Positions 1 through 37,316 of a stretch of DNA of 37,316 bases are shown here, piece by piece. Position 1 is the stretch's first letter. Every line of letters begins with the position of its first letter. This DNA comes from Candidatus Zixiibacteriota bacterium (GTDB lineage: Bacteria; Zixibacteria; MSB-5A5; UM-FILTER-46-8), in the NCBI GenBank assembly GCA_014730345.1, contig WJIJ01000076.1:1-37316 (forward strand). Direction: 5' to 3'. A program made the translations under genes and the position numbers. Under the pieces are notes generated by a model that made no database searches, was not told where the DNA came from, and saw only the letters and a program-made list of their open reading frames with translations.

Positions 1-2146
1 TATCGATTTCCACCCCGTAAATCTCCGCGGCGGTGCGGTTATGAATATCCTCCCCCCGGCGGAACGCTTCAATCATTTTTTCATCATCGGCGATATGCGC
101 CATCAGCCTCAACTCTACCTGCGAATAATCCGCCGAAAGAAATATATGTTCTTCATCCGACGGGATAAACGCCTCCCGCACCTCTCTCCCCAGCTCGGTG
201 CGCACGGGGATGTTCTGCAGGTTGGGGTCCGATGATGACAATCGCCCGGTGGCGGTTACCGCCTGGTTAAATGATGTATGTATCCGGTCGGTGCGTTCAT
301 CTATCAGCTCCACCAGCGCGTCGGAGTAGGTCGACTTCAGCTTGGTCAACTCCCGGTATTCGAGAATAAGCTTGGGAAGCTCATGAATCCGGGCCAGTTC
401 CTCGAGGACAGAGGCATCGGTGGAATACCCGGAGCCCTTAGCCGTTTTCCCCTTGGAAGGCAAACCCAGCTCCTCGAACAGCACTTTTTGAAGCTGAACC
501 GGGGAGTTTATATTGAATTCTTCGTCGGTATGTTTATATATCTCCTCGGTCAGGCGTTCGAGTTCGTTGTTCAGATTGTCCGATATCTCCTTGAGTTTCT
601 CCGGGTCCACCCGCACGCCGGATTCTTCCATCTCCCGAAGTACTTCTATCAACGGCATCTCGATTTCCCCGAACACCTTCCGCAGATCATTGTTCTCAAT
701 CTCCGGTTCAAGGCGTTTATAAAGGCGATAGGTTATATCGGCATCCTCGCACGCGTAAAAGACCGCGTCCTCTACGGGAACTTCCGCGAATGATTTCTGC
801 TTTTTACCGGTGCCGATAAGCTCGGTAATACTCTGCATATTGTAATCGAAATAGCGCAACGCCAGCGCCGAGAGCCCATGCCCCCTCGCCGACGCGTTAA
901 TCACATACGACGCCAGCATCGTATCGAAAGCCGGTTCGATTTTTTCCATACCGCGGTTGCGGAATACCTGCAGGTCGTATTTCAAATTCTGGGCGGCCTT
1001 CAGTATACTTTTATCTTCGCACAACTCACGGATAACATCCAAAACATCGTCCACGGGTAAATTGCTGTCAGTCTCAATATGCCCCACCGGTATATAATAC
1101 GCCCTATGCTCCTCGAAGCTGATCGATATGCCCACGAGTTCCGCGTGGCGGGCAACCAGCGATGATGTTTCGGTGTCTATGGCAAAACATCCCACCTTGT
1201 GTATCTCTTCTCCAACCTTTTTCAATTCTTCGATAGACTGAATAAGTTTGTATTCAACTTCGTTTTTCTGCTGGACCTTACCGCTGAACTCCTCGACGAA
1301 CCTGCCGAACTCGAGTTCCTTTAACAACGGTAGAAGTTTACCCAGGTCCGGTTCGCTGACCTTCAGGTCATGAATATTCTTATCGACATCGATATCGGTC
1401 TTTATGGTAACCAGGTCACGGGAAAGAATCGCCTGTTCCCTGTTCTCCTCCAGCTTTTCTTTAAGTTTCTTTTTGGTTATAGAATCCAGCGATTGGTAAA
1501 TTTTTTCGAAGCCGCCTATCTCCTTTATAAGCTGGTTGGCGGTTTTGGGGCCGATACCGGGAACTCCGGGTATGTTATCAGAGCTGTCACCCATCAACGC
1601 CAGCACATCAATAACCTTGTCAGGGGGGACGCCGAATTTCTTCTCCACGCCCTTCGCGTCCAGAACCTTATCATCCTCGCCCTTCTTTCCGGGATAGATA
1701 ATAGAAATCCGGTCATTGACCAGCTGGAAGAAATCCTTGTCGCCGGTATATATGTAAACATCCAGACCCTCCTCAGCCCCTTTAACCGCCAGAGTTCCGA
1801 TTATATCATCAGCCTCTATTCCCTCGATAGCCACCACCGGTAAATTCATCGCTTCTACCACCGAATTCAACCTCGGCAAAGTATCAACCATTTCATCAGG
1901 CATTTTCGCCCGGGTCGATTTATATTCCGGATAGATCTTATGCCGCACCGTTGGCGCGCCTAAATCGAAAGATACCGCCATATACTCTGGTTTGTATTCC
2001 CTCTTCAGCTTCTGGATTGAATTAATGAATCCAAATGACGTGGATGTATTCTCTCCCTTTGATGATATTAGCGGATTACGGATAAAAGCGTAAAAACTGC
2101 GGTATGCCAGCGCGGTGCCGTCTATTAAAACTAATTTCTCAGCCAT
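1..2146 (-). CDS. polA: DNA polymerase I, truncated at left window edge
   Basis: My reverse-complement translation from ATG at 2146 gives MAEKLVLIDGTALAYRSFYAFIRNPLISSKGENTSTSFGF..., with 5'-nuclease motifs (GIEADDIIGTLA, TGDKDFFQLV, GDSSDNIPGVPGIGPKTA), a 3'-5' exonuclease motif (AIDTETSSL) and polymerase motifs (SSDPNLQNIPVRTELGREVREAF, LSADYSQVELRLMAHI). It is absent from the ORF track, presumably because it runs off the window. Confidence 0.96.
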   Translation of the reverse strand, partial: MAEKLVLIDGTALAYRSFYAFIRNPLISSKGENTSTSFGFINSIQKLKREYKPEYMAVSFDLGAPTVRHKIYPEYKSTRAKMPDEMVDTLPRLNSVVEAMNLPVVAIEGIEADDIIGTLAVKGAEEGLDVYIYTGDKDFFQLVNDRISIIYPGKKGEDDKVLDAKGVEKKFGVPPDKVIDVLALMGDSSDNIPGVPGIGPKTANQLIKEIGGFEKIYQSLDSITKKKLKEKLEENREQAILSRDLVTIKTDIDVDKNIHDLKVSEPDLGKLLPLLKELEFGRFVEEFSGKVQQKNEVEYKLIQSIEELKKVGEEIHKVGCFAIDTETSSLVARHAELVGISISFEEHRAYYIPVGHIETDSNLPVDDVLDVIRELCEDKSILKAAQNLKYDLQVFRNRGMEKIEPAFDTMLASYVINASARGHGLSALALRYFDYNMQSITELIGTGKKQKSFAEVPVEDAVFYACEDADITYRLYKRLEPEIENNDLRKVFGEIEMPLIEVLREMEESGVRVDPEKLKEISDNLNNELERLTEEIYKHTDEEFNINSPVQLQKVLFEELGLPSKGKTAKGSGYSTDASVLEELARIHELPKLILEYRELTKLKSTYSDALVELIDERTDRIHTSFNQAVTATGRLSSSDPNLQNIPVRTELGREVREAFIPSDEEHIFLSADYSQVELRLMAHIADDEKMIEAFRRGEDIHNRTAAEIYGVEID

Positions 2147-2727
2147 TACCTGTATAATCCATTCTCGATTATATATTCTTCAACCCCCGGCGGAAGTAAA
2201 TACCGGCAGGGAATTCCTTCTTTTATGTAATCACGTATACCGGAGGATGAAATATCGAGTTCCGGCAATGTTACCGCGGTAACATCGCCCGGCAGTTCAA
2301 CCTCTCCAACATTCTTTTGCATATTCGGACGGTTGACCAGAACAACCTCCGCCAGTTCAAATATCCTCTCCGGTGTTTTCCAATCCAAAATCTCGGAAAG
2401 GTTATCGCCGCCGATAATGAAGTACAACTTCCAATCCGGAAACTCATCCCGTATTTCAGCAAGTGTTTCCGCTGTGTACGATTTACCCTCCCGCTTCAGC
2501 TCTATATCCATCACCCGGAAACCATCATTCCCCGCGATTGCCATCCGGAGCATGCGCAGACGATGCTCTGCTCCGGCATAAGGCGACTGCGATTTGTGCG
2601 GAGGGTCACCCGCGGGAATAAGATAAACCACATCGAGACCGAGCTTTCGCCTTGCCCCATCGCCGATATGCAAATGTCCAAGATGTACAGGATCGAAAAC
2701 GCCCCCGAGTAATCCAACCTTACGCAT
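2146..2727 (-). CDS. nadD: Nicotinate-nucleotide adenylyltransferase
   Basis: GGVFDPVHLGHLHIG (HxGH nucleotidyltransferase motif), PAGDPPHKS, IGGDNLSEILDWKTPERIFELAEVVLVNRP, SSSGIRDYIKEG. Overlaps the polA start by 1 nt. Confidence 0.95.
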   Translation of the reverse strand: MRKVGLLGGVFDPVHLGHLHIGDGARRKLGLDVVYLIPAGDPPHKSQSPYAGAEHRLRMLRMAIAGNDGFRVMDIELKREGKSYTAETLAEIRDEFPDWKLYFIIGGDNLSEILDWKTPERIFELAEVVLVNRPNMQKNVGEVELPGDVTAVTLPELDISSSGIRDYIKEGIPCRYLLPPGVEEYIIENGLYR

Positions 2728-2738
2728 AATTCAACGTA

Positions 2739-3524
2739 TTAACCTTCAGCCCGGGGCAAATCCTCGAGCTTGCGCAGCTTTTCCGTGGCTTCTTTGTAAA
2801 ATTCATGGTCTTTGAACGTATCGATAAATTCGAATAATGCCTGCCGGGCATCTTCATATTGCTCGAGTTCCAGATAACATTCGGCCTTGCGGTAAACAGA
2901 TTCCGGTACATAAGGCGACTCCGGATACAGATCGATAACCTTATCGTAGTAAATAACAGCCGGTTCGAACCGCTTGAGCTTCTGGTATAATCTTGCCGTA
3001 CGAAATGCTTTTTTGGCAAGTTTATCGCGCATTTCCGTGAGATAAACATTTGCCGAATCCGCGTGTTCGCTGAATGGATAGTAATCGAGAAAGGTCATAA
3101 AATTCTCTATCGCTATCTCTGTATCGGTCTGGTCAAGCGCGAAGTGCGGGGATTGGTGGTAATGGCACATCGCCAGGCGGTACTGGGAATCGTCGGCGAA
3201 TTCCGACGATGGGAACAATGTCAGCACCTTGTTAAACTCACCCGCCGCTAATGTATAGTCCTTGTCCATATAATATGACATTGCCAGGTAAAACTGGGCT
3301 GTATCGACGGCGTTATTCCCGGGATAGTTATATATAAACCTCTGGAATTCGCTTTCGGCCTTAAGGTATTTGCCGTCTTCATAGAGTTGCGTAGCCAGCT
3401 TCAACTGGTCTTCGGCATCCAGCACCGGTTTGACATTACTGCCGCCGCACCCGGCAAGAATGGAGAATGATGCAATAACCGCACTAAGTAGTAGAATTCT
3501 TTTAGCAAACATGTTTCGCGCCAT
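2739..3524 (-). CDS. bamD: Outer membrane protein assembly factor BamD-like lipoprotein (TPR)
   Basis: Lipobox LAGCGGS followed by TPRs (LYEDGKYLKAESEFQRFIYNYPGNNAVDTAQFYLAMSYY; FMTFLDYYPFSEHADSA; VIYYDKVIDLYPESPYVPESVYRKAECYLEL). Confidence 0.88.
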   Translation of the reverse strand: MARNMFAKRILLLSAVIASFSILAGCGGSNVKPVLDAEDQLKLATQLYEDGKYLKAESEFQRFIYNYPGNNAVDTAQFYLAMSYYMDKDYTLAAGEFNKVLTLFPSSEFADDSQYRLAMCHYHQSPHFALDQTDTEIAIENFMTFLDYYPFSEHADSANVYLTEMRDKLAKKAFRTARLYQKLKRFEPAVIYYDKVIDLYPESPYVPESVYRKAECYLELEQYEDARQALFEFIDTFKDHEFYKEATEKLRKLEDLPRAEG

Positions 3525-3531
3525 TTTAAGA

Positions 3532-4164
3532 TTAACGATTGCTGAAAAACAGGTACACCAAAACCGCTATCGTACTTCCCACTACGGCGGGTTCGAGATA
3601 GCGTTTGATGCCCCCTTCCGGAAGCTGGGGACTCATCAACGGACTGCGCGCGTGACTGAACTGCTTTGCCTCTTTTCTGGTAATATTGTCGCCCACAGTA
3701 CGGTTTACTTCTTCGGACAAATGAATCCGTCCGCCATCCTCCGAAAGAAGCCGGAATATAGCGATTATTCGGGACTCACGCCATATATTTTTACCCTTTG
3801 GATAAGGTTTGGGAGCCTTGGCATAAGTCATCTCGTAATCCACTATCCTGTATTCCAGTGTGAAATCCAATTGAATTGAATCATCTGGATTTTCTTCCCG
3901 CTCGACATAAACTATGCCGTTATGTTCTTTTATAAAATTGATAAGCGATTGTTCCAAAATATAGTTAAGTTGATTGTTCTCCGCCGAACGAAGACGGAAG
4001 CTCTTCCCGGAGACATTTAACTCGTTAAATGTCTCTACCACCGCTGCATCCATAACCAATGAGGTGAACTCAAGGTTATCGGGACTGCGCTGGGCATAGG
4101 CGGAGACCGCCGGGAAACAAATAAATAACAATATCAGCAACAATCTTGTCATAATCTTAACCAA
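3532..4164 (-). CDS. Conserved hypothetical exported protein with N-terminal signal and C-terminal TM helix
   Basis: N-terminal signal-like LLLILLFICFPAVSAYA; C-terminal hydrophobic AVVGSTIAVLVYLFF ending SNR. Overlaps the start of the next downstream envelope gene set. No family recognised. Confidence 0.6.
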   Translation of the reverse strand: MVKIMTRLLLILLFICFPAVSAYAQRSPDNLEFTSLVMDAAVVETFNELNVSGKSFRLRSAENNQLNYILEQSLINFIKEHNGIVYVEREENPDDSIQLDFTLEYRIVDYEMTYAKAPKPYPKGKNIWRESRIIAIFRLLSEDGGRIHLSEEVNRTVGDNITRKEAKQFSHARSPLMSPQLPEGGIKRYLEPAVVGSTIAVLVYLFFSNR

Positions 4165-4846
4165 ACATCGAATCGGGATACGCTTCCTTCAACATTTTGT
4201 AATGTTTACGGATTTTAGTTACATAACTCTGGGGAATTTTCTCCTTTAGCCTGAGCTTGCCCTTTAACGCGTTCTCACCTATATTATAAGCCACCAGCGC
4301 CTTTTTAACATCCTTAAATTTATGTATCAGTTCGAAAAGATAATAGGAGCCGACATGGATATTATACCGCGGTTCAAACAATGTCCTCTCCCCTCGCCAG
4401 GGACGTTTATACTTCTTGGAAAGCCATAATCCCGTCGAAGGTTTCACCTGCATCAATCCCTGCGCGCCCATGTATGATTCCTGCCCTTTGTGGAATGAGC
4501 TTTCTGTCAATATCAGCGCCATCAGCAACAACGGATCATAACCCAGACGTTTACTCTGGGTATAGATAGCGTCCGAAATCACATCCTTCTCCTGGGGCGT
4601 AAATCCGAACTGGAAATCTTCGATAATCTGGAATATCTTCAACCGCTCCCTCAGCTCGGTTACCTCCCTCTCGAGCTCCTCTATACGGTTGTCGCGGTGG
4701 ATTATCTCCTTCTGGAGGTCCGAACGCTCCACCAGCAGATAGACATTGGCCGCGCTTTGGACGATATAGATCATCATCAGTATCATCGTTACCGTACGCG
4801 ATAGAGTTACTCCTGCTTTTCGAGCCATTCTGATTTGGGCGGACAT
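4157..4846 (-). CDS. Membrane-anchored lytic transglycosylase (SLT domain) with coiled coil
   Basis: LLMALILTESSFHKGQESYMGAQGLMQVKPSTGLWLS...NIHVGSYYLFELI...ALVAYNIGE is a typical SLT/goose-lysozyme-like fold signature. N-terminal TM followed by coiled coil IIHRDNRIEELEREVTELRERLK. Confidence 0.88.
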   Translation of the reverse strand: MSAQIRMARKAGVTLSRTVTMILMMIYIVQSAANVYLLVERSDLQKEIIHRDNRIEELEREVTELRERLKIFQIIEDFQFGFTPQEKDVISDAIYTQSKRLGYDPLLLMALILTESSFHKGQESYMGAQGLMQVKPSTGLWLSKKYKRPWRGERTLFEPRYNIHVGSYYLFELIHKFKDVKKALVAYNIGENALKGKLRLKEKIPQSYVTKIRKHYKMLKEAYPDSMFG

Positions 4847-4866
4847 TATTCAATCCCCTTGTTATA

Positions 4867-6207
4867 CTAAATCGGACTTTTTTTCAAAACAGCTTCCAGG
4901 TCATAAAGCGAGATTCCCTCGACCACAACGTCAACCATATCACCCTCCTCAAGCCGCTCATCACCGGCGCGCAACAACACCACCCCATCAATCTCCGGAG
5001 CCTGGAATTCATTTCGGCAGTAATATACATCATTTAAATCATCATATTCATCAACAATAACTTTCATTTCCATGCCGGTTAGTTCCCGGTTCCTTTCCTC
5101 TACTATCTCTGATTGTAGCCGGGTTAACTCGTCATACTTCCGCTCTCCCAACTCACCCGAAAGAATATCATCCATCATCGATGAAGGCGTTCCTTCTTCT
5201 TCTGAGTAAACAAACACACCGAGGTTCTCGAATTTTATCTCCTCAACGAAATCGAGCAATTGCTGAAAATCATCATAGGTCTCCCCGGGATGATTAAGCA
5301 GGAACGTCGTCCTTAGAGCGATACCGGGATAGTTCTCCCGGATAGTGGCCATCAAAGCCTTTATCTCCGCCGATGTTACTCCCCGGTTCATTACCTTGAG
5401 CATCCTGTCGGAAATATGCTGAAGGGGAATGTCGAGGTAGGAACATATCTTCCCGTTCCCGGAAATAATCTCCAGCAACTCTTCGGAAACCCGGGCGGGG
5501 TGGGCGTACATCAGCCTTAACCATTCGAGGCGTTCATCATCAACGAGCTTTTTCAGTAAATCCTCGATGCGAATTTCCGTTTCTAAATCGAATCCATACC
5601 TCGTCGTATCCTGTGCCACGAGGATTATCTCCCTGACGCCATTAGACAATAAAAACTCAGCTTCGCCGCCAATCGCTTCTACCTCCCGGCTCCGGTAAGC
5701 TCCCCGAATCAATGGTATCGCGCAGTAACTGCAATGGTTATCACAGCCGTCAGCGATTTTCATATACGCGTATGAACTCCCCGGTTCGATAATTCTTCCA
5801 GCCGGTTCCTGGTACGGGGCTTCAATGTTGAATGTTCTATCCCCGGTAGATGGGTCGCCGCCGTCAAGCACCGATGCTATTTCCTCCGGTGATGAGATCC
5901 CGAAAAGAAAATCCGCCTCGGGAAGGATATCATTCAACTCCCGGCGGTATCTCTGCGATAGGCAACCGGCAACCGCCAGCCTGCCATCGAAACGTTTAAG
6001 CCTGGAAAGATGCAGTATCTCATCGATCGATTCCCGCTTGGCATCCTCGATAAAGCCGCAGGTGTTCACTATCAGCAAATCCGCTTCCTCCGGTTCCGAG
6101 CGCGTGAAACCGCGTTTCAGCAGGTAATACTCCAGCGCGTTTCCATCGACCTCGTTTTTGGGGCAACCGAGATTGGACAGGAAGTATTTCTTCGGTTTAT
6201 CACTCAT
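4867..6207 (-). CDS. rimO: Ribosomal protein S12 methylthiotransferase RimO (radical SAM)
   Basis: YFLSNLGCPKNEVDGNALEYYL, ADLLIVNTCGFIEDAKRESIDEIL, ADGCDNHCSYCAIPLIRGAYRSR (CxxxCxxC), C-terminal TRAM-like domain. Start placed at MSDKPKK (6207), which makes an ATGA overlap with the lolA stop; the ORF track extends to 6231. Confidence 0.94.
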   Translation of the reverse strand: MSDKPKKYFLSNLGCPKNEVDGNALEYYLLKRGFTRSEPEEADLLIVNTCGFIEDAKRESIDEILHLSRLKRFDGRLAVAGCLSQRYRRELNDILPEADFLFGISSPEEIASVLDGGDPSTGDRTFNIEAPYQEPAGRIIEPGSSYAYMKIADGCDNHCSYCAIPLIRGAYRSREVEAIGGEAEFLLSNGVREIILVAQDTTRYGFDLETEIRIEDLLKKLVDDERLEWLRLMYAHPARVSEELLEIISGNGKICSYLDIPLQHISDRMLKVMNRGVTSAEIKALMATIRENYPGIALRTTFLLNHPGETYDDFQQLLDFVEEIKFENLGVFVYSEEEGTPSSMMDDILSGELGERKYDELTRLQSEIVEERNRELTGMEMKVIVDEYDDLNDVYYCRNEFQAPEIDGVVLLRAGDERLEEGDMVDVVVEGISLYDLEAVLKKSPI

Positions 6208-6860
6208 CGGGTCATATCCACCACCCGGCAATCCTCAGGTATATCTATCCTAAACGAATCCTCTGAAAGACCGGGCTCGAAATCAATATTGCCGAATTCG
6301 TATGTTATTCGTCTTTTCAACTCATCGGTATATGAAAGGTTTCGGGGCAGGAGAAAATTAACCCCGGGAGATTCATTGGCAATTAATGATACATTGGTAC
6401 GGTCATTTCGCGGCCGTTCGCTTTTCAAAGTGAACATATAAGTATCCGCGCCTATCGGCTTGTAATCAACCGCGTCATATATCTCGAAATAATCCCGCAG
6501 AAAAAGTTCCTTGAATCCTCCGGAACGATCGCTCAACGTTATCTGCATCTGGTTATGCCCGGCGGCGTAATCATAAATCGTATCCTCCCGGGCGGTAACA
6601 ATACGGTCATCGATACCTATCCTCGAGTAATCATCGCCCATTATCATCGCGTATCCGGAAGCGGTATCAACTTCCCCTGTAAAAGGTGAAGCTATGATCC
6701 TCTTGAAATCGAAAGACAGGTTATCCGCTTTCTTAAACCCGGATACCATTTGGCTATACATCCCCTGCCCGCTGGAATCACCGGCCTGGGCATACAGGAA
6801 AGTAAACATAATCACCGCGAATATAATATAGAAACTGATCAAGGTTCTATTTATTGGCAT
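6204..6860 (-). CDS. lolA: Outer membrane lipoprotein carrier protein LolA-like
   Basis: Signal peptide, then MVSGFKKADNLSFDFKRIIASPFTGEVDTASGYAMIMGDDYSRIG, IYDYAAGHNQMQITL, and late PRNLSYTDELKRRITYEFGNIDFEPGLSEDSFRIDIPEDCRVVD: LolA layout. Confidence 0.82.
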   Translation of the reverse strand: MPINRTLISFYIIFAVIMFTFLYAQAGDSSGQGMYSQMVSGFKKADNLSFDFKRIIASPFTGEVDTASGYAMIMGDDYSRIGIDDRIVTAREDTIYDYAAGHNQMQITLSDRSGGFKELFLRDYFEIYDAVDYKPIGADTYMFTLKSERPRNDRTNVSLIANESPGVNFLLPRNLSYTDELKRRITYEFGNIDFEPGLSEDSFRIDIPEDCRVVDMTR

Positions 6861-9117
6861 GCCCCTGTTTCTCGAACAACGTTTTCAAATATTGCTGGTT
6901 GACCAGTACCTTGCGCGCCTTGGAACCATCATAAGGTCCCACAACCCCCGCCGCCTCCAAACTGTCAATCAACCTTGCCGCCCTCTGGTAACCGACGCCC
7001 AGCCTTCTTTGCAACAATGATACCGAACCCTGCTTGTGCAGGACAACTGTCTCCGCCGCCTCCCGGAAAAGTTCATCGGAAGCATCACTGAGAACCGAGG
7101 AGTCCTTTTTAATTTCACCTCCCGGTTGAAGTGTTTCCACCGGTTTCGGCTTATACTCATTATCCCTCATCGTCTCCACTATCCTCGCTGTCTCCTCGCC
7201 GGAAACATAGGACCCGTGCACACGGATCAAATCCTGCTGGCCGGTAAGCATTATCAGCATATCACCCTTACCCAGGAGCTTGTCCGCTCCATTGGCATCG
7301 AGAATTGTTCGCGAATCTATCTTCGATGCCACCTTAAATGCTATCCGGGAGGAAAAGTTCGCCTTTATCAGCCCGGTGATTACATCCACCGATGGCCGCT
7401 GGGTTGCCAGTACCAGGTGAATCCCCACCGCCCGCGCCATCTGCGCCAGACGGGTTATCATCAATTCTATCTTATTGGAAGAACCGACCATCAAATCGGC
7501 AAGCTCATCTACGATTATAATTATATATGGGAGCTTTTCTTCATCATCGACCTTGTTATTGAAATCCTCGATATTACGAACTCCAAGTTCCGCCAAATTA
7601 CCATAACGGTTTTCCATCTCCTCCACCGCGTCCTTCAGCACTCTTTCGGCCTGCCTTGCCTTGGTAACCACCGGACGTTCCAGGTGCGGTATCCCCGAAT
7701 AAACGGACAGTTCCAAACGTTTGGGGTCGATGAAGATAAAACGTATTTCATCCGGATGGAGTTTATAAATTATGCTGGTAATTATAGTATTCAAACAAAC
7801 CGATTTCCCCTGACCGGTCGCCCCGGCAATAAGCAGATGGGGCATCCTCGCTAAATCAGCAATGAACGGCTGTCCCCCGGTGTCCTTGCCCAACGCCAAC
7901 GGTATTAAGTAATCCGACGCGCGGAATGCCGATGAACCAAGTACTTCCGAGATATGCACAACCTGGGGATTGTTATTGGGAATTTCTATCCCCACCGTAC
8001 CCTTGCCCGGTATGGGCGCGATTACCCTGATACTTTTTGCCTTCATAGCCAAAGCGAGGTCATCGGCAAGCGAATTGATCTGGCTGACCTTTATCCCCGG
8101 CGCCGGCTGGAATTCGAAGCGGGTAATCACCGGCCCCGGGTAACTTTCCAGCGAACCTTCGTTAATACGAACCCCGAAAGTACTCAGCGTTTCCTTTAGC
8201 GTCTCCGCCTTCTGCTTTATCTCTTCGTCGCTCTCATGGTCGCGGTCCCGCTCGGGTCTATCCAAAAGTGACATTTCCGGGAATGTGAAAGTACCCTCCG
8301 ACGATGCCCGTACCCGCGGTTCTTCTTCGGTTCCTTCCTCAGGTTCGTCAACTTGTTCCCGCCTTATATTAACCGATACCGGCGGGGGCGGCTCCTGCGG
8401 TTCCACAACAGGCGTTTCCTGTTTGGGTTTGACTATTTTAATCTTCGCCTTCTCTTTGCTCTTGAATATCCGCCCGGATAAGGATACCACCATACCTGGA
8501 ATCCCTGACAAAATCTTCCACAATCCCTTGAAAAACCCGGTGATGAAACCATATATCTTCCAGAATACCTTTTTGGCGAATACCGGGAAAATAAATCCGG
8601 CGATAACGCAGAATCCCGCGCCGAGGATGATATAACTCCCGGTTGTGCCCATTACCAGACGGAAAACTTTGGCAAGTATATAGCCGAATGCCCCCCCGAA
8701 ACCGTAACCATCCGCTTCGCTATAAGCCCCGCCGGCCGTCGGAATAGTAAAAATGATAGATAGAAGCAAAAGCGCCAGCGCGGTCAGCCGTATCCGGTAT
8801 GGCAGATACCATTTACCTTTGCCGCTGAAAACATAAACTCCGGACAAAAGTATAAGCGGAGGGACAACCCACCCGAACTTGCCCAGAACGGTCATGATAA
8901 TAAACGCTACGAAAGCCCCCACAATCCCGCCCGCGTTAGCCACCCGGACATCGAGAATATCCGCAAGCGACCGCGCCCCGAATATCCTGTCCAGTATCCC
9001 GCTGTCGATTAACGGGTTGTATGAATAGATACTTATCCCGACAAGGAGGGCGAGTACTATAAGTATAATTCCGGCGATCGGGTCGCCGCTTTTTTTACGT
9101 TTTTTCTTTTTCGCCAC
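6847..9117 (-). CDS. ftsK: DNA translocase FtsK/SpoIIIE
   Basis: N-terminal TM helices; PHLLIAGATGQGKSVCLNTIITSI (Walker A), IDPKRLELSVYSGIPHL, PYIIIIVDELADLMV (Walker B), HLVLATQRPSVDVITGLIKANFSSRIAFKVASKIDSRTILD, C-terminal gamma winged helix (QRRLGVGYQRAARLIDSLEAAGVVGP). Confidence 0.97.
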   Translation of the reverse strand: MAKKKKRKKSGDPIAGIILIVLALLVGISIYSYNPLIDSGILDRIFGARSLADILDVRVANAGGIVGAFVAFIIMTVLGKFGWVVPPLILLSGVYVFSGKGKWYLPYRIRLTALALLLLSIIFTIPTAGGAYSEADGYGFGGAFGYILAKVFRLVMGTTGSYIILGAGFCVIAGFIFPVFAKKVFWKIYGFITGFFKGLWKILSGIPGMVVSLSGRIFKSKEKAKIKIVKPKQETPVVEPQEPPPPVSVNIRREQVDEPEEGTEEEPRVRASSEGTFTFPEMSLLDRPERDRDHESDEEIKQKAETLKETLSTFGVRINEGSLESYPGPVITRFEFQPAPGIKVSQINSLADDLALAMKAKSIRVIAPIPGKGTVGIEIPNNNPQVVHISEVLGSSAFRASDYLIPLALGKDTGGQPFIADLARMPHLLIAGATGQGKSVCLNTIITSIIYKLHPDEIRFIFIDPKRLELSVYSGIPHLERPVVTKARQAERVLKDAVEEMENRYGNLAELGVRNIEDFNNKVDDEEKLPYIIIIVDELADLMVGSSNKIELMITRLAQMARAVGIHLVLATQRPSVDVITGLIKANFSSRIAFKVASKIDSRTILDANGADKLLGKGDMLIMLTGQQDLIRVHGSYVSGEETARIVETMRDNEYKPKPVETLQPGGEIKKDSSVLSDASDELFREAAETVVLHKQGSVSLLQRRLGVGYQRAARLIDSLEAAGVVGPYDGSKARKVLVNQQYLKTLFEKQGHANK

Positions 9118-9164
9118 AGCCTTAAATCTAACACCGCCGGCATTTCAAGTCAACATCAAATGGC

Positions 9165-12100
9165 TTAATCTCCGGAACCGACAAAATGATACCCCGACCA
9201 GCGATAGCTCTGTTCCAGCAATCGTTCATTTTTCACTAACCGCTGGGCATTTGAAAACGCCCGCAGTATACCGGTTTTTTCGAGTTCATGGAAATACTCT
9301 TTAAAGAAATACGCCCCGTCGAAATCATCGATATTCCAGTATGGCATGATAAATCCTTTATATCCCGCGCTTAACATCAACCGCCAGGCAATTGACAGCT
9401 TTCCGGGAGACATACCAACCGGTAGGAACCCAACACCCGCAAGGTCCGCGTAATAACCCGACGCCTTCCTGGCAGAAAGGATATCTTTTAATCTCAGGCC
9501 GGATGAATCATCCACACCAACGCCATTTATCATGTAATAAAGCGGAGTTCCCGCCTTTTCTTCCAGCCCGGAAACAGAAAGAGTAAAATCAACATTTGCC
9601 GAATCCGGAACGGAATCTGTTCCTTTTTCCTTTAAATCCAATTTTCCCCGGATTTTCACCCTCTCCATGGTCATGCCGTAATAATCGACGACCTTCTTAT
9701 CTCCGCTGCTAAATGAAATAGTCATCGGCTCGGAAGTTAGCGCTGAATCGGGGATTGGCTGGATATCATACAGCGATGGATAAATATTTACTTCCGGTAT
9801 TCCCGGTTTGGTCATAGCGTAAATAAGGTGGTTAAACGGCATTGGGGATGTCATTCCCAGCGGTATTACCGACATCTTTTCCATCGTTTTAAGCGAATCT
9901 TCCAATCCCGTGAAAAGAATCCCTGTCAAAGAGGAGTCTATCTCCGATGTCCCCGCCAATGAAATTATACGGTAATATAACTGACGATTCAACTCACGGA
10001 TATCTTCCTCCAGTTCTTGTTTGAACGCCGATATTTCTCCATCGGCAAGGAAAAAGCGGTAAAGCTCATCGCCCGCGGTATAATAGAAAATTAACGGTTT
10101 CGCTTTTGAAACCTCTAATATGAAATCGAAATCAACTGGAGGAACATCGCAAATGAGGTAAACACCCATGTTAATTTCGGCAAGCCTGTTTATAACATTT
10201 TTATAATCTTGCTCAAAGAATTCTCCCTCAAATCTCACCGCCGCCGAATCTTCCCTGTTCAACCTTGCCAAATTCGCCAGCGCGTTCAACTGCTCCCGGT
10301 AACCGCCTATCGCGGACACCAGCGAATCCACCCTCGGATTTTTAAATTCGATATCGAAACTCGATATAACCGATACCTGCCGGTAATGCGCCGCTTTCTG
10401 GAAAGATTCCAATGCCAGGCGGCTATCGCCGTCCTGATAGTAACTTCTCCCCAGCAACTCGTAGACATCCCCGGGATCAAATGGTAAACGCGACCTGTAA
10501 ATCTCGTTGCGCGTTTTTACCGGCGCCGACTCCAGCGCTTTTTGCGCCCTCTGAAGGTACTCCACCGATTCCTCGGTATCCTTCTTCGAATAACGGACTT
10601 TCGCCAGCAGGTAGAGCGTCCTCCAGTATATATCAGGAAAATTCGCCAGCTCCTTGTCGGCCAGCATATCCCGGAGAACATCCTGCGCCGAAGAGGTCTT
10701 TCCCGTCGAGTCCATTATATACGCCGTCACCAGGTCCCGTTTCGACGAATAAAAGGGATTTCCCAGCCCGGTTACCAGCGAATCAGCCTCTTCCAAAACT
10801 TTTTCAGCGGAATCCCATCCTTCCTCAAACCCGGCGGCTGCCGCCAAATCAAGGAGCATCTCGATACGCGGTTCCTCTTTTTTCTCCCCGGCGGAATATG
10901 TCAGCGCCAGCCGGAAATGGTCTACCGCCGCTTTATAATAGCCTCTCCGCAGGTAATGCCGGGCGAGGTTTTCGGCGAATACCGTTTTATGCAGTTCTGA
11001 TTCGACCTCCTCGGCAGTTTCCAGACCTTCCCGCAGTAAATCCTCACCCTCCTCACTCATCCCCGAGTAGATTAATATCAACGCTTCAATCAGTTTCGAA
11101 TCGAGATAACCGGAAGGTTCATCCGCGGAGAAATAATACCCCGAAGCGAACCGAGCCATCTCCAGCGCGTTATCAAAATCACCGTTTCCCCACATAGCCG
11201 ATGCCAATAGCTGAGCGCACCGCGCGGCGTTGGCGGTATCATCTATTCCCATGAAATAATCGTATGCTTTCAGCGCCGCCCTTCGGGCTTTTTCGTACAA
11301 ACCCAGGCGGAAGTACGCCGTGCTCAAAAGCTGGTCAGCGGCGGCTACGCTGTCCGCGCTTGCGTAACGGCCCAGGTATTCTTCTGCCTTCTCCAGCGAA
11401 TTAGATGATTCCAGATATTTGCCCTGGTTCAACAACAACGTCCCCCTTACATAATAGACATGCGCCAGCACTACGCTGTCGGCCGCTCTGTTGGCGATTG
11501 CCAGCGCCGAATCCGCCTCCCGCAGCCCCCTGAAGAAATTGCCATCCCGGTTATACAGGTCAGCAATTTTCAGGAAACCCTCCGCGGATGTATCAGTGGT
11601 GTCGCCGATTTCGTTCTTGAACGCGTAATACATCCGGTGATATGCCGCCGCCTTTGTGAAAAACCGTCCTCCCTCGGATATCACCCTGAGCAACATGTAC
11701 GATTCGAGCTGACCCTGTTCGTCCTCCCGCTTACGCTGTATGCGCATAATCTTCTTCTGGTAATCCTCGGCAAGGGCAAACTTTTCAGATTTGAATGCCG
11801 CGTTGACCGCGCCGCCGAGAATGGCTATAATTTTGTCATCATCAAGCTCAAGTTTATCGGTCAGGAAATAGGCGTTTTCATAATATTCCAGCGCGTCCGG
11901 CCAGCTTCCCTCCCTCTGAGCTATAATCGCTTTCTGGATAATCCGGTTGAACTGCTCCCGCGCGTACTCAAGCTCTTCATCATTGGTCATCCCCTTGTAT
12001 CCCAACAACTCGAAACTGCTCCAGTAATTGTAGCCCGGATATCTCTCCCGTATATCATATCTCGCCGCTCCCACCGCTCCGGCAACGTTGTAATCATCGA

Positions 12101-15100
12101 GATAAGAGATACAGAGCTGGGCAAACTGGTTGAAAACCGAATCGGGGACTTTTTCACGGGTAAGGACAATTGACGGCGCTCCCGCGTAATTAAGCGCCGC
12201 CTGCAACGCGGGGAGGGTCTCGTATGCTTTATCCACATGTCCCGTATTTAAGATAGCCGCCTCGCAGTTCAACTCGAACGTTAAAAAGTCGCTCAGTCTT
12301 CGGCCTCCGGCGGGAGTAACCAGCCGGGTCCCTAACGGAAATCCGGTTTGCGGCTCCATCCCGTCATGGAAAACCAGCACACCGTAATTAGCTAACGCCG
12401 ATGGTATGCTGTCCTCCCCCGCCCAGGCGAACTCCCCCCATTTCTCCGCTTCCCCGGGACCGGATATTACCATCACACCTTCGGATGGCACTCTCCGGTT
12501 CTGATATCCGTTGACCGCCATCACCGCGCTTGAAGAGATCGAATAATCGCACATATCCGCCAGCGCCAGACCATCACGCCCTATCCTCGAAAACGGTATA
12601 TCATAAAGAAATCCGTCGGGTATCAATACCGCATAACCGACATTCTCGATATCCTCCTGGAATTCGGCGAACATCAAATCAAAAAGAAGCGATGAAGCCT
12701 CATCAAGGCTGTCACTGTCCAGCGAATTGTTAGCGATAAACACCAAACCCTCCAGTGAATCCTCATCTATCTCCCGGAACTGAAAAGTAACACTGTCACC
12801 GTTATGCTTCCATATCCCCAGTCCGTCATCGAAAACATGATACTCCAGCAACAATCCTTCATCCTCGCCCAGCAGGACCGATACCATGCTGTCATCGGGC
12901 GTTGTTGGATATATCAATGGCGACAACGATGGGAAATTCTCGATTATCTTTTTCAATTCCTCATCGAGTTCGATGCTCATATCTCCAAGCTCCACCTTCA
13001 GCGAATCCAGCGCGTTTTTCTCCTCGATAGTCAAATTATCGAGGCGGACCTCGTACGCTCGTATCATTGTACCCAGCGAATCGACCATCTCATCGAGGTA
13101 GCTGATATTCGTCCAGTAGACCTTATGAAGCTCGCTTCGGAAATCCCGTACCGGGTAGCGCGCGAACTCGCCGGCTAAACTCATGGAACGGTACAGTTCC
13201 ATCGCCTCGAACGCTTTCCGTTCTTCTCCCCGGTCTATCAAGTATTTAAGGTAGATTTCGTATGATTTCCTCAGTGAATATTCTTCTTCAGGAAGCGCGA
13301 ATGGGTTTTTAGCCCCGCGTATCGTCTTCAGTATCTCCGCCGATGAGTTAAAATACTCATCTTCCCTGTAACTCTGTGGATTGGTAATTCCTAAATCGAG
13401 GTTGATCCTCCACAGGAGGTCATTGTAACCATTTTCCCGGGCCAGTCTTTGCGCCTGGTTCAATTGATTATCCGCCAGTTCATAATCCTTCTTGTGGGCG
13501 TACACAAGCCCTTTGTTCCTCCTTATCGCGGTCTGCGAATAGGTGTCCTTTAATATCGATGCTATCTCATCGGCGACATTGAAATACTCCACCGCCTTCT
13601 CCAGCAGGACATCGGAACTATCCTCGCTTTCGATTCCCATCGCCTCCAGGTAGAACCCCGATGCCAGCGCGCAATAGGAATACATCTTCAGAGGCGACGC
13701 CGCCCCCGGAAGTTCGGTCAGCCCATCGCTCAAATGCCTTTCTATCTTTTTTATCTCTCCCCGGGGGTAACCTTCTCTTAATTCCGGTATCGAAAGCAAA
13801 AGGTTATAGAGGTTTATCGCGTTAATCGCCACTCCCGGCAAAAGCTCGGCGTCCTCCGCTAAATCGATAGCCCTGCGGTAGTACGCCGCCGCCGAATCCG
13901 GGTTCCCGGAATAAAGGAACAGATTCGCCAGCTCATTGGCGGTTATACCCGCCGCCTTGTCATCATCGCTGTCTCTCTCCAGTTCAATCTTGTCTTTCAT
14001 CCATACCGCCGCCGAATCTATCTTGCCCAGTTCGCTGTAACTGCGGGAGATGTAGCTTCTCAGCAACCGCTGGTTCAGATTATATGGAAAACCACGCGGA
14101 TAAAAAGAACCGCCGATCTTGAATTCCTCAAGCTCCGCCAACTGGAAATACTCCGGTATAAGGATGAACCTCCCCATCAATTTCCCGCGCGTTTTCAAAT
14201 CGGTGCGGGGGCTAAGCGATGAGTAAATTGAATCGGATATCGATGCGTACTTTATGCAACTACGGTATTCACGGTCTATATATTCATTCGCCGCCAGCGC
14301 TTTATGCACCTGCGCGATGCCCTTTTTATCTTCGCGTGATTTATAAATATCGAGAACCTGGTCGAAATAATATCGTGATTCATCGAAATCCTCCATCAGC
14401 ATATAGACAAGCCCCAGCTTGCGGAAAATCCGCAGGCGGAAATTAGTATCCCCCTTCCTCTCGGCAATTCTCAACAACTGTTCCATACAGTCTGTAGCAA
14501 TAAATAGGCTGTCTATCTGCATCGCCGCGTCCCCCAGGTTCCAGAGGAAATCTATCTTCAATTTTTCATCCCCCCCCTTCTCCACGAACTGGTAACACCG
14601 GTCATAATACGAGTATGCCTGCGAGAATTGACCGATATGGTAATAACCGGTCGCGAGATTCAGGTAAAGATGATACTCGACCTTTTCCGGTGTTTCTTCA
14701 CCGATAGTTTCTATCCCCAGCAGGGAGACATCGATAGCCCTCTCCGCAAACCCGCTTTCCTCTGCCTCCATTCCCGCAACCTCCATCTTCAGGTACACCT
14801 CTCCGAGGGCTACGTACGGAAATATCCATTCAAAATATTCCTCGTTTAAATCCTCCAGCAACTCCTTCGCGTCTCTTAACCTGCTCTTCGAACCGCTTTG
14901 GTCATACCGGGAAATTAAAAGTATGCTCTTTCCGTAAAGGAAACCCCGGTCTTCCTCGTTTGAGTCCAGCCACCGGTCATATCCCTTATCCGCGTAGGAA
15001 AGGTCATCGAGAGCTTCACAGCATTTAACGAATCCCCAATGGCAGTCACCCCTATCGGAAAACCGTCCTATCAATTCCTCGAATTTTATCCGTGCCTTGC

Positions 15101-17051
15101 TGTACTCGCCGGAATTGAAAATGGAATCAGCTTCCTTCAGATATGTCCGGTACAAAATCTCCTCGGCGCTTTCATAGAGCTGGTTGGACAACCCATCTGC
15201 ATCGAGCAACTCATTAAGCTCCGATATACCGGTCTGTCTATCACCCGCGATAATGCTCAGCTCCGCCGCGTTCAAACGCGCCTTAGCGCTTATTTCACCG
15301 GTACCCGGATAGGAAAGGTAAACCGATGTGAACTGGTCAATCGCCCCTAAAAGATTCCCCCGGTCACGGTATGCCTTCCCGATTTCAAACTCTCCCCGCG
15401 CCTGCAATACCTGGTTATCCGGGAACTCCCTCAACAACGCCCGTATACCCTCAACCCTCTCATTGACCGGCGCATCCGAGTACTGGTAGATAGCATAGTT
15501 CACCGCGCTGTCGGTAAATGCGTTCGCTTCCGGGAATTCCCTTATTGTATTTATATAGTTGCGGGCGTTGGAAAGCCTGTCCTCCGGATTAATAGTACGA
15601 TATACATCCACAATCCGCAGATGCGATTCACAAACTACATCCACTATATCTGGATAATTTTCCGCCGCCAGGTTGAATGAATAAAGAGCGTCCTCAAAAT
15701 TGCCATAGCGGAAATTCACCATGCCCCGCAGGTAATATGCCTCCGCTTCAACCCGCCTGTCGCCGGCATAATCCTCAAGTATATCATCTATCGCCCGCAA
15801 TGCCCTGCGCGTGGCCGCCCTGCTGTCCAACTCCCATCTTTTTTCCGTGTCCAGTTCAACCAGGTACAGTTCGGCGAGCCCCTTCAAAGTCGAATCGGCA
15901 TCGCTTTCGGTTATCGACTCCCATGTACGTTGCGCTTCTCGGTACAACCCCTCCCGCATATACAAATATCCGCAACGCAGAAACGCCTCCATGGCCGCCG
16001 GTTCATCCGGGTACAATTTATAATACGATTCAAGATACTGTATCGCCGCCAGCCTTTGATATCTCTCCGGCGCCCCCGAAAGATTCTCCGAATATGTAAC
16101 CAGCGATTCGGGATATGAATAAATATTCAGCAAACGCCCCATATCAAACCGGGCTACATTTTCCTCCCCGTTGTCATCCACGGCAACATACGCCCATTTG
16201 TTCTCAATCCCCGGTCTCGGGTAGGAAACTCCCGTCTCCCTGAATATAAGTTTCACCGATTCCTGCTTATCGCGGAAATATCCGCAGACCAGGGGAGAAT
16301 CATCGATATTCAATGCCCCGTCGCCATTGGTATCCACGGCATATTTTGTATAATAGATAATATTCCCCCCCGGGGAGAAGTGGGGGTGCATCACCGGACC
16401 ATCGCCGGTATCAAGATATTCTATATTCCCCTGCAGGTCCGACACCGCGAGTATATTGTTATGCCCCAGACCGGTAGTATCAAGGGCGATATAAGCGATG
16501 TAATTGCCGTCGGGAGACCAGCATGGATTTATTCCTCCGTTAATAGTGATCCGCCGGACATCTTTTCCGTTGGCATCCGCTACATATATATCCTGTTGAC
16601 CGGGCAGATCCCTGTCGGAACTGAACGCTATCAGTTTCTTCTCCGGTGAAACGGCCGGTTCGATATCATAGCCCTTATTTTCGGTAATCCGCCGGGTCGA
16701 ACCTGTTGAAATAGTATAGCGGTATATCTCCCCTAATGCGTCATCCCGCCGGGATACGAAATAAACCGACTTGCCATTCGACGCCCAGCACGGGCTGTAA
16801 TCCGCCGAAGTATGATTGGTCAGCCGGACCGGGATGCCCCGGCCGGTGGATTTAATGTATATATTGAAATCACCATCCCTGCCGGTCGTAAACGCTATCT
16901 TATCCCCCCTCGGCGAAACCGACGGCTCAAAATCTATCCCCGGGTGCCCGGTTACCTTCTTCAGCACCGGTATAAACTCCTCATAAGCGCGCGCGTTGCC
17001 GGGAAGAAACAGCGGAATTATAAACAGCATGTATATTAAAAATCTTATCAT
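9165..17051 (-). CDS. Giant secreted protein: TolB/WD40-like propeller, long TPR arrays, and two divergent CHAT-like domains
   Basis: Signal peptide MIRFLIYMLFIIPLFLPGNARA; propeller repeats (DFEPSVSPRGDKIAFTTGRDGDFNIYI; DYSPCWASNGKSVYFVSRRDD; DIEPAVSPEKKLIAFSSDRD; NPCWSPDGNYIAYI); many TPRs; CHAT-like segments at about 12.9-11.98 kb and about 10.2-9.17 kb. Start chosen at 17051 (ATGA overlap with upstream stop at 17048); ORF track gives 17081. Confidence 0.85.
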   Translation of the reverse strand: MIRFLIYMLFIIPLFLPGNARAYEEFIPVLKKVTGHPGIDFEPSVSPRGDKIAFTTGRDGDFNIYIKSTGRGIPVRLTNHTSADYSPCWASNGKSVYFVSRRDDALGEIYRYTISTGSTRRITENKGYDIEPAVSPEKKLIAFSSDRDLPGQQDIYVADANGKDVRRITINGGINPCWSPDGNYIAYIALDTTGLGHNNILAVSDLQGNIEYLDTGDGPVMHPHFSPGGNIIYYTKYAVDTNGDGALNIDDSPLVCGYFRDKQESVKLIFRETGVSYPRPGIENKWAYVAVDDNGEENVARFDMGRLLNIYSYPESLVTYSENLSGAPERYQRLAAIQYLESYYKLYPDEPAAMEAFLRCGYLYMREGLYREAQRTWESITESDADSTLKGLAELYLVELDTEKRWELDSRAATRRALRAIDDILEDYAGDRRVEAEAYYLRGMVNFRYGNFEDALYSFNLAAENYPDIVDVVCESHLRIVDVYRTINPEDRLSNARNYINTIREFPEANAFTDSAVNYAIYQYSDAPVNERVEGIRALLREFPDNQVLQARGEFEIGKAYRDRGNLLGAIDQFTSVYLSYPGTGEISAKARLNAAELSIIAGDRQTGISELNELLDADGLSNQLYESAEEILYRTYLKEADSIFNSGEYSKARIKFEELIGRFSDRGDCHWGFVKCCEALDDLSYADKGYDRWLDSNEEDRGFLYGKSILLISRYDQSGSKSRLRDAKELLEDLNEEYFEWIFPYVALGEVYLKMEVAGMEAEESGFAERAIDVSLLGIETIGEETPEKVEYHLYLNLATGYYHIGQFSQAYSYYDRCYQFVEKGGDEKLKIDFLWNLGDAAMQIDSLFIATDCMEQLLRIAERKGDTNFRLRIFRKLGLVYMLMEDFDESRYYFDQVLDIYKSREDKKGIAQVHKALAANEYIDREYRSCIKYASISDSIYSSLSPRTDLKTRGKLMGRFILIPEYFQLAELEEFKIGGSFYPRGFPYNLNQRLLRSYISRSYSELGKIDSAAVWMKDKIELERDSDDDKAAGITANELANLFLYSGNPDSAAAYYRRAIDLAEDAELLPGVAINAINLYNLLLSIPELREGYPRGEIKKIERHLSDGLTELPGAASPLKMYSYCALASGFYLEAMGIESEDSSDVLLEKAVEYFNVADEIASILKDTYSQTAIRRNKGLVYAHKKDYELADNQLNQAQRLARENGYNDLLWRINLDLGITNPQSYREDEYFNSSAEILKTIRGAKNPFALPEEEYSLRKSYEIYLKYLIDRGEERKAFEAMELYRSMSLAGEFARYPVRDFRSELHKVYWTNISYLDEMVDSLGTMIRAYEVRLDNLTIEEKNALDSLKVELGDMSIELDEELKKIIENFPSLSPLIYPTTPDDSMVSVLLGEDEGLLLEYHVFDDGLGIWKHNGDSVTFQFREIDEDSLEGLVFIANNSLDSDSLDEASSLLFDLMFAEFQEDIENVGYAVLIPDGFLYDIPFSRIGRDGLALADMCDYSISSSAVMAVNGYQNRRVPSEGVMVISGPGEAEKWGEFAWAGEDSIPSALANYGVLVFHDGMEPQTGFPLGTRLVTPAGGRRLSDFLTFELNCEAAILNTGHVDKAYETLPALQAALNYAGAPSIVLTREKVPDSVFNQFAQLCISYLDDYNVAGAVGAARYDIRERYPGYNYWSSFELLGYKGMTNDEELEYAREQFNRIIQKAIIAQREGSWPDALEYYENAYFLTDKLELDDDKIIAILGGAVNAAFKSEKFALAEDYQKKIMRIQRKREDEQGQLESYMLLRVISEGGRFFTKAAAYHRMYYAFKNEIGDTTDTSAEGFLKIADLYNRDGNFFRGLREADSALAIANRAADSVVLAHVYYVRGTLLLNQGKYLESSNSLEKAEEYLGRYASADSVAAADQLLSTAYFRLGLYEKARRAALKAYDYFMGIDDTANAARCAQLLASAMWGNGDFDNALEMARFASGYYFSADEPSGYLDSKLIEALILIYSGMSEEGEDLLREGLETAEEVESELHKTVFAENLARHYLRRGYYKAAVDHFRLALTYSAGEKKEEPRIEMLLDLAAAAGFEEGWDSAEKVLEEADSLVTGLGNPFYSSKRDLVTAYIMDSTGKTSSAQDVLRDMLADKELANFPDIYWRTLYLLAKVRYSKKDTEESVEYLQRAQKALESAPVKTRNEIYRSRLPFDPGDVYELLGRSYYQDGDSRLALESFQKAAHYRQVSVISSFDIEFKNPRVDSLVSAIGGYREQLNALANLARLNREDSAAVRFEGEFFEQDYKNVINRLAEINMGVYLICDVPPVDFDFILEVSKAKPLIFYYTAGDELYRFFLADGEISAFKQELEEDIRELNRQLYYRIISLAGTSEIDSSLTGILFTGLEDSLKTMEKMSVIPLGMTSPMPFNHLIYAMTKPGIPEVNIYPSLYDIQPIPDSALTSEPMTISFSSGDKKVVDYYGMTMERVKIRGKLDLKEKGTDSVPDSANVDFTLSVSGLEEKAGTPLYYMINGVGVDDSSGLRLKDILSARKASGYYADLAGVGFLPVGMSPGKLSIAWRLMLSAGYKGFIMPYWNIDDFDGAYFFKEYFHELEKTGILRAFSNAQRLVKNERLLEQSYRWSGYHFVGSGD

Positions 17052-17665
17052 TCGCCTATCGTAACTTCTTTGACTCTCCATTCGCCGGACTCACCCTGAA
17101 CCATCCTGCCCGCCTTCTCCTCACCGATATTTTTAGCCGCGAATATACGCTGAACCTGAGGGAGATCTTCTTCGGTTAAATCCGCCCTCAATGTTATTAC
17201 CCGGTCCATCAACACTCCCCGCGCCGAATTCTCCTCCTCGACCACAAGCTCCAGCACGCGCCGGTCGGCATCCGGAAGAGACCCGGCTTTATCCTCGAAA
17301 ATATGCAGTAACCCGTCTGAACCCTCCCCCGCTACCTGCAGGTCCTTGAATTTCTCGATATCGTCATAATTAAACCTCTGCCGGGCAAGCGCGTTAAGAT
17401 ACTCTATTCGACTGCTGTCAGCTTCCACCAACGCGCTTTCGCCCGCTAATGAGTCCGACAGCGAACTGCGGTAGCTCTGGTACAGACCTCCATCCGCCGC
17501 GGGAAGGTATATGTCCCTCGTGGAAAGTTTATACTGCCCCAGCAGTTGATGCTCCAGCACCGTCTTTTCTCCGGTAACGGTAATCTCAGGCGGCTTGACC
17601 GTGCAGGAAACTATCATCACGCAAGCATAAACAATCACCACTATAACAACTTTAATATTGTCCAT
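17048..17665 (-). CDS. Lipoprotein with DUF1318/YdbL-like C-terminal domain
   Basis: Lipobox VMIVSCTVKPPEITVTGEKT; C-terminal EEENSARGVLMDRVITLRADLTEEDLPQVQRIFAAKNIGEEKAGRMVQGESGEWRVKE resembles the E. coli YdbL C-terminus (..VDDIARLAGQKLVARAKPGEYVQGINGQWLRK, recalled). RBS-like AAGGAGAA just upstream of ATG 17665; the ORF track's 17689 start overlaps the previous gene. Confidence 0.6.
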   Translation of the reverse strand: MDNIKVVIVVIVYACVMIVSCTVKPPEITVTGEKTVLEHQLLGQYKLSTRDIYLPAADGGLYQSYRSSLSDSLAGESALVEADSSRIEYLNALARQRFNYDDIEKFKDLQVAGEGSDGLLHIFEDKAGSLPDADRRVLELVVEEENSARGVLMDRVITLRADLTEEDLPQVQRIFAAKNIGEEKAGRMVQGESGEWRVKEVTIGE

Positions 17666-17678
17666 CGAGATTCTCCTT

Positions 17679-20600
17679 CTATTCCTCAACCGGAGTTGCC
17701 GCCGCCGCTTTCATCAGCGCCTGCAACTGCTTTCTGTCATATTCCACCGGCATGGTTACCGCTCCAATCCGCAGGTACTTCGCGAAGAACGGCTGGTCCA
17801 TGTCAATTGACGGATTCACGTTCCCGTGCTTGATTTTCATCGACAGGCTCTTCGGTTGATAACTTATATCCAGGAAAAGAAACTTTCTATCCATCAGTTT
17901 ACGGGTCTCGGCGATACTTATATCGGTGCCCGTGGGATCCAGGAAATCCAACAGACGCTTGGTCGCCCGCGGCCCGATTTTTGTAATATTCACCTGCCCC
18001 TCAAGTTCGAAATCCTCCTCGGGACTCACCAGCCCCCTGCCGGTCAATGACAGGTCCCCGGAGATATCCGCCCTGCTGGAAACATCTTTACTCCCTACCA
18101 GCTTGTCAAAATTGACCGCCGACATCTGTAAATTAGCGGAATACTTCAAACTGTCCAGCTTCATCACTTCCTCTGCGAAATCAATCCCGCTCAGGTCAAT
18201 ATAAAAATCCCCGATTAAATTGCCTCCGTAGACATCGGTGTACAACCGCCGGGCGACTATCCGTCCGTTGTTTATCTCCGTCTCCAAACTGAAATTCTCG
18301 ATAAACACCCTGCCTGTCTCCAGTTTCTGGAAACTGAGTATGCCCAAATCCTCCTCGGTCCCGTAAAACTTCGCCTGTTCGAAATCGAGTATGTTCAATC
18401 TCTCCTTAAAACGCCTTTCCGATACAAGCCGCAGGTTCTCCATGGAAATCTTCTGCTCGAACGGCATCCTTCCCGATATCGAACTTATGGAAGCCACCTC
18501 CGGATATTCGACAGATAGCCCGAATGGATTTATGGAACCTCGCATGAACATTGTGCTGTCATCCATTCGCAAATCGCACCATCCCTCGATACGCCCCTTT
18601 ATCACCGCCGTATCATACACCGGTAAATCATCCTGAGTGTACAAACTCAGATGCGTGTATAAGTCCATCTTGAACGCCTCCCCCATCTCGAAACTTCCCC
18701 GTGAAGATAGTTGCATACTGTGTGATTTAACATCAACATCGACCCCGCTCCAGCTTAGCAGTGAATCCTGATACGTAACAGTGTACTTGCCCTCAATATC
18801 TGCCATAGGCACCATCAAAGAATCATCGACAGTGAATCTATTCATGTTCAAATCACCGCGGGCGCGTAATATATCATTGAAATAGTTGAATTTGGCGTTA
18901 GTGCGAATACCCGATGACGAGAACGCGTACAGCTCAACCGACAATGTGTCAATTGATGATTCCGCGTCTCCATTTGCGGAGATAACCATTTCTTCATCTT
19001 TCCCGGTTTCCACCTCCACACTGCACCTCACCGACGATTGTCCATCCAGCTCCACCTCACCGAGAGAATCGCGCATAGCCGAGGGGATGAAATCCTGCAG
19101 GTAATCATGGTAGATATTCGCTTCCAGCGATGCTTTAACCGACATTTCCGGCTCCATTGCTATAACCGCTCCCCCCGTTGCATCGAACAGTTCCGGCGAA
19201 CCCATGAACATATCATCGATACTGAAATATGTGTATCCACTGTTCATCCTGCCAGCCAAACGGAGGCTCACCGGAAGCTCCGGTATAAACAGGCTGTCCT
19301 CCTCAAGGGTGATGAAAATTTCATTCGCCGAAAACGATGAATTCGCGCTCCATGAAACTCCCCGGGTTGCGACATTGATACTCATTACGCCGTACCCCCG
19401 GTATTCCGAGTATGGCAGTTGTTCGATATCTATATTGAGCATACTTATAGACAGGCTCATGGCTCCCTCCGGGGGAATCCCGCCGTTGATTTGGACATCA
19501 CACTTCATCCCTTTTCCCCATAAATCATCAACTGACAATTCCGCCGACAGCGAATCGGGCATGAACAGCGAATCGAGCGACCCGCCCGCCGCGAGCGTAA
19601 TGCCCGGCGCAAAAATATCAGTAGTATCGTCCAGCGCGTAATTAATCGAATCGACCTCCCCATTTATATCTATCACATAACCAGCCCTGTCCCCCGACAT
19701 GATACCATCAAAACCGGATGACACATTTATCTCCCCAACGCTTATCCCCTGCTCCGGTATAGACAGCCTGACATCGTTTAGAGAAATATCCCCGCTCATC
19801 TTCATTCCCGGGTAACGCTCGTTGCTGACCATCGAAAAAGAATTGCTGTTAACCTTTCCTTCTATTTCTATTCCGGCGAACATATCATCCAGTATCCCGC
19901 TAATTTCCCGAAGGTCCAGATTCAACCGGTCAACCGCTATCTCCATGGGAAGTATACTGTCGCCTTCCGCGAATCCCATTTTAAACGCTCCCCTCAACCG
20001 GTTATACCTGCCTATATCTATCTCTATTCCGGGTATATCAAGCTCTGAATTAATACCATCGTATGAAACCGGGGTGGAAAGGTACGCGCTGGAAACAAGT
20101 TCGAGCGAATCGATAGTCGCGTAAAGCGGCCCGCAACTCAATGATAATTCACCGCTGGCGCTCGGCCCCGGAGACAACTCCGCTTCCAACCGAAGCTCCG
20201 CCGGAGCTTTGTATTCCATAAATCCCGCGGTGTCCGCGTAACCATACAGAATATTAATCCTGTTGCTCTTTTCCACAGTCAACTCGACATGACCATAAAT
20301 CGAATCAAGCGTCGGTACATAAAGCTCATTAACCGTCAAGTTCAATCCATCGACATATATCCTCTGCGGTCCCGTCGTTCTCGCTTTTAGATTCTTGATG
20401 ACGAACCTGTCCAGCTTTATCTCCACCGGAAGTTCCGACGATGCCGTATCGGCTTCTACTTCCTCCAGCATCGAATCCTCCGCCGGCAAACTATCCTCCA
20501 GCGTTTTCAACCACGAAAGATCCAACTCGCCATCGGGATCGAAACGCAAATTCGCCACCGGGTCTATCAACTGCATCCCGGTAATCTCCAATTTCCCCGC

Positions 20601-20909
20601 CATTAGTTTTCTCGCGCTGTAATCGAGCGAGAGTTCACGGCATCCGAATATTGTATCCGCTTTTTCAACTATATAAAAATCGCGAATCAGTATCGATGAG
20701 AGTATGCTCATATTCAACTCCCCGATACTGAACTTAGCATTTAAATAATCCTGCGCGGTTTCCGTCAGCACATCCTGCAGACGGCTATCATTATAGTACA
20801 ACCGCAATACAGCCATACCAACAACCAGCAGGACTATGAAAGCGGAAACTGATATAAATAAATATTTGGCAAACTTGGTGGTCCTGCGCTTTATGTTTTT
20901 CGGAGCCAT
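17679..20909 (-). CDS. AsmA-like/TamB-like inner-membrane-anchored periplasmic protein
   Basis: N-terminal TM (YLFISVSAFIVLLVVGMAVL), AsmA-type N-terminus (SRLQDVLTETAQDYLNAKFSIGELNMSILSSILIRDFYI...ITGMQLIDPVANLRFDPDGELDLSWL), long beta-rich body, and AsmA-like C-terminus (LSLTGRGLVSPEEDFELEGQVNITKIG...LLDFLDPTG). Confidence 0.75.
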   Translation of the reverse strand: MAPKNIKRRTTKFAKYLFISVSAFIVLLVVGMAVLRLYYNDSRLQDVLTETAQDYLNAKFSIGELNMSILSSILIRDFYIVEKADTIFGCRELSLDYSARKLMAGKLEITGMQLIDPVANLRFDPDGELDLSWLKTLEDSLPAEDSMLEEVEADTASSELPVEIKLDRFVIKNLKARTTGPQRIYVDGLNLTVNELYVPTLDSIYGHVELTVEKSNRINILYGYADTAGFMEYKAPAELRLEAELSPGPSASGELSLSCGPLYATIDSLELVSSAYLSTPVSYDGINSELDIPGIEIDIGRYNRLRGAFKMGFAEGDSILPMEIAVDRLNLDLREISGILDDMFAGIEIEGKVNSNSFSMVSNERYPGMKMSGDISLNDVRLSIPEQGISVGEINVSSGFDGIMSGDRAGYVIDINGEVDSINYALDDTTDIFAPGITLAAGGSLDSLFMPDSLSAELSVDDLWGKGMKCDVQINGGIPPEGAMSLSISMLNIDIEQLPYSEYRGYGVMSINVATRGVSWSANSSFSANEIFITLEEDSLFIPELPVSLRLAGRMNSGYTYFSIDDMFMGSPELFDATGGAVIAMEPEMSVKASLEANIYHDYLQDFIPSAMRDSLGEVELDGQSSVRCSVEVETGKDEEMVISANGDAESSIDTLSVELYAFSSSGIRTNAKFNYFNDILRARGDLNMNRFTVDDSLMVPMADIEGKYTVTYQDSLLSWSGVDVDVKSHSMQLSSRGSFEMGEAFKMDLYTHLSLYTQDDLPVYDTAVIKGRIEGWCDLRMDDSTMFMRGSINPFGLSVEYPEVASISSISGRMPFEQKISMENLRLVSERRFKERLNILDFEQAKFYGTEEDLGILSFQKLETGRVFIENFSLETEINNGRIVARRLYTDVYGGNLIGDFYIDLSGIDFAEEVMKLDSLKYSANLQMSAVNFDKLVGSKDVSSRADISGDLSLTGRGLVSPEEDFELEGQVNITKIGPRATKRLLDFLDPTGTDISIAETRKLMDRKFLFLDISYQPKSLSMKIKHGNVNPSIDMDQPFFAKYLRIGAVTMPVEYDRKQLQALMKAAAATPVEE

Positions 20910-20960
20910 AGCGAATGAATTTTACGCAACTAAAATGTCGAAGTCAATTCTATAAAACGC

Positions 20961-20987
20961 AAAAAGGCAGGATTAACATCCTGCCTT
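20961..20987 (-). terminator. Intrinsic terminator downstream of the HU gene
   Basis: Perfect 8-bp inverted repeat aggcagga(ttaaca)tcctgcct; read on the minus strand the hairpin is followed by TTTTT and GCGTTTT. Confidence 0.85.
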
Positions 20988-21005
20988 AGCAGAAAAACCA
21001 TGTCT

Positions 21006-21284
21006 TTAATTCAATGCGTCTTTTAAACCTTTACCGGGTTTAAATTTCGGAACCTTGGCGGCCGGTATCTTGATCTCATCGCCGGTCTGCGGATTACGGC
21101 CTGTGCGGGCTTTCCTCTTGGTTACATTAAATGTTCCAAATCCAACGAAGCTGACCCTCTTCCCTTTCTTTAAATTCGTGGTTACTCCGTCGAAAAGCGC
21201 GTCCAGCGCCCTTTTGGCCTGCGCCTTGGTTATCTTGGCTTCCTTCGCCATCTTCTCGATTAACTCTTCTTTCACTAACTCCAC
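21006..21284 (-). CDS. HU family DNA-binding protein
   Basis: [89 protein letters not shown] is a canonical HU sequence. Confidence 0.97.
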
Positions 21285-21328
21285 TCCTTTCCTTAATTGT
21301 GGACTTCAGTTTTAATTTCCAGAGCGCA

Positions 21329-21358
21329 AGTGTAGACCATAACAACCGAGTTTGTCAA
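21329..21358 (-). promoter_or_regulatory. Putative sigma70-type promoter for HU gene
   Basis: Minus strand TTGACA-18 bp-TACACT about 45 bp upstream of the HU start. Perfect -35, 4/6 -10. Confidence 0.5.
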
Positions 21359-21418
21359 CCATTTAATACCCGCAAAGCCCGATTTTTTAACGTTTTTAAG
21401 CGTTTTTATCATTTTTAA

Positions 21419-24400
21419 CTAATATAAACTTCCCGGCGTTATTCCTCCCTCCGAGGTTTCAACTTTCACATCAGGAAGCTCCAGTACATTTATTCTTAAA
21501 AAATAACCCGAACGAATCCCGCTTGGACGCCAGATAAATACCATCTCCCAGCAATGTAAATTTCTCGTAATTTGAAGCTCCTGGTCGGTAATCTTTTTAT
21601 CATCCACATCATAGCTGAAATTGTATTTCATCCGCCAGCCCGCCGTTATTGGACTCTCGTATCTAACACCCAACCAACGACTTATAGATTTATTAGAACC
21701 AAAACGGCTCTCAACATAACGCCCGGTCAAACTTACATTCCACGGCGATTGCGATGGTATCTCCGCCGCCGAACGCCTGTTAAAATAATCAACCTCCAAC
21801 CCTCCAAGCGTATCCTCCGGCGTCTGCGATTGCGAAACCGATGATGTCCTTCCTACCATCGAAAATGAACCGGTAATATTAAAATTCAGCAATCTCGGAT
21901 GTAAAAAATCCGGCGTTACATCCGCCGGGTCATCATCGTAAAAAGAATGAGTCATTCCCCCTGAGAGGCTAAGGTTTTTTATCTTTGTCGCCTGAATCGA
22001 GGTCGAAAGGTTAGACCATTTCCTTCCTTCCGCAAGGAAATTGTGCCCCGTCGAAAAATTGATATTAAATAAATCGGTCTTGTATTCCTTGTCCCCCACA
22101 CTGCCTTTCATCTGGAATGCGTTGCTCAATCCCAGTGAAATCGAACTGACCTTTCCGGGAGCGCCGCCTACGCCGGTAAATGAATAATACTCCTCGTTGC
22201 TTTTAAATTCCGGGCTCCAGCTATAGGTAGCGCTGGGGGTCATTATATGCCTTATCGCGTCCACCAATCCGGCATTGAAGTTGAACATACCATACAAAGT
22301 CGTATTCAAATTCGTGCTCAAACTGTATGTCCCCCTCCTTTTAAATGTCGCCGTTTCAACTCCCGCGTTGTTGGCGGCCGTGGTTTCGGGAATGTAATAC
22401 CAGGTCTCACGGTAATTCGCCCCGGGAGTCAGATTAAAAACTCCGAGAAATTTCATCTTCGCCGATATTCTCCACTGGTGATTGGCGGTCATGTGCTCCC
22501 GCCATGCCTCCGCGCCGTCAACATTCTCTATCCGGCGGTAATTATTCGCCGAAAGCGAATAGCTGTAATAGATATCGTTATACCACGAACGCTCCTTCTC
22601 GATTCCCTTTTCTTTAGGCTCCCTGAACGGTATCAATGCCTGCTGGCGCCGCGAATATGTTATCGATGGCAAATTTTCCGTCCGCACATCGGTATCCAGA
22701 TTCCAGTTCTGGTTCGCCACTACGGTCAGCGATGCCTGGTCATAACTTTTACTCAGCGATACATGCGAGTTGATGTTCCTGTTCCTTATCTCCTCGGGAT
22801 CGTAGCTCAAATCTTCCATATATCTCTTATCGCTCATAAATGAACCCGATGCCGCCAGCCTGGTGGTCTCGTTAATCGTCTGGCTGTGACCAAAACGTAC
22901 CTGCCACCTCGTACCCCCGGTCCTGGTCATCCCCACGTAACGCGACTCGTTGACATACGAACCGGAAACATTGCCGTTGAGTATATATCTCTTGGCGTAA
23001 CGGAACTGCCCGTTCAATGCCGTGTGACTGTCCTCGTAATAATCCAGCGTCCCCTGAACATCCCAGTAGTCCGATGCCGCCCAGTAGTAACCCACATTGC
23101 GGATAAATAACTCTCCCCTCTCGATATTGCCTATCTCGAAAGCGGTAAATCCCGAATGCCGCCCCTTCTTGATTGGAAAAACATAATACGGCAACGCCGC
23201 CACCGGGACTTCTCCTATATACATTATCACCGGACGGGCAACTACCTTGTCCCGGGCTATTAATTTCATCTTTCGTGATTTAAAACAATAATGCGGGTCA
23301 AGCAGGTTGCATGTCGTATAAACGCCGTCCTTTACATAAAGCACCTCGTCGGTAATCTTGCGAACATCCTCCCCATGATAATATCCCCCTTCGAACTCTG
23401 TATCCGCGTAAACAATCCTGCCCTTCTTGTTCTTTATATTATACTCCATCTTGTAACCAACAAGCTTCTCCTCCCCTTCGGTGAGTATGGGCGGGTTTTT
23501 ATATGATGAACTGTCGTCGGTATGCACCGAATCACCTTCCGCGAAAATATGGTCCCGGGCGGTGGCATAAACTATCCGGTGCGCCCTCAGGTTCATCCCC
23601 TGGTAGGTAACATTCGAATTGCCGTCGAGGGTAATTGATGAATCCCCGGCCTGGTACTCTATCCACCTCGCCGAATAACGGACCGTATCCTCAACCACCG
23701 AATCGGCGGGGGCATCATCGGGACGGTAACGGTATGTCCCCCTCGCTCCCCCGATAATCAACGCCTTATCCAGGTCTTCATCCTCTATATAAAACTTTAT
23801 CGTATCCCCGGATGCTTCGTTTATATCGCTTGAAAGCGTGTCCATGGTTGCCGGACGGTAGTAACTGGTGGCGGTACCCATCACCAGCGCGCTGTCGGCC
23901 TCTTCATCCGTAAAATAAAAATCGAGCTTTTTCCCAGTCAACTTGGTAAGAGAACCTCGCGCTTGAGTACTATCGGGCTTGCCTTCATAATTTGCTACAG
24001 CGTTCCCGTCCACTGATATGCGTTCCACTTCCTCGTCAGCGGTAAAAACTCTGATTGTATCCCCCGTTAAATATGAATCCTCCTGCACCGCCTTGGGGTC
24101 TTCATACAACAACGCGTATTCATCGACCTTGTAAAATTCGGCAATGCCCCCGGTTGCTATCAACTTCCCCTTGGTTATCTCCACTGAATCGGTGGCAACT
24201 CCCTTCTCCTCATCACCATAATACTCAAGCTTTACCGCGGTGATAACCACATCCGACGTATCCCCCTCGTTGCGCGATGTAAGTTTCGGCTCCCCTGTAA
24301 CCTCCACGTACTCACTGTCCCGCAGATACAACCCCCGCCTTCCGGTAATCACCGTACGCCCCGAATCCGAAGTTGCTACCACATTTCCTATGGCAATCAA

Positions 24401-24733
24401 CTTTTTGATGTTCTTATAATAAGTCGCCCTGTCGGAGTTGAGGGTGCTTCCCTGCCCGTCATCAACGAAAACGTTGTCTATCAGTACCGCCACTCCCGCG
24501 GATTTGTACCATATAGCCCTGCCGCAGAAAATATCGGTGCTGTCCTGCCGGAAATGGATATTTCCGTTCAAATTCAATATTAGATTATCTTCGTCATTGT
24601 TCAGCTCGAGATTATCGCTGTGTATCAGCTCCAGCGGAGAACTCGCCTTATCCTCGGCCGCCGAATCGCCCCAGGGCAATAGTATCACCATCAACAAAAC
24701 AAAATATATTGGAATGGTTGTGAAATAGTTCAT
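21419..24733 (-). CDS. lptD: LptD-like LPS assembly outer membrane protein with extended OstA/LptA-like N-terminal domain
   Basis: Signal peptide; repeated OstA-like strands (LNLNGNIHFRQDSTDIFCGRAIWYKSAGVAVLIDNVFVDDGQGSTLNSDRATYYKNIKKLIAIGNVVATSDSG); central TTCNLLDPHYCFKSRKMKLIARDKVVARPVIMYIGEVPVAALPYYVFPIKKGRHSGF; C-terminal barrel. Confidence 0.88.
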   Translation of the reverse strand: MNYFTTIPIYFVLLMVILLPWGDSAAEDKASSPLELIHSDNLELNNDEDNLILNLNGNIHFRQDSTDIFCGRAIWYKSAGVAVLIDNVFVDDGQGSTLNSDRATYYKNIKKLIAIGNVVATSDSGRTVITGRRGLYLRDSEYVEVTGEPKLTSRNEGDTSDVVITAVKLEYYGDEEKGVATDSVEITKGKLIATGGIAEFYKVDEYALLYEDPKAVQEDSYLTGDTIRVFTADEEVERISVDGNAVANYEGKPDSTQARGSLTKLTGKKLDFYFTDEEADSALVMGTATSYYRPATMDTLSSDINEASGDTIKFYIEDEDLDKALIIGGARGTYRYRPDDAPADSVVEDTVRYSARWIEYQAGDSSITLDGNSNVTYQGMNLRAHRIVYATARDHIFAEGDSVHTDDSSSYKNPPILTEGEEKLVGYKMEYNIKNKKGRIVYADTEFEGGYYHGEDVRKITDEVLYVKDGVYTTCNLLDPHYCFKSRKMKLIARDKVVARPVIMYIGEVPVAALPYYVFPIKKGRHSGFTAFEIGNIERGELFIRNVGYYWAASDYWDVQGTLDYYEDSHTALNGQFRYAKRYILNGNVSGSYVNESRYVGMTRTGGTRWQVRFGHSQTINETTRLAASGSFMSDKRYMEDLSYDPEEIRNRNINSHVSLSKSYDQASLTVVANQNWNLDTDVRTENLPSITYSRRQQALIPFREPKEKGIEKERSWYNDIYYSYSLSANNYRRIENVDGAEAWREHMTANHQWRISAKMKFLGVFNLTPGANYRETWYYIPETTAANNAGVETATFKRRGTYSLSTNLNTTLYGMFNFNAGLVDAIRHIMTPSATYSWSPEFKSNEEYYSFTGVGGAPGKVSSISLGLSNAFQMKGSVGDKEYKTDLFNINFSTGHNFLAEGRKWSNLSTSIQATKIKNLSLSGGMTHSFYDDDPADVTPDFLHPRLLNFNITGSFSMVGRTSSVSQSQTPEDTLGGLEVDYFNRRSAAEIPSQSPWNVSLTGRYVESRFGSNKSISRWLGVRYESPITAGWRMKYNFSYDVDDKKITDQELQITRNLHCWEMVFIWRPSGIRSGYFLRINVLELPDVKVETSEGGITPGSLY

Positions 24734-24810
24734 TGCGGCTTATCGCAAGCGCGCTCCCACCTCCGAACTTCGCCGGTTTGACCGAACCTGGGAAGACGCT
24801 CCGCGCGTTG

Positions 24811-25527
24811 TTAATCTTTGATTATTGCCGCGATCTCATTAATCGCGTTTTCCAAACCGGTAAACAGCGCCCTTCCGGTTATCCCCCTGCCGATAACGAA
24901 CTCCTCTATCTGTCCGCTGTCAGCGAGGGCTTTGATATTACGCTTATCCAGGCCGCCGCCGCAACTCACTCCCAGAAGGAGCTTGTTCGCCAGCTGAGCC
25001 ATGGAAATTATCTTTTCCGCCTCCGCCGCCCTTTCAGCTCCGCCGGACGCGTTTACATAGCCCCATGTGGAAAACTCCACGTAATCCGCTTTCGTCTTCG
25101 CCGCCAGCTTGACCCCCTCCACCTCGGGAGGTATATAAAGCGATACCATTATATCCTTCGTCTGAAGCTCCGTGGTCAACTCCGATATCCGGTCATAATC
25201 CAGGGCCAAATCAAGCGCCGGCATTATCCGCGAATCCATATCCCCTTCGCCAATCAAGGTAACGCTCCCCGGGGAAATACTCACTGCCGTATCAATCATG
25301 AACTCCGTGGGTGGGATTATCATGTTAAAATGAGTACCGATTACATTCTTCAGTACCTGGAATTCTTTCCTGCTGATAGATCCATCCCCTCTCGCCGGAC
25401 ATATTGCTATCCCATCGGCCCCAGCCATCTCGACCTGCATCGCCGCGTGATACAAATTGGGAGTTCCATTTTCATCGCCGCCCCTCAGGTAAGCTATATC
25501 ATCAATGTTTACGCTTAGTCTCGCCAT
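24811..25527 (-). CDS. PdxJ-like TIM-barrel protein, divergent active site
   Basis: Overall collinear with pyridoxine 5'-phosphate synthase: LSVNIDDIAYLR, AAMQVEMAGADGIAI, TPTEFM-like turn, VEFSTWGYVNA, GGGLDKRNIKALADSGQIEEFVIGRGITGRALFTGLENAI. Several canonical catalytic residues are replaced. Confidence 0.82.
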   Translation of the reverse strand: MARLSVNIDDIAYLRGGDENGTPNLYHAAMQVEMAGADGIAICPARGDGSISRKEFQVLKNVIGTHFNMIIPPTEFMIDTAVSISPGSVTLIGEGDMDSRIMPALDLALDYDRISELTTELQTKDIMVSLYIPPEVEGVKLAAKTKADYVEFSTWGYVNASGGAERAAEAEKIISMAQLANKLLLGVSCGGGLDKRNIKALADSGQIEEFVIGRGITGRALFTGLENAINEIAAIIKD

Positions 25528-25558
25528 CTATCCTCCATGAAAATTTAATCCGGCCTTC

Positions 25559-26737
25559 CTATATTCTCAGCAAATATTGCGAAACAGGGGTAACTTTGCA
25601 ATTTAACTTGGAAAGTTGGTTAGCCGCGTTCTTTATCCCCGTGGCGGCGCCTTCCTCCACCGATATAAGCACTATACCCCAGTTATCGGTAAGGAGCATC
25701 TTCCGGTGCGTATCCAGCATCTGCAGGCGGATACGGTCTTCACTTTCGCCTTCAATCCAATTAATATCCTTCACCAGCTTTCCTCCCGCCTTCGTGAATA
25801 TTTCCACCTCCCCCTTTATATCATCGGCATCACTCAGCATTACATATCCTTCCCCACCCAATTTTTCCGCCAGCTTCTCACCCAGCGGCGGGGAACCTTC
25901 CCGCCAGAACACATACTTATTCTTGCCCGCCAGCCTCTGCATAACATGAAACGCCTGGTCGAAATCCCGCGCTTTGCGCAGTCCCACTATCGAAGCCGCC
26001 GCGTTCATCAAGCGCGTGAAACTTCCTTCATCAAATGGTATCTCGTATATAATCTGTTGCTCACCCGCCTCCAGCGCTTCCCTCGTATCGGTAAATCCAA
26101 GCGAACCCGGCTTCAGTATATAACTGTACATCACTCCCAAATTCAACAGCTCCGTCCTCGATTTGCCCGTCTGCGCCTGCACCTTGTCGAGAATAACTAT
26201 CATCCGCGATGCCTGCGGCGAAACTCCTCGCGATGATGTCAAACGGAATTTTAATATATCCTCATCACCCGCCTTCAGGGTAAAGTCCAGCGACTTCTCA
26301 TCTCCGCTTTCCACGCAGTCAACTACATCATACTCGGTCCCGGAAAGGTTCCTTATCAATTCACGGTGGAAAATCATCTTGGGATAAAGCGATGATATCT
26401 TCACCTCGTAAATAGACTCCATCGCCTCGTTCTCCCCGGCAAAATCGGTCTTCCTTATATCCTCGGGATTGACCCCGAAAGACGCCGCCGTCCTTATCAC
26501 CGGTTCGATCAATTTAGTCTGTTTCTCCGGCACGCTCATCCGCGCGTAATACTGGTCAGCGAGCAAATCCACTACCTGCTTGCCGCTGAAATATATCGCT
26601 ACCAGCAGAACTATCGCGGCGATGACCATCACGATATTCATTACCCTGCGGTCGCCCTCGCTCATCATCCGCGTGCGCTCTTCTCTGCTTAACCTCGTAT
26701 GATGCGGAGACCCGCCCTTTTTACCTTTTAACGCCAA
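25559..26737 (-). CDS. Membrane-anchored protein, possibly a degenerate divergent polysaccharide deacetylase (YibQ-like)
   Basis: N-terminal TM (IVMVIAAIVLLVAIYF); C-terminal region RMIVILDKV...LNLGVMYSYILKPGSLGFTDTREALEAGEQQIIYEIPF resembles the layout of divergent polysaccharide deacetylases (IIDD...LP...EVLLHLPM). Confidence 0.45.
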   Translation of the reverse strand: MALKGKKGGSPHHTRLSREERTRMMSEGDRRVMNIVMVIAAIVLLVAIYFSGKQVVDLLADQYYARMSVPEKQTKLIEPVIRTAASFGVNPEDIRKTDFAGENEAMESIYEVKISSLYPKMIFHRELIRNLSGTEYDVVDCVESGDEKSLDFTLKAGDEDILKFRLTSSRGVSPQASRMIVILDKVQAQTGKSRTELLNLGVMYSYILKPGSLGFTDTREALEAGEQQIIYEIPFDEGSFTRLMNAAASIVGLRKARDFDQAFHVMQRLAGKNKYVFWREGSPPLGEKLAEKLGGEGYVMLSDADDIKGEVEIFTKAGGKLVKDINWIEGESEDRIRLQMLDTHRKMLLTDNWGIVLISVEEGAATGIKNAANQLSKLNCKVTPVSQYLLRI

Positions 26738-26752
26738 ACTCCTTACTTCCTT

Positions 26753-27307
26753 TTAATTCGGTATTGTTAAGTCCTTCCATACTATTATGCGCCAGAGCCC
26801 GTCCCGTTCGCTCTTCTCAAATTTAAACTGCGCCCTGCCCGTAGCCTCCATCTGCAGAAAACCAAAATTACCGGTTATATCCTTCAAGGATAGATGAAAT
26901 ATCACCAGCCTCGCCTCCCACTCCGGGGGATCATCCTCGTCGAGTTCCGATTTATAAATCTGCCATGTATCCAACCTGATCTCATCGAACGCCTCGAACA
27001 ATCCGGTGGTACGGTATACGTCTCCCCCTATTCCATCCCGGGGTACCGTTACCGTCTCTATCTCGCCCTCACGGTCCTGGTCATAATATATAAAGACGAA
27101 CTCCGGTGCAAGCGTATGTTCATAAATATCGATATCACGGTTCTCGTAGGCGAACTTGAAATTCGCCAGCACGCTGTCCGGTTCGGTCTGCTCCGCGATA
27201 GGCTTTATAAGTCCCAGTCCCGCCTCCGGCGGCGAAAATGGATTGGTGCATGAAACCGCCCAAAACGAAATAATGCTGATAAAAACAAACCACCAGAGCT
27301 TTTTCAT
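26753..27307 (-). CDS. NTF2/SnoaL-like lipoprotein, paralog of the adjacent gene
   Basis: Lipobox WAVSCTNPFSPPEAG; ANFKFAYENRDIDIYEHTLAPEFVFIYYDQD; C-terminal GRAQFKFEKSERDGLWRIIVWKDLTIPN. Confidence 0.6.
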   Translation of the reverse strand: MKKLWWFVFISIISFWAVSCTNPFSPPEAGLGLIKPIAEQTEPDSVLANFKFAYENRDIDIYEHTLAPEFVFIYYDQDREGEIETVTVPRDGIGGDVYRTTGLFEAFDEIRLDTWQIYKSELDEDDPPEWEARLVIFHLSLKDITGNFGFLQMEATGRAQFKFEKSERDGLWRIIVWKDLTIPN

Positions 27308-27309
27308 CT

Positions 27310-27930
27310 CTACCTGAACTGCACCTTAAAATCCGCCCAGCTGATCGAACCCGATTCCCGCGGATCCGGACGGTCAATCCACAAATCTATCGCCCATCCC
27401 TCGATACTCGAGCGCGACATATAAAACATCGCCTCCCCAACAGCTATCGTGGTATCTACCGTACTCTCTCCATTTGTTACAAACGACAGCGTATATTCAC
27501 GTATAAGCATCGCCGTGGAATCATCCTCTTCATCGAACTCGTTGGATGACAGGTCAATCATCAAACTCAAATACGACGAATCCGAACCCTGGGGAAATGA
27601 CTGAAAAATCCTGCGGGTTACCGATTCCTCCACATTCACGTCCCAGTCGTAGAATAATGAGCCGTCGCCGTTCTGCTCCGCTTCAACGGAATCCTCGTAT
27701 GCCGAAAAAGCGAAACTGTCCGATAAACACCGGCGGTAATTGCTTATATTACGCTCATTATAAGCCGCCAGCAGATTTGCCACCACTATCCTCGGCTCGG
27801 TGGGAACCTCCCAGGTACCGGATGTCCCGATGGGCGGTTCGCTCTCACGGGTCGAGAACGGATTTTTACAACCCGCGGCAAATATCAAAATCAATAATAC
27901 TATACTTGTTTTACATAAAATTTTGTTCAT
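27310..27930 (-). CDS. NTF2/SnoaL-like lipoprotein, paralog of the adjacent gene
   Basis: Lipobox FAAGCKNPFSTRESEPP; VANLLAAYNERNISNYRRCLSDSFAFSAYED; C-terminal GEAMFYMSRSSIEGWAIDLWIDRPDP. Same layout as 26753-27307. Confidence 0.6.
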   Translation of the reverse strand: MNKILCKTSIVLLILIFAAGCKNPFSTRESEPPIGTSGTWEVPTEPRIVVANLLAAYNERNISNYRRCLSDSFAFSAYEDSVEAEQNGDGSLFYDWDVNVEESVTRRIFQSFPQGSDSSYLSLMIDLSSNEFDEEDDSTAMLIREYTLSFVTNGESTVDTTIAVGEAMFYMSRSSIEGWAIDLWIDRPDPRESGSISWADFKVQFR

Positions 27931-27944
27931 ACATCACCAATATA

Positions 27945-29825
27945 TCAAAAAGACCGGCTCAATGAAACCGTAAACTTATCATCACGTATGTGACCCCGCC
28001 TCCAACCATCTATTATACGTCTTGAAGCCGCAAAAGTAAACCTTTCCAGCTCGGAAAATATATACTCAAATTGTAAACTTATTATCCGCTGATCCTGCCG
28101 GTCCTTCATTACCCGCGCCTTCTCGATCGGAGCTTCATCGTCTGTCGGGTCGGTTTCCTCGGTATGCTCCCACTCACGCTTGTAATCGAAACTGTAACCG
28201 GGAAGTACACGGAACCTCCCGAAGAACAGGTAATCAAAGGTGATATTCCCGAAATGAGTACGCCGGTCCCAGCTTGTCAGTTGCTGCCACTGCTCATCCC
28301 AGACCAACTGCCCGTAATCCTCGTAACGGTATCCGTATTCTATATCCATAATTAAATTTTCCGAGAATCTATATTCCATCCTGCTCCGTGAATCACCCCG
28401 CCGGAAGATACGGTTGCGCGAATTCAATAACCTTTTTTCATAATCGTATGTTATATAATTCGCCTGTATCTCGAAATTCTGGTAAACGGATAGTTTCTCC
28501 GATACCGACCATACTATTCCCGGAGCAAGCAAATATGTATAATTGCTGTTGTTATCCGCCGAGCTTAATCTGCTCAAATATATCTGGTCGAAACTCCTGT
28601 AACCGAAACGGACATTCGAACGCAGGTATTTGCTCCATATCCGGCTGTAGGTAAGATTGAAAATTTCGCTGGATACATCACGGTCTGCTATTAATGCGAA
28701 CTCATCAGGATGATAAAACGAACGCACTCCCACCGATGCGTCCGCGCTCAATGAATCCCGGTCGGTTATATCAAATGTTAATATACAGCCCAGCTCCCCG
28801 TAAGACGACTCCTGGTCCCGCTCATCAAGCCCGAAATCTTCATCATAACCGCTGAAACGATAATGAACCGTAATTTCCGGCGTTCGGTCCGCGATATGGA
28901 ATTTCCTGCCTGCGCTGACCACCAAATTATGCGAGAAACGGGAGTTATCCCTGTCCTTCAAACGCGAAAGCTCCGATGAATCGGCTTCCTCCGACGTATA
29001 GCGATACTCATTGAAATCGATAGCGGCTTCGATCCTCGTTTGTACTCCCAGGGGAATTCCCTTAATTAATATACTCTCCAACGCCCGTTCGTGCTTCACC
29101 TGTGAGTTTGTTCCTTCAAGCGAATACGCCGAAGCATAGTATTTCCGCTTCCCCCGGAAATCAACATACTTGACCAAAAAGCTGTCTCCACCGGCAAAAC
29201 TCTTTGAATACTCTCCCGTAAAAGTGAACTCATTGGAAGGTATCGTCCGGAAAATATTCTCCTCTATACTGAACTCCGCGTTCAACCTGTCCCTTCCAAA
29301 AACACGGCTGTCCACCATCGCGTTCCAGAACATCTTCGCGCCCCTGTCCAACCGTTTCCCGAGCTCTTCATCCCGCGAAGTTATCATCCCGCCCAAACGG
29401 TAATTGAACTTCAACCAGCGGGTAAGCCTGTAAACGGCCCCGCCGGTAATCTCCGAATCCTGCAATCTTCTCTGCCCCAATGAATTATAACTTTGATAGA
29501 TGTCGAAATTCACGCCAACTCGCGGCGAAAACTGGTATGTCAGCCTGCTGTTTATCTCACGGTCCTCCTGCCACTGATCCGCCCCCGATGCTATCAGCGA
29601 TTCCTTAATCAGCGTTGAACGAAGCCTGCCGTCGATAAGTACCCGGAACCTATCCGATGGCTTATAATTATACAACAGCGAGCTCTCCCACCTGTAGGTC
29701 TGGTTATCCTGGTTAAAAAGCGTTCTGAATGTTGAACCTTCCGCCTCCGTTAAGATTGCCATACACAACAATATAACTACAACTCCAAAACGGATAACTC
29801 CTGCCGTATTCGATGAAGGGCTCAT
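27945..29825 (-). CDS. Putative outer-membrane beta-barrel protein
   Basis: Signal peptide, alternating aromatic/polar beta-strand pattern throughout (e.g. RWLKFNYRLGGMITSRDEELG, KYLRSNVRFGYRSFDQIYLSR), terminal KFTVSLSRSF ending in Phe. ATGA overlap with the rsmA stop. Confidence 0.72.
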   Translation of the reverse strand: MSPSSNTAGVIRFGVVVILLCMAILTEAEGSTFRTLFNQDNQTYRWESSLLYNYKPSDRFRVLIDGRLRSTLIKESLIASGADQWQEDREINSRLTYQFSPRVGVNFDIYQSYNSLGQRRLQDSEITGGAVYRLTRWLKFNYRLGGMITSRDEELGKRLDRGAKMFWNAMVDSRVFGRDRLNAEFSIEENIFRTIPSNEFTFTGEYSKSFAGGDSFLVKYVDFRGKRKYYASAYSLEGTNSQVKHERALESILIKGIPLGVQTRIEAAIDFNEYRYTSEEADSSELSRLKDRDNSRFSHNLVVSAGRKFHIADRTPEITVHYRFSGYDEDFGLDERDQESSYGELGCILTFDITDRDSLSADASVGVRSFYHPDEFALIADRDVSSEIFNLTYSRIWSKYLRSNVRFGYRSFDQIYLSRLSSADNNSNYTYLLAPGIVWSVSEKLSVYQNFEIQANYITYDYEKRLLNSRNRIFRRGDSRSRMEYRFSENLIMDIEYGYRYEDYGQLVWDEQWQQLTSWDRRTHFGNITFDYLFFGRFRVLPGYSFDYKREWEHTEETDPTDDEAPIEKARVMKDRQDQRIISLQFEYIFSELERFTFAASRRIIDGWRRGHIRDDKFTVSLSRSF

Positions 29826-30610
29826 ATCTTTGTCTTAACTATCCTGTACATATCCACTAACTCGCGTGCCGAAAACTCCCCGGGCCTTTTATCTATGTCA
29901 AACCCCTCCTGTTCTAATATATCGGAAATCTCCTCAACTTCCAAACCCTCAATACCTTTCAAGTTATTGCGTATCTTTTTCCTCCTCTGGGAGAATACTA
30001 CCTTGATAAAATCGATAAATCCTTCGCGTCCCTCCATTTCTATCAAAGACTCCGAACGCCTGCTTAATCTAATTACCCCCGAGTCTACTTTGGGCCGGGG
30101 ATTAAAACTTCCCGCACCCACCGTAAAAAGATACTCCGGATGAAAATCTATCGCGCTAACTATACTCAGGACTCCATATTCCTTGCTACCCTCCCCCCGG
30201 CATATCCTGCGGGCTACCTCTTTCTGCACCATTAACACTACCACCGGAAAAAACATGCACTTATCCGATATCCAGCGCATTAAAAGGCCGGATATATGAT
30301 ATGGTATATTACCGCACAGGTAAACCGCGCCCCCACTATTCAAACTCGCCGGATCGATCTTCAATATATCATTATTGATAACATCAGCCTTGCCCGAAAA
30401 TTCAATACTCAAACGCCCGGCGAGTCCTCTATCTATCTCCACCACCTTTACATTATCATACAACTCCGTCAATGCTTCCGTGAGCCTGCCCCGGCCGCCG
30501 CCGATTTCCACCACCATAGATCCCGGAGGAACATCTCCCAGCGATTTAGCGATTCTTTCTGCAATCCTTTTATTGGTTAGAAAATATTGGGAAAGGGATT
30601 TACGGCTCAT
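29822..30610 (-). CDS. rsmA: 16S rRNA (adenine1518/1519-N6)-dimethyltransferase
   Basis: SLSQYFLTNKRIAERIAKSLGDVPPGSMVVEIGGGRGRLTEAL, CGNIPYHISGLLMRWI (NxPY motif), MVQKEVARRICRGEGSKEYGVLSIV, NPRPKVDSGVIRL, FSQRRKKIRNNLKG. Confidence 0.96.
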   Translation of the reverse strand: MSRKSLSQYFLTNKRIAERIAKSLGDVPPGSMVVEIGGGRGRLTEALTELYDNVKVVEIDRGLAGRLSIEFSGKADVINNDILKIDPASLNSGGAVYLCGNIPYHISGLLMRWISDKCMFFPVVVLMVQKEVARRICRGEGSKEYGVLSIVSAIDFHPEYLFTVGAGSFNPRPKVDSGVIRLSRRSESLIEMEGREGFIDFIKVVFSQRRKKIRNNLKGIEGLEVEEISDILEQEGFDIDKRPGEFSARELVDMYRIVKTKI

Positions 30611-30623
30611 GGGGCCTCCAGTC

Positions 30624-31991
30624 TCACCCCTTGTTATATTCCCTGATACGCAGTTTCGCGCCTATCCCGTCCGCTATACGCTGACATTCATCCAACTCAG
30701 CTTTGGGGATATCCACAACCGATAGCGTAACCTCCGGTATCCGCCCCACGCATTCCCGGGCGAAATCCAAAAGCGCGTCAAACGCCCTTTCGGGGTCCGC
30801 CGGTTTGCATATCTTGTTGTAACGCTCCTTGTTGGACGCGTTCAAACTTATCGAAACCGAATCAAGAACCCCGGCTATATCCGGCGCTATATTCCGCCCG
30901 TTGATAAGGCTTCCCTGACCATTGGTGTTCAACCTTAATCGCGTACCCCTCTTTTTCAATTCCCGGGCAACTTCCAGCAGTGTATCCAGACGGTATGTCG
31001 GCTCTCCGTACCCGCAAAAAACAACCTCGTCATAACCGCCGGTATCTCCGGCCTCCTTAATTATCTCCTCGGTTGTCGGCTCATAATTCAACCTCAGGTT
31101 GTAACCGCGTATCTTGTAATCGGTCTTCCGCGAGCAGAAAAAGCAGTTGTTACTGCACTCATTGGTGATATTCAAATAAAGCGAGTTGCGGATTACATAC
31201 GCTATCCTGCCGGAGTCCTCCTGCGCTATCCCGAAAAGCCTCCTCGCGTTGTTATCGGTAATACGCCCTATCTCCTCCGGACTCAATGGCGCGAATATCT
31301 CCGCGAGTTTTTCGGCAACATAACGGACATAGACCGGCTTGTTCATCTTTCCCCGGTACGGCGCCGGCGCCAAAAACGGGCAGTCGGTCTCCACCAGTAT
31401 ATTCTCTATCCCCGCGTACTCCGCCATCACCGGCGCACGGGATTTCTTGAATGTGATCGTACCGTTAAATGAAAATACGAACCCGAGCTTCTTGCCCGCG
31501 TCGATATGTTTTTCCTCTCCCGCGAAACAATGAAGCACTCCGCCGACCTCCTCCGCTCCGTTATACGCCAGCACATCTATCGCTTCCTCGTACGCTTCCC
31601 GGACATGCACCACCAGCGGCAAATTCAGCTTCCGCGCCAACCGAATCTGTTTTTCGAATGCCTCGTACTGCGCCTTCTTCGGGCTTAAATTCCGGTAAAA
31701 ATCCAGCCCGATCTCCCCGATAGCCACTACCCTCTCCGATGATGCCATCTCCTCCAGCTTCACCAAACCCTCCGAGGTCAGCTTCGAAGCGTCGTGCGGA
31801 TGAAATCCAACCGTTGCCCATATACTCTCATACCGGTTGGCGAGCTCCACCGATTTGCGCGATGATGCCATATCAACGCCTATATTTACTATCCCCGTCA
31901 GCCCGTTATCGAATGATTCCTTTATAATATCATTACGGATACCGTCGTATTGCGAGAAATCGAGATGAGCATGTGAATCAAAAAGGTTCAT
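30624..31991 (-). CDS. TatD family DNase fused to a C-terminal radical SAM domain
   Basis: N-terminal TatD: FDSHAHLDFSQYD, TVGFHPHDAS, IGEIGLDFYRN, LVVHVREAYEEA, GVLHCFAGEEKH, ILVETDCPFLAP. C-terminal radical SAM: LYLNITNECSNNCFFCSRK (CxxxCxxC), VVFCGYGEPTYRLD, RLNTNGQGSLING, DSVSISLNASNKERYNKICKP. Confidence 0.9.
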   Translation of the reverse strand: MNLFDSHAHLDFSQYDGIRNDIIKESFDNGLTGIVNIGVDMASSRKSVELANRYESIWATVGFHPHDASKLTSEGLVKLEEMASSERVVAIGEIGLDFYRNLSPKKAQYEAFEKQIRLARKLNLPLVVHVREAYEEAIDVLAYNGAEEVGGVLHCFAGEEKHIDAGKKLGFVFSFNGTITFKKSRAPVMAEYAGIENILVETDCPFLAPAPYRGKMNKPVYVRYVAEKLAEIFAPLSPEEIGRITDNNARRLFGIAQEDSGRIAYVIRNSLYLNITNECSNNCFFCSRKTDYKIRGYNLRLNYEPTTEEIIKEAGDTGGYDEVVFCGYGEPTYRLDTLLEVARELKKRGTRLRLNTNGQGSLINGRNIAPDIAGVLDSVSISLNASNKERYNKICKPADPERAFDALLDFARECVGRIPEVTLSVVDIPKAELDECQRIADGIGAKLRIREYNKG

Positions 31992-32030
31992 ATTAATCCG
32001 ACTGCTTATGTATCTTTTCTTTAAGCCTCA

Positions 32031-32059
32031 AAGATAAACAATCTATATATCCTTGGCAA
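32031..32059 (-). promoter_or_regulatory. Putative sigma70-type promoter for the tatD-rSAM/rsmA transcription unit
   Basis: Minus strand TTGCCA-17 bp-TATCTT, with the -10 about 40 bp upstream of the start codon at 31991. Confidence 0.4.
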
Positions 32060-32135
32060 GCTACTTAAAGCTCAACCTCCTTCTTCAAATCCAACATATT
32101 TGTAAAAATATATGTTTTAATAGCTAAATTTTTAC

Positions 32136-32165
32136 TCGACTTATTCGAAACAATTAACGTATATT
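32136..32165 (+). promoter_or_regulatory. Putative promoter for the S9 peptidase gene
   Basis: TCGACT-18 bp-TATATT in an AT-rich divergent intergenic region, about 36 bp upstream of ATG 32201. Weak -35. Confidence 0.3.
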
Positions 32166-32200
32166 ACAGTTAGGGTATAACATCGAAAGTGCGGGATACC

Positions 32201-34138
32201 ATGTTAAAGAAAAATAGAAAAACATTAATACTGTTCTCCATATTTGCTATATCTGCAATTTTAACCTTATCAAATTGTTCCCAACCCGAAAAAAAACTTA
32301 TTCCCCGCGAAGTGCTTTTTGGAAATCCTACTACCCAGAAACCGCTTATCTCACCCGATGGCTCTATGCTCGCCTATCTCGCCCCGGTCAGCGGCGTTAT
32401 GAACGTCTGGGTAAAGGAACTCGGAGCCGAGGAAGCCAAACCCGTTACCTCCGATAAAAACCGGGGAATATATTATTATGCCTGGACCTATGACAGCGAA
32501 AACCTTGTCTACCTCCAGGATATCGGCGGCGATGAAAACTGGCGACTTTATATTGTTAACCTTAAAACCCGGGAAGTGCGTGATTTAACCCCGTATGACA
32601 TGGTTCAGGCGCGGGTTATCGCCATGGAAAAAGAATATCCCGCCAAATGCCTTGTGGGCTTAAACAAGGAAAACCTTCGTTATCACGATGTCTACCTTCT
32701 GGATATGACTACCGGCGAACTCGAACTCGTCGCCAAAAACGACGGCTCCATCACCAGTTGGATTTCCGACCACGACCTTAACATAAGAGCCGCCGTCTCC
32801 GTCAACGAACAGGGCGGCCTTGACTTGATGGTCAAACCTGATGTTAAAGACGATTTCAAAAAGATCCTGACCTGGGATTATGAAAATACCCTTTCCAGCG
32901 GCCCGATTTACTTCGCCGGCGATAACACTAACCTGTATATCCTCGATTCCCGCGATGTCAACGCCAACCGTCTGGCTCTTTTAAATATCAAAACCGGTGA
33001 ATACAAACCCATCGCCGAGGACCCGGTTTACGACATATCCAAAATATGGGTCAATCCCCAAACCTACGAAATCCAGTTGGTCGGCTACCAGAAAGACAGG
33101 CTCGAATGGCAGGCGCTCGATGAATCGGTCGCCGATGATGTAAAAATTATCAAAGCAGTCCACCACGGAGATTTCCATTTTTACAACAGCGACTTAGCTA
33201 ATAATATTTGGCTGTTAGGATTCACCACCGATGACGGCTCCATTCCATATTACCTCTATGACCGCCGGGCCAAGAAGGCAACTTTCCTTTTCTACCACCG
33301 CCCCGAACTAAACGATTATAAACTTGCTTCCATGGAACCGATTTCCTATGAAGCGCGGGATGGATTGACCATCCATGGGTATATAACTTTCCCGCCGGAC
33401 ACCACCCGTAAAGACCTGCCCATGGTGCTCAACGTTCACGGCGGACCTTACTACCGGGATACCTGGGGATATGACCCCGAAGCCCAATGGCTGGCTAACC
33501 GCGGATATATCTGCCTGCAGATTAATTACCGGGGCTCCACAGGTTACGGCAAAGAGTTCCTCAATGCCGGCAACCGCGAATGGGGCGGCAAAATGCACAA
33601 TGACCTCATCGATGGCGTAAATTGGGCAATAGATAAAGGCTATGCCGATCCCGAAAAAGTCGCCATCTACGGACAGTCCTTCGGCGGTTACTCCGCGCTG
33701 GTAGGGGCTACCTTTACCCCCGATGTCTTCAAATGCGCCATCAGCGTGGTCGGAATCAGCAACCTGGTTACATGGATCAAAACCATGCCCCCATACTGGT
33801 CCGCCGCCAAGAAAATGATGTATAAGCGGATCGGCAATCCCGAAACCGACCTCGAATTTCTAAAATCCCGCTCCCCCCTGTTTAAAATCGATAACATTAA
33901 GCACCCGATTCTCATCGCCCACGGCAAAAACGACGCCCGTGTGAAAGAATCCGAATCCGAACAGTTCGTGAAAGCCATGCGTAAAAAGGGAATCCAGTAT
34001 GAATATCTCGTCTTCGAAGATGAGGGCCACGGATTCACCAAACCGGAAAACAAACTGAAATTCTACGCCCATGCCGAACGTTTCCTCGCCGAACACCTCG
34101 GGGGCAAATTCGAACCCTATAACCAGGATGAAAAATAG
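32201..34138 (+). CDS. S9 prolyl oligopeptidase-family peptidase, lipoprotein
   Basis: Lipobox LTLSNCSQ; N-terminal propeller (PLISPDGSMLAYLAPVSGVMNVWV); hydrolase domain with GQSFGGYSALVG nucleophile, HGKNDARV aspartate loop and DEGHGF histidine. ATG at 32201 preferred over the GTG at 32189 used in the ORF track. Confidence 0.93.
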   Translation: MLKKNRKTLILFSIFAISAILTLSNCSQPEKKLIPREVLFGNPTTQKPLISPDGSMLAYLAPVSGVMNVWVKELGAEEAKPVTSDKNRGIYYYAWTYDSENLVYLQDIGGDENWRLYIVNLKTREVRDLTPYDMVQARVIAMEKEYPAKCLVGLNKENLRYHDVYLLDMTTGELELVAKNDGSITSWISDHDLNIRAAVSVNEQGGLDLMVKPDVKDDFKKILTWDYENTLSSGPIYFAGDNTNLYILDSRDVNANRLALLNIKTGEYKPIAEDPVYDISKIWVNPQTYEIQLVGYQKDRLEWQALDESVADDVKIIKAVHHGDFHFYNSDLANNIWLLGFTTDDGSIPYYLYDRRAKKATFLFYHRPELNDYKLASMEPISYEARDGLTIHGYITFPPDTTRKDLPMVLNVHGGPYYRDTWGYDPEAQWLANRGYICLQINYRGSTGYGKEFLNAGNREWGGKMHNDLIDGVNWAIDKGYADPEKVAIYGQSFGGYSALVGATFTPDVFKCAISVVGISNLVTWIKTMPPYWSAAKKMMYKRIGNPETDLEFLKSRSPLFKIDNIKHPILIAHGKNDARVKESESEQFVKAMRKKGIQYEYLVFEDEGHGFTKPENKLKFYAHAERFLAEHLGGKFEPYNQDEK

Positions 34139-34190
34139 TACTTCCATCAGGCGCGGCTTCCCCGCTATTTAAAAATATTTTTGCCCTCCC

Positions 34191-34784
34191 CTATAATTCC
34201 GTATTGATTACTTCCAGCAATTTAGCCTTGTAATTGGCTTTCTGTTCGTCGCTGATTCCTTTGGAACCGTGAGTTGCCAAAATACCCAGTATATGCGTGG
34301 CGTAACTGAGCTTCTCATCATACGGGATATTTTCCATTAGCCGTTTCATGCAACCGGGCATCATCTGTTGCTGGCGCTCGGGAATCGCCACTTTCAAATC
34401 TTCACGCTCGAACATCTTCGACATCATATTCTCTTTTCTATCCACCATCTTCTCGGCGGGCATCTCCCGGAGCATGGTCGACATAAATGGACCCATAATC
34501 CTGGGCATAATCTCCATCATATCGACCTCTTTGCCATGCTCAGCCATAATAGCCTTCACCTCATCGAACATCTTCGGCATCATCGTCAGCATCATCTTGG
34601 GCATTATCTCCAGCATGTTTATCTGCTCCATCATCTTCGGCATCATCTTCAACATCATCTCCTGCTTCTCTTCCTTGCTCATCGTGCCCATCATCTTGTC
34701 CATCATCTTATCCATCATGGCGTCTTTATCTTCTTTGCTCATGCCTCCGAGCATTACGCCCATCATTTTGTCCATCATGCCCAT
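34191..34784 (-). CDS. Methionine-rich hypothetical protein
   Basis: MGMMDKMMGVMLGGMSKEDKDAMMDKMMDKMMGTMSKEEKQEMMLKMMPKMMEQINMLEIMPKMMLTMMPKM...; by hand count about 43 of 197 residues are Met, all in roughly the first 150 residues. Confidence 0.75.
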   Translation of the reverse strand: MGMMDKMMGVMLGGMSKEDKDAMMDKMMDKMMGTMSKEEKQEMMLKMMPKMMEQINMLEIMPKMMLTMMPKMFDEVKAIMAEHGKEVDMMEIMPRIMGPFMSTMLREMPAEKMVDRKENMMSKMFEREDLKVAIPERQQQMMPGCMKRLMENIPYDEKLSYATHILGILATHGSKGISDEQKANYKAKLLEVINTEL

Positions 34785-34922
34785 TATTTTACCTCCATCA
34801 GCGTTATAATGCGGTTTGTTTTTATCCAGATTTTTAATTGATTGAATTTATGCGAAGTTTTCCGAAGCTGAATTTAGTGATTGAATATAATTTGCTTAAC
34901 TGAAAACGGCAAATATTTGTAA

Positions 34923-36356
34923 TTATTTTTTAACCGCCCTCGAGACTATTGCTCTTAACATCCCCTTAAAAACAATCAAATGCACCGGATAAATACCATA
35001 CCAGTATACAAACCCAAAAAGCCCCTTGGGATAATAGAGCGCCCTCTGCCTGACACGGCATAAATCTCCACCCTCGGGTTTTAAATCAAACTCCAGCCAC
35101 GCCCGCCCCCACAAATTTATCTCCGCCGTCAATACCGCCCTACGGTTTGCTGTTACCTCTTCCACACGCCAGAAATCAACCCTATCGCCAACATTCAGTT
35201 TTTCCGGATCGCTCCTCCCCTTGCGAAAACCGATACCCCCCAAAAGCTTATCGATATATCCCCTCAACCTCCACAGCCAATCGGCAAAATACCAGCCGTT
35301 ATCCCCTCCTATCTTCTCAATAATTCCAAATACCCTCTCCGCCGGTACCCCCGATATAACCTCCCTGCTGTCGGAAAGATAATGCGATGGTTCTATCAAC
35401 TCACGCCTTATCTCCGGGGTGATATCATGTCCGAGCGCGTCTGATTCCAACGGGTACTTCCCGGTAAACGCCCTATAAACGGCATCTTCATAACTTTTGG
35501 GCTTGAATTTAAAAATCTTCAGGGCATCATCATTCTCGCAAACGGTCTCATACCTTACCCCTTCTATCAACGCCCGCGCCAGGTGCGATGGTATCGGGGT
35601 CACGAAATCAACCCAGTACGATGACAGCCTCGGCGTCAATACCGGCACCTGTATCAAGAACCTCTTCAATCCCAGCGCCTTGGCGAACCTGACCATCATA
35701 TCCCGGTAGCTCATCACCTCCGGCCCGCCTATATCAATTATCCTTCCCTCAGCCTCTTTTTTATCAATAGATTCAACAAGGTAGCGCACTACATCATCAA
35801 TTGCGATCGGCTGGGTACCGGTCATCACCCATCGGGGACATATCATTACCGGCAAACGGTTTACCAGGTGGTGGATCATCTCGAATGACAGGCTTCCGCT
35901 TCCCAGTATTACCGCCGCACGGAATTCGGTTAACGGAACATTGCCCTTGCGAAGCCTGTCGCCGACTGAGTGCCTGCTTCTCAAATGCGCCGATTGCTCC
36001 ACATCCCTGCGTCCCAAACCGCCAAGATAAATAATCCGCTTTACACCCGATTTTTCCGCCTCCGCCAATGTGTTGCCGGCGGCCAGCTCATCTAAATCCT
36101 CGAATTTCGATTCGCCGGCACCCATCGAATGCACCAGGTAATATACAAAATCGATCCCCTCAAAAACGCCCTCGAGAGTCCCCCGCTTGAGTACATCCCC
36201 TTCGACCGCATGGACTTTATCCCTTAAATTATCGGGCAGTTTAATCTTGTTTCGCACAAGGCATCTCACCAAATGCCCCCGGGTAAGCAATTCCGGGATA
36301 AGCTTTGAACCGACATATCCTGTCGCGCCCAGAACAAGTATTGAGGCCAATTTCAA
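34923..36356 (-). CDS. SDR/NAD(P)-binding epimerase-like protein with C-terminal DUF2867-like domain
   Basis: ILVLGATGYVGSKLIPELLTRGHLVRCLVRN (Rossmann GxxGxxG), YYLVHSMGAGESKFEDLDELAAGN, RIIYLGGLGRR, C-terminal DFWRVEEVTANRRAVLTAEINLWGRAWLEFDLKPEGGDLCRVRQRALYYPKGLFGFVYWYGIYPVH. Confidence 0.88.
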   Translation of the reverse strand: MKLASILVLGATGYVGSKLIPELLTRGHLVRCLVRNKIKLPDNLRDKVHAVEGDVLKRGTLEGVFEGIDFVYYLVHSMGAGESKFEDLDELAAGNTLAEAEKSGVKRIIYLGGLGRRDVEQSAHLRSRHSVGDRLRKGNVPLTEFRAAVILGSGSLSFEMIHHLVNRLPVMICPRWVMTGTQPIAIDDVVRYLVESIDKKEAEGRIIDIGGPEVMSYRDMMVRFAKALGLKRFLIQVPVLTPRLSSYWVDFVTPIPSHLARALIEGVRYETVCENDDALKIFKFKPKSYEDAVYRAFTGKYPLESDALGHDITPEIRRELIEPSHYLSDSREVISGVPAERVFGIIEKIGGDNGWYFADWLWRLRGYIDKLLGGIGFRKGRSDPEKLNVGDRVDFWRVEEVTANRRAVLTAEINLWGRAWLEFDLKPEGGDLCRVRQRALYYPKGLFGFVYWYGIYPVHLIVFKGMLRAIVSRAVKK

Positions 36357-36625
36357 TCTCCGTAAGTTTATAATCTACTATAGCATATTAATCCCTAAAA
36401 TAAAAGCATAAAATATTCGACATTTCTTATACATCTATTATCATAACTGCCTTCAGGAGGCAATGTTCCAGCCAACAAAGATATATGTATCCCCATAATG
36501 CCAATAAACACATGATATTATAAAAACTTTCCAAAAACATAGACAATGTGGGAACATTTTATAGACACTCCGGTTATAAGTTACAAATAAACGAAACTAA
36601 GACCAATTGTCAAAGGAGATTAAAA

Positions 36626-36808
36626 ATGAAGAATAACATTAACAAATACGGAAACGGCTCCAGCTACTCTGGCGCCAGACCCATGAAAGCCGTCATCGAC
36701 GAACATGGAAATGAATGGCTTTGTGATGATAACGTAAACACTGTCATGGACTACGCCGGTCAGGGTTGCTGGCGCACCGATGAAATGGCATTTAACCGAA
36801 ACGACTAA
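36626..36808 (+). CDS. 60-aa orphan small protein
   Basis: Strong RBS AAAGGAGAT just before ATG 36626; product MKNNINKYGNGSSYSGARPMKAVIDEHGNEWLCDDNVNTVMDYAGQGCWRTDEMAFNRND; strong terminator directly downstream. ORF track start at 36548 is probably over-extended. Confidence 0.75.
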   Translation: MKNNINKYGNGSSYSGARPMKAVIDEHGNEWLCDDNVNTVMDYAGQGCWRTDEMAFNRND

Positions 36809-36830
36809 CTAATAGCGTCTTCCGGCTGTC

Positions 36831-36861
36831 AGGGCGGATCTTAAGGTCCGCCCTTTTTTTA
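36831..36861 (+). terminator. Intrinsic terminator of the 60-aa small gene
   Basis: agggcgga(tcttaagg)tccgccct inverted repeat followed by T7. Confidence 0.88.
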
Positions 36862-36948
36862 TCTTCAGCACAAAGGCTCCATCCCCCGCCGCGAAACAGT
36901 GGCATGTTCTTGAATAAATGGCACATCCTTCATGTCATTCCCGCGCTA

Positions 36949-37240
36949 CGTGTGGCATGCTTAGTATTTCTCGATTTATCGAGGGAAAATAAGCATGTAA
37001 GTAATGCTCAAATTTTAAATGGCGTCATCCAAGGGTGCCCCGCCGCTTGGGGCTTGTTGAAAAAGGTGCAGCGTGTGGCATGTTTAGTTTATCTCGATTT
37101 ATCGAGGGAAAATAAGCATGTAAGTAATGCTCAAATTTTTAATGGCGTCATCCAAGGGTGCCCCGTCGCTTGGGGCTTGTTGAAAAAGGTGCAGCGTGTG
37201 GCATGCTTAGTATTTCTCGATTTATCGAGGAAAAATAAGC
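36949..37240. repeat. 123-bp tandem repeat, two full copies plus a partial third, each carrying a long inverted repeat
   Basis: CGTGTGGCATG(C/T)TTAG... begins at 36949, 37072 and 37195 (period 123 both times). Each copy has the arm catgcttag..ctcgat/atcgag..taagcatg; copies 1 and 2 also share ..GCGTCATCCAAGGGTGCCCCG(C/T)CGCTTGGGGCTTGTTGAAAAAGGTGCAG. Confidence 0.9.
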
Positions 37241-37241
37241 A

Positions 37242-37270
37242 TGTTAAGTTCAAGAAACATGTTCTTGAAT
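37242..37270. repeat. Inverted repeat ttcaagaa-acatg-ttcttgaa, whose right arm repeats the motif at 36903
   Basis: ttcaagaaacatgttcttgaa at about 37249-37269; the 13-mer catgttcttgaat occurs at both 36903-36915 and 37258-37270, bracketing the tandem array. Confidence 0.7.
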
Positions 37271-37316
37271 CCGCCGAGGCGGGCTCATTTGCTACGCTTC
37301 GCTCCGCAACTGAACA

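Follow-up and report, generated by a model that had tools for sequence, protein, structure and literature searches.

What does a protein do that is built like pyridoxine 5'-phosphate synthase (PdxJ) once most of that enzyme's active site is gone? The question is raised by the minus-strand gene at 24811-25527 of the window, by which we mean the whole 37,316-nucleotide stretch analyzed here, from a Candidatus Zixiibacteriota metagenome-assembled genome (MAG). A preliminary description had judged the product to be probably not pyridoxine 5'-phosphate synthase and had recommended an alignment with phylogeny, a structure prediction, and a search for other pdx genes in the same genome. The frame is intact, opens with ATG, and comprises 238 codons. 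The Pfam PdxJ profile (PF03740) covers the entire protein (profile positions 1-234 of 234, 173 bits), and identity to E. coli PdxJ is ~33-35% (phmmer E ~1e-31), so that homology extends over the whole domain. However, the score of 138.7 bits lies below the TIGR00559 equivalog cut-off of 192.75, and the protein also falls under every other NCBIfam PdxJ cut-off (NF003623-NF003627). An AlphaFold2 model built from a 36-sequence alignment has a mean pLDDT of 90.1, and its 16 best matches in the PDB are all PdxJ, with TM-scores of 0.89-0.91 to the crystal structures. Since the model is confident and its best matches are PdxJ chains, the predicted fold is the TIM barrel of PdxJ. An overlapping plus-strand reading frame (24733-25518) was taken as spurious because the conserved neighbors and the homologues all lie on the minus strand. 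A pseudogene or assembly artifact was rejected as well, given the intact frame, the confident model, the recurrence of the pattern in dozens of independent assemblies, and purifying selection in related pairs.

The active site is where the protein departs from its family. Aligned to E. coli PdxJ, whose numbering is used throughout, it keeps 5 of 14 active-site positions (N9, D11, E153, G194, and G215); the catalytic and substrate-binding roles of the positions scored are assumed from general knowledge, a literature search on them having yielded no relevant paper. His45, Glu72, and His193, which we take to be the catalytic residues of the E. coli enzyme, are replaced by Cys, Ile, and Gly. The remaining losses are His12 to Asp, Arg20 to Asp, Arg47 to Ala, His52 to Ser, Thr102 to Arg, and His216 to Arg. 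Most of these replacements, at positions 12, 45, 47, 72, 193, and 216, had already been recognized in the preliminary description, as had the retention of Glu153. It had overlooked those at Arg20 and Thr102, and it had placed the histidine-to-serine change at position 50, which is an arginine in E. coli; the histidine concerned is His52. The active-site loop 95-105, which has been described as conformationally coupled to substrate binding (PMC10471632), is eroded as well. These losses are not a matter of chance, because, in a comparison scan biased to close relatives of the query, 13-14 of the 14 residues are kept at 71 of the 73 PdxJ loci whose records do not carry the Zixiibacteriota label. 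Of the other two loci, one is truncated and keeps all 10 of its readable residues, and one (L147) is degenerate.

PdxS and PdxT are adjacent in the window's genome, in an operon, and apparently intact. The PdxS translation has both lysine motifs, and PdxT has GTCMG, with its Cys, and FHPELT, with its His and Glu; we read all of these as catalytic from general knowledge. Because the two genes are adjacent and carry the expected motifs, the organism very probably makes B6 by the DXP-independent route. The search for other pdx genes found no PdxA, the partner of the DXP-dependent route, in this genome (G000), and no further PdxJ. The gene at 24811-25527 is thus the sole PdxJ, and the idea of a paralogue living beside a second, functional copy was rejected.

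The feature also reaches much further than the preliminary description could see, being common to most of the phylum. Among 134 Zixiibacteriota genomes searched for PdxJ, 10 carry a canonical protein with 14 of 14 active-site residues, and 75 carry a readable degenerate one, in which 1-10 of the 14 are kept and His193 never is. PdxA occurs in 9 of the 10 canonical-PdxJ genomes versus none of the 75, and PdxS scores above its cut-off in none of the 10 versus 73 of the 75, counts that are not phylogenetically independent. The two degenerate-PdxJ genomes without PdxS (G002 and G061) are both draft MAGs, and because the genomes are mostly MAGs, any single absence is uncertain. PdxH (PF10590) was matched in none of 32 genomes, canonical-PdxJ genomes included, and does not discriminate between the pathways. 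One MAG with 9% contamination (G057; loci L025, L210, and L062) yields two PdxJ fragments, one of them canonical-type, as well as a diverged PdxJ of full length; it is probably a mixture of organisms.

The recommended alignment and phylogeny confirm the catalytic losses and place the degenerate proteins within the Zixiibacteriota PdxJ clade. All PdxJ of the phylum group together (SH-aLRT 98), and a branch with SH-aLRT 84-93 separates canonical from degenerate members, a split that persists when the tree is built without the active-site columns and the loop. The branch leading to the window's PdxJ is among the longest in the tree. We take this protein to be the PdxJ that its lineage inherited vertically, and not a paralogue. 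On the simplest reading, the phylum switched pathway once and PdxJ then eroded separately in each family, a direction of change that we infer. A similar change may have happened elsewhere. The degenerate locus L147, from the scan of named genomes, belongs to a phylum group of six genomes, four of which have canonical PdxJ and PdxA without PdxS; the other two have degenerate PdxJ without PdxA, one of them with PdxS and PdxT. The tree groups these two degenerate proteins with the canonical ones of their own phylum, a placement that makes a second, independent origin likely. Such an origin is not proven, because under an AU test a common origin for the degenerate PdxJ of the two phyla could not be rejected (p 0.12-0.15).

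Most canonical and degenerate genes share a locus. In the window, PdxJ is preceded on the minus strand by a 392-aa protein with an N-terminal membrane segment (25559-26737), a conserved PdxJ neighbor in its own family; by predicted lipoproteins of 184 aa (26753-27307) and 206 aa (27310-27930); and by a 626-aa protein without a Pfam match (27945-29825), these last three being conserved PdxJ neighbors as well. Beyond them lie the KsgA/RsmA 16S rRNA dimethyltransferase (29822-30610), the neighbor common to most canonical and degenerate PdxJ loci, and, conserved beside it, a TatD nuclease fused to a radical SAM domain (TIGR04038; 30624-31991). The order TatD, KsgA, the 626-aa protein, the two lipoproteins, PdxJ is found in canonical families f8, f13, and f16 and in degenerate families f1, f5, and f11. 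A shorter order, TatD, KsgA, PdxJ, is found in families f7, f17, f18, and f19, usually with an RluD-like pseudouridine synthase after PdxJ. In the most diverged families, f10 and f14, PdxJ is no longer at the TatD-KsgA locus. The 206-aa lipoprotein also stands upstream of canonical PdxJ outside the phylum (L106, L107, L111, and L226, in KSB1-like and SM23_31 records), and its pairing with PdxJ is an old gene association. The 392-aa protein has no significant Pfam match; its counterpart beside PdxJ in another Zixiibacteriota family (G005, L088) matches the divergent polysaccharide deacetylase family PF04748, and the protein therefore looks like a highly diverged member. In several other Zixiibacteriota families, the gene at the TatD position encodes only ~260-290 aa. 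Elsewhere, the window contains a 2638-aa reading frame (9165-17081, minus strand).

What the degenerate proteins have kept bears on what they might do. Among these relatives, active-site side chains are preferentially lost: their mean retention is 0.41, versus 0.70 at other columns invariant in canonical PdxJ (permutation p ~0.001), and His193 is kept in 0%. By comparison, the phosphate-loop glycines persist, G215 in 100% and G194 in 93% of degenerate proteins (f10 and f14 left out). Retention of these glycine loops suggests that most degenerate families are still able to bind a phosphorylated ligand. In f10 and f14, G194 is lost too, and phosphate binding therefore cannot be the function everywhere. 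The homologues in these two families (L030 and L061-L066) are extremely diverged, and near strand 6 most of them share an Asp and a Cys; their function has possibly changed once more. In f10, a radical SAM protein follows the diverged PdxJ.

Such retention could mean that the protein still catalyzes a reaction, but a new one: the end of the PdxJ pocket that anchors phosphate would have been preserved, with different chemistry carried out by new residues. In most degenerate families, Asp11 and Arg17 show strong conservation together with the phosphate-loop glycines; Glu35, Gly38, Pro88, Gly226, and others are also among the kept positions. Lys142, Lys184, and Asn199 are even more conserved than in canonical PdxJ, and the nearest folds other than PdxJ in the structure search are sugar-phosphate epimerases. 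However, the newly conserved residues lie mostly on helices rather than at strand C-termini, and the pocket varies by family, with no new invariant set of pocket residues spanning the degenerate clade. Thus, we consider a new enzyme unlikely, although it is the most serious of the alternatives. Since no new pocket set is shared, a noncatalytic binder or scaffold is the favored form of the retained function, a preference that we hold tentatively and at somewhat less than even odds.

Alternatively, the gene could be vestigial, made redundant when PdxST arrived and now drifting towards loss. Active-site residues have indeed disappeared piecemeal and differently in each family, and several families that have PdxS (f2, f4, f9, f12, and f15) show no PdxJ at all, so that the function retained elsewhere must be dispensable in them. 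But the gene is kept across nine families, nearly all genomes have an intact reading frame (a single TAG was seen, in one MAG), and the core residues Gly38, Pro88, Gly215, and Gly226 are near-invariant. Moreover, dN/dS is ~0.02-0.2 in close degenerate pairs versus ~0.03-0.1 in canonical pairs, as estimated by NG86 alongside YN00. These pairs are relatives of the window's protein, whose own family is too diverged (saturated at synonymous sites) to yield an estimate; many wider pairs are likewise saturated. Values this low mean that degenerate PdxJ are not decaying relics, and drift towards loss is improbable. Purifying selection in relatives supports a retained function for proteins of this kind, and with essential catalytic residues lost, the fold kept, and selection acting in related degenerate pairs, the protein has the marks of a pseudoenzyme.

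A lower probability still attaches to continued synthesis of pyridoxine 5'-phosphate, with the missing residues relocated or their part taken by others. The fold is fully retained, and Glu153 and Asp11 are present. But His45, Glu72, and His193 are all replaced, and PdxA, which supplies the co-substrate of PdxJ in the standard pathway, is missing from every one of the 75 degenerate-PdxJ genomes. In addition, a complete alternative B6 route exists in the window's genome, and PdxS accompanies degenerate PdxJ nearly throughout. Together with the sub-cut-off NCBIfam scores, these observations uphold the earlier judgment: the gene very probably encodes a protein that has been retained without making pyridoxine 5'-phosphate. 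Least credible of all is a stand-in for some other protein of B6 homeostasis, for example the PLP-binding YggS/PLPBP, which is, like PdxJ, a TIM-barrel protein linked to B6; this replacement was rejected because YggS-family genes are nearly universal in the phylum (130 of 134 genomes, the window's included).

The account that we regard as probable, if by no means secure, is that PdxJ was disarmed after a takeover by PdxST and kept as a selected barrel that binds a phosphorylated ligand or a partner. The ancestor of most Zixiibacteriota would have gained PdxST, and with it the DXP-independent route, and lost PdxA, in an order that we infer. PdxST would then have displaced the catalytic role of PdxJ, which could shed its acid-base residues and its active-site loop. 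The comparison across genomes shows that the disarmed gene nevertheless stayed, mostly at its old locus, intact and under selection. At present, the TIM barrel, which still has its phosphate-gripping glycine loops (G194 and G215), may bind either a phosphorylated ligand or another protein without catalysis, and so serve as a sensor or a scaffold. One may go further and suppose that the barrel itself carries a second, ancient function of PdxJ, one unconnected with making pyridoxine 5'-phosphate. We regard this as possible, though on the unlikely side. If true, it would explain why the barrel was kept in disarmed form across most of one phylum, and probably in a second, after PdxST took over, and canonical PdxJ in these lineages would be bifunctional. 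Since matched canonical and disarmed orthologues occupy one locus and are accompanied by a switch of B6 pathway, a hidden PdxJ function is directly testable here.

These observations also affect how pathways are read from genomes. A survey of PLP pathways takes pdxJ to predict the DXP-dependent route and pdxST the other (PMC9997740). With pdxJ used as such a signature gene, domain-based predictions would be wrong for most Zixiibacteriota. In the open-access literature searched, which mostly leaves out subscription journals, we found no description of catalytically depleted PdxJ or PdxJ pseudoenzymes, nor of PdxJ in Zixibacteria.

It is useful to contrast the window's protein with known systems. 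With PdxJ itself (PF03740, TIGR00559), it shares full-length homology, a predicted fold at a TM-score of ~0.9, the locus of canonical PdxJ in the phylum, and the phosphate-loop glycines. It differs in having lost His45, Glu72, His193, and most substrate-binding residues, in scoring below all NCBIfam cut-offs, and in belonging to a degenerate form that co-occurs with PdxST and not with PdxA. The PdxS/PdxT PLP synthase of the DXP-independent route supplies B6 in the same genomes, but it is a separate enzyme system of another family and the probable replacement of PdxJ. Finally, pseudoenzymes in general (reviewed in PMC5106787 and PMC10211241) likewise combine a recognizable enzyme fold, lost catalytic residues, and a gene under selection. 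Here, in contrast, the positional orthologue itself appears to have been disarmed after its pathway was displaced, and to have become a pseudoenzyme in that way across most of a phylum.
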